Below are positions 1 to 56,599 of a DNA stretch of 56,599 nucleotides, piece after piece; within the stretch, counting starts at the first letter, position 1; each line of letters opens with the position of its first letter. The position numbers and the translations under genes were made by a program. The notes beneath the pieces were generated by a model. That model searched no databases. It had not been told where the DNA came from and was given only the letters and a program-made list of their open reading frames with translations. Source of the stretch: Candidatus Polarisedimenticolia bacterium (GTDB lineage: Bacteria > Acidobacteriota > Polarisedimenticolia > Gp22-AA2); the NCBI GenBank assembly GCA_036001465.1, contig DASYUH010000044.1, positions 1 through 56,599 of the forward strand, in the 5' to 3' direction.

Positions 1-293
1 CGATGCGCCGAGCCGGCCACCAGGCCGGCGGCGATGGGCCGGCTCAGCTCCGGACGCTTCAGGTAATAGGAAAACGCGAAGCTCTGCTGGGAGAAGGTGC
101 GACCGCAGCTGAGGCAGCGGAACCGGGGCACGACCCGGCCGTCGCATCGGCGTCGGTAGGTGCCGTGCGAAAGACAGCGCAAGATCCCATTGCGTCGATG
201 GTGCTCGGCGCACGCGGGCCAGGGACAGAAGGCAGGAACGAAGGATTCCGGGCGCACCAACTCGACGATGACGGCGCGGTCCATGACCGGCAT
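1..293 (-). CDS. Zinc-ribbon, transposase-like protein, 3' end cut by window edge
   Basis: Reading the minus strand from ATG at 293 gives an open frame of 97 codons that runs off the left edge. The codon just before the ATG is TAG, so the start is 293 or the in-frame ATG at 284. The protein has a CPWPAC pair, then RFRCLSCGRTFS (a CX2C knuckle) followed by basic and aromatic residues and YYLKRPEL. That layout is a zinc ribbon as found at the N-terminus of IS-type transposases and related DNA-binding proteins. The expected helix-turn-helix and catalytic domain would lie outside the window. It is divergent from trxB. The family call is inference from the motif; the reading frame itself is clear. 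Confidence 0.6.
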   Translation of the reverse strand, partial: MPVMDRAVIVELVRPESFVPAFCPWPACAEHHRRNGILRCLSHGTYRRRCDGRVVPRFRCLSCGRTFSQQSFAFSYYLKRPELSRPIAAGLVAGSAH

Positions 294-412
294 CTATCAA
301 GATGCAGGCCAGAATCGAGCTTACACCGGAACCTGGAGCCGCACCCGAGTATGGCCATTACCCCGTTCGCGGGTGAACACCCAAGACAGGACAGTTCCCG
401 CCCGTGAACGTT

Positions 413-434
413 TCCCGCTACCATCCCGCTACCA
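413..434. repeat. Two perfect 11-bp tandem repeats (TCCCGCTACCA)
   Basis: The 11-mer TCCCGCTACCA occurs at 413-423 and again at 424-434 without a gap. A weaker copy starts near 396. The 11-bp period is about one helical turn, so both copies face the same side of the DNA. They lie about 30 bp upstream of the putative trxB -10 box, where an activator could bind. Function is inferred. Confidence 0.45.
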
Positions 435-460
435 CACTCTCGGCACCACTATGTGAGAGA

Positions 461-469
461 TGCTATGAT
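461..469 (+). promoter_or_regulatory. Extended -10 promoter candidate for trxB
   Basis: TGC followed by TATGAT (464-469) makes an extended -10 element (TGn-TATGAT). No good -35 box lies 16-18 bp upstream, which is tolerated in extended -10 promoters. Transcription would start near 476, giving a leader of about 64 nt before the trxB ATG at 540. Confidence 0.4.
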
Positions 470-539
470 GTGCGGCCCTTGGCGGGTGGTCCCTCTGCCG
501 GAGGCGCGCCCGACGGCGGATGGGGAGAAGGGAAGTGGC

Positions 540-1466
540 ATGAAGGCCAGAGATGTGGTGATTCTCGGATCCGGATGCGCCGGGCTGACGGCGGCGGTCT
601 ATGCCGCGCGGGCCAACCTGAAACCCCTGCTCGTCGACGGCCACGAGTCGGGCGGGCAGCTGAGCCTGACGACCGACGTCGAGAATTTCCCGGGGTTCCC
701 GGACGGAGTCCTCGGCCCGGAGCTGATCGAAAAAATGCGCCAGCAGGCGGCGCGTTTCGGCACGGAGTACCTGAGCGGGGCGGCCACCGCCGCCGACCTG
801 TCTCAGCGGCCCTTCCGCCTGACGGTCGCCGGCCACGGTGACACGCTCTGCAGGACCCTCATCGTGGCGACCGGAGCGTCGGCGCGGATGCTCGGGCTCG
901 AGTCCGAGCGACGGCTCCTGGGACACGGGGTGTCGACCTGCGCCACCTGCGACGGGTACTTCTTCAAGGAGAAGGACCTGATGGTGGTCGGCGGGGGGGA
1001 TTCGGCGATCGAGGAAGGGACCTTCCTGACCAAGTTCGCGCGCCGGGTGACCATCGTGCACCGTCGCGACGCGCTGCGCGCCTCCAAGATCATGCAGGAC
1101 CGGGCCCGCAAGAATCCCAAGGTTGATTTTCTCTGGGACACCGCGGTGGAGGAGGTCCTCGGCAAGGACAAGGTCGAGGGAGCGCGGGTGCGCAACCTGA
1201 AATCGGGCGAGGAAACCGTGAAGAAGATCGACGGCCTGTTCGTCGCGATCGGCCACACACCCAACACCCGCCTGTTCGAGGGGCAGCTCGAGCTCGACAA
1301 GGCCGGCTACATCGTCACGCACGAGGGGAGCCGGACCAGCATTCCCGGCGTGTTCGCCGCGGGGGACTGCCAGGACCACGTCTACCGCCAGGCGGTCACG
1401 GCCGCCGGCAGCGGCTGCATGGCCGCGATCGACGCGGAGCGCTTCCTCGAAGCCGAGGGCCACTGA
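540..1466 (+). CDS. trxB: Thioredoxin reductase
   Basis: This is a 308-residue FAD/NADPH flavoenzyme that reduces thioredoxin in the cytoplasm. The FAD-binding GSGCAGLTAA motif is at residues 10-19. The redox-active pair is CATC (C134, C137), in the order typical of low-molecular-weight bacterial TrxB. The NADPH-binding GGGDSAIEEG motif and the C-terminal FAD segment with GVFAAGDC are both present. An in-frame start exists at 453, but ATG 540 is preferred: it has a purine-rich ribosome site (GGGGAGAAGGG) just upstream, and the protein then begins right at the Rossmann strand at normal family length. The next gene follows after 3 nt. Confidence 0.95.
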   Translation: MKARDVVILGSGCAGLTAAVYAARANLKPLLVDGHESGGQLSLTTDVENFPGFPDGVLGPELIEKMRQQAARFGTEYLSGAATAADLSQRPFRLTVAGHGDTLCRTLIVATGASARMLGLESERRLLGHGVSTCATCDGYFFKEKDLMVVGGGDSAIEEGTFLTKFARRVTIVHRRDALRASKIMQDRARKNPKVDFLWDTAVEEVLGKDKVEGARVRNLKSGEETVKKIDGLFVAIGHTPNTRLFEGQLELDKAGYIVTHEGSRTSIPGVFAAGDCQDHVYRQAVTAAGSGCMAAIDAERFLEAEGH

Positions 1467-1469
1467 CCC

Positions 1470-1652
1470 GTGGGCGATCTGATGGAAGAGCTGCTCGAAT
1501 CGATCGAACGGGCGGTGGTGGTCCTCAAGGCCCGCCCGGAGGCGCGCTACGCCTCGGACGTCGAGAACCTCTTGCGGATCAAGCGCATCCTCCAGGGGCT
1601 GGACCCGGAGGAGATCGAAGCCCTTCTGGAAGACGACGACGAGGAAGAGTAG
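1470..1652 (+). CDS. Small acidic protein of unknown function
   Basis: This 60-residue protein starts at GTG 3 nt after trxB (an in-frame ATG at 1482 is possible) and probably shares its transcript. It is helical and highly charged: LLESIERAVVVLKARPEAR, then RIKRILQGLDPEEIEALLE, with a C-terminal run of eight Asp/Glu. No signal peptide, membrane segment or cysteine is visible. I do not recognise the family. The amphipathic pattern and clean operon position support a real gene. Confidence 0.6.
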   Translation: MGDLMEELLESIERAVVVLKARPEARYASDVENLLRIKRILQGLDPEEIEALLEDDDEEE

Positions 1653-1666
1653 ACCCCCGCGGGGGT
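1653..1666. terminator. 14-bp perfect palindrome between convergent genes, possible bidirectional terminator
   Basis: ACCCCCGCGGGGGT is self-complementary and sits exactly between the stop of the small protein (1652) and the 3' end of the minus-strand tRNA (1672). There is no clear U-tract on either side, so intrinsic termination is only a guess based on position and symmetry. Confidence 0.4.
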
Positions 1667-1671
1667 GAAGT

Positions 1672-1757
1672 TGGTGCCGGAGGCGGGATTTGAACCCGCA
1701 TGCCTTTTGGGCGCCACCCCCTCAAGATGGTGTGTCTGCCAGTTCCACCACTCCGGC
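1672..1757 (-). tRNA. tRNA-Leu (anticodon GAG), CCA encoded
   Basis: The minus strand folds as a class II tRNA of 86 nt including an encoded CCA (1672-1674). The acceptor stem is GCCGGAG/CTCCGGC with discriminator A. The anticodon stem is CCATC/GGTGG around loop TTGAGGG, so the anticodon is GAG and it reads CUC/CUU leucine codons. A long variable arm (CGCCCAAAAGGCATG) and a T arm with GGTTCAAATCC complete the fold. It lies 35 nt downstream of secG on the same strand, the same neighbour pair as secG-leuU in E. coli. Confidence 0.97.
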
Positions 1758-1792
1758 ACGACGGAGCGGCGGCCGCCGCTCCGGGTCATTTC

Positions 1793-2155
1793 CTATTTCG
1801 GGGCCGGGCTGGCCGCCGGCTGAGGCGCCGCGCCGGCGTCGGCCGGGGCCTCGGGCTGGGGCGTCGGACTGGCCGGCGCCGCCTGGGTCGAGGGTGCCGC
1901 CTCGTCGAGCACCGAGCCTCCGCCCCGCCGCGACCCGATCAGGGCCAGGCCGAGGGAGGTCATCATGAACAGGATGGCCGCAATGGTCGTCGCCTTGGTG
2001 AGGACCGTGGCGGCCCCGCGGCTGCCGAGGGCGGTCTGGCTGCCGCCGCCCCCGAAGGCGCCGGCCAGATCGGCCGCCTTGCCGCTCTGCAGGAGGACCA
2101 CCATGATCAGGATGAAGCAGACGATGACGTGCAGGACGATCAGCGCGATTTCCAT
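1793..2155 (-). CDS. secG: Protein translocase subunit SecG
   Basis: This 120-residue inner-membrane protein has two hydrophobic helices (about residues 4-22 and 53-73). Between them is the conserved cytoplasmic loop with LLQSGKAADLAGAFGGGGSQ and TVLTKAT. SecG joins SecYE and eases SecA-driven protein export. The C-terminal tail of about 40 residues is rich in Ala and Pro and is not conserved in the family. It lies 67 nt after tpiA and just before tRNA-Leu, an arrangement seen in many bacteria. Confidence 0.95.
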   Translation of the reverse strand: MEIALIVLHVIVCFILIMVVLLQSGKAADLAGAFGGGGSQTALGSRGAATVLTKATTIAAILFMMTSLGLALIGSRRGGGSVLDEAAPSTQAAPASPTPQPEAPADAGAAPQPAASPAPK

Positions 2156-2222
2156 GCTCTTCGACGTGCCTCCCAGAAGAAGACGCTAACCCTAGCACAC
2201 CGTGCCACAGGCGTTCAATCCC

Positions 2223-2969
2223 TCAGCGATACGCGGTGATACGGGCAAATTCGTCGGCTTTCAACGACGCGCCGCCGACGAGCGCTCCGTCCACTCCCGG
2301 CGTGCGCATCAGCTCGTCGACGTTCGACGAGGTCACGCTTCCGCCGTAGAGGATGCGCACTCCCGAGCCCGCCTCGCCGAACAGTCCCGCCAGCTCCCTG
2401 CGAATCAGATCATGCATCTCGGCCGCCTGGGCGGGGGTCGCCGACTTGCCCGTGCCGATGGCCCAGACCGGCTCATAGGCGATCTGCAGGCGGGGAGCGG
2501 CGCCCGGTGCCACCCCCTCCAGGCCGCGGGCCAGCTGCGTCTGCACCACCGTGGCCGCCTTGCCCGATGTCCGCTCCATCTCGTCCTCTCCCACGCAGAG
2601 CACCGGCGACAGGCCGCAGCGCAGGGCGGCGGCGATCTTGCGGGAGGCTGCGCGATCCGATTCCTCGAGATGGCGTCGTCTCTCGGAGTGCGCCACCAGG
2701 ACGTAGGTCACGCCCGCCTCCTGGAGCATCGGACCCGAAATCTCCCCCGTATAAGGCCCCTCGTCCTCCCAGAACAGGTTTTGCGCCGCCAGGCGCACCG
2801 GACTCCCCTCGAGGAGGCGGGCGATCGCGCTCAGGGCGACGAACGGCGGGGCGAGGGCGATCTCGCGGTCGCCGGCGACTTTCAGGAGGGGCAGGAGCGT
2901 CCGCACGTACGCCTGGGCGTCCGAGACCGTCAGGTGCATCTTCCAGTTGCCGATCAGGAGGCGGAGCAT
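2223..2969 (-). CDS. tpiA: Triosephosphate isomerase
   Basis: This enzyme interconverts dihydroxyacetone phosphate and glyceraldehyde 3-phosphate. Active-site residues are visible: K10 in NWKM, H94 in VAHSERR and E166 in YEPVWAIGTG, and the phosphate-binding GG motif is near the C-terminus (ILYGGS). A GTG at 2981 overlaps the pgk stop as GTGA and would add four residues. ATG 2969 is preferred because GAGGGGG sits just upstream and the protein then begins MLRLLIGNWKMH at the usual length (248 residues). Confidence 0.95.
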   Translation of the reverse strand: MLRLLIGNWKMHLTVSDAQAYVRTLLPLLKVAGDREIALAPPFVALSAIARLLEGSPVRLAAQNLFWEDEGPYTGEISGPMLQEAGVTYVLVAHSERRRHLEESDRAASRKIAAALRCGLSPVLCVGEDEMERTSGKAATVVQTQLARGLEGVAPGAAPRLQIAYEPVWAIGTGKSATPAQAAEMHDLIRRELAGLFGEAGSGVRILYGGSVTSSNVDELMRTPGVDGALVGGASLKADEFARITAYR

Positions 2970-2977
2970 GGGCCCCC

Positions 2978-4192
2978 TCACCGGGCCCGAGCCGCGTCCG
3001 GGGCGGCATCGGCCAGCGCCAGGATGCCGGGCAGGTCGACCCCGGACAGGAACTCGAGCGACGCGCCGCCGCCGGTCGACAGGTGCGAGAAGCCCGAGAC
3101 GAGCCCCAGGCGGTTCACGGCGGCGATCGAATCGCCCCCTCCCACGACCGAGAAGGCCCCCGTCGCCGCGATGGCCCGGGCCAGGGCCCCGGTCCCCTCG
3201 TCATAAGGGGGCACTTCGCACAATCCGACCGGGCCGTTCCAGAACACGGTGCGCGCCCTCTCGATCTCCGCGGCGTAAGCGGCGCGCGTCTGCGGCCCGA
3301 TGTCCAGCCCGACGAACCCGTCCTCGATCTCCGGGCCCGAGGTGGTCCGGCACGGACTGCCGGGCTCGGGGGAGCGGGCGACGACGTGGTCCAGGGGCAG
3401 CCGGATGCGCACGCCCGAGTTCATGCCGCGGGTCAAGATGGCGTTCGCGTGGTCGAGGCGATCATCCTCCGATCGCGAGCCGCCGATCGGCACCCCCCGC
3501 GCCTTCATGAACGTGTAGGCCATGGCGCCGCCGATCAGGATCGCCTCCACCTTGTCGATCAGGTTGAGCATGAGATCGATCTTGTCCGAAACCTTGGCCC
3601 CACCGAGGATCGCCACGTACGGCTTGTCGGGATTCTCCCGCAGGCGGGTCAGGGCCTTGATCTCGCCGTCCATCAGGAGGCCCGAGGCGGGGGTGGCGAG
3701 GTGCCGCGTGATGCCGACCACGGAGGCGTGCGCGCGGTGGGCCGTGCCGAACGCGTCATTGACGTACAGATTGGCCAGGGAGGCCAGGCGGCGCGAGAAC
3801 TCGGCGTCGTTCGCCTCCTCCTCGGGGTGGAAGCGGAGGTTCTCGAGGACCAGCGCCTCTCCGGCGCGCAGCGCCCCGGCCATCTGAGCGGCCCGTTCCC
3901 CGACGCAGTCGTCCGCCATCCGCACCTCCGTTCCAAGGAGCGCCCCGAGGCGCAGGGCCACGGGCTTCAGGCTCATCCCGGGCACGATCCGGCCCTTCGG
4001 CCGGCCAAGGTGCGAGGCGACGACCGGCAGCCCGCCACGATCGAGGAGCAGCTTCAGGGTGGGGAGGGAGGCGCGGATGCGCGTGTCGTCCGCCACCCCG
4101 CCGTCCTTGAGCGGCACGTTGAAATCGGCCCGGACGAACACCCTCCGGCCGCGGACGTCCAGGTCGCGCACCGACACCTTGCGGATCGTCAT
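2978..4192 (-). CDS. pgk: Phosphoglycerate kinase
   Basis: This 404-residue enzyme transfers phosphate from 1,3-bisphosphoglycerate to ADP. The N-terminal [12 protein letters not shown] and SHLGRPKG motifs bind the substrate. [11 protein letters not shown] leads into the C-terminal nucleotide-binding domain, and the closing GGGDSIAAV motif and the terminal [10 protein letters not shown] are present. The ATG overlaps the gap stop as ATGA, and its own stop touches tpiA, so the three enzymes are probably translated from one message. Confidence 0.97.
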
Positions 4193-5208
4193 CCCGACAT
4201 CCGCGCGCCGCGATCCCCGCGATGCATGTGGCGCACCAGATCGGCCAGGCGCTGCACGTAGCCGCGCTCGTTATCGTACCAGGCGAAGACCTTCAGGAAC
4301 GTCCCGCCGTCGAGCGACAGGAGCGGCACGTCGATCACCGCGGAGCGCGTGTCCCCCAGGTAGTCGATCGACACCAGCTCCTCGTCGGAGAGCCCGAGGA
4401 TGCCCCGGAGATCTCCTTCCGCGGCCTGCCGGAACGCGGCGCGCGCCGCCACGAGGTCGGCCGCCTTCTTCAGGACGATGGTCAGGTCGATGATCGACAC
4501 GGCCGCGGTCGGGACGCGCACCGCCAGGCAGTGCACCCGCCCGGCCAGCTCGGGGAGGACCTGGCCGATGGCGTCGGCCGCCGTGGTCGAGGTCGGGATC
4601 ATCGACATCCCGGCGGCCCGGGCCCGGCGCGGATCGGCGTGGGGCGCGTCGACCAGCACCTGGTTGTTGGTGTAGCAGTGCACCGTGGTCATCGCCGCCC
4701 GCTCGACACCGAAGCTCCGCTGGCTCACCGACAGGATCGCCGCCATGGCGTTCGTGGTACAGGAGGCGTTCGACAGGACGAGATGACGCGCCGGATCGAA
4801 CAGGTGGTGGTTCACGCCGTAGCACACGGTCAGGTCGGCGTCGGGGGAAGGGGAGGTGATGATGACCCGCCGGGCGCCGGACTCGAGATGCCCGGATGCG
4901 GCGGCGCGTGACACGAACCGGCCGGTCGCCTCGAGCACCACGTCCACGCCGTCCCATGGGATGGCGGCCGGATCGGCGACGCGGGTGCAGCGGATGGTGC
5001 GGCCGCCCGCGACGATCGCCCCGTCCCGGGCGACCGTTTCGACCTCGAGCCGTCCCGCCAGGGAGTCGTGCCGCAGGGGGTGCGCCAGGATCCCGGGCGC
5101 GGCCAGATCGTTCACCGCGACGACCTCCAGGTCGTCGCGCCCCAGCGCCAGGCGCAGGAAGCCACGCCCGATGCGGCCCAGGCCGTTGATGCCGATGCGG
5201 ATCGCCAC
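4189..5208 (-). CDS. gap: Glyceraldehyde-3-phosphate dehydrogenase, type I
   Basis: This 339-residue NAD-dependent glycolytic enzyme is the first gene of the gap-pgk-tpiA-secG operon. The N-terminal Rossmann motif is GINGLGRIGRGF, with VND at residues 32-34 pointing to NAD preference. The catalytic cysteine is C150 in SNASCTTNAM, and H177 lies in TVHCYTNNQ. The frame stays open upstream to 5862, but GTG 5208 is the start because GGAGGAG lies just before it and the protein then begins exactly at the fold. Confidence 0.96.
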   Translation of the reverse strand: MAIRIGINGLGRIGRGFLRLALGRDDLEVVAVNDLAAPGILAHPLRHDSLAGRLEVETVARDGAIVAGGRTIRCTRVADPAAIPWDGVDVVLEATGRFVSRAAASGHLESGARRVIITSPSPDADLTVCYGVNHHLFDPARHLVLSNASCTTNAMAAILSVSQRSFGVERAAMTTVHCYTNNQVLVDAPHADPRRARAAGMSMIPTSTTAADAIGQVLPELAGRVHCLAVRVPTAAVSIIDLTIVLKKAADLVAARAAFRQAAEGDLRGILGLSDEELVSIDYLGDTRSAVIDVPLLSLDGGTFLKVFAWYDNERGYVQRLADLVRHMHRGDRGARMSG

Positions 5209-5228
5209 GCGCTCCTCCGGAACGCCCC

Positions 5229-5234
5229 AGTATA
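5229..5234 (-). promoter_or_regulatory. -10 box candidate for the gap operon
   Basis: TATACT on the minus strand lies 20 nt upstream of the gap GTG, leaving a short leader that contains GGAGGAG. No convincing -35 sequence is found 16-18 bp upstream. The position fits the intergenic space shared with the divergent DUF192 gene. Confidence 0.35.
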
Positions 5235-5247
5235 TCCCGCGCGGTTC

Positions 5248-5277
5248 TTGACGTGTTGCGCGGGCGGCGTGTAGGAT
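5248..5277 (+). promoter_or_regulatory. Sigma70-type promoter for the DUF192 gene
   Basis: TTGACG (5248-5253) and TAGGAT (5272-5277) are separated by 18 bp, close to the vegetative consensus. Transcription would start around 5284, about 40 nt before the TTG start at 5326. The spacing and orientation fit the divergent layout with gap. Confidence 0.55.
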
Positions 5278-5325
5278 GCGCGGCATCCCCGACAAGTCGA
5301 GCCGTAGCGTGGTTATGGAGGTGAA

Positions 5326-5874
5326 TTGATAAGGGACCCTCTGATGACCCTTGGACGCTCCGTTCTGGCGATCGCCGTCGCGGCCGGCGCGCCCTCGGGA
5401 GGATGCACCGCGGCGCCGCCGGGGAATGCGGGACCAAGCGCGGCGCCGCAGCAGGCCGGCGGGGCGCCCGCGGAGCCTCGGCGGGACGCACGGCGCGCCG
5501 AAGTGCGGTTCCCGAAAGGGCGCGTGCTCAAGGCCGAGATCGCCGACACGCCGGAGCGCTGGGCGCGCGGCTACATGTTCCGCCGCGAGGTGGGGGAGAA
5601 CGACGCCATGGTGTTCGTTTTTCCCGAGCCGGGCTTTCACCCGTTCTGGATGAAGAACACGCTCGTCCCGCTCGACATCATCTGGATGGACGACAAGGGC
5701 GCGATCGTCCACATCGAAGCGGGCACACCGCCCTGCAAGGCGGATCCGTGTCCCAGCTACGGCCCGCTGCGCATGGTGTCGTCCGTTCTCGAGGTGCGAG
5801 CCGGGACGGCGGCCGCGGAAGCCCTTCGGACGGGGGATCGTCTGGCGATCACCGTTCCGCAATCCGGCGACTGA
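5326..5874 (+). CDS. Exported DUF192 family protein
   Basis: A short hydrophobic N-terminus (SVLAIAVAAGA) ends in PSGGC, so this may be a lipoprotein, although the residues before the cysteine are not a standard lipobox. An Ala/Pro-rich linker follows. The DUF192 domain covers about residues 55-180, with the conserved RRxxGEND-like stretch, HPFWMKNTLVPLDIIW and SVLEVRAG. The biochemical role of DUF192 is not established. TTG 5326 is chosen because GGAGGTGA lies just upstream (5317-5324); ATG 5344 is the alternative. Confidence 0.8.
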   Translation: MIRDPLMTLGRSVLAIAVAAGAPSGGCTAAPPGNAGPSAAPQQAGGAPAEPRRDARRAEVRFPKGRVLKAEIADTPERWARGYMFRREVGENDAMVFVFPEPGFHPFWMKNTLVPLDIIWMDDKGAIVHIEAGTPPCKADPCPSYGPLRMVSSVLEVRAGTAAAEALRTGDRLAITVPQSGD

Positions 5875-5937
5875 AAATCGTCGGTGCGTCAGGAGGCCAA
5901 CAGCGCGAATAAGCGGACCGTTTCGCCTTGACCCTCC

Positions 5938-5966
5938 GGCGGATTCGTCGTAAAGGACAGGATACG
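5938..5966 (+). promoter_or_regulatory. Promoter candidate for the lytic transglycosylase gene
   Basis: TTGACC (5938-5943) and TAAAGG (5961-5966) are separated by 17 bp in the gap before the gene. The -10 box is a weak match. The gene 24 nt downstream has a strong ribosome site. Confidence 0.35.
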
Positions 5967-5989
5967 ACTCGGGGTTTCAGGAGGTGACG

Positions 5990-6616
5990 ATGAAGTTTTT
6001 CGCGCAAACGCTCTTCGCGATCGCGTCCCTGGTTTTCGGGTTCTTCATGGGAGTGCGGTACCAGGTGCGCATCCACAGCTTGAATGAGGTCAGCGCCCTC
6101 GTCCAGGCGCAGAAGGGGAAGATCGACAGCCTGCGGGACCAGAATCAACGCCTGCAGACCGTCATGCTCCTGCGTGACTTCCTCGAGAACGAGCGCATCC
6201 GGCTGCCGCAGGAGACGGTGAACGACATTGCCGGCTCCATCCACCAGGCGTCCGTGCGGTACAGCCTGCCGCCGGAGATGATCCTGGCGGTCATCCGGAT
6301 CGAGAGCGCATTCAACATCAACGCCCTGTCGAACAAGGGGGCGGTCGGCCTGATGCAGATCCTCCCTTCGACCGCCCAGGAAATTGCCCACGATCTGCGC
6401 ATGGAATGGAGCGGCGAGGATCTCCTGCGCAATCCGCAGGCGAATATCGAAATGGGCGCCTATTACCTCACAAAGATGATCTCCCAGTTCAACGACCTGT
6501 CGGTCGCCCTGGCCGCCTACAACCACGGCCCCGGGCGCATCGCCGAGCTCAACGAGGCGAAAGCCGATCTGCCGATGGACTACGCCGAGAAGGTGCTCTC
6601 CCACTACACCCCCTGA
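5990..6616 (+). CDS. Membrane-anchored lytic transglycosylase (SLT domain)
   Basis: The 208-residue protein begins with one membrane helix (residues 2-22) and then a short coiled coil (LVQAQKGKIDSLRDQNQRLQ). From residue 90 it has a lysozyme-like SLT domain. The catalytic glutamate is E105 in IRIESAFN, followed by GAVGLMQILPSTA and AAYNHGPGRI, the substrate-groove motifs of Slt/MltC-type enzymes. It should cleave the glycan strands of peptidoglycan from the periplasmic side. ATG 5990 is placed 5 nt after a near-perfect AGGAGGTGA; GTG 5984 lies inside that site and is unlikely. Confidence 0.9.
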   Translation: MKFFAQTLFAIASLVFGFFMGVRYQVRIHSLNEVSALVQAQKGKIDSLRDQNQRLQTVMLLRDFLENERIRLPQETVNDIAGSIHQASVRYSLPPEMILAVIRIESAFNINALSNKGAVGLMQILPSTAQEIAHDLRMEWSGEDLLRNPQANIEMGAYYLTKMISQFNDLSVALAAYNHGPGRIAELNEAKADLPMDYAEKVLSHYTP

Positions 6617-6882
6617 GGCTCGCCCCTCCCGCGCTGCGGATCGGGCAGTTCTCAGTCACGGGTGGCGGGGCGGGGCGCGGTGCGGCTCATGGCTCGCCGC
6701 GTGTACCCTCAGCGACCTTCTCGTCCGGGCAACCGCGTCTCGAAATCGCCACACCGCGCCGCGCCCGCCACCTGAGCCTGACACGCCCCGTCCGCCGCCG
6801 TGAAGCGCCCCTCTTGGTGTGTCGTGGAGACACCCTCGCGTGCCGCTCGCGCGCTTCGGCCGCAGGCAGCAGATGAGAAGAG
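6617..6882. other. GC-rich intergenic stretch without a recognisable gene
   Basis: Open frames here are random, Arg/Pro-rich and without motifs. I see no tRNA, no terminator with a T-run and no conserved domain. The stretch leads into the hairpin at 6883-6975 and the nuo promoter. Confidence 0.5.
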
Positions 6883-6975
6883 TGACGCCGCGATCCGCCG
6901 GGGGAACGCCGGTGTTGGCTGGGAGGCCGGGGCGGGCGTCCGAAACAGGCGTTGTCTCGGCGGGTCGCGGCGTTG
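6883..6975. repeat. Long imperfect inverted repeat (28-bp arms) upstream of the nuo operon
   Basis: Bases 6883-6910 pair with 6948-6975 in one register. As RNA, 22 positions are Watson-Crick, 5 are G-U and 1 (6904/6954) is a mismatch. The core 6885-6900/6958-6973 has 15 Watson-Crick pairs and one G-U. The 37-nt loop is G-rich. The right arm runs into the -35 box of the nuo promoter (6973-6978). No T-run follows, so it does not look like a normal terminator. It could be an operator, a small mobile palindrome, or a structured RNA if transcription starts further upstream. Confidence 0.7.
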
Positions 6976-7002
6976 ACACTTTCCGGCCCGTGGTGCTACC
7001 TT
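6973..7002 (+). promoter_or_regulatory. Sigma70-type promoter of the nuo-atp operon
   Basis: TTGACA (6973-6978) is a perfect -35 box, followed after 18 bp by TACCTT (6997-7002). The leader to the nuoA start at 7064 would be about 55 nt. The -35 box overlaps the right arm of the long inverted repeat. Confidence 0.6.
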
Positions 7003-7063
7003 ACGCCCTCCGTAGCGCCCGCGGCCACGCAAGCGGGCGGTGTGTGTGCCGGGGAGGCGCCGC

Positions 7064-7417
7064 GTGGTCGAGTACGCTCCCATCCTGATCTTCCTCGCCG
7101 TGGCCACGGTCTTCCCGGTGGTCACCCTGGTGGTCGCGCGCCTGCTCCGGCCGGCCCGGTACAACCCGGTCAAGGCCGAGGCCTACGAGTGCGGCGTGCC
7201 TCCGAGCGGCGAGGCGCGGGCCCGCTATCCGGTCCGGTTCTACGTCATCGCCGTGCTGTTCGTGGTGTTCGACGTCGAGACGATATTCCTGTTCCCGTGG
7301 GCGGTGAAGTTCCGTGCCCTGGGGATGTTCGGGTTCCTGGAGATGCTCGTCTTCCTCGGCATCCTGATCGTCGGGTACGCCTATGTCTGGAAGAAAGGAG
7401 CCCTGGAGTGGGTCTGA
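7064..7417 (+). CDS. nuoA: NADH-quinone oxidoreductase subunit A
   Basis: This 117-residue complex I membrane subunit has three transmembrane helices. [16 protein letters not shown] forms the loop carrying the conserved cysteine at the quinone-site entrance, and [12 protein letters not shown] is the family signature in helix 2. GTG 7064 is chosen over GTG 7040 because GGGGAGG sits 6 nt upstream and the encoded protein then starts VEYAPI as usual. It is the first of eleven contiguous nuo genes. Confidence 0.95.
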
Positions 7418-7899
7418 TTGAAGGTGCCTTCGAGCACCCCAACATCATCACGACGACGGTGGACAAGCTCTTCAACTGGGCGCGCAAGTCTGCCCTGTGG
7501 CCGATGTCCTTCGGACTGGCCTGCTGCGCCATCGAGATGATGGCGACGGTGGCCTCGCGCTACGACATCGACCGGTTCGGGGCCGGCGTGTTTCGCGCCA
7601 CCCCGCGCCAGTCGGACGTGATGATTGTCGCCGGCACGGTCTGCGAGAAGATGGCCCCCGTCATCAAAAGGCTCTATGAGCAGATGCCGGATCCGAAGTG
7701 GGTCATCTCGATGGGCGCCTGCGCCACCTGCGGGGGGCCGTTCCCGACCTACAGCGTCGTGCAGGGGGTCGACCGAATCGTCCCGGTGGACGTGTACATC
7801 CCGGGCTGCCCGCCGCGCCCGGAAGCCCTCCTCTATGGCTTCCTCAAATTGCAGGACAAGATCGACAGGATGACTGTCGCGGGGCGGGCGACCGCCTAG
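7408..7899 (+). CDS. nuoB: NADH-quinone oxidoreductase subunit B
   Basis: This 163-residue peripheral-arm subunit binds the terminal 4Fe-4S cluster N2 that passes electrons to quinone. Ligand cysteines are visible in [16 protein letters not shown] and PGCPPRPEA. The GTG start overlaps nuoA by 10 nt and has AAAGGAG upstream (7395-7400). A gap of 93 nt separates it from nuoC, the longest break inside the nuo block. Confidence 0.95.
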
Positions 7900-7992
7900 A
7901 ACAGCTGGCCCTTACGAACACAAGAGCGGCGCGGCCGGCGGGCCGCGGGCGCTTGTGAAAAAAAGCGCGAGCGACGGGGGGCTCGGGCGGAC

Positions 7993-8868
7993 ATGAGCGA
8001 CGAGAAGGACGACAAGCCGCAGCCACCTGCCACCCCTGGGGACGAGCCCGCACAGGCGCCCCAGCCGGCGCCGCCGGCGACCGCCCCCGCATCGCCCGAG
8101 GCAGCGCCGTCCGCGCCGGCACCTGCCGCGCCCGCGCCGGCATCTGCCGCTCCCGCACCGGCACCTGCCGCGCCCGCACCGGCTCCTGCCGCCCCCGCGC
8201 CGCCCGTCCCCGCGGCGGCGGCTCCCGCGAAGGCGACTCCCGCAGCCCCGCCGCCACCGGCGCCGCCCAAGCCGAACCCCCTCCTGGCCGCGGTGCCGTC
8301 GGTTGCGCTCGACCGGCTGAAGGAGCGATTCGCCGATGAGATCATCGAGACGGTGTTCTACGCGGGCGAGGTGACGGTGAAGCTGAAGCAGGAGCGCGCC
8401 GAGACGATCTGGCGCTTCCTGCGCGACGAACCCGACCTGCGCTTCGACTACCTGAGCAATCTGACGGCGGTGCACTGGCCGGAGAGGCCGAAGCCGTTCG
8501 AGGTCGTCTATCATCTGTTCTCGCTGACCAGGCGCCACAGGCTCAATTTGAAAGTCGACGTCGGAGAAGGGGAGCAGCCGCCGACCGCCTGCCGCGTCTG
8601 GCCGACGGCCAACTGGCACGAGCGCGAGGTCTTCGACCTGTTCGGCATCCGTTTCCATGGCCACCCGGACATGACCCGCATCCTGATGACCGACGAGTGG
8701 GTGGGGCACCCCCTGCGCAAGGACTACCCTCTCGAGGGGAAGCCCGAAGATCACATGCAGTTCCGGCAGGTGACCACGGCGGAGCACGTCTACACCTACG
8801 ACAAGTCGCCCATCAAGGGCTTCGGCTGGAAGAAGGAAGTCGAAAAGACCGGGGAGGGCCGGGGCTGA
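7993..8868 (+). CDS. nuoC: NADH-quinone oxidoreductase subunit C with Pro/Ala-rich N-terminal extension
   Basis: From about residue 95 onward this is the 30-kDa complex I subunit: [42 protein letters not shown], and the signature [23 protein letters not shown]. Before it lie about 90 residues made almost only of Ala and Pro, encoded partly by 21-bp repeats. This extension is not part of the fold and should be disordered. The C-terminus ends in a short charged tail. The subunit is not fused to NuoD. Confidence 0.93.
8119..8202 (+). repeat. Four 21-bp tandem repeats inside nuoC
   Basis: Units at 8119-8139, 8140-8160, 8161-8181 and 8182-8202 differ at only a few bases, and each encodes seven Ala/Pro residues. 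The period is a multiple of three, so copy number could change without breaking the frame. Confidence 0.8.
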
Positions 8869-9965
8869 TGTTTCGCACCGAGGAGATGGACATCAACATG
8901 GGGCCGCAGCACCCTTCGACCCACGGGGTGCTCCGCCTCAAGCTGACCCTCGACGGCGAAGAGGTGGCCGACATGCGCCCGGTGATCGGCTACCTGCACC
9001 GCGGGGTCGAGAAGCTCTGCGAGCACCGCACCTACCCGATGATCGAGCCTCTGACCGATCGGCTCGATTACGTGGCGGCGATCTCCGAGAACCTGGGGTA
9101 CTGCGGGGCGGTGGAGAAGCTGATGGGGCTGACCGTCCCGCCGCGCGCCCAGTACATCCGGGTGATCCTCGCCGAGCTGCAGCGGATCGCCTCGCATCTC
9201 CTGTGGCTCGGGACGCACGCCCTCGACCTCGGGGCGATGACCGTCTTCTTCTACACCTTCCGCGAGCGGGAGATGATCCTCGACCTGTTCGAGGCATTCT
9301 GCGGCGCGCGCCTGACCTACAACTCGATGCGCATCGGCGGGCTCTACGAGGACCTGCCGGCGGGCTGGACCGGCCGGGTGCGCCAGTTCATCGACATCTT
9401 CCCGTCCCGCGAGAAGGAGTACGAGGACCTCCTGACGGTCAACCGGATCTGGCTCGGCCGCACCCGCGGCGTCGGCATCCTCAAGCCCGAGGACGCCGTG
9501 GCCCTGGGGGCCAGCGGGCCGACGCTGCGCGGCTCCGGGGTGGACTACGACGTCCGCCGGGCGCAGCCGTACTCCTCCTACGACCAGTTCGAGTTCGACG
9601 TGCCGGTCGGGAGGAACGGCGACACCTACGACCGCTACATCGTGCGCATGGAGGAGATGCGGCAGTCCTGCCGCATCATCCGGCAGGCCCTGGACAAGCT
9701 GCCCGAAGGGGAAGTGCGCGCCAAGGTGCCGAAGTACATCAAGCCGCCGACCGGCGAGGTGTACCACGTGGTGGAGAGCCCGCGTGGCGAGCAGGGGTTC
9801 TACATCGTCCACAAGAGCGGCGAGATGCCGTACCGCATGCGCTTCCGGGCCCCGTCGTTCGTCAATCTGCAGGCGCTGCCGCTCATGTGCAAGGGACTGC
9901 TCATCGCCGACATCGTCGCGGTCATCGGCTCGATCGACATCGTCCTCGGCGACGTGGACCGGTAG
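8868..9965 (+). CDS. nuoD: NADH-quinone oxidoreductase subunit D
   Basis: This 365-residue 49-kDa subunit forms the quinone cavity with NuoB. Conserved elements are [15 protein letters not shown] at the N-terminus, YLHRGVEK, and the C-terminal [18 protein letters not shown] and DIVLGDVDR. The cysteine ligands of an NiFe hydrogenase are missing, so this is complex I and not an energy-converting hydrogenase. The start overlaps the nuoC stop by one base (TGATG). nuoH follows directly; nuoE, nuoF and nuoG, which usually stand here, are absent. Confidence 0.96.
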
Positions 9966-9974
9966 AAGGGGACC

Positions 9975-11189
9975 ATGGACCAGAACGCGCTCATCCAGAC
10001 GCTGGTGATCCCGGCCGCCCAGATCCTGGTCGTCGTCATGGTCCTGCCGCTCCTCATCGCCTACCTGCAGCTGGTGGAGCGCAAGGTCCTCGGGTTCATG
10101 CAGGTGCGCCTGGCGCCGCGCCGCGTCGGCTGGCACGGGATCCTGCAGCCGATCGCCGACGCCGTGAAGCTCCTGATCAAGGAAGACACGATCCCGGAGA
10201 AATCGGACCGCTTCCTGTTCACCCTGGCGCCGGTCGTCACCGTGATCCCGGCGCTGGCCGCGCTGGCGGTCATTCCGTTCGCCTCCGAGCCGTTCACGGT
10301 GTTGGGCTACACGGTGCAGCCGTTCATCACCGACATCAACATCGCGCTGGTCTACCTCCTGGCCATCTCGTCCCTCGGGATCTACGGCGTCATCCTGGGG
10401 GGCTGGGCGTCGAACAGCAAGTACTCGCTCCTGGGGGCGCTGCGCTCGTCGGCGCAGATGATCTCGTACGAGGTGCCGCTCGGCTTCGCCATCATCGGGG
10501 TCATGATGCTGACGGGCACGGCCTCGATGGTCGGGATCGTGAACGCCCAGAAGGCGGCCGGCGTCTGGTACGTCGTCCCGCAGATCTTCGGGTTCTTCTG
10601 CTACTTCATCGCGGCGGTGGCCGAGACGAACCGCGTGCCGTTCGACCTGCCCGAAGCGGAGGCCGAGCTGGTGGCCGGCTTCCACACGGAGTACTCTGGG
10701 ATGAAGTTCGCCCTGTTCTTCCTGGCCGAATACACCAACATGATCGTGGTGTCGTCGATCGCGACCATCCTCTTCTTCGGCGGCTGGCTGCGGCCGTTCC
10801 CGAACGTCGCGGCGCTGGACTTCCTCGAGAACGGCTGGCTGGTGCTGGGGCCCCTGGTCGCCGGCGCCTTCCTCGGCTGGCTCCTCGACCAGCGGCTGGG
10901 CGGGGGGCTGCGGCTGATGTTCGCGGGAGGGATCGCCGGGGCCGCCCTCGGCTTCCTGATCGCCCGGAACGACGTGCTGGGTCTCGCCAGCTGGCACATG
11001 GCGGCGGTGTCCGGGATGTTCTGGTTCTCGCTCAAGGTGTCGTTCTTCCTGTTCATGTACATCTGGTTCCGAGGCACCTACCCGCGCTACCGCTACGACC
11101 AGCTGATGGCGCTCGGCTGGAAGTGGCTCATTCCCCTGTCGGTCGTGAACGTCATCGGCACGGGGCTGGCGATCCTGATCACGGGGTGA
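9975..11189 (+). CDS. nuoH: NADH-quinone oxidoreductase subunit H, with extra membrane hairpin
   Basis: This membrane subunit joins the quinone site to the proton-pumping arm. Signatures are ERKVLGFMQVRLAPRRVG, ADAVKLLIKEDTIP, the acidic loop ETNRVPFDLPEAEAELVAGF with YSGMKFALFFLAEY, and RYRYDQLM near the end. At 404 residues it is longer than most family members. About 75 residues lie between FFGGW and FWFSLK where some 30 are usual. The extra piece contains two hydrophobic stretches (around 284-300 and 306-325). Confidence 0.95.
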   Translation: MDQNALIQTLVIPAAQILVVVMVLPLLIAYLQLVERKVLGFMQVRLAPRRVGWHGILQPIADAVKLLIKEDTIPEKSDRFLFTLAPVVTVIPALAALAVIPFASEPFTVLGYTVQPFITDINIALVYLLAISSLGIYGVILGGWASNSKYSLLGALRSSAQMISYEVPLGFAIIGVMMLTGTASMVGIVNAQKAAGVWYVVPQIFGFFCYFIAAVAETNRVPFDLPEAEAELVAGFHTEYSGMKFALFFLAEYTNMIVVSSIATILFFGGWLRPFPNVAALDFLENGWLVLGPLVAGAFLGWLLDQRLGGGLRLMFAGGIAGAALGFLIARNDVLGLASWHMAAVSGMFWFSLKVSFFLFMYIWFRGTYPRYRYDQLMALGWKWLIPLSVVNVIGTGLAILITG

Positions 11190-11193
11190 GCTC

Positions 11194-11691
11194 GTGGCGA
11201 AAATCATGGACGTGAAGCCCGGCTCCGATCTGCGGGAATTCCTGAAGATGTTTCTCCTCCTGGAGCTCTGGGTCGGGCTCTGGGTGACCCTCAAGAACCA
11301 GTTCCGGCCGCACATCACGGTCGAGTACCCCAAGGAGCGGGTGGAGCTCTCGCCGCGCTTCCGGGGCGTGCCGCGCCTGCGCTTCCACCCGGAGAACGGC
11401 GAGGAGCTGTGCATCGCCTGCCACCTGTGCGAGACCGTCTGCCCGGACGACTGCATCCACATCGTGTCGGAGAAGAAGCCGGACGGGAAGGGGAAGCGGC
11501 TGGTGTCGTTCGAGATCAACTACGAGCGCTGCTGCTTCTGCGGGCTGTGCGTCGATCCCTGCCCGACGAAGCCGCTGACGGCCATCTACATGTCCCACGA
11601 CTACGAAATGGCGGATTTCAAGCGCGAGGGGTTCGTGGCCCCTCTCAAGACCCTCCTGAACGGCGTCGATCCGAAGGACTACAAGGAGTAG
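11194..11691 (+). CDS. nuoI: NADH-quinone oxidoreductase subunit I
   Basis: This 165-residue ferredoxin-like subunit has two 4Fe-4S motifs, CIACHLCETVCP and CCFCGLCVDPCP, which bind clusters N6a and N6b and feed N2 in NuoB. The N-terminal amphipathic helix region (FLKMFLLLELWVGLWVTL) anchors it at the membrane arm. It starts at GTG, 4 nt after nuoH. In the absence of NuoEFG it may be the entry point for electrons from another donor. Confidence 0.95.
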   Translation: MAKIMDVKPGSDLREFLKMFLLLELWVGLWVTLKNQFRPHITVEYPKERVELSPRFRGVPRLRFHPENGEELCIACHLCETVCPDDCIHIVSEKKPDGKGKRLVSFEINYERCCFCGLCVDPCPTKPLTAIYMSHDYEMADFKREGFVAPLKTLLNGVDPKDYKE

Positions 11692-11695
11692 GGCG

Positions 11696-12202
11696 GTGGA
11701 ACCGGCGGCGGTGATCTTCTACATCCTGGCCTCGATCGCGCTGGTGTCGGCGGTCATGGTGATCGCCGGCCGCAACGTCGTCCACTCCGCCATCTACCTG
11801 GTCCTGACCTTCCTGTGCGTGGCGGCCGTGTACATCCTCCTGCGCGCCGAGTTCGTGGCGGCGGTCCAGGTCCTGGTCTATGCCGGCGGGATCGTGGTCC
11901 TGTTCCTGTTCGTCATCATGCTGGTCAACCTCAAGGACCTCCGGAGTCCGGGCGTCCGCGTGCACGCGGCCGTCTCGGGGACCCTCGGGGCCGTGGCGAT
12001 CGGGCTGATCCTGTACCTCTACTCCCGGGCCCCGCTGGCCGCCGACCTGCCGATGCCGGGGCCGCAGGCGGAACCGGCGGGCAACCTCCAGTCGATCGGC
12101 ATGGCGCTGTACCGGGACTTTCTCCTGCCCTTCGAGATCGCTTCGGTCCTGCTGCTCGTGGCGATGATCGGCGCCATCGTCCTGGCGCGCCAGAAGTACT
12201 GA
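11696..12202 (+). CDS. nuoJ: NADH-quinone oxidoreductase subunit J
   Basis: This 168-residue integral membrane subunit has five predicted helices. The N-terminal FYILASIALVSAVMVIAGRN and HSAIYLVLTFLCVAAVYILL regions, and VLVYAGGIVVLFLFVIMLV, match the family, including the pi-bulge helix near YAGGIVVL. It starts at GTG 4 nt after nuoI and is followed by nuoK after 12 nt. Confidence 0.93.
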   Translation: MEPAAVIFYILASIALVSAVMVIAGRNVVHSAIYLVLTFLCVAAVYILLRAEFVAAVQVLVYAGGIVVLFLFVIMLVNLKDLRSPGVRVHAAVSGTLGAVAIGLILYLYSRAPLAADLPMPGPQAEPAGNLQSIGMALYRDFLLPFEIASVLLLVAMIGAIVLARQKY

Positions 12203-12214
12203 GACGAGGAGGCC

Positions 12215-12520
12215 ATGCCGGTCCCGCCGAATCACGTGCTGGTGTTCAGCCTGCTGCTCTTCGCCGTCGGGGTCCTGGGCGTCCTGACGCGCCGGAACGC
12301 CATCATCATCCTGATGTCGATCGAGCTGATCATGAACGCGGCGAACATCAACTTCATCATGTTCAGCCAGAGGCTGCAGAACCTGATGGGTCAGGTGTTC
12401 AGCGTGTTCACCATCGCCGTGGCGGCCGGCGAGGTGGCCGTCGGCCTGGCCATCGTCCTGGCCCTGTTCCGGAACCGCGACACCATCTACGTGGACGAAG
12501 TCCACATCATGAAAGGCTGA
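12215..12520 (+). CDS. nuoK: NADH-quinone oxidoreductase subunit K
   Basis: This is a 101-residue, three-helix subunit. The two conserved membrane glutamates of the proton path are visible in LMSIELIMNAANINF and in the third helix (AAGEVAVGLAIVLAL). The length is normal for the family. A purine-rich site (GAGGAGG) precedes the ATG. Confidence 0.95.
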   Translation: MPVPPNHVLVFSLLLFAVGVLGVLTRRNAIIILMSIELIMNAANINFIMFSQRLQNLMGQVFSVFTIAVAAGEVAVGLAIVLALFRNRDTIYVDEVHIMKG

Positions 12521-12531
12521 GGGGGACGGGC

Positions 12532-14622
12532 GTGGCGTGTCTCGGATGGCTCTTCATGATCCCGCTCTTCCCCGCGGCGGGCTTCGTCCTCAACGGACTG
12601 CTCGGGCCGCGCATCCTGCCGCGCCAGGCGGTCGGGTACGTCGCCTGCGGCGCGGTGCTGCTGTCGTTCCTGGTCTCCCTGGGAGCCGTCCTCGCGCTGG
12701 GGGACGTGGCGCATCTCGCCTCCGTGCCGGGCCTCGCGGTGGACGCGCACGCCCATCGCGTGACCCAGGTGCTCGGCTCGTGGATGCCGATGGGGCGCTC
12801 GGAGGGCGGGCAGGAGCTGAGCGTCGACTGGGCCTTCGCCCTCGACCCGCTGTCCGCGGTCATGCTGCTGGTCGTCACGGGCGTCGGCTTCCTGATCCAC
12901 GTCTACTCGATCGGCTACATGGGGCACGAGCCGCGTCCGGCCCACGCGCGGTTCTTCGCCTACCTCAACCTGTTCATGGCGATGATGCTGACCCTCGTCC
13001 TCGGGGCCTCACTCCCGGTGGTGTTCGTCGGCTGGGAGGGGGTCGGGCTCTGCTCGTACCTGCTCATCGGTTTCTACTACGACCGGATGTTCGACGAGAA
13101 GACCCGCATGTCGTGCGCCGACGCCGGGCGCAAGGCGTTCATCACCAACCGGATCGGGGACGTCGGATTCGTCCTGGGGATGCTGACGCTGTTCGGGGCC
13201 ACGGGGACCCTCGACATCCAGGGGATCCTGTCGAGAGTCGGGGGCCTGACCACGGGCGTGTGCACGGCGGCGGCCCTGCTCCTGTTCGTGGGGGCGTGCG
13301 GCAAGTCGGCGCAGATTCCGCTGTACGTCTGGCTGCCGGACGCCATGGCCGGCCCGACGCCGGTCTCCGCGCTCATCCACGCCGCGACCATGGTGACGGC
13401 GGGCGTCTACGTCACCTGCCGCATGGCGCCGCTGTACCTGCACGCGCCGAATGCGATGCTCACCGTGGCGATCGTCGGCGCCCTGACCGCTCTCTTCGCG
13501 GCGAGCATCGGGCTCGTGCAGACCGACATCAAGAAGGTGCTGGCCTACTCGACCGTGTCGCAGCTCGGTTACATGATGCTGGCCGCCGGGGTGGGGGCGT
13601 TCTCGGCCGCCGTCTTCCACCTCATGACGCACGCCTTTTTCAAGGCGCTCCTGTTCCTCGGGGCCGGCTCGGTCATTCACGCCCTGTCCGGCGAGCAGGA
13701 CATCCGCAAGATGGGGGGCCTGAGCAAGCACACCCCCTGGACGCACGCCACGTTCGCCACTGCGACGCTGGCGATAGCCGGAATCGTTCCGTTCGCGGGG
13801 TTTTTCTCCAAGGACGAGATCCTCTGGGCGGCGTTCAACGGGAGCCCGATCCTCTGGCTCGTGGGGGCCGTCACCGCCGGCCTGACCGCCTTCTACATGT
13901 GCCGGCTCTATATCCTGGTTTTCTGGGGCGAGGAGCGCTTCTCCGAGGAGGCGCGGCATCACCTGCACGAGTCGCCGCGCACGATGACCGTGCCGCTGGC
14001 GGCCCTGGCGGTCCTGTCCGTGGTCGGCGGGTGGGTCGGGATCCCGAGAGCGGTCGCCTTGACGGAGGGCATGGCGGATCGCTTCGGACGCTATCTCGCG
14101 CCGGTCTTCGAGGCGGGGGAGGGGACGCACGCGCACGTCGCCGCACACTCGCCGGGACTCGAGATCACCCTCATGTTCGTCTCATTGGGCATCGCAATCT
14201 TCGGGCTGTTCCTCGGCTGGGTCTTCTACGAGCGCCGCCCGGACACGCCGGCGCGGCTGGCCGAGCGCGCGCGCGGCCTGTACCGCCTCCTGGCCAACAA
14301 GTACTACGTCGACGAGCTGTACGGGAAGATCATCCTGGCGCCCTACGACGCCCTCTGCCGATGGGCCTTCCTGTTCGACAAGTGGGCGGTGGACGGTATC
14401 GTGAACGCGGCGGGCTACGTCACGCTCGCCACGTCCTACATCTCGGTCGGCTTCGACACGTACGTGGTCGACGGCCTGGTCAACACGGCCGGCTACATCG
14501 TGCGCGGGTTCTCCTGGACGTTCAAAAAGCTCCAGACCGGACTCGTGCAATCGTACGCCACGGCCATGGTCTTCGGGATCTTCGTCCTGGTGAGCGTCTA
14601 CCTGCTCTCCACGGGCCACTGA
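12532..14622 (+). CDS. nuoL: NADH-quinone oxidoreductase subunit L
   Basis: This 696-residue antiporter-like proton-pumping subunit has about 16 membrane helices and the long lateral helix at the C-terminus. Key signatures are VGWEGVGLCSYLLIGFYYD, GKSAQIPLYVWLPDAMAG, PTPVSALIHAATMVTAGVYV and KKVLAYSTVSQLGYMMLA, which carry the charged residues of the pumping channel. The frame is open far upstream, but GTG 12532 lies just after nuoK with AGGGGG before it and gives the normal N-terminus. Confidence 0.95.
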   Translation: MACLGWLFMIPLFPAAGFVLNGLLGPRILPRQAVGYVACGAVLLSFLVSLGAVLALGDVAHLASVPGLAVDAHAHRVTQVLGSWMPMGRSEGGQELSVDWAFALDPLSAVMLLVVTGVGFLIHVYSIGYMGHEPRPAHARFFAYLNLFMAMMLTLVLGASLPVVFVGWEGVGLCSYLLIGFYYDRMFDEKTRMSCADAGRKAFITNRIGDVGFVLGMLTLFGATGTLDIQGILSRVGGLTTGVCTAAALLLFVGACGKSAQIPLYVWLPDAMAGPTPVSALIHAATMVTAGVYVTCRMAPLYLHAPNAMLTVAIVGALTALFAASIGLVQTDIKKVLAYSTVSQLGYMMLAAGVGAFSAAVFHLMTHAFFKALLFLGAGSVIHALSGEQDIRKMGGLSKHTPWTHATFATATLAIAGIVPFAGFFSKDEILWAAFNGSPILWLVGAVTAGLTAFYMCRLYILVFWGEERFSEEARHHLHESPRTMTVPLAALAVLSVVGGWVGIPRAVALTEGMADRFGRYLAPVFEAGEGTHAHVAAHSPGLEITLMFVSLGIAIFGLFLGWVFYERRPDTPARLAERARGLYRLLANKYYVDELYGKIILAPYDALCRWAFLFDKWAVDGIVNAAGYVTLATSYISVGFDTYVVDGLVNTAGYIVRGFSWTFKKLQTGLVQSYATAMVFGIFVLVSVYLLSTGH

Positions 14623-14639
14623 ACGCGGGGGATTGAAAG

Positions 14640-16256
14640 ATGCCTCACTGGTATGTCGACAACGTCCTGAACATCGTCACCTTCCTGCCGCTCGTCGGGG
14701 CCCTGGCGCTCCTGGTGGTCGACAAGGAGAAGAAGGGCCCGATCATGCACGCGGCGACCTGGATCGCCCTCGCGGACTTTCTCCTGTCGGTGCCGCTGTT
14801 CTTCCTGTACGACGCCGACCGCGGCGGCTTCCAGTTCGAGCAGCGCCTCTCGTGGATCCCCTCGATCGGCGTCCAGTACTACATCGGCATCGACGGCATC
14901 TCGCTCCTTCTCCTGCTCCTGACCACGTTCCTGGGCTTCCTCTCCATCCTGTCGTCCTGGACGGCGGTCACCGAGCGCGTCAAGGAGTACTACATCTTCA
15001 TGCTGCTCCTGCAGACCGGCATGATGGGCGTGTTCATCTCCCTGGATTTCTTCCTGTTCTACATCTTCTGGGAGGCGATGCTGGTGCCGATGTACTTCCT
15101 GATCGGCATCTGGGGCGGTCCGCGGAAGCTGTACGCCGCCATCAAGTTCTTCCTGTACACGCTGCTCGGCTCGGTCCTGATGCTCCTCGGGATCCTGGCG
15201 GTCTATTTCTACTATCCCCAGATCACCGGCGGCGGGTACTCCTTCGACATCACCGAGTTCATCCGCGTCCTGGGCCCGCTGAACCAGCCGGAGTGGCTCG
15301 AGATGCAGAAGTGGATCTTCCTGGCGTTCTTCATCGGGTTCGCCATCAAGGTGCCGATGTTCCCGTTCCACACCTGGCTGCCCGACGCGCATGTCGAGGC
15401 GCCGACCGCCGGCTCGGTCATCCTGGCCGGCGTGCTCCTGAAGATGGGCACCTACGGGTTCGTCCGCTTCTCCCTGCCGATGCTGCCCAGCGCCACGCGG
15501 CACTACCTGCCGCACATGCTGGCGCTCTCGGTGATCGGCATCCTGTACGGGGCGCTGGTCGCGATGGTCCAGAAGGACTGGAAGAAGCTGGTGGCCTACT
15601 CCTCGGTCAGCCATCTCGGCTTCTGCATGCTGGGGGTGTTCGCCCTCAACCAGCCCGGCCTGAACGGCGGCATCCTGCAGATGATCAACCACGGCCTCTC
15701 CACCGGGGCGCTCTTCCTGCTCGTCGGCCTGATCTACGAGCGGCGCCACACTCGGATGATCAGTGAATTCGGCGGGCTGTCGAAGCAGATGCCGATCTAC
15801 GCCACCCTGTTCATGATCATCACTCTGTCCTCGATCGGCCTGCCGACGCTGAACGGCTTCATCGGCGAGTTCACCATCCTGGTGGGCGCCTACGGCATCC
15901 CGGCGGGCTACGGGTTCGAGGTTCTGGGCCTGCATGTGGGGGGCAAGTTCTGGGTGGTGTGCGGCGCCCTGGGAATCGTCCTGGGGGCGGCCTACATGCT
16001 GTGGCTGTACCAGCGCACCATGTTCGGGAAGCTCGACAACCCCGAGAACGCCACGCTCAAGGACCTCGACTTCCGCGAGATCATGACCCTCGCGCCGATC
16101 GTGGTCTGCTGCTTCTGGATCGGGCTGTATCCGAAGCCGCTGTTCCGGATCCTGGAGAAGCCGGTGGCCGAGATCGCCGCACGGGTCTCCTCCGCGGAGG
16201 CCGCCGGGCAGACCGCGGCGGCCACGACGGTCGAGGGGGGGACGCCGGGCCGATGA
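14640..16256 (+). CDS. nuoM: NADH-quinone oxidoreductase subunit M
   Basis: This 538-residue antiporter-like subunit carries the channel glutamate in FWEAMLVPMYFLIG, the channel lysine in IKVPMFPFHTWLPDAH, and KKLVAYSSVSHLGFCMLG. The C-terminus adds about 25 Ala/Thr/Gly-rich residues after the last helix. ATG 14640 is 17 nt after nuoL. The stop overlaps the nuoN start as ATGA. Confidence 0.95.
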   Translation: MPHWYVDNVLNIVTFLPLVGALALLVVDKEKKGPIMHAATWIALADFLLSVPLFFLYDADRGGFQFEQRLSWIPSIGVQYYIGIDGISLLLLLLTTFLGFLSILSSWTAVTERVKEYYIFMLLLQTGMMGVFISLDFFLFYIFWEAMLVPMYFLIGIWGGPRKLYAAIKFFLYTLLGSVLMLLGILAVYFYYPQITGGGYSFDITEFIRVLGPLNQPEWLEMQKWIFLAFFIGFAIKVPMFPFHTWLPDAHVEAPTAGSVILAGVLLKMGTYGFVRFSLPMLPSATRHYLPHMLALSVIGILYGALVAMVQKDWKKLVAYSSVSHLGFCMLGVFALNQPGLNGGILQMINHGLSTGALFLLVGLIYERRHTRMISEFGGLSKQMPIYATLFMIITLSSIGLPTLNGFIGEFTILVGAYGIPAGYGFEVLGLHVGGKFWVVCGALGIVLGAAYMLWLYQRTMFGKLDNPENATLKDLDFREIMTLAPIVVCCFWIGLYPKPLFRILEKPVAEIAARVSSAEAAGQTAAATTVEGGTPGR

Positions 16257-17773
16257 CGCCGTTCGACCCGAACCAGCTGCGCCTGATCGGCCCGGAGATC
16301 GTGCTCATCCTGAGCGCCTTCCTGGTGCTCGTCCTCTCGACGATCTCCGACAAGGCGAGGACGATCTGGGCGCCGGCGCTCTCGTTTCTGGCCTGCCTCA
16401 CGACGCTCGTCACGGTCCTGGCCTTCGTCTGGAGCTTCGGTCTCGAGGCCCTGCGCGAGCCGGGGATGACCATCGGCTTCAACGGCATGTACGTCATCGA
16501 CGCCTTCAGCATCTTCTTCAAGGTGGTGTTCCTCCTCTCGGCGATGCTCACCATCCTGGTGTCGAGCCGCTACCTGGATTTCGAGGGCGCCAACGTGGGG
16601 GAGTACTACGCCCTGATCCTGTTCGCCGTCGCCGGCATGATGTTCCTGGCGTCCGCAACCGACCTGATCACGATCTTCGTGTCGATCGAGACGATGGCCC
16701 TGGCGTTCTACATCCTCGTGGGGTTCCTGAAGGCCAACCGGAAATCCAACGAAGCGGCGCTCAAGTACTTCCTGCTCGGGTCGTTCTCAACGGGCGTGTT
16801 CCTGTACGGCCTGTCCCTCATCTACGGCACGACCGGGACGACGGTCCTCTCGATCATCGGGTATTCCCGCGCGAAGATGGCCCTGGCCTCCGCCGAGGCC
16901 CCGATCTTCATCCTGGGCGTGATCCTGGTGATCGTGGGGCTGGGATTCAAGGTCGCGGCGGTCCCCTTCCACATGTGGGCGCCGGACGCGTACGAGGGGG
17001 CGCCGACGCCGGTGACGGCGTTCCTGTCCACCGGATCCAAGGCGGCGGCCTTCGTGGTGCTGGCCCGCATGTGCTCCATGAGCTTCCTGCCGCTGGGAGA
17101 TCGCTGGGCGACGCTCCTGGCGATCCTGGCGGTGGCCAGCATGACGCTGGGCAACGTCGCCGCCATCCTGCAGGACAACATGAAGAGGATGCTCGCCTAT
17201 TCGTCGATCGCGCACGCCGGCTACGTCCTTCTGGGAATGATCGCGTTGGGGCTCAAGGGCACGGTCGCGACGCGCGAGTACGGGCTGACGGCCGTCCTGC
17301 TGTACCTGCTCATCTACACCTTCGTGAACATCGGGGCCTTCACCCTGGTGATCGCGCTGCGGCGCGAGCAGGTGGCGGGGGACCGGGTGGCGGACTTCGC
17401 GGGGCTGTCGCGGCGGGCCCCCTGGGCCGCGTTCGCGATGCTGGTCTTCATGCTGTCGCTCGCCGGCATTCCGGCGACGGCCGGCTTCATCGGCAAGTGG
17501 TTCCTGTTCGGGGCCGCGATCAAGGCCGGCTACGCGTGGCTGGCGGTGGTGGCGGTGATCAACAGCGCGATCTCGCTCTACTATTACATCCGGGTCGTCG
17601 TGAACATGTACATCCGGGCGCCGGAGGATGCCGAGCGCTTCGCGCCGTCCTGGGGACAGCGCGCGGCGCTCGTGGCCTGCATCGCGTTCACGCTGCTGTT
17701 CGGCATCTATCCGCAGCCGATCATCGCCTTCGCATCGAAGTCGATCCTGGCCCTGGCGCCCTGGGCCTCGTGA
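16253..17773 (+). CDS. nuoN: NADH-quinone oxidoreductase subunit N
   Basis: This 506-residue third antiporter-like subunit includes FVSIETMALAFYILVGFLK, FKVAAVPFHMWAPDAYEGAP and MKRMLAYSSIAHAGYVLLG. Its start overlaps the nuoM stop and its stop overlaps the next start (GTGA), so the block is probably translated as a coupled series. It is the last complex I gene here. Confidence 0.95.
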   Translation: MTPFDPNQLRLIGPEIVLILSAFLVLVLSTISDKARTIWAPALSFLACLTTLVTVLAFVWSFGLEALREPGMTIGFNGMYVIDAFSIFFKVVFLLSAMLTILVSSRYLDFEGANVGEYYALILFAVAGMMFLASATDLITIFVSIETMALAFYILVGFLKANRKSNEAALKYFLLGSFSTGVFLYGLSLIYGTTGTTVLSIIGYSRAKMALASAEAPIFILGVILVIVGLGFKVAAVPFHMWAPDAYEGAPTPVTAFLSTGSKAAAFVVLARMCSMSFLPLGDRWATLLAILAVASMTLGNVAAILQDNMKRMLAYSSIAHAGYVLLGMIALGLKGTVATREYGLTAVLLYLLIYTFVNIGAFTLVIALRREQVAGDRVADFAGLSRRAPWAAFAMLVFMLSLAGIPATAGFIGKWFLFGAAIKAGYAWLAVVAVINSAISLYYYIRVVVNMYIRAPEDAERFAPSWGQRAALVACIAFTLLFGIYPQPIIAFASKSILALAPWAS

Positions 17774-18006
17774 GCCCGGGGCCCGTCGACGATGTGCGGA
17801 AGTACGGACAGATCGGCACGATGCTGATCGCCCCGATGGTGGCCTTCGGGGCGATCGGCTGGTGGCTCGATCGGCGGTTCGGGACGAAGCCGTGGTGGAT
17901 GCTGGCCGGGCTGATCCTGGGGATGATCGGCGGCTTCGTGAATTTCTTCCGGCTGGTCCTCCCGCCAAAGGATCACGGTCCGGGCCGGGGGAAGGGGGCG
18001 CCGTGA
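17770..18006 (+). CDS. AtpZ/AtpI-type small membrane protein
   Basis: This 78-residue protein has two membrane helices (about residues 17-34 and 44-63), with WWLDRRFGTKPWWMLAGLILG and GGFVNFFRLVLP. The pattern is that of the AtpZ/AtpI family, which precedes F0 genes in many bacteria and has been linked to c-ring assembly or Mg transport. GTG overlaps the nuoN stop, so F0 expression is tied to complex I. Confidence 0.8.
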   Translation: MSPGPVDDVRKYGQIGTMLIAPMVAFGAIGWWLDRRFGTKPWWMLAGLILGMIGGFVNFFRLVLPPKDHGPGRGKGAP

Positions 18007-18386
18007 TCGCGCGGTACGCCCTGGGGGTGGCGGCTCTGGCCGCGATCGGGTCGGCCCTCGTCGCCGCCTGGGGCGAAGGCCTGGGCGAGGCGGCGGTGCG
18101 CGGGGCGCTCCTGGGCGCCGCGGTGGCCTCGTTGGGGGCGATCGGCGGGATGGCGCTTCTGGCCGGCTCGCTCGAGCGTGGTCCGCGTCGGTTTCTCGGG
18201 GCGGTGATGCTGGGCATCCTGGGGCGGATGCTGCTGTTCGGCGCCGTTCTGATCTACATCGGCCTGCGACGGCCGGCGGACTGCAGCCTGGCGGCGGCGG
18301 CGCTGTCGATCGTCGGGTTCTTTTTCGCGTTCCAGGCGCTGGAGGTCCGGTTCGTGCTGAAGGGAACGAAAGGGAAGGCGGCATGA
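18003..18386 (+). CDS. Four-helix membrane protein in the AtpI position
   Basis: This 127-residue, strongly hydrophobic protein has about four helices and ends in the basic tail RFVLKGTKGK. It overlaps both neighbours (GTGA with the gene before, ATGA with atpB). Its size, topology and position suggest an ATP synthase protein I homologue, but I see no diagnostic motif. The annotation rests mostly on context. Confidence 0.65.
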   Translation: MIARYALGVAALAAIGSALVAAWGEGLGEAAVRGALLGAAVASLGAIGGMALLAGSLERGPRRFLGAVMLGILGRMLLFGAVLIYIGLRRPADCSLAAAALSIVGFFFAFQALEVRFVLKGTKGKAA

Positions 18387-19216
18387 GCGTGCCGGCCCAC
18401 GATGCGGTCGAACAAGCCGGAGAGGCGTGGAAGTTCAACGCCGCGGAGCTGATCGCCCACCACGTCCTCGACTCGCAGACGCTGGAGCTGCCGTTCGTCG
18501 GAGAGGTCCACCTGCCGACGCTTCATCTGCTCGGCCGCGATCTGCCGATCACCCGATCCGTCGTGATGATGTGGATCGCGTCGGCCCTGCTCCTCCTCGT
18601 CGCCTGGCTCGCGACGCGGCGGCGGACCCTGGCCCCCCGGGGCATGCACAACCTCATGGAGGCGGTCGTGGTGTTCGTGCGGGACGAGCTGGCCCGCAAG
18701 AACATCGGTCATCACGGCGACCGCTACGTGCCGTACCTGCTGAGCACCTTCGTGTTCATCCTGTTCTGCAACGGGCTGGGGCTTCTCCCGTACGGCGCCA
18801 CCGCCACCTCGAACATCGGCGTGACCGCCGGTCTCGCAGGGCTGGCATTTGTGGTGATCCAGATCGGCGGCGTGCGCGAGTATGGACTGGTCGGCCACTT
18901 CAAGAATCTGGTGCCGCACGGCATGCCGTTCTGGCTGCTGCCGATCATGATCCCGGTCGAGATCGTCAGCATGTTCACCAAGCCGTTCGCCCTGTGCGTG
19001 CGTCTGTTCGCGAACATGACCGCGGGGCACGTGGCGATCCTGTCCCTGTTCAGCCTGGTGTTCATCCTGAAGTCCGTGTGGGTGGGTGTCATACTTTCGG
19101 TTCCCCTGGCCCTGTTCATCAGCGGGATCGAGCTTCTGGTCGTCTTCCTGCAGGCATACATTTTCACGATGTTGACGTCGCTTTTCATCGGCATGGCGGT
19201 GCATTCACAACACTGA
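18383..19216 (+). CDS. atpB: ATP synthase F0 subunit a
   Basis: This 277-residue proton-channel subunit carries the essential arginine in ALCVRLFANMTAGHVAIL and the conserved C-terminal helix SGIELLVVFLQAYIFTMLTSLF. The N-terminal HHVLDSQTLELPF is typical of subunit a. It is encoded as part of the nuo-atp run, overlapping the previous gene. Confidence 0.95.
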   Translation: MSVPAHDAVEQAGEAWKFNAAELIAHHVLDSQTLELPFVGEVHLPTLHLLGRDLPITRSVVMMWIASALLLLVAWLATRRRTLAPRGMHNLMEAVVVFVRDELARKNIGHHGDRYVPYLLSTFVFILFCNGLGLLPYGATATSNIGVTAGLAGLAFVVIQIGGVREYGLVGHFKNLVPHGMPFWLLPIMIPVEIVSMFTKPFALCVRLFANMTAGHVAILSLFSLVFILKSVWVGVILSVPLALFISGIELLVVFLQAYIFTMLTSLFIGMAVHSQH

Positions 19217-19230
19217 GGGGGGGATCGGGC

Positions 19231-19461
19231 ATGGAGATGGGCAACTCACTGGCGTATTTCGCGGCGGGCATCGGTGCGGGCCTCGCCGTCATCGGCGGTG
19301 CGGCGGGGATCGGAAGGCTGGCTGCGGCCGCGATGGAAGGGAGCGCGCGGCAGCCGCAGGCGGCGGGCGACATCCGCACGGGGATGATCATCGCCGCGGC
19401 GCTCATCGAGGGGGCGACGCTGTTCGCGCTGGTCATCTGCGTCCTCCTCGCCTTCAAGTAG
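19231..19461 (+). CDS. atpE: ATP synthase F0 subunit c
   Basis: This 76-residue hairpin of two helices forms the rotor ring. The first helix has the glycine-rich pattern AAGIGAGLAVIGGAAGIG. The second carries the ion-binding glutamate in AAALIEGATLFALVI. The glutamate is followed by glycine rather than Ser/Thr, and there is no glutamine partner in helix 1, so proton coupling is more likely than sodium. ATG 19231 follows a GGGGGG-type ribosome site. Confidence 0.95.
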   Translation: MEMGNSLAYFAAGIGAGLAVIGGAAGIGRLAAAAMEGSARQPQAAGDIRTGMIIAAALIEGATLFALVICVLLAFK

Positions 19462-19474
19462 AGAGGCGGCCGCC

Positions 19475-19990
19475 ATGGGCTCGCAGCTGATCACCCCGGA
19501 CCCGGGGACCATTATCTGGACGATCATCACCTTCGCCGTCCTGGCGTTCCTCCTGGGCAAGTTCGCCTGGAAGCCTCTCTTGCTGACCCTCGAGGAGCGG
19601 GAGAAGACGATCAAGGAGTCGCTCGATCAGGCCCAGAAGGCCCGGGCCGAGGCCGAGGAGTCCGCGCGCCGGCACCAGGAGACCCTGGCGCAGGCGCGGC
19701 GCGAGGTCGCGGCGCTCATCGAGCAGGGCAAGCGCGAATCCGAGATCGTGCGCGCCGAGATCCTGGCCAAGTCCCGCAAGGAGGCCCAGGATCTCGTGGA
19801 GCAGGGGAAGAAGCAGGTCCAGTACGAGCAGAAGAAGGCGATGGAGGATCTCAGGCGTCAGGTGGCCGATCTGGCGATCCAGGCGGCGGAGCGCCTCATC
19901 TCGCGCTCCCTGGACGACAGCCACCAGCGCGAACTCGTGGACGGCTACGTCCGGGACCTCAGCGCCATCGGGCAGGGAGAAACGCGGTAG
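19475..19990 (+). CDS. atpF: ATP synthase F0 subunit b
   Basis: This 171-residue stator subunit has one N-terminal helix (TIIWTIITFAVLAFLLGKF) followed by a long charged coiled coil (EEREKTIKESLDQAQKARAE onward) that would contact F1. Normally atpH and atpAGDC follow, but here the next gene is aroB, 10 nt downstream. The F1 genes must be elsewhere in the genome. Confidence 0.94.
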   Translation: MGSQLITPDPGTIIWTIITFAVLAFLLGKFAWKPLLLTLEEREKTIKESLDQAQKARAEAEESARRHQETLAQARREVAALIEQGKRESEIVRAEILAKSRKEAQDLVEQGKKQVQYEQKKAMEDLRRQVADLAIQAAERLISRSLDDSHQRELVDGYVRDLSAIGQGETR

Positions 19991-20000
19991 GATCCCTCCT

Positions 20001-21146
20001 GTGATCCGCGTCCCGATCCATCTGCGCCGCGTGGCGGACGAGTCGTACGACGTCCGCATCGGGCGGGGCCTCGCGCCCCGGCTGACCGTCGCCCTGCGCA
20101 AGCGCCCTCTGGGACAGCGCTACATCATCGTCACCGATTCCCACCTGCACCGCCAGGGTGAATCGCTCCTCGCGGCGTTCCGGCGGCGCGGCCTCTCCGC
20201 CGATCTGGTCTCCTTCCCCGCCGGGGAGGGGAGCAAGTCGCGCCGGGTTCGCGACGAGATCGAGGACGGCATCATCCGCCTGGGGGCCGGACGCGACACG
20301 GCGCTGGTGGCCCTGGGCGGGGGCGTCGTCGGCGACCTGGTCGGTTTCGTGGCGGCCACGTTCAAGCGCGGCGTCCCCTGCGTCCAGATCCCGACGACCC
20401 TGCTCGGCATGGTCGACTCGGCGATCGGCGGGAAGACCGGCATCAACCACCCGGCGGGGAAGAACCTGATCGGCGCGTTCCACCAGCCGGCCGCCGTGTA
20501 CATCGACGTCGATTACCTGAAGACCCTTCCCGCGCGGCAGTACACCTCCGGCCTGGCCGAGGTGATCAAGTACGGCGTCATCGCCGACCGCGGCTTGTTC
20601 GCGTCCCTGGAGTCGCACCTCGATCGGATCCTGAAGCGCGAGCCGGACGTGATGGCGCGCGTCATCGAGGCCTGCTGCCGGATCAAGGCCCGGGTCGTCA
20701 GCACGGACCCGCGCGAGTCGAACCGGCGCAAGATCCTGAATTTCGGCCACACCATCGGCCACGCCGTCGAGACCCTGTCCGGCTTCCGCCTGGCCCACGG
20801 CGAGGCGGTGTCGATCGGCATGGTGGCGGAAGCGCGCCTCGCCGCGCGCGCCAGGATCCTGGCCCCCGCCGCCGCCAGGCGGATCCAGACGCTGTGCGAG
20901 AGGGCGGGGCTGCCGACCGCGATCCCGCCCGCGTTCTCGCCGGCCGCCCTCCTCGAGGTGGCCCGTCACGACAAGAAGAACCGGCAGGGCCGGATCGCCT
21001 ACGCTCTTCCAGGGCGGATTGGCAGCATGACCAGCGTCCGGGGGGATTATGCCGTCCAGGTGGACGACGCTCTGGTGATGGAGATCCTCACGGACCTCAG
21101 GCGGGTGCGGTCGCGGCCGCGTCCCCTCATCGCGGCCGAGGCCTGA
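20001..21146 (+). CDS. aroB: 3-dehydroquinate synthase
   Basis: This 381-residue enzyme converts DAHP to 3-dehydroquinate in the shikimate pathway, using NAD and a divalent metal. Visible motifs are PAGEGSKS, LGGGVVGDLVGFVAATFKRG (NAD binding), PTTLLGMVDSAIGGKTGIN (substrate and metal), LAEVIKYG and the metal-ligand NFGHTIGHAVE. GTG 20001 follows atpF by 10 nt, so it may be read through from the nuo-atp transcript. Confidence 0.95.
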   Translation: MIRVPIHLRRVADESYDVRIGRGLAPRLTVALRKRPLGQRYIIVTDSHLHRQGESLLAAFRRRGLSADLVSFPAGEGSKSRRVRDEIEDGIIRLGAGRDTALVALGGGVVGDLVGFVAATFKRGVPCVQIPTTLLGMVDSAIGGKTGINHPAGKNLIGAFHQPAAVYIDVDYLKTLPARQYTSGLAEVIKYGVIADRGLFASLESHLDRILKREPDVMARVIEACCRIKARVVSTDPRESNRRKILNFGHTIGHAVETLSGFRLAHGEAVSIGMVAEARLAARARILAPAAARRIQTLCERAGLPTAIPPAFSPAALLEVARHDKKNRQGRIAYALPGRIGSMTSVRGDYAVQVDDALVMEILTDLRRVRSRPRPLIAAEA

Positions 21147-21147
21147 G

Positions 21148-22158
21148 ATGACATTCTCCGGTCGCCCCAGCGGGCCGGGCTCCGCCGTGTGGCCGATCAC
21201 CTTCCAGGACGTCCTGGCCGCGCGCGAGCGCCTGAGCCCGTTCCTGCCGAAGACCCCCCTCCGCTCGTACCCGGCGCTCGACGAGGCCGTCGGCGGCGGC
21301 ATCCGGGTCCTCGTCAAGCATGAGAACCACAACCCGACCAATTCCTTCAAGGCGCGCAACGGTCTGTCCCTGGTGAGCGCCTTGCCCGAGGCGACGCGGC
21401 GGCGCGGCCTCGTGGCCGCCACGCGCGGCAATCACGGGCTGGGGCTGGCCTGGGCGGGGAGCCTCCTCGGCGCCCGGGTCACGATCTGCGTCCCCAAGGG
21501 GAACAATCCCGAGAAGAACGAGGCGATGCGCGGCTTCGGGGTCGAGCTGATCGAAGGAGGGCGCGACTACGACGAGGTGGTGCGCACCGCCGACGCGCTC
21601 CGGGCCGAACGGGGCCTGCACCTGGCCCATTCCACCAACGACCCGACGGTCATCGCCGGGGCCGCCACCCTGACGCTCGAGATCCTGGAGGAGACCCGGC
21701 GGATCGACGCCCTAGTCATCGGGGTCGGGGGGGGATCGCAGGCGGTCGGCGCCATGGTCGCGGCGCGCGAGCTGCGCCCGAACCTGAAGGTCTACGGGGT
21801 CCAGGCGGAGAGGGCCTCCGCCATCCATGACTCCTGGCACCAGGGGCACCCGGTCTCCCGGGACTCGGCCGACACGTTCGCGGACGGGCTGGCGACGCGC
21901 AACGCGTACGAGATGACGTTCCCGGCCTTGCGGGCCGGGCTGGAAGGGTTCGTGACCGTCTCGGAGGCCGAGATCGCCGCCGCCCTCCGGCTCCTGCTGC
22001 GGACCACGCACAACCTCGCCGAGGGAGCCGGCGCCGCCGGCCTGGCCGGCCTGATCCGCCTGCGGGAGGCGCTCGCGGGACGGACCGTCGGCGTCGTCCT
22101 GTCGGGAGGGAATATCGACTCCGGCACCCTCCGCCGCGTTCTCACCGGGGAGCTGTAG
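21148..22158 (+). CDS. PLP-dependent threonine/serine dehydratase-like enzyme
   Basis: This 336-residue fold-type II PLP enzyme carries the Schiff-base lysine in PTNSFKARNG, ATRGNHGLGLAWAG as the substrate loop, GVGGGSQAVGA as the phosphate-binding loop, and the C-terminal SGGNID typical of threonine ammonia-lyases and serine racemases. There is no ACT domain, so it resembles the catabolic, non-allosteric type. The exact substrate cannot be read from sequence. It starts one base after aroB and ends the run before the signalling cluster. Confidence 0.85.
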   Translation: MTFSGRPSGPGSAVWPITFQDVLAARERLSPFLPKTPLRSYPALDEAVGGGIRVLVKHENHNPTNSFKARNGLSLVSALPEATRRRGLVAATRGNHGLGLAWAGSLLGARVTICVPKGNNPEKNEAMRGFGVELIEGGRDYDEVVRTADALRAERGLHLAHSTNDPTVIAGAATLTLEILEETRRIDALVIGVGGGSQAVGAMVAARELRPNLKVYGVQAERASAIHDSWHQGHPVSRDSADTFADGLATRNAYEMTFPALRAGLEGFVTVSEAEIAAALRLLLRTTHNLAEGAGAAGLAGLIRLREALAGRTVGVVLSGGNIDSGTLRRVLTGEL

Positions 22159-22216
22159 GCGAACCGGTCCCGCACCGACCCGCCCCGTGTCAATTCCTTG
22201 GCGGCGTAGACCCTCC

Positions 22217-22244
22217 TTGCGATGCGCCGCGGCAATCCTATATT
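22217..22244 (+). promoter_or_regulatory. Promoter candidate for the signalling cluster
   Basis: TTGCGA (22217-22222) and TATATT (22239-22244) are separated by 16 bp in the 145-nt gap after the PLP enzyme. The leader to ATG 22304 would be about 53 nt. Confidence 0.5.
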
Positions 22245-22247
22245 GCC
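22231..22247. promoter_or_regulatory. Inverted repeat overlapping the -10 box, operator candidate
   Basis: GGCAAT (22231-22236) and ATTGCC (22242-22247) form a perfect 6-bp inverted repeat with a 5-base centre. Its right half covers the end of the TATATT box, so a dimeric regulator bound there would block RNA polymerase. The regulator is unknown. Confidence 0.45.
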
Positions 22248-22303
22248 CGAGGGAACTTTCGTCTGCCGTAGCAGGCCCGCAAGAGGGCCGGAGGCTCGAT
22301 CGC

Positions 22304-23020
22304 ATGGCCAGGAAAACTTCCGGAGCGAACACGGACGAGAAGGATCGGGAGAAGGGGCGCGCGAACATGGCGCGCGGCGGCGAGTTCCGCGCCGCGCGGG
22401 CCCGCGCAGCGCGCGCCTCTGCTGAGCCCCCTGCCGAGGGGGCGACGGAGCCGGGCCTCGAGAAGTTCGATCTCGGCGCCGCGCTCCTGGTGGTCGATCG
22501 ATCCGGATGGGTCGTGCGCTCGAGCGGCTGGGAGGCGGCGCTGCGCCGGCCGGTTCCGGCGCGCGTCCCGCCGGACGAAGAGGATCTCGACGTCCTGCTC
22601 GAGGGGATCGCCGCCGCCATCGACGACGCGCGGCGCCTGTCCGCCCGGGCCCATCGTCTCGTCTCGGTCGTCCTGGAACGGCAGCGCTTCTACTCGGTCT
22701 CCGTCGTCCCGATCGGGGCGGCGCGCGACGGGAGCATGGCCGTCCTGGTGATGGAGATCACCGAGGTGTTCGGTCTCGGGCCGCGCGAGGGGGACGCCAT
22801 TCGCCAGCTGTCGCACGACCTGCGGACGCCTTTGACTTCGATGAGCGGCGCGGTCGAGCTCCTGGAGTCGGGGCGGCTCGGCAGGCTCACGGACGAGCAG
22901 GTGCGCCTCCTCGACATGCTCGGCAAGGGCCTGCAAATGATGCTCTCTCTTCTCGACGACGCCTCGGCGCGCGCCAGGGCGGCGCAGGCGGCCGAAGGCC
23001 GCGGTCGGGCGACAGCCTGA
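22304..23020 (+). CDS. Histidine kinase stub: PAS-like domain plus HisKA, no ATPase domain
   Basis: The 238-residue protein has a basic N-terminus (1-45) and a PAS-like segment (about 52-155, with LLVVDRSGWVVRSSG and MAVLVMEITEVFG). Then comes a HisKA dimerisation helix pair with H171 in QLSHDLRTPLTSM. It stops soon after HisKA; the N, G1 and G2 boxes of HATPase_c are missing, and the response regulator starts 15 nt later, so no remnant is left. It cannot phosphorylate itself alone. It may be phosphorylated by another kinase or act as a scaffold or phosphatase partner. ATG 22304 follows GGCCGGAGG. Confidence 0.8.
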   Translation: MARKTSGANTDEKDREKGRANMARGGEFRAARARAARASAEPPAEGATEPGLEKFDLGAALLVVDRSGWVVRSSGWEAALRRPVPARVPPDEEDLDVLLEGIAAAIDDARRLSARAHRLVSVVLERQRFYSVSVVPIGAARDGSMAVLVMEITEVFGLGPREGDAIRQLSHDLRTPLTSMSGAVELLESGRLGRLTDEQVRLLDMLGKGLQMMLSLLDDASARARAAQAAEGRGRATA

Positions 23021-23035
23021 TGCGGAGACTCGATC

Positions 23036-23851
23036 ATGCCCTCTAAGATCCTCATCGCCGACGATTCCCCGAACATCCGCGAGATCCTGAGGATGAGTCT
23101 CGAGACCGACGGCTACGCCGTGGTGCTGGCGGAGGACGGCGAGCAGGCCCTGGCCATGGTCCGCGACGAAAAGCCCGACCTGGTGATCATCGACGTCATG
23201 ATGCCGAAGGTGAACGGCTTCCAGGTCTGCCGCCGGGTCAAGACCGATCCCGCCACCCATGGCGTACCGGTCATCATGCTCACCGCCAAGAGCGGCCAGC
23301 AGGATGTCTTCTGGGGGAAGGACTGCGGCGCGGACGAGTACATCACCAAGCCGTTCAGCACCAAGGACCTTGCCAGGTCGATCGCCCGGCTGCTGGAGCT
23401 CCGGAAGGAGCGCCAGGGCCACGCCCAGGGGGTCCTGGAAGAGCAGCGGCAGAGACGCGCCCGCGGCGAGGAGAGCCAGATCGTGAACCTCGAGTGGAAC
23501 CCGCGCGCCATGGACGTCTTCCGGAAGAAGTACGGCGAGTTCAAGGTCAGCGAGGCGTACAGGCAGTTCACCAGCACGGTCGAGGAGTACCTGCGCGACC
23601 ACAAGGATCCGGGGCCGGTCGAGCTGCACGACGTGATCGGCCTGACCTTCGTCCTGCACGGAACGGTCGCCGAGGCGCGCCAGGAGGCCGCGAAGATCGC
23701 CGGCCGGCTGAACCAGATCGCCGCGACCCTCTACGCCAAGGAAGATCGCGACCGCGGCTTCATCCCCTTCCGCGATCCCCGCACCTCCCAGGAAGAGAAG
23801 CTTCCGCTCCTGACGTTCAGCCCGACCGTGCTTCCGGAAAAAGCGGCCTGA
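23036..23851 (+). CDS. Response regulator with unassigned C-terminal domain
   Basis: Residues 1-125 form a receiver domain: acidic pair D9/D10, phospho-acceptor D53 in VIIDVMMP, the conserved Thr in MLTAK and Lys in ITKPF. A charged helical linker follows (about 126-150). The last 120 residues (EWNPRAMDVFRKKYGEF, then VELHDVIGLTFVLHG) do not match any DNA-binding or enzymatic output domain I know. It is probably the partner of the adjacent kinase stub and the hybrid kinase. Confidence 0.88.
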   Translation: MPSKILIADDSPNIREILRMSLETDGYAVVLAEDGEQALAMVRDEKPDLVIIDVMMPKVNGFQVCRRVKTDPATHGVPVIMLTAKSGQQDVFWGKDCGADEYITKPFSTKDLARSIARLLELRKERQGHAQGVLEEQRQRRARGEESQIVNLEWNPRAMDVFRKKYGEFKVSEAYRQFTSTVEEYLRDHKDPGPVELHDVIGLTFVLHGTVAEARQEAAKIAGRLNQIAATLYAKEDRDRGFIPFRDPRTSQEEKLPLLTFSPTVLPEKAA

Positions 23852-24448
23852 ATGCATGAAGGAGGCGCGCCCTTCCGCCGGCCCCGAATCGGGCGGATTC
23901 TCGGCTGTTGTGCTCTTCTCTCCCTGGGCCTTCCGGGCGTGGGGCTCCCCCAGTCCGACCTCCCCCCGGCCGTCGAGAGCGAGATCAAGGCGCACTTCAT
24001 CTACACGCTCGCGAAGTTCGTCAAGTGGCCTCCGCGCTCCTTCCCCGGCATCGGCTCGCCGATGATTTTCTGCGCTCTCGGGGAGGACCCGCTCATCGAC
24101 GCGTTTCAGGGCACCGTGGAGGGGAAGACGGTCAACGGACGGAAAGTCGCGTTCCGGAAGATCGCCAGGGCGTCCGATGCGGAAGCCTGTCACGTGCTCG
24201 TCGTCGGCTCCTCGGAGGCCGCGCACCTGGCGGAGGTGCTGGGCCGGCTTCGAGGGTCGAGCGTCCTGACCGTCGGAGAGGCGGCGGGCTTCACGGGTCT
24301 CGGGGGGATCGTTCGCCTTCGCCTCCAGGAGGGCATGGTCCAGTCGGAGATCAACGTGCCGATGGCGCGGCGTGCCGGGTTGCAGATCAGCTCCGAATTC
24401 CTGAAGCTGTCCGGAATTGTCAAGATCAAGAACCAGGGAGGCTCCTAG
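23852..24448 (+). CDS. YfiR-like (DUF4154) periplasmic protein
   Basis: An export signal ([20 protein letters not shown]) is followed by the YfiR fold: [69 protein letters not shown] and the final [12 protein letters not shown]. In the YfiBNR system YfiR is a periplasmic inhibitor of the diguanylate cyclase YfiN. Here the next gene is a hybrid histidine kinase with a similar sensor, so the partner is probably that kinase. The ATG directly abuts the previous stop. Confidence 0.88.
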
Positions 24449-24449
24449 C

Positions 24450-27230
24450 ATGCCGAGCCTGCGGGACCTCTCCATCAGGAAGAAGCTGACGGTCATCATC
24501 CTGCTCAGCACGAGCGTCGCCTTGCTGCTCGCCTGCGGGCTGTTCCTGGCCTACGACCTGTACAACCGTCGCGAGGCGATGCGGCACCGTCTCGTGATGC
24601 TGTCGGGCGTCGTGGAGGCCAACAGCCGGGCCAGCCTGGCCTTCCAGGATCGGTCCTCCGAGGAGGAAACGCTCGCGACCCTGCGGGCGCAGGAGCCGAT
24701 CATCTGCGCGGCGATCTACCGCGCTGACGGCAGCCTGTTCGCCTGGTACAGCCGCGAGGGAGGCGGTTGCGAGGCGCCGCCTGCGTCCCCCGGACAAGCC
24801 GACGGAGCCCGGTTCGAGCAGGGGCGCCTGATCCAGTTCAGCCCGATCGTCCTGGACGGGCAGCGTATCGGCACCGTCTTCCTCGCTTCCAACCTGGATG
24901 AGCTGAGCCACAGCATCCGCGTCAATGCGGGCATCGCCCTGCCTCTGATGGCGGGCGCGCTCGGCGTGGCCCTGCTCCTGGCGTCGAGGCTGCAGCGCGT
25001 GATCTCCGGTCCACTCGCCCGCGTGGCGCAGACCGCCCGGCTCGTCGCCATGGAGAAGAGCTTCACCGTGCGCGTGGAGAAGGAGGGGAAGGACGACATC
25101 GGCCTGCTGATCGACGCCTTCAACGAGATGCTCTCCCAGCTTCAGGAGCGGGACGAAGCCCTGAAGACGATGCACGCGGAGCTCGAACAGCGCGTGCAGC
25201 AGCGCACCCGGGAGCTGTCCGAGGAGATCGCGCAGCACAAGCGCGCCAAGGCGGAGCTCGTGTCGGCGAAGGAGGCGGCCGAGGCTGCGAATCGCGCCAA
25301 GAGCGAGTTCCTGGCCAACATGAGCCACGAGATCCGGACTCCCATGAACGGCATCATGGGAATGACGGACCTGATCCTGGACTCGAAGCTGGGGTCCGAG
25401 CAGCGGCGCAATCTGCTGGTGGTGAAGGGTTCCGCCGACGCCCTGCTCACCGTCATCAACGACATTCTCGACTTCTCGAAAATCGAGGCGGGGAGGCTGG
25501 ATCTCGACCCGATCGATTTCCGGCTCCGGGATGCGCTTGGGGAGACGTTCAAGGCGCACTCCCAGAAGGCGCACGCCAAGGGGATCGAGCTGGCCTACCA
25601 CGTGGCCTCCGACGTGCCGGACGCGCTCGTGGGCGACCCGGGCCGGCTGCGGCAGGTGCTCACGAACCTCGTCGGCAATGCGATCAAGTTCACCGAGCGG
25701 GGAGAGGTCGTGATCCGGGTGGTCCGCGAATCCAAAGGCGAACCTGAGGACCTGCTGCATTTCACGGTCCGCGACACCGGGATCGGCATCTCCGCGGCCA
25801 AGCAGGAGCTCATCTTCCAGCCCTTCACGCAGGCCGACGGATCCATGACCCGTCGGTACGGGGGGACCGGGCTGGGCCTGACGATCTCCGCTCAGCTCGT
25901 CGGGTTGATGGGGGGGCGCATCTGGGTGGAGAGCGAGCCGGGAAAGGGGAGCGCCTTCCAGTTCACGGCCCGCTTCGGCCGGGGCGCGGTGCAGGAGCGT
26001 GACTCGGACCAGCCCGTGCCCGCCCTGCGCGGCATGGACGCTCTCATCGTGGACGACAATGCCACCAACCGGATGATCCTGACCGAAATGCTCTCGAACT
26101 GGGGTGTCAAGCCGACCGCGGTCGACGGAGGACCGGCGGCCCTCGAGGCGGTGGAGGCTGCCACGCGGACCGGACGGGGCTATCGCCTGGTCCTGCTCGA
26201 TGCGTGCATGCCCGACATGGACGGGTTCTCCGTCGCCGGGAAGATCAAGCGCAATCCCAGGCTCGGGGGACCGTCCCTCATGATGCTGACCTCCGGCGGC
26301 CAGCGAGGGGACGCCAGCCGCTGCCGCGAGCTCGGGATCGCCGCCTACCTGACCAAGCCGATCAGCCAGTCGGAGCTCCTGGACGCCATCATGACGACCC
26401 TGGGGAAGCAGGTCGCCAAAGGCCCGGAGGCGCCGCTGATCACGCGCCACTCGCTGCGCGAGAAGCGGCCCCGGTTCCGGGTCCTCCTGGCGGAGGACAA
26501 CGAGGTGAACCAGCAGGTCGCCACGAAAATCCTCGAGAAGGCCGGCCACACCGTCGCCATTGCGGGGAACGGGAAGGAGGCCCTGGCGCTGCTCGACAAC
26601 GAGGCGTTCGACGTCGTCCTGATGGACGTCCAGATGCCCGTGATGGGGGGTTTCGAGGCGACCGCGAGGATTCGCGAACGGGAGAAGGCCGGGGGGACCC
26701 GGGTGCCGATCATCGCCATGACGGCCCACGCCATGAAGGGAGATCGCGAGCAGTGCCTGAAGGCCGGAATGGACGACTATGTGTCCAAGCCGATCCGGAC
26801 GCAGGAGCTGTTCGCGGCGATCGGTCGCCGCCTGGGCTCCAGGGCGAAGGCTTCGCCGGACGACCGGGGGAAGGCGCGACCCGATGGCGCCTTCGACAGG
26901 GAGGAGGCCCTGGCGCGATTCGACGGCGACCAGGAGATCCTCATGAGCGCCGTGGTGGGGTTCCTCGCGGAGTCTCCCAAGTGGTTGCAGGAGATCCGGG
27001 CGGCGGTGAAGGCGCGCGACTCGGGCCGGATAGGGAAGGGGGCGCACTCCCTGCGAGGCGCCGCGATGAACGTGAGCGCCCCGCACGTGGCCCGCGCGGC
27101 GATGGTCCTGGAGGACATGGGTCAGGGCGACTCCGTGGACCGGGCCGACGAGGCCATGGCGGTTCTGGAGAAGGAGATGGCGCGCCTCGAACCGGTCCTG
27201 CAGTCCTTCTCCAAGGCCCACGCCGCGTAA
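24450..27230 (+). CDS. Hybrid histidine kinase (CHASE8-like, HAMP, HisKA, HATPase, REC, REC, HPt)
   Basis: The 926-residue inner-membrane kinase has two helices (about 13-35 and 160-183) flanking a periplasmic CHASE8-like sensor ([19 protein letters not shown]). HAMP and a coiled coil follow. HisKA carries H293 in [11 protein letters not shown], and HATPase has [18 protein letters not shown] and GGTGLGL. Receiver 1 has D584 in [11 protein letters not shown]; receiver 2 has D726 in [11 protein letters not shown]. The C-terminal HPt has H866 in GAHSLRGAA. All phosphorelay residues are present. ATG 24450 follows GGGAGG and lies 1 nt after the yfiR-like gene. Confidence 0.93.
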
Positions 27231-27318
27231 GCCTCCGCCGCGCAATAGCCCGCATCTCGCGCTTCTGCTATCCTCGGCAGCCCGCGGACGCGGTCCGGCC
27301 CGTCCGTGAGGCTCGACC

Positions 27319-28026
27319 ATGAAGCTCATCGCCCTGGGTGACATCCACGGAAACCTGCCCGCCCTCGAGGTCGTCCTGCGCGAGTGCCGGGCCGAGGGGT
27401 ACGACCTGATCGTGCACACGGGAGACCTGGTCGGGTTCGCCCCGTTCCCGAACGAGACGGTCGAGCTGGTGAGAGTCGAGAAGATCGAGGGCGTGCGCGG
27501 CAACCTCGACGAGAGCGTGTCGGCCGGGGCGGAGGACTTCGGCGGCCACGGCGAAGACGCACGCACCCGCAGGCTGGAGAATCTCGCCTATGCCTGGACG
27601 CTGGAGCGCACCGAACGGCGGGCGCGCGCCTTCCTGGCCGACCTGCCGTTCGAGCAGCGGCACGAGCCGGCGGGCCGGCGGACCGTGGTGGTGCACGCCA
27701 ACCCGATCGATCTGTCGGCCTGCATGTGGGAGGACCGGGACCCGGACTATTTCCGCGAGATGGGGGAGGCGGCCGACGCCGACGTCCTCGTCTTCGGCCA
27801 CACGCACCGGCCGTACCATCGCATCGTGGACGGCCGCCACTTCGTGAACGCGGGCAGCGTCGGCTACCCGAAGGCGGACGACCCGCGGACCGGCTACGTG
27901 GTGATCAACGTCAACGGCAGCGTCGAGGTGCAGTACCGCCGGTTCCCTTACGACGTCGAGCGGCTGATCCGCGCGATGCGCGATCGCCGCTTTCCGCACG
28001 ACGCGGAGCACCTGTTCAAGGGGTAG
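27319..28026 (+). CDS. Calcineurin-like metallophosphoesterase (YfcE/MJ0936 type)
   Basis: This 235-residue cytoplasmic protein has all the dimetal motifs: GDIHGN at the N-terminus, HTGDLVGF, RGNLDE, VVHANP and GHTHRPY, followed by the closing NAGSVGYPK. The family includes phosphodiesterases and Ser/Thr phosphatases; the substrate is not clear. Its last 11 bases overlap the end of the convergent DUF151 gene. A phosphatase next to a Ser/Thr kinase block is suggestive but unproven. Confidence 0.85.
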   Translation: MKLIALGDIHGNLPALEVVLRECRAEGYDLIVHTGDLVGFAPFPNETVELVRVEKIEGVRGNLDESVSAGAEDFGGHGEDARTRRLENLAYAWTLERTERRARAFLADLPFEQRHEPAGRRTVVVHANPIDLSACMWEDRDPDYFREMGEAADADVLVFGHTHRPYHRIVDGRHFVNAGSVGYPKADDPRTGYVVINVNGSVEVQYRRFPYDVERLIRAMRDRRFPHDAEHLFKG

Positions 28027-28834
28027 CGACCGTCCGCGTCTGTCCGTCCCGCCAGATCGTGAAGGACTTGATCTCCCGCCCGCTGCTGCCGCGGAATTCC
28101 GCCAGGTGGGGGACCGGCTGCCCGTCGAGCGCCTCGAGGATGTCGCCGCGCTGCAGCCCGGCGCGCTCGGCGACGCCCCCCTTGAGGACGCTGGCGACGA
28201 GGACGCCCCGGACCGCCTCGGCCCCCAGGGACGCCGCCAGATCGCGGTCCAGCTCCTGCACGGTCAGCCCGAGACGCTTTTCGGCGTGAATCGTCCGTTC
28301 CGGATCGGAGCCGTCGAGAGGCTTCAGGAGAGCGGCCGCCGAGAACATCGGCGCGTTCAGGCGCACGGCGAGCGCGATGGCGTCGGAGGGGCGCGCGTCG
28401 ATCGGATGGACCTTGCCCCCCGCCCGCAGCGAGATCTCCGCGAAGTAGACGTCCGCCTTCAGCCCCGTCACCGTGATCTTTTCGATGACCGCCCCCAGGA
28501 CGCCCAGGATGGACGCCAGCAGATCGTGCGTCATCGGGCGCGCCGTCTCCGTCTTCGTCTTTCCGAGGTAGATGGCGATTCCCTGGTCCCGGCCCACCGC
28601 GATCGGCACGGCCCGCTGCTCGCTCTCGTCCGCCAGGATCAGCAGCACCTGATCGGGCCCGGTCTGCCGGATCCCGGCGACATGCACGGGGACCGGCCCG
28701 TCGGGACGTTCGGGGACGGCCGGCGACTCCTGGGCGCTCAGCTCCGGGCTCGCCAGGAGCGCCAAGACGGCGAGCATAGCGGCTCTCGGAGTGTGGAAAC
28801 GACCACCATTATCAAACGTCAAGCCAGCCCCCAT
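28016..28834 (-). CDS. Exported bifunctional-nuclease domain (DUF151) protein with C-terminal PDZ
   Basis: An N-terminal hydrophobic segment (AAMLAVLALLASPELSAQ) points to export. DUF151 spans about residues 50-185, with VPIAVGRDQGIAIYLG, RPMTHDLLASIL and IDARPSDAIALAVRLNAP. A PDZ-like domain ends the protein (GVLVASVLKGGVAERAGLQ, GDILEALDGQPVPH). Known DUF151 proteins are cytoplasmic nucleases or regulators, so signal peptide plus PDZ is unusual. The start is uncertain: ATG 28834 is given, but ATG 28777 would also leave a signal peptide. Confidence 0.8.
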   Translation of the reverse strand: MGAGLTFDNGGRFHTPRAAMLAVLALLASPELSAQESPAVPERPDGPVPVHVAGIRQTGPDQVLLILADESEQRAVPIAVGRDQGIAIYLGKTKTETARPMTHDLLASILGVLGAVIEKITVTGLKADVYFAEISLRAGGKVHPIDARPSDAIALAVRLNAPMFSAAALLKPLDGSDPERTIHAEKRLGLTVQELDRDLAASLGAEAVRGVLVASVLKGGVAERAGLQRGDILEALDGQPVPHLAEFRGSSGREIKSFTIWRDGQTRTVATP

Positions 28835-28922
28835 TTCACACTGGAACTCATCACACTCTCGGCGCCACGATGTTCAATATTAAGCCCGTTGCCGGTCCCG
28901 ACGCGGCCCGGTATGGCGCAAA

Positions 28923-28936
28923 TTGATGAAAATCAA
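28923..28936. repeat. Short inverted repeat (TTGAT-GAAA-ATCAA) upstream of the kinase promoter
   Basis: Five-bp perfect arms with a 4-base centre lie about 36 bp upstream of the -35 box of the Ser/Thr kinase promoter. This is the AT-rich part of an otherwise GC-rich region. It may be an operator; the evidence is position only. Confidence 0.3.
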
Positions 28937-28971
28937 GAAGATAGCCCTGAAAAACTGCGATCGTGGCCGGT

Positions 28972-29000
28972 TTGACAGGCCCCCGGTGCGACACTAAAAT
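28972..29000 (+). promoter_or_regulatory. Near-consensus sigma70-type promoter of the PEGA kinase cluster
   Basis: TTGACA (28972-28977), a 17-bp spacer and TAAAAT (28995-29000) make the best promoter match in the window. The leader to ATG 29092 is about 85 nt and contains GC-rich complementary stretches near 29046-29082 that could fold before the weak ribosome site. Confidence 0.75.
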
Positions 29001-29091
29001 ACTCTACTGTGGTCACTTACGACGACGTCCGGTGCCTTCCGCGGGCCCGTTTCCATCGGGTCCCCTGATCCCCGTCCGGGGCGAGCGGTCG

Positions 29092-31164
29092 ATGAATCTG
29101 AAGAAGCTGGGCCGCTTCGAAATCATCCGTGAAATCGGCAGGGGGGCGATGGGCCGGGTCTTCCTGGCCGACGATCCCAAGATCGACCGCAAGGTCGCGA
29201 TCAAGACGATCGTCCTGCCGCCCGGGACGTCCGACGAAGAGGCGCGCGAGACGAGCCACCGCTTCCTGCGCGAGGCGCAGGCGGCGGGCAAGCTCCTGCA
29301 CCCGAACATCGTCACGATCTTCGACGTGGGGGAGGAGGACGGCGTCTCGTTCATCGCCATGGAGTTCATCGAAGGCGAGACGCTCGAGAAGCACACGCGG
29401 CCCGAGACGCTTCTGCCCCTGAGGCGCGTCCAGGAGCTGATCGCCCAGGCGGCCGCGGCCCTCGATCACGCGCATCAGAATCACATCATTCACCGGGACA
29501 TCAAGCCGGCCAACCTGATGGTCCTGAAGGGCGGCGTCCTGAAAGTCACCGACTTCGGGCTGGCCAAGAGCCCGTCCGCGAACCTGACGCAGGCCGGCGT
29601 GCTTCTCGGCACGCCGAGCTACATGTCGCCGGAGCAGATCCAGGGGAACGAGCTGGACGGCCGCAGCGATCTGTTTTCCCTCGGCGTGGTGCTGTACGAG
29701 CTCCTGACCGGCACGCGGCCGTTCGAGGGGGACTCGATCTCGACGATCATCTACCGCGTCCTCTACGAGGATCCCCGACCGCCCGCGGCGCACAATCCGG
29801 CGCTCCCCCCCGAGGTGAACGGCATCCTGGAGAAGGCGCTGTCGAAGGAGCCGGAGAGACGCTACGCCACCGGGGGGGACATGGTGGCCGACCTGGTGAG
29901 GGCCTTCTCGGTGCTGCCGCAGGACACGCTGTCGCGCCCCTTCCCGGTGACGGCCCGGCAGGCGCCGGCCACCCGTGCGATGGCGCAGCCGGGGACCACG
30001 GCCAGGGGAAGCCGCAACGGGCGGGACCGCGGCGGCCGTCGCGCCGGCCGGCCAAGCGATGCGGCCGGGCGCGAGGACGCGGCCGTCCGGCCGGAACCGG
30101 GTTTCGGTGCGCGGCATTCCCTGAAGATTGCGGCGGTGGTCGTGATCGCCGGCTTCGGTCTGGTTCTCTTCCCGCGCCTGGTGAACCGCCACGAGCAGGC
30201 GCCCGGGCGGGTCGCCGAAGCCGGCGGGACGTCCGGCGGCGGCAACCTCGCGGGCGGGACGACCACGCTGGCGGCGGCCGCGGGGGGCGGGCCGGGAGCG
30301 GCGGGAATGGTCGCGATCGACGTGTCGACCATCCCGCACGGCGGGGCCATCTCCCTCGACGCGACCCCTTTGGCCGAGCCCCGGGTCGTCCTGTCCCTGT
30401 CCGATCCGAAGCCGCACAACATCGTGGCGGAGGCCGGCTGCCGGCGCGCCGTGGCGGAGATGACCGCCTCCGACCTGGCGTCCTTCAAGGGGAACCTGGT
30501 GCTCGAGCTGAAGCCGCGCCTCGAGGAGGTGATGGTGGCGTCCGATCCTCCGGGGGCGCGCATCCGGCTCAACGATCATGACACCGGCAAGATGACGCCC
30601 GCCGTCCTGGCGATCGATGGCTGCGAGAGCCGCTCCCTGACCCTGCAGCGCGAGGGCTACCGCCCCTGGACCGCCTCCTACGACGCCGACGCCGACTTCG
30701 ACGCCATGGTCGAGTCGCTCAAGAAAGTGAAGCTCGACCCCGTGCCGTCCGGCACGTTCATGGTCAAGAAGCCGGCCGACTACGACGTCGAGATCTACGC
30801 CGGCGACCGGCGGATCGGCAAGGCGGGGGAGACCCTGGCGCTCCAGGAAGGAAAGCACGCGCTCACCTTCAGGAACGACAAGCTGTTCGTCAAGGAGAGC
30901 GCGCAGGTGACGATCGAGGGGGGCAGGGCCTCGACGCCCCTCATCACCTTCCCGGCCGTCGGCAGCCTGACCGTGCAGGCGCAGCCGAGCAACTGCAAGG
31001 TCTTCGTGGACGGCGTCTACGTCGACGTCACCCCGGTCCTCAGCCTGCCGATCGCCTCCGGCGGGCACCGCGTCAAGGTCGTCTTCGTGCCCAACGGCGC
31101 CGAGCAGGAGGTCAACGTGGCCGTGTCGGGCGGGAAGGACGCGCTCGTGACGGTGAAGTTTTGA
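29092..31164 (+). CDS. Ser/Thr protein kinase with membrane helix and PEGA repeats
   Basis: Residues 8-275 are a Hanks-type kinase: GRGAMGRVF glycine loop, K38 in VAIK, HRDIKPAN with D136, DFG at 154-156 and SPEQIQG. A flexible Arg/Gly-rich linker leads to one membrane helix (about 343-362), so the C-terminus is outside the cytoplasm. That part has several PEGA-type repeats (SDPPGARIRLNDHDTGKMTP, then QPSNCKVFVDGVYVDVTP). PEGA domains are thought to bind surface polymers or proteins. ATG 29092 is chosen because the kinase fold begins within ten residues. The stop overlaps the next TTG start. Confidence 0.92.
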   Translation: MNLKKLGRFEIIREIGRGAMGRVFLADDPKIDRKVAIKTIVLPPGTSDEEARETSHRFLREAQAAGKLLHPNIVTIFDVGEEDGVSFIAMEFIEGETLEKHTRPETLLPLRRVQELIAQAAAALDHAHQNHIIHRDIKPANLMVLKGGVLKVTDFGLAKSPSANLTQAGVLLGTPSYMSPEQIQGNELDGRSDLFSLGVVLYELLTGTRPFEGDSISTIIYRVLYEDPRPPAAHNPALPPEVNGILEKALSKEPERRYATGGDMVADLVRAFSVLPQDTLSRPFPVTARQAPATRAMAQPGTTARGSRNGRDRGGRRAGRPSDAAGREDAAVRPEPGFGARHSLKIAAVVVIAGFGLVLFPRLVNRHEQAPGRVAEAGGTSGGGNLAGGTTTLAAAAGGGPGAAGMVAIDVSTIPHGGAISLDATPLAEPRVVLSLSDPKPHNIVAEAGCRRAVAEMTASDLASFKGNLVLELKPRLEEVMVASDPPGARIRLNDHDTGKMTPAVLAIDGCESRSLTLQREGYRPWTASYDADADFDAMVESLKKVKLDPVPSGTFMVKKPADYDVEIYAGDRRIGKAGETLALQEGKHALTFRNDKLFVKESAQVTIEGGRASTPLITFPAVGSLTVQAQPSNCKVFVDGVYVDVTPVLSLPIASGGHRVKVVFVPNGAEQEVNVAVSGGKDALVTVKF

Positions 31165-32867
31165 GCCGCGGCCCGCTCGTCCCGCAGGCGTCCGTCCTCG
31201 TCCTCGCGGTGTTGCTCGCGGCGTTCGCGACCCTGACGGCCGCGGCCCCGCCGGCTGCCCCCGCGCCCGCCGCGACTCCGCCGGCCGCTCCCCCGGACGA
31301 CGATGACCGTCCGCTCGACGCGCGCACCTACGCCAGGGGGATCGAGGCCCTCAGGCAGGGGCGGCGCGAGGAGGCGGTCCAGACGCTGAAGAAGGTCTTC
31401 CAGGACTTCCCCGACAGCCCGCACGCCCCGCAGGCGCTGCTCAAGGTGGCGGACCTGATCTACCCGGCGGCCGCCTGGACGCAGATCGGATCGGCCTCGC
31501 CCCAGGCGGTCAAGGAGGCGGGCGACCTCCTGGCGACGCTGGCGCAGAAGTACCGCTCCTCCCGCGAGGCGCCCCGCGCCCTGATCAAGCTCGGCTACAT
31601 CCTGCTGGAGCCGGCCAACCCGAAGGCCGATCTGGACGAGGCGTGCGCCCGGTTCGCCTCCGCCGCGCAGATCTATCCCGACAGCGACGCGGCCGATGAC
31701 GCCTATTTCGGATCGGGGATGTGCGAGACGATGCGCGCGCACCCGGCGCTGGCGGCCGACTTCTTCTCGCGCCTCATGGACGAGAGCCCGGCCAGCCCCC
31801 TGGCCGCCGAGGCGCTCTACCGGCTCGGCCTGGCGCTGTCGCTGCTCGACGACCCCGCCGAGGCGGCGCTCGTGCTCGAGCGCGTCCGCACGCGCTACCC
31901 CGAGTCGCGCTTCGCGCCCCGCGCCCTGGAGCGCATCACCCTCATCCACCGCCTGCGGCTGCAGCCGGCGTTTCTCCGGGCGCAGGCCGCGGCGAAGACC
32001 TCCGCCGCCGCGAAGGCCCAGCGCGTCTCGGACGGGCCGGCGGCGGCGCCGCCCGAGCCGGACCTCTACAGGCTCGACGAGACCTACGGAGCCCCGGCCC
32101 CCGGCCGCGGGACGACCGCCAAGGCGGAGGAGACGTTCCGCGGCGCGTCCGACATCGACATCGACGCCCAGGGCCTGGCGGTCGTCGCGTCCCCCAGGTC
32201 GCCGGGGGTGTTCCGGCTGGATCCGAAGGGGAAGGTCGTCGAGCGGATCGCCAATCCCCTCCCGGGGTACGTGGGAGTCGGGGAAGGGCTCGCCGTCTAC
32301 ATCTCGGGGTCCAACCAGATCGCGCTGAACTCCAAGAACTGGGGCGGAGCGGATCTCAAGGGTCCGGACGGCCGTCCGCCGCGCGAATTCGGCCCGGTGG
32401 CCGCCGACGCGTCGGGGCGCGTCTATCTGCTCGACCCGCGCGAGAACGCCGTCCTGGCCTTCGATCGCTCGCGACGCCTGGTCGCGACGCTCCGGCCCGA
32501 CGTGAAGGACGGCCGGTTCGTGGACATCGCCCGCAGCGAGAACGGCGTGGTGTACGCGCTCGAGGGTCGCCTGAAGATCGCCGTGGAGCTGAACCAGGGG
32601 AAGGCGACCCGCAAGATCAACCTGGGCGGGCTGGGACTGACGGAGCCGATCGCCTTCGCCGCCGACGGCCTGGGGGACCTGTTCGTCCTGGACGGCCGGT
32701 CCGGCTGGGTCTACGTCGCCTCGCCGTCGGGCGAGCGGCTCGCCATCATCCGCCCGTCCAAGGAGGCGGCCGCGCGGCTCGGCGAGCCGTCCGCCGTGGC
32801 GGTGGACGCGATCGGCCGCGTCTACATCTCCGGACGCAAGGGCGCCACCATCCTGAGGTTCCGATGA
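31161..32867 (+). CDS. Exported TPR plus NHL-like beta-propeller protein
   Basis: A signal sequence (VLVLAVLLAAFATLTAAA) and a Pro/Ala linker precede tetratricopeptide-like repeats (about residues 50-265, e.g. GIEALRQGRREEAVQTLKKV and PLAAEALYRLGLALSLLDD). From about 330 to the end come blade-like repeats (GLAVVASPRSPGVFRLDPKG, then GRVYLLDPRENAVLAFDRS, GDLFVLDGRSGWVYVASPSG, AIGRVYISGRKGATILRF) that look like a six-bladed NHL propeller. The TTG start overlaps the kinase stop (TTGA). It is probably a periplasmic scaffold or sensor working with the kinase; that role is inference. Confidence 0.8.
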   Translation: MSRGPLVPQASVLVLAVLLAAFATLTAAAPPAAPAPAATPPAAPPDDDDRPLDARTYARGIEALRQGRREEAVQTLKKVFQDFPDSPHAPQALLKVADLIYPAAAWTQIGSASPQAVKEAGDLLATLAQKYRSSREAPRALIKLGYILLEPANPKADLDEACARFASAAQIYPDSDAADDAYFGSGMCETMRAHPALAADFFSRLMDESPASPLAAEALYRLGLALSLLDDPAEAALVLERVRTRYPESRFAPRALERITLIHRLRLQPAFLRAQAAAKTSAAAKAQRVSDGPAAAPPEPDLYRLDETYGAPAPGRGTTAKAEETFRGASDIDIDAQGLAVVASPRSPGVFRLDPKGKVVERIANPLPGYVGVGEGLAVYISGSNQIALNSKNWGGADLKGPDGRPPREFGPVAADASGRVYLLDPRENAVLAFDRSRRLVATLRPDVKDGRFVDIARSENGVVYALEGRLKIAVELNQGKATRKINLGGLGLTEPIAFAADGLGDLFVLDGRSGWVYVASPSGERLAIIRPSKEAAARLGEPSAVAVDAIGRVYISGRKGATILRFR

Positions 32868-35122
32868 GAGGCCCGGCGCGGATCCGCCGTCCCGGCGCGG
32901 CCCGGCTCGCCGCGGCGCTCGGCCTGGCGCTCCTGACGCCGCCCCTCCTGGCATGGACGGCCCGGCCGCTCCTGGCGCAGGAGGAGGAAGACCTGACCGC
33001 CGCCCTGAAGTCGATGCGCGCCGCATTCAACCGGGCGCGGGAGCGGATCGAAAACCTCGACTTCACCGGCGCGGCGCGCGAGCTCTCGACCATCATCGAG
33101 CCGCGCAAGGCCGCGAAGGCCGCCGACCTGAGCGTCGAGGAGATGAACCTCCTGTGCGCCGCCTACGACATGCGGGCGCGCGCCCTGTTCAACCTGGGAA
33201 ACGTCAAGTCGGCGGAGGGGGACTTCGCGGCGCTCCTGAAGCTCAATCCCGGCTACGCCATCGACCGCCAGACCCTGTCTCCGAAGGTCGTCGATCTCTT
33301 CGACCGGGTGCGGGGGAAGATCGCCGGCCTCCTGATCCTGCATCTCGATCCCCCCAGGGCCCGGCTCCTGGTCGACGGCGATCCGGTCGAGCGGCAGGGG
33401 GTCGGAACGATCGCCGTCCTGTCGGGAAACCACATGCTGCGCGCCGAGGCCGACGGCTACGACCCGTTCGAGGAGATGATCGCGGTGGTCGCCGGCGCCG
33501 AGACCCGCAAGACGATCACCCTGCGCCCGAACCGGCGCACCCTCCAGTTCGTCACCGTGCCGCCCGGAGTGAGCGTGTCGGTCGACGGCGGCCCCGCCGT
33601 CCTGTCCGCGGGCCCGGCGACGCCCGAGTCGGAGGCGCTGGCGCAGCAGGGGGGCTTCGATCCCAAGAACGCCTCGGCCCCGCTGCTCATCCCGATGGTG
33701 ACCGCCGGCGATCACAAGGTGACCTTCGAGAAGAGCTGCTACCAGTCCCGCGCCCTCGCCATCAAGGTGAGCCTCGACCTCGAGCAGAACGCCCCCATGA
33801 AGTTCACGCCGGTGGTCCTGCAGGACGCCAAGAGCGAGCTGCGCCTGACCTCGACCCCCTCCGGCGCGGACGTGTTCGTGGACGGGGAGAAGAAGGGGAC
33901 CACGCCCCTCGTGCTCCCCGGACAGTGCGGCGGGGAGCGCGACCTGGCGGTGATCAAGCCGGACGTCGGCTCCTGGTCCGAGCGCATCCGCCTGTCCGCC
34001 GGCGAGGTGAACACGCTCGACGTGAAGCTGCGCCCGACCCTGGCCTACGTCGGCACCTTCCGGCTCGACGAGTGGGGCCGCGCCGTCTGGAGCGACGAGG
34101 ACAAGCCGCTTCTGGACGAGCTGGCGAAGGGGCTCAAGACGCTCAACGTCGTGCGCACTCCCGCGACCCTGCAGGCGCTGCGCGACTCGATCATCAAGTG
34201 GATGATCACCGAGCCGGAAGAAGTGCGGGCCGGCACGCTCCTGCCGCCGGCCATCCTCGAGGAGGCCGCCTCGAGCGCCAGGGCCGACCTCGTGCTCGCC
34301 GGCCTGACGCTGGGAGGAGACAACGAAAAATCGTGGACGCTGGCCCTTTATTCGGTCCAGCACCCGGCGCCGGATGTCGTGCGCCTGCGGCTCGACCAGC
34401 CCGAGGGGGTGCGCGAGTTCGTGAAGCGGCTGGACACCGCCCCGCCCAGCCGGGGGCCGTGGTGGGGGATGGGCCTGGTGGACAGCCTCCTCGACGGGCA
34501 GGGCGATCCCGACGGCCCGCTCGTGGTCCGCGTCCTGCCGGGCGGCCCCGCGTCCAAGGCCGGCCTCCGCGAGGGGGACCGGATCCATGCCGTGGGCAAT
34601 CGCAAGACGCCGGGGGTGCGCGACGTGAACCAGGCGATCGCCGCCGAGATGTCCCGCCCGGGAGGGCTGAAGCCGACCCTCGTCCTGGCGGTGGAGGACG
34701 CGTCGGGGCCGCGCACCGTCCGCCTGACCCCGGACGAGGGGCCGATCGTCACACCGCTCAGCGATCCGTCCCTCCTGTACAACCGGGCCCTGGCCGAGTT
34801 CCGCCTGCGCTCGAGGGCCGCCACGGAGGACGGCGATCGCGGCGCGTCCCTTCTGAACCTGGGGGTCGCCTACATGCACTTCCGGGTGTACGACAAGGCC
34901 GAATCGGAGGGGTTCGCCCGGGCCGGCCTGCCGACCGTCACCGGCGTGTCCCAGGGGACCGTTCTGTACTATCGCGGCCTGTGCGCCCTGCGTCGCGGCA
35001 ACCCCGCCGCCGCCCGGAGCGCGTTCGAGCAGGCCCGGGCGCAGGCCGGCAGCACCCTGGACAGCGGGGACGGCCCGTCGGCCGCGTCCGCGGCGTCCAG
35101 GATGCTCAAGGCGATCGATTGA
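32864..35122 (+). CDS. Exported TPR-PEGA-PDZ multidomain protein
   Basis: This 752-residue protein has a signal peptide (residues 1-38). Helical repeats follow (45-140, with ALFNLGNVKSAEGDFAALLK), then three PEGA-like domains (about 150-385: DPPRARLLVDGDPV, VPPGVSVSVDGG, TPSGADVFVDGEKKGTTPL). Next is a mixed domain (390-525), a PDZ domain (about 530-620: VVRVLPGGPASKAGLREGDR) and C-terminal TPRs (LLNLGVAYMHFRVYDKAE). The ATG overlaps the previous stop (ATGA). Shared PEGA repeats with the kinase suggest a common ligand or direct contact. Confidence 0.82.
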   Translation: MRGPARIRRPGAARLAAALGLALLTPPLLAWTARPLLAQEEEDLTAALKSMRAAFNRARERIENLDFTGAARELSTIIEPRKAAKAADLSVEEMNLLCAAYDMRARALFNLGNVKSAEGDFAALLKLNPGYAIDRQTLSPKVVDLFDRVRGKIAGLLILHLDPPRARLLVDGDPVERQGVGTIAVLSGNHMLRAEADGYDPFEEMIAVVAGAETRKTITLRPNRRTLQFVTVPPGVSVSVDGGPAVLSAGPATPESEALAQQGGFDPKNASAPLLIPMVTAGDHKVTFEKSCYQSRALAIKVSLDLEQNAPMKFTPVVLQDAKSELRLTSTPSGADVFVDGEKKGTTPLVLPGQCGGERDLAVIKPDVGSWSERIRLSAGEVNTLDVKLRPTLAYVGTFRLDEWGRAVWSDEDKPLLDELAKGLKTLNVVRTPATLQALRDSIIKWMITEPEEVRAGTLLPPAILEEAASSARADLVLAGLTLGGDNEKSWTLALYSVQHPAPDVVRLRLDQPEGVREFVKRLDTAPPSRGPWWGMGLVDSLLDGQGDPDGPLVVRVLPGGPASKAGLREGDRIHAVGNRKTPGVRDVNQAIAAEMSRPGGLKPTLVLAVEDASGPRTVRLTPDEGPIVTPLSDPSLLYNRALAEFRLRSRAATEDGDRGASLLNLGVAYMHFRVYDKAESEGFARAGLPTVTGVSQGTVLYYRGLCALRRGNPAAARSAFEQARAQAGSTLDSGDGPSAASAASRMLKAID

Positions 35123-35128
35123 CACCGA

Positions 35129-35157
35129 TTGACACCGGCCCGACCGGACACTACATT
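35129..35157 (+). promoter_or_regulatory. Promoter placed for leaderless transcription of the DUF4388 gene
   Basis: TTGACA (35129-35134), a 17-bp spacer and TACATT (35152-35157) form a strong promoter. A second TTGACA lies 10 bp upstream (35119-35124). The ATG at 35166 is only 8 nt after the -10 box, so transcription would start at or next to the start codon. Confidence 0.65.
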
Positions 35158-35165
35158 TCCGAATT

Positions 35166-35915
35166 ATGAGTGGGTCCGCCCAGGCATCGCACTCTCCCGT
35201 CCCGCCGCCACGCGCCTCCCGCGACGGGGAGATCCGCTCGACGACGATCCCCAAGCTGTTCCACGAGATGTCCGCCACGCGCGCCACGGGCCTGCTCACG
35301 GTGACCGACGGACCCATAAGGAAGTCGGTCCAGTTCAAGAACGGCGCCGTGCTGTTCGCCTCCTCGAACCAGCGCGACGACCGCCTGAACCAGTTCCTGC
35401 TGTCGGCCGGCATCGTCGGGTTGACCGACCTGATGAAGGCCCTCGAGGTCATGGTGGCGACCAAGGACCGGCTGGGGGAGGTCCTGGTGCGCTACAAGAT
35501 GCTGACCCCGGATCAGGTCGAGAAATACGTGCGCACGCAGGTCTGCGAGATCGTCTACTCGACCTTCCAGTGGACCCGCGGGCGCTTCACCTTCGAGGAG
35601 AAACCGCCGGCCTCGGAGAACATCACCATCGGCCTCACGGGCGACGCGATCGTGATCGAGGGGGTCAAGCGGATCGCCTCGTGGGCGCGGGCCTACGAGG
35701 AGATCGGCGGCCTGAACTCCGAATACCGCACCACCCGCGAGATGCCGGCGATCGTCAAGGACCTCCCGCTGTCGGCGGGGGAGAAGGAGCTCGTCAAGCA
35801 GTGCGACGTGCCGACGTCGCTGGAAGAGATGTGCGAGTCCTCCAAGCTCCCCGACCTCGACGTCTGCCGCTCGGTCTGGGCCCTCCTGCTCGTGGGCGCG
35901 TTGATGAAGGCGTAG
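35166..35915 (+). CDS. DUF4388 (PATAN-type) protein
   Basis: This is a 249-residue cytoplasmic protein. An N-terminal DUF4388 region (about 28-150) has STTIPKLFHEMSATRATGLL, VQFKNGAVLFASSNQ and TFQWTRGRFTFEE; such domains occur in signalling proteins, often next to receiver domains, in delta-proteobacteria and Acidobacteria. The C-terminal third is helical. There is no ribosome site before ATG 35166, consistent with a leaderless message. It probably belongs functionally with the upstream kinase cluster. Confidence 0.85.
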   Translation: MSGSAQASHSPVPPPRASRDGEIRSTTIPKLFHEMSATRATGLLTVTDGPIRKSVQFKNGAVLFASSNQRDDRLNQFLLSAGIVGLTDLMKALEVMVATKDRLGEVLVRYKMLTPDQVEKYVRTQVCEIVYSTFQWTRGRFTFEEKPPASENITIGLTGDAIVIEGVKRIASWARAYEEIGGLNSEYRTTREMPAIVKDLPLSAGEKELVKQCDVPTSLEEMCESSKLPDLDVCRSVWALLLVGALMKA

Positions 35916-35960
35916 CCCGGCAAATCCCATCTGCTCTAACGTTCCATCGTGATCCTGCCG

Positions 35961-35975
35961 AAACACCCAGTGTTT
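35961..35975. promoter_or_regulatory. Inverted repeat upstream of the EPS promoter, operator candidate
   Basis: AAACAC (35961-35966) and GTGTTT (35970-35975) are perfect 6-bp arms around CCA. The site ends 17 bp before the -35 box of the EPS promoter, a position suited to an activator. There is no T-run after it, so it is not a typical terminator. Confidence 0.45.
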
Positions 35976-35992
35976 GAGGGGTCTTCCGCCTA

Positions 35993-36021
35993 TTGACTAA
36001 ACCGCCCCATTTCAATATATG
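35993..36021 (+). promoter_or_regulatory. Sigma70-type promoter of the exopolysaccharide operon
   Basis: TTGACT (35993-35998), a 17-bp spacer and TATATG (36016-36021) lie in the 196-nt gap between the DUF4388 gene and the first EPS gene. The leader would be about 85 nt, ending in a strong GGGAGGGAG ribosome site. Confidence 0.65.
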
Positions 36022-36111
36022 TGCGTGTGATCGTTCTGCGGATGGCGCCTCGCGCGCGCAATCTCTGAATCCCTGTGTGCCCGACACCGCAAGCTTTCGA
36101 GGGAGGGAGAA

Positions 36112-36696
36112 ATGGCGACTCGTAGGCCCGCAACGGCGCGCCGGACCCTGGCCGTCGCTGTGATGATCTGCCTGGCTTTCGGTCCTGGATCCATCGCACC
36201 GCTTCAGGCGCAGTCGGCCGCGGAGGAAATCGGGCACGGCTCGATTCGCGGGACGCTCTTCCAGTCCGACGAGAAGACGCCGCTCTCCGGCGCGAAGGTC
36301 ATCGCGATCAACGTCCGGACCGGCCGGCAATTCACCAGCGAGCCCACGACCGAGGGGGGATCCTACGCCGTCACCGGGCTGACCGGCGGGACGTACGACG
36401 TGGTCGTCGAGGTGGGCGGCAACCTGTTCGTCGTCGACAACATCGTCGACATTTCGCCCGGCGAGGGCGTGTCCCGTTCGTTCGCGGTCCAGCCCCAGAG
36501 GCCGGCGAACCGCAAGATCGCCAAGATGGCGATGCCGCAGGGCAGCGCCACGCCCATCGGCGAGGCGACGGCGACGCCGCATTTCTGGACCAGCACGAGC
36601 GGCAAGGTCCTGATCGGCGTGCTCTCGGCCGGCGCGGCGGTCGCGCTGTACAACGGCCTCAAGAACGACGATAACGCGAGCCCCTCGTCGCCCTAA
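36112..36696 (+). CDS. Exported carboxypeptidase-regulatory-like domain protein
   Basis: This 194-residue protein has a signal peptide (about 1-34, ending PLQAQ). A single Ig-like beta-sandwich of the carboxypeptidase regulatory/CNA-B type spans about 42-125 (IRGTLFQSDEKTPLSGAKV, GGSYAVTGLTGGTYDVVVEV). A C-terminal hydrophobic stretch (GKVLIGVLSAGAAVALYNGL) could sit in a membrane. It is the first gene after the EPS promoter and is probably co-expressed with the export proteins. The function is not known; a polymer-binding or assembly role is possible. Confidence 0.75.
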   Translation: MATRRPATARRTLAVAVMICLAFGPGSIAPLQAQSAAEEIGHGSIRGTLFQSDEKTPLSGAKVIAINVRTGRQFTSEPTTEGGSYAVTGLTGGTYDVVVEVGGNLFVVDNIVDISPGEGVSRSFAVQPQRPANRKIAKMAMPQGSATPIGEATATPHFWTSTSGKVLIGVLSAGAAVALYNGLKNDDNASPSSP

Positions 36697-36713
36697 CCAC
36701 CAGTCCCTAAACG

Positions 36714-37979
36714 GTGAGACATCCTGGCCTGAAGGGCAAGCCTCCATACCGGTGTATTGCCGCACTGGTCGCCCTCCTGATGCCCGCCTCCGTGCGCGCC
36801 GCGCAGCCGGCCTCGGACGGGCCGCCGATCGACCCCGATCTCTCGACCGAGAAGATGGTCCGGGCCGGTCCCTTCCATATCCGCCCCTTCGTCCTCTTCA
36901 AGGACATCGGCTACGACGACAACGTTCGTTTCGAGGCGCAGGCGCGTGAAGGGGATGCCACCGCGACCGCCGGGGGCGGGCTCGACGCCCTGGTCCTGGC
37001 CGGGGATCGGGGCGGTCTGAGGTTGTTCCAGGAGTTCGACTACGTCGCGTTTCAGAGCCAGACCACCCTCAACCACTGGAACGGCACCGCGCGGGCGCGA
37101 GGCATCCTGCTGCTCAAGCGGCTTCAGCTGTCGCTCGAGGACCATTTCCGATCCGAGCGCGAGAGGCCGAGCGCCGAGATCGATCAGCGGCTGCGCCGGG
37201 AGACCAACGCGGTCACGGCGGCACTCAAGTCGATTGGCCTCGGCCGGCTGGGACTCGAAGGCTACGCGCGCGGAGAGCGGATCGACTACGCGACCGAGAA
37301 CGCGGCCCTGCAGCAGGCGGTCGACCGGCTGAACCGTGACGAGGCGACGCTGTCCGTCACCAGCCAAGTGCGGCTCCTGCCCAAGACGACCTTCCTCCTG
37401 GAGGGCCGCGTGTCACGCATCCTCTTCGAGGACCGAAGCATGGGCCGCGACGCGCGCAAGCGGGCGATCCTGCCGGGAGTCCGGCTTCAGCCCTCCGCAT
37501 TCGTGCAAGGCGAGCTGCGTGCCGGGCCGCTGGTCCTCGAGGCGCGCGACCGTCCCGGCAGCGACTACCGGGGCATGGTCGGTGAAGGTAACCTGGCGAC
37601 CCGCCTCGGCCGCGCCGCCCGCCTCAAGGGATCATTCGCCCGCGACGTCCAGTTCTCGACTCTGACGGACAATCTCTTCTACGTCGGAACCTCCTGGTCG
37701 GGCGCCTTCGAACAATTCTTCTCGCGTCGCCTGAGCGGCGAGATCTCCTACGGCCGCTCGTTGAACCATTACCCCAAGGACGTGACGCGCAGCGGGCCGA
37801 ATCCGTTCCAGGGGATCCGGGACGACCGCTTCAGCGACTACCGCGCCACGGTGCGCTATCGGCCGAACCCCAGGATGACGATGGAGGCCAGCGCCTGGCG
37901 CCTCGATCGGGACTCGACGGACGACTTCTACGACCGGGTGCGCAATTTCTTCACCATCGGATCGACTTACAGTTTCTAG
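36714..37979 (+). CDS. Outer-membrane beta-barrel protein of the EPS locus
   Basis: A signal peptide (RCIAALVALLMPASVRAA) is followed by about 390 residues rich in alternating polar and hydrophobic strands, ending in FTIGSTYSF with the terminal phenylalanine typical of outer-membrane barrels. It resembles the putative beta-barrel porin family found in exosortase or Wzx/Wzy EPS loci. It starts at GTG 36714, 17 nt after the previous gene, and lies 8 nt before the Wza-like gene. It may help the polymer cross or attach to the outer membrane. Confidence 0.75.
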   Translation: MRHPGLKGKPPYRCIAALVALLMPASVRAAQPASDGPPIDPDLSTEKMVRAGPFHIRPFVLFKDIGYDDNVRFEAQAREGDATATAGGGLDALVLAGDRGGLRLFQEFDYVAFQSQTTLNHWNGTARARGILLLKRLQLSLEDHFRSERERPSAEIDQRLRRETNAVTAALKSIGLGRLGLEGYARGERIDYATENAALQQAVDRLNRDEATLSVTSQVRLLPKTTFLLEGRVSRILFEDRSMGRDARKRAILPGVRLQPSAFVQGELRAGPLVLEARDRPGSDYRGMVGEGNLATRLGRAARLKGSFARDVQFSTLTDNLFYVGTSWSGAFEQFFSRRLSGEISYGRSLNHYPKDVTRSGPNPFQGIRDDRFSDYRATVRYRPNPRMTMEASAWRLDRDSTDDFYDRVRNFFTIGSTYSF

Positions 37980-37987
37980 GTGACGCC

Positions 37988-38863
37988 ATGAGGCGACTCA
38001 GACTTCTCTTCGCGTGCGGGGTGCTTGTCGGGGCGCCGGCCGTCATTCACGCCGACGCCCCTGTATCGGTGGCCAGCGTCGCCGTGCCCGGCGTCGCCAT
38101 GGGGGATCGGCCGGTCGGGGCCGAGGACCTGCTGGAGATCAACGTGTTCGAGATCCCCGAGCTGAACCGGACCGTCCGGGTCTCCGAGAAGGGGACCATC
38201 TCTCTGCCGCTGCTCGGGGAGATGACGGTGAACGGTCTGACCACCGTCCAGCTCGAGGACCGGCTGCGCGGATCGCTGAGCGAGAAGTACGTGCAGGACC
38301 CGCAAGTATCGGTCTTCGTCAAGGAGTTTGGCGGCAAGAAGGTGTCGGTCATCGGAGCGGTCGGCAAGCCCGGCGTCTACCCGATGCTCGGTCCGCGCAC
38401 GCTGCTTCAGGTGCTTTCCGAGGCCGGCGGCCTGAGCAAGGAGATGGGCTCCCATCTGTATCTGATTCGCGCCGGCTCCGCCGGCTCGAACGAGACGATT
38501 CCGATCAACTTAAACGACCTGATGATGAACCGCGACCCGGCCCTCAACCTCCCCGTGAACCCGGGAGACGTCATCAGCGTTCCGATCGATCGGCCGGTCT
38601 CCATCTTCGTGGACGGCGCGGTGCGAACGCCGGGGCGCCTGGAGGAGGTGGCCAGCCGGCCGATCACCCTCCTGCAGGCGATCGCCAAGGCGGGCGGCGC
38701 CACCGACCGGGCCAGCCTGAAGGCCGTGCAGATTCTAAGGCGGGGCGAGGACCAGACGAAATCGACCGCCCGGTTCAACCTGAAGCGGATTCGCCAGGGG
38801 AAGGACCCGGACCCGATCCTCGAGGACGGGGACGTCGTCGTGGTTCCGGAAACGTTCTTCTAG
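37988..38863 (+). CDS. Wza-like polysaccharide export protein (PES plus SLBB)
   Basis: This 291-residue exported protein has a signal peptide (1-23), then a polysaccharide export domain (VGAEDLLEINVFEIPELNRT, KGTISLPLLGEMTV). Two SLBB domains follow, one starting KKVSVIGAVGKPGVYPM and one with IFVDGAVRTPGRLEE. It is shorter than E. coli Wza and I see no C-terminal amphipathic barrel helix, so outer-membrane passage may rely on the neighbouring beta-barrel. No lipobox cysteine is evident. Confidence 0.9.
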   Translation: MRRLRLLFACGVLVGAPAVIHADAPVSVASVAVPGVAMGDRPVGAEDLLEINVFEIPELNRTVRVSEKGTISLPLLGEMTVNGLTTVQLEDRLRGSLSEKYVQDPQVSVFVKEFGGKKVSVIGAVGKPGVYPMLGPRTLLQVLSEAGGLSKEMGSHLYLIRAGSAGSNETIPINLNDLMMNRDPALNLPVNPGDVISVPIDRPVSIFVDGAVRTPGRLEEVASRPITLLQAIAKAGGATDRASLKAVQILRRGEDQTKSTARFNLKRIRQGKDPDPILEDGDVVVVPETFF

Positions 38864-38872
38864 AGGACACGG

Positions 38873-41071
38873 ATGAAAGAGGCACAGGAGCGCGACAGCC
38901 ACCTGCTCGACTACTGGAACGTCCTCCAGAAGCGACGCTGGGTGATCTACACGTCCTTGACCGTCCTGACGGTCACAGTGACGCTCGGGTCGCTGCTGAT
39001 GCGGCCGATCTACACGGCCACGACCCGCCTGCAGATCGAGCCGGCCGCGCCAAACATCCTGCCGTTCCAGGACGTGATGGCGACCGCTCCCGACCAGCGG
39101 AACGACTTCTATCAGACGCAGTACGGGCTCATCCAGAGCCGCCGGGTTGCCCGCGAGGTCATCGCCTCCCTCGGGCTGGACAAGCATCCCGACTTCAAGG
39201 CCAATAGTGCTCCGGTAGAGGACCTCGTGGAAGGGAAGCGGATCGATCGCTTCCTCGCAAACCTCAAAGTGGCGCCGGTGCGCAACAGCCGACTGGTGGA
39301 CGTGTCCTTCTCCTCGCACGATCGCGCGCTTGCCGCCCGGGCGGCGAATCGGGTCGCGGACACCTACATCGCCTTCAACACCAAGGCCGAGTACAACACG
39401 TCCGAGCGCGCCACTACCTCGCTCACGCATCAGATCGCCAACCTGCAGGACGAGATCGACGCCAAGGAGAAGGAGCTGCAGGCGTACGCCAAAGACATGG
39501 GGATCTTCGTCCTGAACGAGAAGCAGAACATCATCCTGAAAAACTTGAACGACATGAGCGACACCTTCGCACGCGCCCAGGCGGACCGGATCGACAAGGA
39601 GGCGCGCTTCGCCGCCCTGCGGCAGGCCAGCCCGGTTGACCTTCCCGAAGTCATGGACAGCAAGCTGATCCAGGACCTGACCGCCAAATCCGCCGAGCTG
39701 ACCCGGCGGCATGCCGAGTTGTCGAAGAAATACAAGTCGGACTGGCCTGAGATGACCCGGCTGCGTGGCCAGAGCGAGGAGACCGACGCGCGCTTGCAGG
39801 CCGAGCGCCGGTCGATCTATGACCAGGTGCTGGGGGCGGCGGAAAGCGCCTACATGGCGGCGCGCAACAAGGAAACCTACCTGGCCCGGGCGATCGAAGA
39901 CCTCAAGCGCCAGTCGCAGGAGTTTGGGCTCAAGGAGATCCAGTACAACAACCTGAAGGCGCAGGTGGCCAACAAGCGCGGCACCCTCGAAGCGCTGGTG
40001 CGTCGCCAGAGCGAAACCAGCTCGTCGGCTGGCCTCAATGATCTCGTTTCCGGCAACGTGCGAATCGTCGACCCTGCCGAGTTGCCGGCGCGGCCCAGCT
40101 CCCCCAGGATCCTGCTCAATATCTTCCTGAGCATCGTCACAGGCCTCGGTCTCGGAGTCGGCCTGGCGTTCTTCTTCGAGTATCTCGACAAGTCGGTCAA
40201 GACAGCGGAGGAGATGCACGAGGCGACGGGCCTGCCGACCATCGGCCTGGTCCCGAGCCTCCAGACGGAGGGGGGGCGGCTGCGGATCATTAGGGCCAAC
40301 GGCAAAGAGCCGCCCCCGGGTGTGCACGTCGAGCTCATCTCGCGCGACGATCCCAAATCGAAGATCGCGGAGGCGTTCCGGGAAATCCGGACCGCCCTCC
40401 TGGTATCCCAGCCGGGCGGGGCGCCGCGCACCATCCTGATCGCCAGCACGCAGCCGGGGGAAGGGAAGACGGCCGTCTCCCTGAACCTGGCGATCACCCT
40501 GGCGCAGATGGGGAAGCGGGTCCTTCTCGTGGACGGCGACCTGCGTCGCCCTAGGCTCCACAAGCTGCTGGAGGTGGAAAACGTCCGGGGGCTGTCGAAC
40601 TACCTGAGCGGGGCCGGTACGATCTGGCCGGAGCCGTGCAACACGGGCGTTCCCGGCCTCGACATCATACCGAGCGGCCCCATTCCGCCCAACCCTGCGG
40701 ATCTGCTCGACACCGAGCGCTTCGGTCAGTTGCAGTCCGAGCTCGAGGCGCACCGATACGACCATGTCATCTACGACTCGCCCCCTATCCTGGCCGTGGC
40801 CGATCCGGCCATCATGGCCGGCCGGATCGAAGCCGTGCTGGTCGTCGTGCACGCGGGGGTCACGGGGAAGGACGCCCTGGGCCACGCGGCCCGCAAGCTC
40901 GCGCAGGTCAAAGCCAAGGTCCTCGGGTGCGTCCTCAACCAGGTCGATCTGTCGCAGCAGGGGTACTACGGATACGGATACAAGCGTTACTACGGAGAAG
41001 AAACCGACAAGCTTCCGGCGCCTCGGCCTGAGGTCCAGCGCAGGCCGCCGGAGCAGACGCTTCAAGGCTGA
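38873..41071 (+). CDS. Wzc-like tyrosine autokinase and chain-length regulator
   Basis: The 732-residue protein has an N-terminal Wzz domain between two membrane helices (about 22-42 and 420-442), with coiled coils in between. The cytoplasmic BY-kinase domain has Walker A in STQPGEGKTAVS, Walker A' in LLVDGDLRRPRL and Walker B in VIYDSPPIL. A C-terminal tyrosine cluster (QQGYYGYGYKRYYGEE, near residues 692-707) is the autophosphorylation tail. Cycling of this phosphorylation controls polymer length and export with Wza. Confidence 0.93.
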   Translation: MKEAQERDSHLLDYWNVLQKRRWVIYTSLTVLTVTVTLGSLLMRPIYTATTRLQIEPAAPNILPFQDVMATAPDQRNDFYQTQYGLIQSRRVAREVIASLGLDKHPDFKANSAPVEDLVEGKRIDRFLANLKVAPVRNSRLVDVSFSSHDRALAARAANRVADTYIAFNTKAEYNTSERATTSLTHQIANLQDEIDAKEKELQAYAKDMGIFVLNEKQNIILKNLNDMSDTFARAQADRIDKEARFAALRQASPVDLPEVMDSKLIQDLTAKSAELTRRHAELSKKYKSDWPEMTRLRGQSEETDARLQAERRSIYDQVLGAAESAYMAARNKETYLARAIEDLKRQSQEFGLKEIQYNNLKAQVANKRGTLEALVRRQSETSSSAGLNDLVSGNVRIVDPAELPARPSSPRILLNIFLSIVTGLGLGVGLAFFFEYLDKSVKTAEEMHEATGLPTIGLVPSLQTEGGRLRIIRANGKEPPPGVHVELISRDDPKSKIAEAFREIRTALLVSQPGGAPRTILIASTQPGEGKTAVSLNLAITLAQMGKRVLLVDGDLRRPRLHKLLEVENVRGLSNYLSGAGTIWPEPCNTGVPGLDIIPSGPIPPNPADLLDTERFGQLQSELEAHRYDHVIYDSPPILAVADPAIMAGRIEAVLVVVHAGVTGKDALGHAARKLAQVKAKVLGCVLNQVDLSQQGYYGYGYKRYYGEETDKLPAPRPEVQRRPPEQTLQG

Positions 41072-41095
41072 GGATCACGAAACACCGGGGCCCTC

Positions 41096-43207
41096 ATGTC
41101 GATCCAGCGGATCCTCACCTACGGTCTATGCGCGGTCCTGATCCTCGCGCCGCTGCCGTTCGGCTCGGTTCAACCTGGCCCGACGGCCCTGCTGGTCGCG
41201 GCCTGCTGCCTGCTGGGGATTCTCTGGATCGTGTGGAGGACCCGGCGCGGGCTCGCGCCGGTCCCCTGGAAGGACCCGGTCCTCGCCGCCGGCGCCCTGA
41301 TCGCCCTCCTGGGCGTGCTTCAGACCATCCCGCTTCCCCGTCCAGTCCTCAAAGCGATTTCACCGCGCGCGGTTGAGTTTCGCCAGCGCTACGAGCCGGC
41401 GTCTGCGTCTTCCGAGGGTGACAGCAGCCGGCGGCCGGTCTCGCTGTACCCCTGGGCGACACGGCAGGCGATCCTCAAACTCGCCGCCTTCTGGCTGGTG
41501 CTGCTCGTGACCATCGACCTGGCCGCGGTGGGCCCGGCACACCGCACCCTGGCCGCGGTGCTCGTCGCCAGCGGCGGTTTCCAGGCGATCTATGGTCTCG
41601 CGGAGTATTTCAGCGACCATCAGCACATCTTCGGCTACGCCAAGAAGTATTACACCAACGTCGCGACCGGCACGTTCATCAACCGCAACCACTTCGCCGG
41701 GTATCTGGAGCTGACCATTCCTCTGGCGATTGCCCTGGCGGCTACCGCGTTTGCGCGGCTGAAGACCAACGGACTGGGTCTTGGACAGCGCCTTGCGACC
41801 CTTCCCGGCCAGCAGCTTTTCAAGATTGGCACCCTGCTGGTGCTGGCCCTCACGATGGCCACAGCTCTCGTCTGCTCGGGCTCGCGGATGGGGATCGCCA
41901 GCACGCTCCTGGCGCTGCTCTCCGTGGGGCTCGTTCTCGCCTGGCGCGGGCGCGGCAAGGGGTTCATCGTGGCGGCCTTCGCGGTCGCCGGCGCCACGCT
42001 CCTGCTGTTCAGCCAGGGGGACGCCGGCGGTTCGATCGTGGGTCGCTTCGTCGGCATCGGCGCGGATCTGAGCCATGGAGTGGGGCGCTGGGGAATCTGG
42101 ACTCAGGCGCTTTCGATGGTCCAGGCGTTTCCGATCGCCGGAGTCGGCTTGGGCGTCTTCCCGGACGTTTTCCCGGCGTTTCGAAGGTCCGGTGAAGGAA
42201 TCTACCTGGATCACGCGCACAATGACTTTCTGGAGTACGCGGCCGAGACGGGTGCCGTCGGCTGCGTCGTTCTGGCGGTGGCGGTGCTCCTCGTCATGCT
42301 GGCCGTGCTCCGCCGGCCCGCCGGCCTGCGAGACTTTGGCCTCTTCGGTTACGCCGCCATCGGGTCGGTCCTCGCGATCGCGCTTCACTCGATCACCGAC
42401 TTCAATCTCGCCATCCCGGGCAACGCGCTCACCGTGTCGGTGCTCCTCGGCATGGTGATCTGCTGGACCAGGCCGCCGTCGCTCGTCCTGGCGCTCGACC
42501 GGGAGCCCCCCCGACCCTGGTTGGCGAAGAGCCTCCTGCCGGCGGCCGTGATCTCCGGCCTGGCCTGCCTGGCGCTCTCACCCTTGCGGCCCGACGTCAC
42601 TCTGCAGGACACCAGCCGCGAAGATGAATCACCTGGGGCGCTCGCTTCGTTCACGGACCCGCATTCCGAGAGGCCAGGAGGGGCCGAGGCAGTCACCTCC
42701 GGAGGCAACGCCGAGCGGATGTTCCGGGCAGCATCCAATCTCGGTGCTGGCGCGACGCAGGACCTGCAAGTTCTCATCAGGGCGAAGTCAGAGGGCCAGA
42801 AGACCTCGGAGGTCGCAGCGCGCTACATCGAGGCCCGGCTGCGGAATGCCATCGATCTGCAGAGGCTCGGACTGCGGCAGCTGCCGACGTCGTCGGGCGG
42901 ACATGTGGCGCTCGGGCATCTGCAACTCAGTCGCTGCGCGGCCGAGGCGCTCCTGAGCCAAGCTGAGGTCGACTGCGTGCAGCAGGCCATGCCCGAGTTC
43001 CTGCGGGGGTTGGAGCTGAATCCCGTCGGCGCCACGACCCATGCCGGAGTGGCCTCGATCCTCCTGGCCGCCTGGCCCGCGATGAACCAGGCTCAGCGCG
43101 CGAACGCACGTCCGGTCATCGAGCGGGCCGTCACCATGAACAGGGGTAACCGCGAGTTGCGACAGCAGGCGGCTTCGATCGAGACGATTCAGAGGCCCGT
43201 GCCATGA
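41096..43207 (+). CDS. O-antigen ligase/polymerase (Wzy-type) with long soluble C-terminus
   Basis: The first 480 or so residues hold about 12 membrane helices. The Wzy_C-type region includes FINRNHFAGYLEL, VCSGSRMGI and, near 375, YLDHAHNDFLEYAAETGAVG, the motif of O-antigen ligases and polymerases. The last 200 residues are soluble and helical with TPR-like spacing (LSRCAAEALLSQAEVDCVQ, FLRGLELNPVGATTHAG). At 703 residues it is much longer than plain Wzy. It should polymerise or ligate glycan repeat units at the periplasmic face. Confidence 0.85.
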   Translation: MSIQRILTYGLCAVLILAPLPFGSVQPGPTALLVAACCLLGILWIVWRTRRGLAPVPWKDPVLAAGALIALLGVLQTIPLPRPVLKAISPRAVEFRQRYEPASASSEGDSSRRPVSLYPWATRQAILKLAAFWLVLLVTIDLAAVGPAHRTLAAVLVASGGFQAIYGLAEYFSDHQHIFGYAKKYYTNVATGTFINRNHFAGYLELTIPLAIALAATAFARLKTNGLGLGQRLATLPGQQLFKIGTLLVLALTMATALVCSGSRMGIASTLLALLSVGLVLAWRGRGKGFIVAAFAVAGATLLLFSQGDAGGSIVGRFVGIGADLSHGVGRWGIWTQALSMVQAFPIAGVGLGVFPDVFPAFRRSGEGIYLDHAHNDFLEYAAETGAVGCVVLAVAVLLVMLAVLRRPAGLRDFGLFGYAAIGSVLAIALHSITDFNLAIPGNALTVSVLLGMVICWTRPPSLVLALDREPPRPWLAKSLLPAAVISGLACLALSPLRPDVTLQDTSREDESPGALASFTDPHSERPGGAEAVTSGGNAERMFRAASNLGAGATQDLQVLIRAKSEGQKTSEVAARYIEARLRNAIDLQRLGLRQLPTSSGGHVALGHLQLSRCAAEALLSQAEVDCVQQAMPEFLRGLELNPVGATTHAGVASILLAAWPAMNQAQRANARPVIERAVTMNRGNRELRQQAASIETIQRPVP

Positions 43208-43235
43208 CACGCTCCGGGGGGCCCGGGGTGGCTAC

Positions 43236-44510
43236 ATGAAGATTCTCCTCGTCAACCGCTATCTCTACCGCAGGGGAGGAGACACAACCTACACGATATC
43301 CTTGGCGCGACTCTTGCAAGATCGCGGTCATCAGGTCCTCTGCTTCGGGCTGGATTCTCCGGAGAACGATCCTGCCCTAAACGCTCCTATCCTGTTGAAG
43401 CCGATCGACTTTCCCGAGCTTTTCGATCGCGGAAGCATCGCAGCTGGCATCAAAGTGCTTCGCCGCACGATCTACTCGAGAGAGGCGGCCACGAGCATGG
43501 GTGAGCTCCTGGACGCGCAACGGCCGGACATCGTCCACCTGCAGAACATCCACCATCACCTCAGCCCATCGGTGATTGTGGCCGCATCCACGCGTGCCAT
43601 CCCAGTGGTGTGGACGCTTCACGACTTCTCTGTGATTTGCCCTAACGGCAATCTGTTCACCCGCGGTCGTGTGTGCGATGAGTGCCGACCGGTTCGCTTC
43701 CACCGCATGGTAGTGAACCGCTGCAAGCGCGGGTCGCTCCCCGCCAGCGCCGTCGCAGCCCTCGAAAGCGCCGTGCACCGCGCCATGCGGCTGTTCGACT
43801 CGGTCGATCTGTTCCTCACCCCCAGTCGCTTTTTGGCGGACAAACTGCGCGAATTCAATTTCTATCCCAGGAAAGTGGTTCACCTGGACAACTTCTTGGT
43901 AACCCCATCTGTAAATGTAAACGAAGCGTTGCCTACGTCTTCGACAGACGAATCGCGGCGTGATTTCGGTTACGTCCTGTACGCTGGACGACTGACAGAG
44001 GACAAGGGTATTCACACCCTTCTAGCATCAGTCCCCAAGTGGAGAGATGTCAGCTTAAAGATAGCCGGGGACGGCCCGATGCGACAAGCCGTCATTGAAG
44101 CTTGCGAGCGTCAACCGCGAATACAGTATTTGGGCCAGGTCAGAGAAGAAACAGTCCACCAATTGCTACTGGGGTCCATAGCGGCTGTGGTCCCTTCCGT
44201 GTGTTACGAGAACCAGCCCTACGCCGTACTGGAGGCATTTGCCGCGGGGAGACCTGTGGTCGGTACTGGTCACGGATCTCTACCGGACCTGATAAGCAAC
44301 GGACAACACGGACTGACGTTCGAAGCAGGAGATCCTGATGATCTGGCGCGCGCCGTCATTCATCTTGCTGGTGATCCTAAGGCCGCGATTGCGATGGGCG
44401 CGGCAGGGCGTCTGCTCGTCGAAACCCGCTTCTCACCTCAGGCACACTATGAACGCCTGATGGCACTGTATGACCGGGCGCGCTCCAGGGGGGTGACTGA
44501 TGCGGCCTGA
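43236..44510 (+). CDS. Glycosyltransferase family 4
   Basis: The 424-residue GT-B fold enzyme begins MKILLVNRYLYRRGGDTTYT, a typical acceptor-domain start. The donor-domain motif includes VLYAGRLTEDKGIHTLLAS, KIAGDGPM and YENQPYAVLEAFAAGRPVVG, with the EX7E-type glutamate. A cluster of cysteines (CPNGNLFTRGRVCDECRP) in the N-terminal half resembles that of many polysaccharide GT4 enzymes. Codon use becomes less GC-rich from here on. It overlaps the radical SAM gene by 11 nt. Confidence 0.88.
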   Translation: MKILLVNRYLYRRGGDTTYTISLARLLQDRGHQVLCFGLDSPENDPALNAPILLKPIDFPELFDRGSIAAGIKVLRRTIYSREAATSMGELLDAQRPDIVHLQNIHHHLSPSVIVAASTRAIPVVWTLHDFSVICPNGNLFTRGRVCDECRPVRFHRMVVNRCKRGSLPASAVAALESAVHRAMRLFDSVDLFLTPSRFLADKLREFNFYPRKVVHLDNFLVTPSVNVNEALPTSSTDESRRDFGYVLYAGRLTEDKGIHTLLASVPKWRDVSLKIAGDGPMRQAVIEACERQPRIQYLGQVREETVHQLLLGSIAAVVPSVCYENQPYAVLEAFAAGRPVVGTGHGSLPDLISNGQHGLTFEAGDPDDLARAVIHLAGDPKAAIAMGAAGRLLVETRFSPQAHYERLMALYDRARSRGVTDAA

Positions 44511-45498
44511 GCTGAAAGACCTAGTCATTGAAGTCATCGACACCTGTAATGCGCGCTGCGTGATGTGCAACATCTGGAAGAACGAAGACGAGCACCGAGT
44601 TCCCGATGTGGCGGTCGAGCAGTTGCCCACAACGCTTACCAACATCAATATTTCTGGGGGCGAGCCATTTCTGCGCGCCGACCTCTCACAACTTGTGGCG
44701 CGCATCAAGAAACGCTGCCCAAAGGTGCGGATCATCATCTCGAGCAACGGTTTCCTCCCAGAGCGAATCGAATCACAGATGCGCGACATTCTGAAAGTCG
44801 ATCCGGAGGTTGGCGTGGGAATCTCGATCGACGGGCGCGACGGGCTGCACGACCGGATCCGAGGAATTCCGAATGGCTTCAGAAAATGCATGGAAACGGT
44901 CCGCCGCCTTAAGGGCTTGGGTGTGGGTAGCCTTCGTCTCGCCTTCACCGCCACGGAAGCCAATGTGGCGGGGCTCGCCGAGGTGCACCGTCTCGCGAAG
45001 GAAGTCGGGGCCGAGTTCTCCTGCGCGGTGGCGCACAACTCGGGGATTTACTTCCGGACGAACGAGAACAATACGCTTGACGCCGAAGTCCTGCGCGGCC
45101 AGCTCAACGCCATTGGGGCGGACGACCTCCGAGGATGGAAGATCAAGCGCTGGGTGCGTGCCTTCTTCTACCAGGGCCTTCTCGACAAAGCGCGGGACCT
45201 TCCGCGCCGTATCCCCTGCACCGCCGCGGGCAAGTCGGCCTTTCTCTCCTCCTCCGGGCACTTGCACCCCTGCAACATGCTGGAGACGCGCCTGGGCGAT
45301 CTCAGGACGCAGTCGTTCGAGGATATATGGAGCTCGGAGAATACCGAGGAGGTCCGGCGCTTCGCCCCGACGTGCAGCGTCAACTGTTGGATGGTATGCA
45401 CGGCGCGCGAGTCGATCAAGGCGCATCCTCTCGCGGTCATGCGCTGGGTTGCCGCCGGCAAGATGCGTGCGCACACGGGAAGGGAGATCTACCAATGA
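44500..45498 (+). CDS. Radical SAM protein with SPASM-like C-terminus
   Basis: The 332-residue enzyme has the radical SAM cluster motif CNARCVMC (C16, C20, C23), followed by NINISGGEPFLRADL and a TIM-barrel-like core. The C-terminal part has further cysteines (PCTAAGKSAF, HPCNMLETR, and CSVNCWMVC), a SPASM-type arrangement for auxiliary 4Fe-4S clusters. Such enzymes modify peptides or small molecules; within an EPS locus the likely substrate is a sugar or a glycan-linked group. It overlaps both neighbouring glycosyltransferase genes. Confidence 0.87.
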   Translation: MRPELKDLVIEVIDTCNARCVMCNIWKNEDEHRVPDVAVEQLPTTLTNINISGGEPFLRADLSQLVARIKKRCPKVRIIISSNGFLPERIESQMRDILKVDPEVGVGISIDGRDGLHDRIRGIPNGFRKCMETVRRLKGLGVGSLRLAFTATEANVAGLAEVHRLAKEVGAEFSCAVAHNSGIYFRTNENNTLDAEVLRGQLNAIGADDLRGWKIKRWVRAFFYQGLLDKARDLPRRIPCTAAGKSAFLSSSGHLHPCNMLETRLGDLRTQSFEDIWSSENTEEVRRFAPTCSVNCWMVCTARESIKAHPLAVMRWVAAGKMRAHTGREIYQ

Positions 45499-46628
45499 AG
45501 ATCGCCATGCTGGGCTCGCGGGGCCTTCCGGCCACCCACGGCGGCGTCGAGAGGGCCGTGGAGGAGCTAAGTGCGCGCCTGGCGGACCGCGGCCATGACG
45601 TCACGGTATTCTGCCGGCCCGCCTATTGCGCAGAGCGATTGCCAACTCACCGTGGCGTGCGGCTACGCCGCCTGCCCGCCATCCCGACCAAGCACCTAGA
45701 GGCAGCGAGCCACACCTTCCTGGGAGCGTTGGCGGCCGCCGTAGGGGACTACGACGTTGTGCACATCCACTCGATCGGCCCGGCGCTGTTCGGCTTGATC
45801 CCGCGCTTGGCGGGCAAGAGGCTGGTGGTAACCGTGCACGCCCTCGACTGGAAGCGCCGCAAATGGGGCCTTCTGGCGCGACTGGCGCTGCGCGCTGGCG
45901 CGCGCTCGGCAACGCTGTTCCCCCATGCGACCATCGCCGTTTCACGCGCAGCGCAGCGTCATCTCAAAGAGGCCTACCGCAGGGAGCCTCTCTATCTTCC
46001 AAATGGGGTCTCTTTCCACGGCAACGGCAGGCAAGTAGCCTCAGCTGAGGCCGCGCCAGGGCAGCCACCATATCTACTGTTCCTGGGCCGTCTGGTCCCC
46101 GAGAAACGAGTGCACGATCTGATCGCTGCGTTTCGGGCTTGGGATACGGAGGCGCGGCTCCTAATCGCCGGAGATGGGCAGTTCAGCAACGGTCACGTAG
46201 GGTCGCTGCGCCGACAGGCTTCCGGAGACTCCCGCATTGCGTTCACAGGGGGCGTGTACGGCGAACGCAAGGAGGCACTCCTGGCCGGCGCCGCCGCCCT
46301 GGTGAACCCTTCCGAGCTGGAAGGGCACCCGATCGTGGTCCTTGAGGCGCTGGCGCATGGCTTGCCCGTCGTCGTCAGTGACATCGAGGAGCACCGAGAG
46401 ATCCTAGAGGCCGAGGAAGGAAACGGTTTCCTGGGCCTGACCTTCCGTACTGGCGATCGTGTCGATCTCCGTGGCGCATTGGCCAGGTCCCTCTCCCTGG
46501 ACGGCGATCCGGACGCCCCCGCCGCCCGCCGGCGGTTCGTGGCGGAACGCTTCGAGTGGGGCCGGATCGCGGCCGCCACCGAACAAGTGTACCGAACCAT
46601 AGTCCTTGGCCGACGTCGGCCATGCTGA
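45495..46628 (+). CDS. Glycosyltransferase family 4
   Basis: This 377-residue GT-B enzyme begins AMLGSRGLPATHGGVERAVE, the N-terminal signature of a polysaccharide GT4 subgroup. The donor domain has FLGRLVPEKRVHDLIAAFRA, LIAGDGQ, and SELEGHPIVVLEALAHGLPV with the conserved glutamates. ATG 45495 overlaps the radical SAM stop (ATGA), so longer upstream readings of the frame are rejected. Confidence 0.88.
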   Translation: MKIAMLGSRGLPATHGGVERAVEELSARLADRGHDVTVFCRPAYCAERLPTHRGVRLRRLPAIPTKHLEAASHTFLGALAAAVGDYDVVHIHSIGPALFGLIPRLAGKRLVVTVHALDWKRRKWGLLARLALRAGARSATLFPHATIAVSRAAQRHLKEAYRREPLYLPNGVSFHGNGRQVASAEAAPGQPPYLLFLGRLVPEKRVHDLIAAFRAWDTEARLLIAGDGQFSNGHVGSLRRQASGDSRIAFTGGVYGERKEALLAGAAALVNPSELEGHPIVVLEALAHGLPVVVSDIEEHREILEAEEGNGFLGLTFRTGDRVDLRGALARSLSLDGDPDAPAARRRFVAERFEWGRIAAATEQVYRTIVLGRRRPC

Positions 46629-48043
46629 AGGAACGCGCGAGGCAGGTCTCCATCGTGGTAGCCGGCCTCGACCTTCTGCTCCTGGTGGTCTCGTACCTCG
46701 GGGCGTACCTAATCCGGACCTCCCTTCTGCCGCGACACTTCCCCTATCTCGAGTACGTCCCGATCACCCCCTACCTCTGGATGCTGCTCGTGTCGCTTCT
46801 GCTGTTCCACCTGCTGTTCCGGAGCCTTCGCGTCTACGACTCGATCCGTACTATGTCATTCTCCGGCATCGTCCTCCTGATCTCACGGCCGTTTCTGATC
46901 GCTGGGCCGATCCTGGGCAGCCTGATCTTCCTGGTACAGGACAAGACCTACAGTCGCTCGATTTTCGTCGGTTTCCTCGGCATCTATTTCGTCCTCATCC
47001 TGCTGGAAAAACTTTGCATCAAGGCGGTGCAGAACCAGGTCCGCCTTCGTGGCCTCAATTATCGCAACATCCTGCTGGTGGGAGTGGGCGAGGACGCGGC
47101 GCATCTCGGTCGTCTCCTAGAACGGCACGCCTACCTGGGGATGCGGGTTACGGGACACGTGACGCTCGAAGGTGAGCCCGAAGCCCGCGGTATACCGGGG
47201 CCAGTCCTCGGCACCGTTGAGGACCTCCCCGGCATCCTCGATCGGCACGTCGTGGACGAGGTGTTTTTCGCCGTCAGGGCGGAAGATCTGCCCGGGCTGG
47301 AGCGCCACATCTGGGCCTGCGAGGAGGTTGGCGTGCGGGTCCACCTGAAAGTCGACTTCGTGAGCACGCTTCTGTCGCGGACGTACGCCAGCGACGTCGA
47401 GGGGATTCCGATCTTGACCTTCAGTTCGACCCCCCACACCGCCGGAGCAGTCGTGATCAAGCGAAGCATCGATGTCGCCCTGTCGCTCGCCGGACTTCTC
47501 GTGCTGAGCCCCGTTTTCCTATTGATCGCCCTAGCGATCAAGTTGACCAGCCCGGGCCCCGTGCTCTACCGCCAAGTGCGAGCCGGGCTGAACGGCCGTA
47601 CCTTCGTCCTCCTGAAGTTCCGCTCCATGTGCCGCGACGCCGAGGCCGGCCGTCAGACCCTGGCGGCCTTCAATGAGATGACCGGGCCGGTCTTCAAAAT
47701 GAAGCACGACCCGCGGGTTACCTCGGTCGGCAGATTCTTGCGCTGGTTCAGCCTGGACGAGTTGCCGCAACTTTGGAGTGTCCTGAAGGGCGATATGAGC
47801 ATCGTCGGCCCGCGCCCGCCCCTCCCGGAGGAAGTGGTCGCCTACCGACGCTGGCAGCGCCGCCGCCTTAGCATGAAGCCGGGCCTGACCTGCCTCTGGC
47901 AGGTGAACGGCCGCAATCAGATCGATTTCGAGGAGTGGATGAAGCTGGACATGGCATACATCGACAACTGGTCGCTTTCTCTCGACTTGAAAATCCTGGC
48001 ACGCACCGTCTCCGCCGTTCTCCTAGCGCGCGGGGCGCGCTAA
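46622..48043 (+). CDS. Undecaprenyl-phosphate sugar phosphotransferase (WbaP/WcaJ type)
   Basis: This 473-residue enzyme should start the repeat unit by moving a sugar-1-phosphate to undecaprenyl phosphate at the inner membrane. There are four N-terminal helices, a CoA-binding-like middle domain ([18 protein letters not shown]), one helix ([20 protein letters not shown]) and the catalytic sugar-transferase domain ([52 protein letters not shown]). ATG 46622 overlaps the previous stop. Confidence 0.92.
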
Positions 48044-48045
48044 CC

Positions 48046-48720
48046 ATGACACTTCTGCCGTCTGCACTCGAGGTGACGGAGGTCGATCGACAATCCGCCA
48101 GGGACTATGAACACCTGCGTGCTCCCGAGGTCTACGCGGCGTCCTTCCGGCTCGTGGAACCGTATTTCCTCGGCAGGCGCACGCTGGATCTGGGATGCGG
48201 CACCGGTGTCTACCTGAAGCGCCTAGCGCCCGGTTCCGTGGGTATTGACTACTCAGTCCCCAATCTCCGGGAGTCTCAATCCATCGGGCTCTCGGTCATT
48301 CGGTGTGACCTGAACGATCGACTGCCATTCGCGAACGGTTCCTTCGAGGGCGTGTTGATCTCACACACGTTAGAGCACGTCGATGCACCAATTCGCCTGC
48401 TGCGGGAAGCGGCACGTGTGCTCATGCCAGGTGGTGTGCTGGCGATCGCGCTTCCCTTCGAGCGCAGTCTCGTGAGGCTGGCGCTCAGGGATGATTACTT
48501 CCGAGGCCACCCGACGCATTTTTACTCATTCAGCGTGCCCTGTCTCGATCAACTGACGTCGGCATGCGGCCTGCGGCGCATCAGGATCGTCCTCGATCCA
48601 CCGCTCATCAGAAGGCTCCGGATCTGGCCCGTCCTCAATTTCTTCCAGGTCCTGCCATTCTCAATTGCCCGTTGGTTCTGCGGCAATTTCTGGTATCTTG
48701 CCCGGAAGGCCGGGACATAG
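48046..48720 (+). CDS. SAM-dependent methyltransferase
   Basis: The 224-residue class I methyltransferase has the SAM-binding TLDLGCGTGVYLK, the acidic SVGIDYS, and the SHTLEHVDAPIRLLREAARV region common to type 11/23 methyltransferases. A few hydrophobic residues near the C-terminus may touch the membrane. It starts 2 nt after the WbaP-like gene. It probably methylates a sugar or lipid-linked intermediate; the substrate is not known. Confidence 0.85.
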   Translation: MTLLPSALEVTEVDRQSARDYEHLRAPEVYAASFRLVEPYFLGRRTLDLGCGTGVYLKRLAPGSVGIDYSVPNLRESQSIGLSVIRCDLNDRLPFANGSFEGVLISHTLEHVDAPIRLLREAARVLMPGGVLAIALPFERSLVRLALRDDYFRGHPTHFYSFSVPCLDQLTSACGLRRIRIVLDPPLIRRLRIWPVLNFFQVLPFSIARWFCGNFWYLARKAGT

Positions 48721-48726
48721 GATGCC

Positions 48727-49929
48727 GTGTTAAAGGTTGCTGTCGTCCAGCGTTTCTGTGCTCCCTACCGCATCCCCGTTTTCCGGGCGCTTGCATCACG
48801 GCCAGGCATCGATCTCACGCTGTTTTACGGCCGCGGGGCCAATGGAGGACAGTGGCAGCAGGCGTCCGTGGATACAGGCGTGAGTTCCGTGCGCCTGTTC
48901 ACGCTTTCAGCCAGATTTGGCCTCGATGAGCGACACTACCTCCTCGCAGTTCACCCCGGGCTACTGCGACGCCTGGCAGGTGGCGCTTTTGATGTCGTCC
49001 TCGCGGAGGGCACGACCAACATCCTGGACAATGTTGGTCTGGTTGCATGGTGCCGCCTCTCAGGGACGCCTCTTGTGTTCTGGGACTCGGGACGCCCCCC
49101 GTCTGAACCGAAGCGCCTAGGCAGAAGAATCATCGACCCCCTCGCCCGATGCCTATTGCGCAGAGCGGACGCAGTGGTCACATACGGGCGATCTACGGTC
49201 CTGTATTTCGAGAGAATTGGACTCGAGCCTGGCGCAGTCTTTGTGGCCCCCAACACGGTGGATTTACGGCCCCTGGAAGTGGAGCATGATGCGTGGGAAG
49301 GCCGAAAAGAAGAACTGACCGCCCTCAAGCAAGGATTGAATCTGGAGGGGCGCAGGGTCCTCCTGCACATAGGCTCGCTGCAGAAGGGCAAGCCTCTCGA
49401 TTCATTGATGGACGCCTATGAGGAGCTCTCCACTGTTTCGGGGGCGCTTGGAATGATCGTCATCGGCGATGGCGACGATAGAACACGCCTCGAGAAGGTG
49501 GTTGGGGACCGCGCGCTCGAAGGGGTCCGATTCCTCGGCCGACAGATCTCGGGGCTCGCGAAGTATGCCTTGATTTCGGATGTGGCAGTGTTCCCGCACG
49601 GAGCGACTCTGGGGATCATCACCACGTTGGCGCTTGGCTTGCCGGTCGTAGCAGCGTGTGGACGAAGCCCCGAGCACGAAGCCATCGTGGAGGGTGTCAA
49701 TGGATCGTTGGCGGCGTTAGGGGATACTGCCGATTTGGCGCGCACTCTGGGAGACATTCTCAGCGGCAGAGTCCGCTTTGCTTCTTCTCAACAGATCCGG
49801 GCGATGGTTCATCGCGACTTCTCATTGCACAGAATGGTGGACGGCTTGGAGAGTGCTCTTCGATATGCAGTTGCCACCAAGGCCACCAGCGTTCCCTCGA
49901 TGGACAAACAAATGCGGGGGCCCAAGTGA
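48727..49929 (+). CDS. Glycosyltransferase family 4-like
   Basis: The 400-residue GT-B protein begins KVAVVQRFCAPYRIPVFRAL, a pattern seen in GT4 enzymes acting on lipid-linked oligosaccharides. The donor domain has LHIGSLQKGKPLDSLMDAYE, MIVIGDGDDR, and FPHGATLGIITTLALGLPVV; the usual EX7E glutamate is not obvious, so catalysis may be atypical. It starts at GTG, and its stop overlaps the next start (GTGA). Confidence 0.82.
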   Translation: MLKVAVVQRFCAPYRIPVFRALASRPGIDLTLFYGRGANGGQWQQASVDTGVSSVRLFTLSARFGLDERHYLLAVHPGLLRRLAGGAFDVVLAEGTTNILDNVGLVAWCRLSGTPLVFWDSGRPPSEPKRLGRRIIDPLARCLLRRADAVVTYGRSTVLYFERIGLEPGAVFVAPNTVDLRPLEVEHDAWEGRKEELTALKQGLNLEGRRVLLHIGSLQKGKPLDSLMDAYEELSTVSGALGMIVIGDGDDRTRLEKVVGDRALEGVRFLGRQISGLAKYALISDVAVFPHGATLGIITTLALGLPVVAACGRSPEHEAIVEGVNGSLAALGDTADLARTLGDILSGRVRFASSQQIRAMVHRDFSLHRMVDGLESALRYAVATKATSVPSMDKQMRGPK

Positions 49930-51146
49930 CACAAGAGAGCCAGACGGAAGATCAGACCGAGCGAGCGGTGACCTCGCCGCTCCACGTGCTGGTTGTCCTG
50001 CCCGGCCTGGAGATGGGCGGAAGCGAGAAGGCAACCTGCCGCCTTCTGAATGCGATCGACAGGAAGCTGATTCGGATGTCGGTTGCTGTGTTCAAGAGCA
50101 GTGGGGCCTGCCTAAGGCTCGTGCCCGAGGATGTCCCCGTCCACATCCTTGGTCCGCATTCCGGCCTGAAAAGGATCAGGACTGTCCTGAGACTGGCACG
50201 TCTCGTTCGCCGCGAGCGCGTCGAAGTCGTTTATGCAGTCCTGGACAGCGCAAATATCGTTGCTTTGTTCGCCCGGCTGCTGGGCATCCTCCCAACCCCG
50301 CTGTTGATCGGAGTTCGCTGCAACTACCGTTGGGGACTGGGAAAGGGCGTGCGCTGGAGACGGGTCAAGAGACTGCTGGTCCGGCTTCTTTATCCGCGAG
50401 CCGACCGAATTCTCTGCGTCACGGATGAGGCACTGCGTGTGATTGCCGAGGATTTCGGGGTGCCCAAGAACCGTTGTGACGTCCTGGGAAACGTCGTCCC
50501 CAGTGTCGGTCGTCCTTCTCACCCGAGCGACGGCGCAGATGCTCTAGGCGATTGGCTGTCGGGCGCTGTCCCACTGTTTCTGGCCATAGGACGGCTGATC
50601 GAGGTCAAGCAGTTTGACAAGCTCCTTGAGGCATTCCAGCTTGTGCGGAACGAGACTGCCGCCCGTCTTCTGATCATCGGGGAAGGTCCCGACCGCCCCC
50701 GTCTAGAGTCCCTGGTTCATAGACTGGGGTTGTCTGATCAGTGCCGACTGCCAGGCGAGATTCTCGATCCGATGCCCTGCATGCAGCGCGCCGCCAGTCT
50801 TGTGGTCACTAGTCGTGCCGAGGGGTTCCCAAACGTGGTGGCCGAGGCACTGGCCTGCGGTCTGCGGGTGATCAGTTTCGATTGGGCGGAGCCTGTGGTG
50901 AGAATGATCGAGGCGACCAAGCTCGGAGAGGTCGTACAGCGCGATAACCATGAAGCGCTTGCCAGCGCCATGCTCCGAGTATTGCAGGTAGGACCCGCGT
51001 TCGGGGAAGATGGGGTAAACGGGCCCTACCTCACGAATCACAGTATGGGCACCGAGCCTGGCGCATACGAACGCGTATTTGTCTCTGTGGCTCGGGCCGG
51101 GGTCATCAGGAGTCGTGGCCCGGTCCGCGCATTCGCCGAGCGATGA
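49926..51146 (+). CDS. Glycosyltransferase family 4
   Basis: This is a 406-residue GT-B enzyme: LHVLVVLPGLEMGGSEKATC at the N-terminus, FLAIGRLIEVKQFDKLLEAF and LLIIGEGPDRPRLE in the donor domain, and SRAEGFPNVVAEALACGLRV with the EX7E pair. GTG 49926 overlaps the previous stop as GTGA; the longer open frame upstream is inside the preceding gene and is rejected. The next gene overlaps its end (ATGA). Confidence 0.88.
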   Translation: MTQESQTEDQTERAVTSPLHVLVVLPGLEMGGSEKATCRLLNAIDRKLIRMSVAVFKSSGACLRLVPEDVPVHILGPHSGLKRIRTVLRLARLVRRERVEVVYAVLDSANIVALFARLLGILPTPLLIGVRCNYRWGLGKGVRWRRVKRLLVRLLYPRADRILCVTDEALRVIAEDFGVPKNRCDVLGNVVPSVGRPSHPSDGADALGDWLSGAVPLFLAIGRLIEVKQFDKLLEAFQLVRNETAARLLIIGEGPDRPRLESLVHRLGLSDQCRLPGEILDPMPCMQRAASLVVTSRAEGFPNVVAEALACGLRVISFDWAEPVVRMIEATKLGEVVQRDNHEALASAMLRVLQVGPAFGEDGVNGPYLTNHSMGTEPGAYERVFVSVARAGVIRSRGPVRAFAER

Positions 51147-52510
51147 ACACAACAATCTCGAGAATGGTTCTCCTGCATCCGTCCAGACGACGGCAGGTGC
51201 TGTCGCTTTCGGCTCAGCTCGGCCTAATTCTCCTGGCCGCATACGCCCATCTTCGCTCGCCAATCGTCACCACTGGCCTGGTGTTGCTGGGCCTTCTGTC
51301 GCTCGCTTTCATCGAGTCTCCGAGAGTTCTCGCGCTGGGGTTCCTTGCGTGTTTACCCGTTCTTCAGACCTTCGGAACGCAACTGTCAGTTTATGGTGAG
51401 GGCAGCGACTTGTTGCTGAACGTGATGGGAGCCTGCAACCTTCTCCTGCTTGGCGCGGGAAGTCTCGCTCTCTTTTGGCGGAGATCCGAGGTGGAGTGGA
51501 GGCGTCTGGGTCCGATCATCGCGTTCACCGGATATCTTTTGCTGACCATCGCCTCCTCACCCGAGCCTCAGCTCAGCGTTCGGAACTGGATTGCCTACGC
51601 CGTTCCGCTGTACCTGGCACTGCTCATCTCCGCTGACAGGGACCCCGCTCGGCTGGTGACGAAGGGAATCGTGGCGCTGGCGGTGTGTGCTGGAACGTCC
51701 GGCTTGATGGGACTCTGGCAAGTGGCGACATGGAACCTGACGTATCAGTTCAACGGCATGCCCAGAATCCCCGGTGGTCACGGATACCCCAACGCTTTCG
51801 CCATGTTTCTCGTCCTGTGCATCATGGCTTCGCTACTGATGACGTCTCGATCGAGGGTGGCAGGTAGAACCGCGCTGTCCATGGCAACCCTTGGGCCGCT
51901 GTTCGCCCTCCTGCTGTTTACATTCTCACGCACGGGATGGATCGTATTGCTGGCTTGCTTGATAACCTGCTGGCTGATGCTGGGCAAGAAGCTCGCGAGC
52001 TCGCTCCTGCTTTGGTCTCTCTTTCTGGGCCTTCTCTCCAGCTATCTCGTCCCGATCGTAATGAATCGATTTCAGCCTGACAGCTCTTATTACCAGCGCT
52101 TTGTATTGGCTCGGATCGGCTGGGACCTGTTTAAGGATGCTCCACTGATGGGTCACGGGGTGGGTTCGTTCCAGGTCATGTCGCGCGAGTTCCTCGGAAC
52201 TGTTGTGGAGCGTCATGGCGTGCCCTTGGGCCTCGTGCCGCACAATGATGTGATCCGCTTCATGGTGGAGGGGGGCCTCGTCGGGCTGGCTCTGTACTTC
52301 GGAGTTCTCGCTCGTTGCGCGAGCATCGGGTGGCACCTTTTTAGATCAGGTGACGAAAGGAATCGACTGTTCGGCGCGTTTCTCGTCAGTGCGACAACAG
52401 GGACATTCGTCTTTGGGCTAGGAGGTCAGGGCCTGGCGTATGCGGCTCCGTATCTTTTGGCCGCGACAGGCCTTGGTGCAGGGCTGATGCGGCACCAGAA
52501 GGTCGTCTGA
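51143..52510 (+). CDS. O-antigen ligase/polymerase family protein (second Wzy-type)
   Basis: This 455-residue protein has about 12 membrane helices. The periplasmic loop includes GHGVGSFQVMSREFLG and VPHNDVIRFMVEGGLVGLA, the HND motif of the Wzy_C family. It is distinct from the 703-residue paralogue 10 kb upstream and lacks its soluble tail. One of the two probably polymerises repeat units and the other ligates or caps them. It ends the plus-strand EPS run. Confidence 0.85.
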   Translation: MNTTISRMVLLHPSRRRQVLSLSAQLGLILLAAYAHLRSPIVTTGLVLLGLLSLAFIESPRVLALGFLACLPVLQTFGTQLSVYGEGSDLLLNVMGACNLLLLGAGSLALFWRRSEVEWRRLGPIIAFTGYLLLTIASSPEPQLSVRNWIAYAVPLYLALLISADRDPARLVTKGIVALAVCAGTSGLMGLWQVATWNLTYQFNGMPRIPGGHGYPNAFAMFLVLCIMASLLMTSRSRVAGRTALSMATLGPLFALLLFTFSRTGWIVLLACLITCWLMLGKKLASSLLLWSLFLGLLSSYLVPIVMNRFQPDSSYYQRFVLARIGWDLFKDAPLMGHGVGSFQVMSREFLGTVVERHGVPLGLVPHNDVIRFMVEGGLVGLALYFGVLARCASIGWHLFRSGDERNRLFGAFLVSATTGTFVFGLGGQGLAYAAPYLLAATGLGAGLMRHQKVV

Positions 52511-52565
52511 GTCCTGAATCCCGTGTCTAAGCTGACCATCACGTCTGCGCCGCGCGGCTGCGTTC

Positions 52566-53900
52566 TCAGTCCGGTACATGGTCTGCGCGCTGGGCCATCT
52601 GCAGGCCTTCAAGGACAAGCTCGACTCGATTTGCGAGGGAGGCGACCGTAAAGTCTGACAATCGGTCCTCGCGAAGGATGCCCCCCCGCGTGTTCCCCAT
52701 GATGGTCAATATGGCCTCACGTAATGCCCGCGCATCGGACGGGTCGACGACGATTCCGGCTCCGAGGTGCCGGATGAGCCGACCCGCTTCAGAATTGTCT
52801 GGAGCCAGGCAGAGTATGGGGCGCTCGGTCGCAAGATAATCGTAGATCTTCGCTGGGATGTCGGCGGAGTGCTCTGGCGCCACGACTATCAGAAGTGCGC
52901 GAGCCATCTGCATCCTAGGTCGGATCCGGGTATAGGAAAGAGGCGCCTCGACACGCAGATAGGACCTTGCCTGGGGCGATACCTCAAGAAATGCCTGCGT
53001 GGTGCGATCCAAAGTCCCTCGGACCTCCACAATGAGATGTCGTGGTTCGAGAAGAGCTTCTCGTTCGAGGGCCTGGAGTGCGTTGAGCACGGGAATGAGC
53101 GTTCTGCCACCATAAAGATTGCCCGCGTGGAGAATGAAGGGAGTCTCACCGGAAGCCGACTGGGATGTCAGGTGGGCATGAGGCTCATCGATTGCATTCG
53201 GAAGCCAGGAGACTTTCGACGGCGATGAAGGACAAATCGAGTCTTGGTAATGCTGGGCCCGTGTCGGGCTGGCGAAAAAGACGTGCGTGGCTCTGCGGGC
53301 GATGGCTCTCTCGAGGAAGCGCTCAAGAGGTCGCCGGAACAGTGGCGGGCGAGACCGAGGATCGGTCTGGCTCGTCCAAGGGTCACGATAGTCAAGGATG
53401 AGACTGCAGCCACTCCGGAGGGAGAGAAGCCAGCCAATCACCAATGACGAAAACGGCCTCGCCATGGCAAAGATAGCGTGGGGCCGCTGTTGCTGAACGA
53501 GTTTGAGAGCCGCGGGCAGAACGAAGGGAGCCCAGCCGATCAAGGGATCGGGGAGGCACATTTCCCTGATGACTCTGCCCCGCAGGTGACGGATCCGTGC
53601 CGCGACGATTGCGCCCTCTTCGGTACGTGAAGTTGGGCCGTGCAATCCTATTGGTGGTACTCCCGGCAGCCAGGCTTTGACACGCACGATGTTCAATGCC
53701 TCTGTCCCTTCCAACAGGGTTTCATCGGTGAATTCGCTCAGCCGTGCCGAGGATTGCAGATCCAAAGTGAGGATGGTCATTCTCCAACCAATTGCTGCAA
53801 GGCGACGCGCAAGGCGCAGCGCACGCTTCGCCCCGACTCTCCCGGATGGGGGAAAATAGGGAGCCAGCATCAGTACATTCTTGGACCCAGAGGGAATCAC
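52566..53900 (-). CDS. Glycosyltransferase family 4-like
   Basis: This 444-residue protein, last in the minus-strand group, begins after a GTG start with VLMLAPYFPPSGRVGAKRAL, typical of a GT4 subgroup in polysaccharide loci. A hydrophobic segment (FSSLVIGWLLSLRSGCSLIL) lies mid-protein. The donor domain has FILHAGNLYGGRTLIPVLNA and, near the end, SADIPAKIYDYLATERPILC. It lies 12 nt after the methyltransferase gene and is convergent with the Wzy-type gene. Confidence 0.82.
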   Translation of the reverse strand: MIPSGSKNVLMLAPYFPPSGRVGAKRALRLARRLAAIGWRMTILTLDLQSSARLSEFTDETLLEGTEALNIVRVKAWLPGVPPIGLHGPTSRTEEGAIVAARIRHLRGRVIREMCLPDPLIGWAPFVLPAALKLVQQQRPHAIFAMARPFSSLVIGWLLSLRSGCSLILDYRDPWTSQTDPRSRPPLFRRPLERFLERAIARRATHVFFASPTRAQHYQDSICPSSPSKVSWLPNAIDEPHAHLTSQSASGETPFILHAGNLYGGRTLIPVLNALQALEREALLEPRHLIVEVRGTLDRTTQAFLEVSPQARSYLRVEAPLSYTRIRPRMQMARALLIVVAPEHSADIPAKIYDYLATERPILCLAPDNSEAGRLIRHLGAGIVVDPSDARALREAILTIMGNTRGGILREDRLSDFTVASLANRVELVLEGLQMAQRADHVPD

Positions 53901-53912
53901 CGCACGATGCTC

Positions 53913-54704
53913 CTAGGTTGCCCGCTCGTAGAGTGCCACGATCCATCCAGCGGCAACACGCCATCGCGGCGTCGTTCGGGCGAGGAGCTTGATGGTGCGC
54001 AGCATCCAGACCTGCGCTCTGGTGGGAGAAAAATTGGTCCTGCGACACCGAGGGCAGGTGGCATTCGGTGCCCACGTGTAGCAGTCCAGGCCCATGGTGC
54101 GAAGCCAGACGGGCAGACGTTCCGCAACTGAATGGGTGTGCGATGTCTGGGCTATGTGCTTGAGACGTGCTCCGGGGACCAATTGGGCCATGTCACCGGA
54201 ATCAAAAGCCCTGAGGTGGTTGTAAACGTGAAAAGGAGAGTGACACGCAGGGCAGCGCGTGAGTCGGGCCTGTAAATCCTCACCGTTAGGCACAGAAATG
54301 AGGATGTGCTGGCGGGAGACCCGGGCGATTTCTGCGCAGGCCTTTTGTCCCAGTTCCAGCGGAAGGTGCTCAAGGACCTCGAACGCGGTGACCAGATCAA
54401 ATGACCTTTCCTTGAAGGGAAGGTGAGTCAGGGAGCCGCAGACACCGGGCAGCCCGAGGTCACGCAGACCCTTCCTGCTCGTGTCACACCCCACGACCCA
54501 TCGTTGTGAAGCAATGCGCCGTGTAAGTACGCCATTACCGCATCCGGCGTCGAGGACGGTTGAACCGGTTGCAGGAACCAACGACAGCGAAAGCGAAGCT
54601 CTTTCTTCTTGCTTGGGATCGATTGAGAGATCCCAACGCGCACTGTGTTCGAAGATCGTGGAGTCGTATTCTCGCGCTCCACCAACCCCGGGGGGCGTGG
54701 TCAT
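53913..54704 (-). CDS. SAM-dependent methyltransferase with CXXC pairs
   Basis: The 263-residue class I methyltransferase has TVLDAGCGNGVLTRRI for SAM binding and FDLVTAFEVLEHLPLELGQK. Unusually, its second half carries two CXXC pairs (TRCPACHSPF and ATCPRCRRTN) that could bind one zinc ion. The ATG overlaps the flippase stop as ATGA, so the two are translated together. The substrate is probably a sugar or polymer end group. Confidence 0.82.
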   Translation of the reverse strand: MTTPPGVGGAREYDSTIFEHSARWDLSIDPKQEERASLSLSLVPATGSTVLDAGCGNGVLTRRIASQRWVVGCDTSRKGLRDLGLPGVCGSLTHLPFKERSFDLVTAFEVLEHLPLELGQKACAEIARVSRQHILISVPNGEDLQARLTRCPACHSPFHVYNHLRAFDSGDMAQLVPGARLKHIAQTSHTHSVAERLPVWLRTMGLDCYTWAPNATCPRCRRTNFSPTRAQVWMLRTIKLLARTTPRWRVAAGWIVALYERAT

Positions 54705-56200
54705 GAGAACACCCTCAAGGTAAGCCAGCGCCGGGCAAGGGCCCAGTCCTCGTCATCGGCCAGTTTGAAGGCCATCGCCAGACCGATGAACGCAAGCATG
54801 AAACCTGCGATTCCAGCGACAATCGACCATTCGTGGACAGAAGTGAGATGAGCCGCTGCCAACGCCGGGAGAGCGGCAAACCCTGCGGCACCGAACAATT
54901 TGAGAGTCTTTATCCAGGGCCAGAGGTCTCTCCAGGAACATTCGAGGCGCAAGCGTATCCTTTGCAACAAATAGATGATGAGCACGACCTGCGTCACCAC
55001 AGCGCCGACCGCCGGCCCATACCACCCCATAGGATAGATGAGCAAGACTCCGATTATGCCCGCCAGAATCACCGTGAGAATCGTTCCGTAGAGTACTCCG
55101 CGGGAATCACCCGTGCCCTGAAGAATCGCACCATAGGATGTGAGTCGCAACGGCAAAAGAAGCAGGTAAATCCGAAAAATCCCCGCCGCTTGGCCGTAGT
55201 CTGGACCGTAGAGCCAGGACACCATGTCGGGAGCGATGGCAAAACAAATAAAGAAGATGGGTAGCAAGAGCAACCCCACCTTGATGATCGATCGGTGCCA
55301 CAAGGGGAGGATCTCTGCCTTTCTTCCGGAACGGTGTAGTTCGGCGAACCTGGGTATAAGAACACGCCCAACCGTATACGGAAGAACCGGTACGACCGGC
55401 AGCTCGAGCGCGCCAACGGAGTACACCGCGAGAAGGGCGGGGTTGTAGTAAAGCGAGATGAGGAATCTGTCGAGTTTCTGGTAGACGGTCCCCAACATTG
55501 AGTTGGCTCCAAGGGGGAGCGAGTATCCGAGCAGGTCACGCGTCACACCCGTAGGGCTACTGAGATTCAAGCCGCCACTGCAACGCCGCGCGATGACGAG
55601 AGTAGCCCCAAGCATCAGGCCCGACAATGCGCTCACGATCCAAACGATAGTGCGCAAACTGGCCCCGCACAGCGCCGGTACCACGATAACGATTCCGTTG
55701 ATGAGCCCCAGCAGTACGCTGACCAACGCGGCCTGAGCATGCCGGTTCAGGGCGATCAAGAGGAAAGGCAGACATTGTGTCGCCGCTTGGGCTAACGGGT
55801 AAAGGCACCCGATCCAGAGCAGAGACCGTAGATCGGAATTGTTGAAGGCATCTGAGATCCAGCCGCCCAATAGCGCGACGGCTAGGACGGCAGCTGTGGT
55901 GGTGCCGAGGATAAGGGAGAATGTTCGCCTGATGTATTGAGGTGCGTCGATCTCGATGCGCTTGGGAACGAAGTAGAGGAGACTTTGGGGGAGGCCAAGA
56001 CTCGTCAAACCTACGAGCGTCCCGAATATCAGTAGGAACTGGCGGTAGGATCCGAAATCCTCTTGGCTTATCGTGCGGGCGAGAGTGACGCCCACCACGA
56101 GATCGACGGCGGATTTGATGGCGGTCCCGAAAACTACCAACAGCGTCTTATCCGCCTGGCTCAGGACCATCGGGCGCGTCACTAGGTCTCGGGAGATCAT
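54701..56200 (-). CDS. Wzx-type polysaccharide flippase
   Basis: The 499-residue membrane protein has about 14 helices of the MATE/MVF superfamily layout. The first segment includes ADKTLLVVFGTAIKSAVDLV and RTISQEDFGSYRQFLLIFG, typical of Wzx/oligosaccharide flippases. It should turn lipid-linked repeat units to the periplasmic face. The frame is open to 56512, but ATG 56200 gives the normal N-terminus and sits 8 nt after a good promoter with no ribosome site, so the message looks leaderless. Confidence 0.88.
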   Translation of the reverse strand: MISRDLVTRPMVLSQADKTLLVVFGTAIKSAVDLVVGVTLARTISQEDFGSYRQFLLIFGTLVGLTSLGLPQSLLYFVPKRIEIDAPQYIRRTFSLILGTTTAAVLAVALLGGWISDAFNNSDLRSLLWIGCLYPLAQAATQCLPFLLIALNRHAQAALVSVLLGLINGIVIVVPALCGASLRTIVWIVSALSGLMLGATLVIARRCSGGLNLSSPTGVTRDLLGYSLPLGANSMLGTVYQKLDRFLISLYYNPALLAVYSVGALELPVVPVLPYTVGRVLIPRFAELHRSGRKAEILPLWHRSIIKVGLLLLPIFFICFAIAPDMVSWLYGPDYGQAAGIFRIYLLLLPLRLTSYGAILQGTGDSRGVLYGTILTVILAGIIGVLLIYPMGWYGPAVGAVVTQVVLIIYLLQRIRLRLECSWRDLWPWIKTLKLFGAAGFAALPALAAAHLTSVHEWSIVAGIAGFMLAFIGLAMAFKLADDEDWALARRWLTLRVFS

Positions 56201-56208
56201 CGGCGCGG

Positions 56209-56237
56209 ATTCTATCCGGAGCGCCGGGGCGATACAA
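56209..56237 (-). promoter_or_regulatory. Promoter placed for leaderless transcription of the flippase gene
   Basis: On the minus strand TTGTAT (56232-56237), a 17-bp spacer and TAGAAT (56209-56214) precede ATG 56200 by 8 nt. This is the same spacing as at the DUF4388 gene. Confidence 0.55.
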
Positions 56238-56503
56238 CGATTCCTGGGACGCGTCTCGGGCCAGACCCTGCGGACAATGGTCACGAAGTGGAGCATCGTG
56301 TTGCCGCCGCCGATTGCCTGGGTCGTGCAACTGGCAATCGCTTCAGCGGCCTTGGTAAGCACGCTGCATCGGTGTTCGATGGAGTCTACTGATCGGCCGG
56401 GGAAAAAGGGGCTGGAAAAAGAACCACGTCCATTTTTCTCCTGGTCGATTCCTCTCCTACCGACTAGAATCGATCTCTCGCAAATGCAACCAGGAGGTGC
56501 CTG
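56238..56503. other. Intergenic region between the divergent flippase and right-edge genes
   Basis: No gene, tRNA or clear repeat is visible. Near its right end TAGAAT (56465-56470) may be the -10 box of the right-edge gene, but no good -35 box precedes it. AGGAGGT (56492-56498) is that gene's ribosome site. Confidence 0.4.
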
Positions 56504-56599
56504 ATGAGACAACGCGAGTCGATCGTGAAGGGAATCATCGTCCTGGCAATAATCACAATCGCAGAAGTCGGTGCGGCCCGGGCCCAGGATGCCGCCGGC
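56504..56599 (+). CDS. Secreted protein, 3' end cut by window edge
   Basis: ATG 56504 opens 32 codons to the end of the window without a stop, after a strong AGGAGGT (56492-56498). The peptide has a basic start (MRQRESIVKG), a hydrophobic core (IIVLAIITIA) and an AxA-type cleavage site (VGAARAQD). That is a standard Sec signal peptide. The mature protein is outside the window, so function is unknown. Confidence 0.65.
   Translation, partial: MRQRESIVKGIIVLAIITIAEVGAARAQDAAG

Follow-up and report, generated by a model that had tools for sequence, protein, structure and literature searches.

A PEGA-domain Ser/Thr kinase is encoded with two exported proteins in a conserved gene unit of Polarisedimenticolia and other Acidobacteriota

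In a 56,599-nt stretch of DNA (the window) from the 100% complete genome GCA_036001465.1, a member of the class Polarisedimenticolia (hereafter the class), a Hanks-type Ser/Thr kinase with PEGA modules is encoded directly ahead of two exported proteins, G2 and G3. Comparison across Acidobacteriota supports the view that these three genes and their products, together the triad, are a real conserved unit. The triad is somewhat more probably than otherwise an envelope-sensing receptor-kinase module, whose sensor would be supplied partly in trans by G2 and G3. In many soils Acidobacteria are abundant, and their genomes encode numerous Ser/Thr kinases of unassigned role. The triad is a conserved receptor-kinase locus in which gene order names the partners, so that sensor, contact surface and output become directly testable.

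All features of the locus lie on the plus strand unless stated. The kinase gene (29092..31164, 690 aa, by ORF list and Pfam) overlaps G2 (31161..32867) by TTGA, with G2 starting at TTG, and G2 overlaps G3 (32864..35122) by ATGA. The unusual TTG start of G2 is backed by the same junction, with four-base overlaps, in the congeners L066-L068. Hydropathy indicates hydrophobic export signals at the N-termini of both G2 and G3. A gene for a DUF4388 protein follows (35166..35915). The four reading frames, their coordinates, the overlaps and the promoter given in a preliminary description of this DNA are all present as described. Named loci of the same family come from the metagenome-assembled genomes 'Acidobacteria bacterium gp22 AA2/AA3/AA4' and from groundwater relatives. 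Divergent from and upstream of the kinase, on the minus strand (28016-28834), is a gene in which a DUF151/BFN bifunctional-nuclease domain is fused to an HtrA-type PDZ domain behind an apparent export signal. It is kept in all same-family loci fetched, and an exported BFN domain is odd.

The kinase operon is preceded by TTGACA-17-TAAAAT (28972..29000), with hexamers and spacing found in seven of seven same-family genomes including the source, while three genomes of the sister family have TTGACT-17-TAGAAT upstream of the kinase. We take this promoter to be real on the grounds of its conservation. The DUF4388 gene has a separate promoter, TTGACA-17-TACATT (35129..35157), which ends 8 nt before the ATG, suggesting a leaderless-type transcript. 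A similar promoter is found at equal distance in all five family members examined, with 1-3 base changes in L067, L068 and L069. Since the DUF4388 gene has its own promoter, the four do not make up a single simple operon; the operon consists of three genes, the kinase, G2 and G3. The four-gene unit first proposed thus stands for kinase-G2-G3, which is conserved, and not for DUF4388, a lineage-specific neighbour outside the core that is confined to the taxonomic order of the source.

The kinase is a single-pass transmembrane protein with a PEGA ectodomain. Its catalytic domain (29116..29868, residues 9-259; Pfam Pkinase 4e-52) has intact VAIK, HRD and DFG motifs and is closest to family NF033483, which it matches with 323.8 bits, under the NCBI cut-off of 450. 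A single transmembrane helix (30115..30183, approximately residues 342-364) coincides with the hydropathy maximum of 2.39 at residue 346. Beyond it, the AlphaFold2 model (mean pLDDT 95.5) predicts four tandem PEGA/prealbumin-like modules (30304..31161), as against the two reported by Pfam (PEGA 9.5e-16). The PF08308 match scores 57.9 bits against a curated cut-off of 20.8, and PEGA is also found in 44 of 46 relatives. No PASTA repeats were found by Pfam in the ectodomain of the kinase or its relatives, only PEGA. Among approximately 15 kinase loci in the source genome, that of the triad is the sole PEGA kinase. Apart from the triad, a single PEGA protein was found in this genome (L001:1402-2460; G000:C114); it is exported and continues from PEGA into collagen-like GPQGPKGDKGD repeats. 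One relative of the kinase (L097:7116-9119) is an apparent pseudokinase, with HGD and GFG motifs and the VAIK lysine gone; its ectodomain, G2 and G3 are retained.

G2 combines a TPR region with a propeller. The TPR region (31308..32000; Pfam TPR_6 1.6e-15) is of the BamD/YbgF-CpoB type, matching PDB entries 3qky, 6g5s and 2xev and NCBIfam TIGR02795 (YbgF/CpoB) at 5.7e-23, with 81.8 bits, under the cut-off of 90.1. The NHL-type beta-propeller (32136..32864) is seen weakly by Pfam as SGL/NHL and by our profile A7 against 1rwi (E 3.8e-30), the sensor domain of Mycobacterium tuberculosis PknD. G3 has the order TPR, PEGA array, alpha/beta, PDZ, TPR, according to Pfam (PEGA 9.7e-18, PDZ and TPR) and AlphaFold2 (mean pLDDT 91.0). 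Its array of three PEGA-like modules (33323..34036, residues 154-391) scores 64.3 bits with PF08308, against the same curated cut-off of 20.8, and PEGA recurs in 51 of 52 relatives. The PDZ domain (34406..34753) is of the HtrA type by Pfam, profile and fold matches, and Foldseek searches with the whole G3 model return mainly TIE-protein hits and HtrA PDZ hits. At L079:6888-10601, a single open frame of 1237 aa spans both G2 and G3; this may be either a gene fusion or an assembly error.

PEGA repeats in both the kinase and an exported partner had been noted from the outset, and the two prove homologous in detail (hhalign 99.3%, E 2e-20). Each array carries a pair of cysteines. In the kinase these are Cys450 in the second hairpin of module 1 (30439..30441) and Cys511 in the first hairpin of module 2 (30622..30624), both invariant in the class. 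In G3, alignment and AlphaFold2 strands place Cys292 (33737..33739) in the second hairpin of its module and Cys355 (33926..33928) in the first hairpin of the next. The pairs thus occupy the equivalent two hairpins of adjacent modules, an equivalence judged from hairpin positions in the predicted strands and not from the spacing, which is 61 residues in the kinase and 63 in G3. Among 94 G3 proteins, 76 have both cysteines, 18 have neither and none has a single one, a tally over sequences related by descent, which are not independent events. Because the cysteines co-occur as a disulphide predicts, the G3 pair suggests such a bond. Both kinase cysteines are present in 31 of 31 class members; outside the class 8 kinases have both and 2 only the first, and the others either have neither or do not align at these positions. 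In most families outside the class the kinase pair is absent.

Conservation of the triad was assessed in 36 loci fetched from the class and 60 from elsewhere in Acidobacteriota, the latter picked for having G3. Kinase, G2 and G3 are contiguous and in this order at 29 class loci. In the other seven, one kinase is cut by a contig end, three loci start at a contig end and two end before G3; contig ends thus account for all exceptions other than L098, which has no upstream kinase on that strand. Outside the class the contiguous order is found at 30 of the 60 loci, and the remainder includes two with a truncated kinase and two with a kinase whose G2 falls below threshold. In all, the order is kept in 32 of 87 Acidobacteriota families sampled. 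The preliminary description would have been contradicted by an unconserved gene order or by unrelated distributions of the exported proteins, and these counts clearly point the other way. Junctions are tight, with a four-base overlap at 34 of 97 and a gap or overlap of at most 30 bases at 72 of 97. Relatives of G3 occur in 39 of 41 class genomes at E <= 0.001, some through the PDZ domain only. Across the phylum 393 of 396 genomes match G3, most of them weakly, which we take as PDZ or TPR matches; full-length G3 occurs in numerous families but is missing from others. No triad was found on a plasmid. A scan of named genomes with profile A4, drawing on just two peptide patterns and hence uninformative on other phyla, gave seven loci, all in Acidobacteria.

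Correlations between the distance matrices of the kinase ectodomain, of G2 and of G3 are 0.65-0.70 overall and 0.75-0.84 within the class, from which we conclude that the three are inherited together. A special co-evolution of ectodomain and G3 beyond that of the catalytic domain was considered as well; with clean domain boundaries it held inside the class only. Because this excess correlation failed outside the class, only common inheritance is claimed.

The surroundings of the triad vary. In the class, genes for ATP synthase F0 and aroB, named by reading the sequences and not by family search, often lie upstream. Downstream, families other than those of the source's order have genes for a SpoIIE phosphatase, receivers and histidine kinases. 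At L081:14478-16559, downstream of the triad, an MglA-like small GTPase domain, recognized by sequence motif, is fused to GAF and histidine kinase domains; related genes are found in other loci of families f8-f10. Outside the class, a PP2C gene lies upstream in eight kinase-bearing loci and FHA genes adjoin several. Neither PP2C nor FHA genes were found at the locus in the source's window, and the source genome has one clear PP2C elsewhere.

The exported pair also occurs apart from the kinase. G2-G3 without a kinase was seen at the eight loci examined of family f32, where a HEAT-repeat protein of approximately 890 aa precedes the pair, and at two of three in f54. Some role of G2-G3 therefore does not need this kinase, and the pair is not an obligate accessory of it. 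In L171, L188 and L190 (L190:7328-11492) a PP2C gene immediately precedes G2-G3, in the place that the kinase takes elsewhere. In each of the genomes G041, G131 and G170 a single kinase-type locus coexists with a single PP2C-associated one; the kinase-G2-G3 copy of G041 is at L164, and in G170 the PP2C is approximately 3 kb upstream. Given these variable partners, G2-G3 is the combination that persists most, usually but not always together with the kinase.

On the receptor-kinase reading, the triad would most probably operate as follows. The kinase would cross the inner membrane once, with its four PEGA-like modules outside, and G2 and G3 would form a pair presumably located in the periplasm. 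The pair may read an envelope cue, possibly a protein or polymer bound on propeller, TPR or PDZ surfaces. The signal would probably pass from G3 to the kinase through contact of the homologous and probably disulphide-stapled PEGA arrays, and such contact would alter kinase pairing and autophosphorylation. Where their genes adjoin the triad, FHA proteins may read the resulting phosphorylation and PP2C may erase it, and other lineages would use other outputs. In favour of this reading are the conserved order and tight junctions, the homologous PEGA arrays with cysteines at equivalent hairpins, the common inheritance, the PP2C and FHA neighbours, the loci in which PP2C replaces the kinase, the likeness of the G2 propeller to the PknD sensor and the precedent of RtkS and PpkA. 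Against it weigh the loci with G2-G3 but no kinase, the lack of the kinase cysteine pair in most families beyond the class, the apparent pseudokinase of L097 and the tie of the 9k1u_B fold match with unrelated domains. Moreover, genes inherited together in an operon are no proof that their products touch. A shared ligand, as first proposed, is one of several readings of the shared PEGA modules, direct PEGA-PEGA contact being as likely. Acidobacteria are diderm bacteria, so the external parts of the triad are most simply periplasmic; nothing points to the outer surface, where they had been placed initially.

In a broader version of this proposal, G2-G3 would be the interchangeable envelope sensor of an ancestral kind of acidobacterial signalling, working with the kinase in most lineages, with PP2C in paralogous loci and with other cytoplasmic partners elsewhere, the signal passing through contact of disulphide-stapled PEGA arrays. 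We put this forward tentatively, as possible but falling short of an even chance.

It is rather unlikely, though worth weighing, that G2-G3 instead serves the structure or assembly of the envelope, as a TPR/PDZ scaffold complex comparable to BamD or CpoB, and that the kinase is a co-transcribed passenger which acts on some other target or itself obeys cytoplasmic cues. The kinase-less loci of f32 and part of f54 agree with this, as do the nearest relatives of the TPR (BamD/YbgF-CpoB) and PDZ (HtrA) domains and, in L187, a G3 that is fused with a von Willebrand A domain. Against it speak the kinase ectodomain homologous to G3 with cysteines at equivalent places and the kinase-G2-G3 order across 32 families; in L171, L188 and L190, moreover, it is PP2C, another phospho-signalling gene, that replaces the kinase. 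The L187 protein (5825-9094) is a G3-like PEGA-PDZ protein in tandem with more G3 copies.

The preliminary description saw a surface-contact system, and a reading in which it controls exopolysaccharide through the kinase and the DUF4388 protein finds its evidence within the source's taxonomic order. There, in families f1 and f2, the triad is followed in the same gene order by DUF4388 (missing at L074), a BBP2 barrel and Wza-like and Wzc-like genes. The DUF4388 protein (Pfam 2.7e-23) carries at residues 73-125 an MshEN-like motif, a candidate for binding c-di-GMP, which recurs in eight of eight relatives at E <= 0.001 (best 3.1e-9), although the source's own protein scores 32.5 bits with NF053729 (MshEN), under the NCBI cut-off of 38. 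From this motif it is a fair guess that a c-di-GMP input lies near the polysaccharide locus, separate from the kinase. The same neighbourhood was not seen in the other class or phylum families examined, the DUF4388 gene is driven by its own promoter, and no feature indicates an outer-surface location, so we regard kinase control of exopolysaccharide from the cell surface as improbable.

A role in the threonine-phosphorylation pathway of type VI secretion (PpkA, PppA and Fha with a periplasmic activator) would share the logic of kinase, PP2C, FHA and exported partner, and there is the likeness of a single PEGA module to one RtkS-PpkA chain; yet VipB/TssC is found in only 8 of 41 class genomes, the triad being in most, and none was found in the complete source genome, which makes this link very improbable and led us to reject it. 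A phage-defence kinase of the PD-T4-6 type or similar is the least credible reading, and was likewise rejected: the PADLOC PD-T4-6 models match at 1.4e-95 what is a generic kinase region (residues 6-359), G2, G3 and DUF4388 have no matches, and in the class the triad is steadily found next to housekeeping genes, which does not resemble a defence island.

The triad is best called a variant of transmembrane Ser/Thr kinase signalling, and it fails a testable defining feature of each of PknD, the PASTA kinases and PpkA-RtkS. In the open literature searched we found neither a described PEGA kinase system nor an experimental role for PEGA modules in kinases. YbgF/CpoB and BamD resemble the TPR part of G2, which differs from them in being fused to a propeller and in falling under the family cut-offs. 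A precedent comes from Serratia marcescens, where RtkS binds the type VI secretion kinase PpkA on its periplasmic domain, which it stabilises (PMC6082577). That system also combines PP2C and FHA with a kinase that has a separate periplasmic partner (PMC6082577). In fold searches a single PEGA module is similar to one chain of the crystal structure of RtkS-PpkA (9k1u_B, Z 7.3), a match tied with unrelated prealbumin-like domains; the similarity is at the fold level only, the partners differ and the source genome has no type VI secretion system. PknD likewise links an NHL propeller (1rwi) to a Hanks kinase. However, the propeller of PknD is part of the kinase chain, whereas here it is encoded in a separate reading frame, on the TPR-fused exported protein G2, and the triad kinase itself carries PEGA modules. 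The PASTA kinases (PknB/PrkC/Stk1) are also single-pass Hanks kinases with tandem external beta modules, are nearest in catalytic domain (NF033483), and have PP2C and FHA partners; beyond the class, genes for such partners adjoin the triad in many relatives. Unlike them, the triad kinase has PEGA in place of PASTA and two co-encoded exported partners. As such, the triad would stand as the counterpart of PASTA kinase signalling and would give PEGA modules a function.
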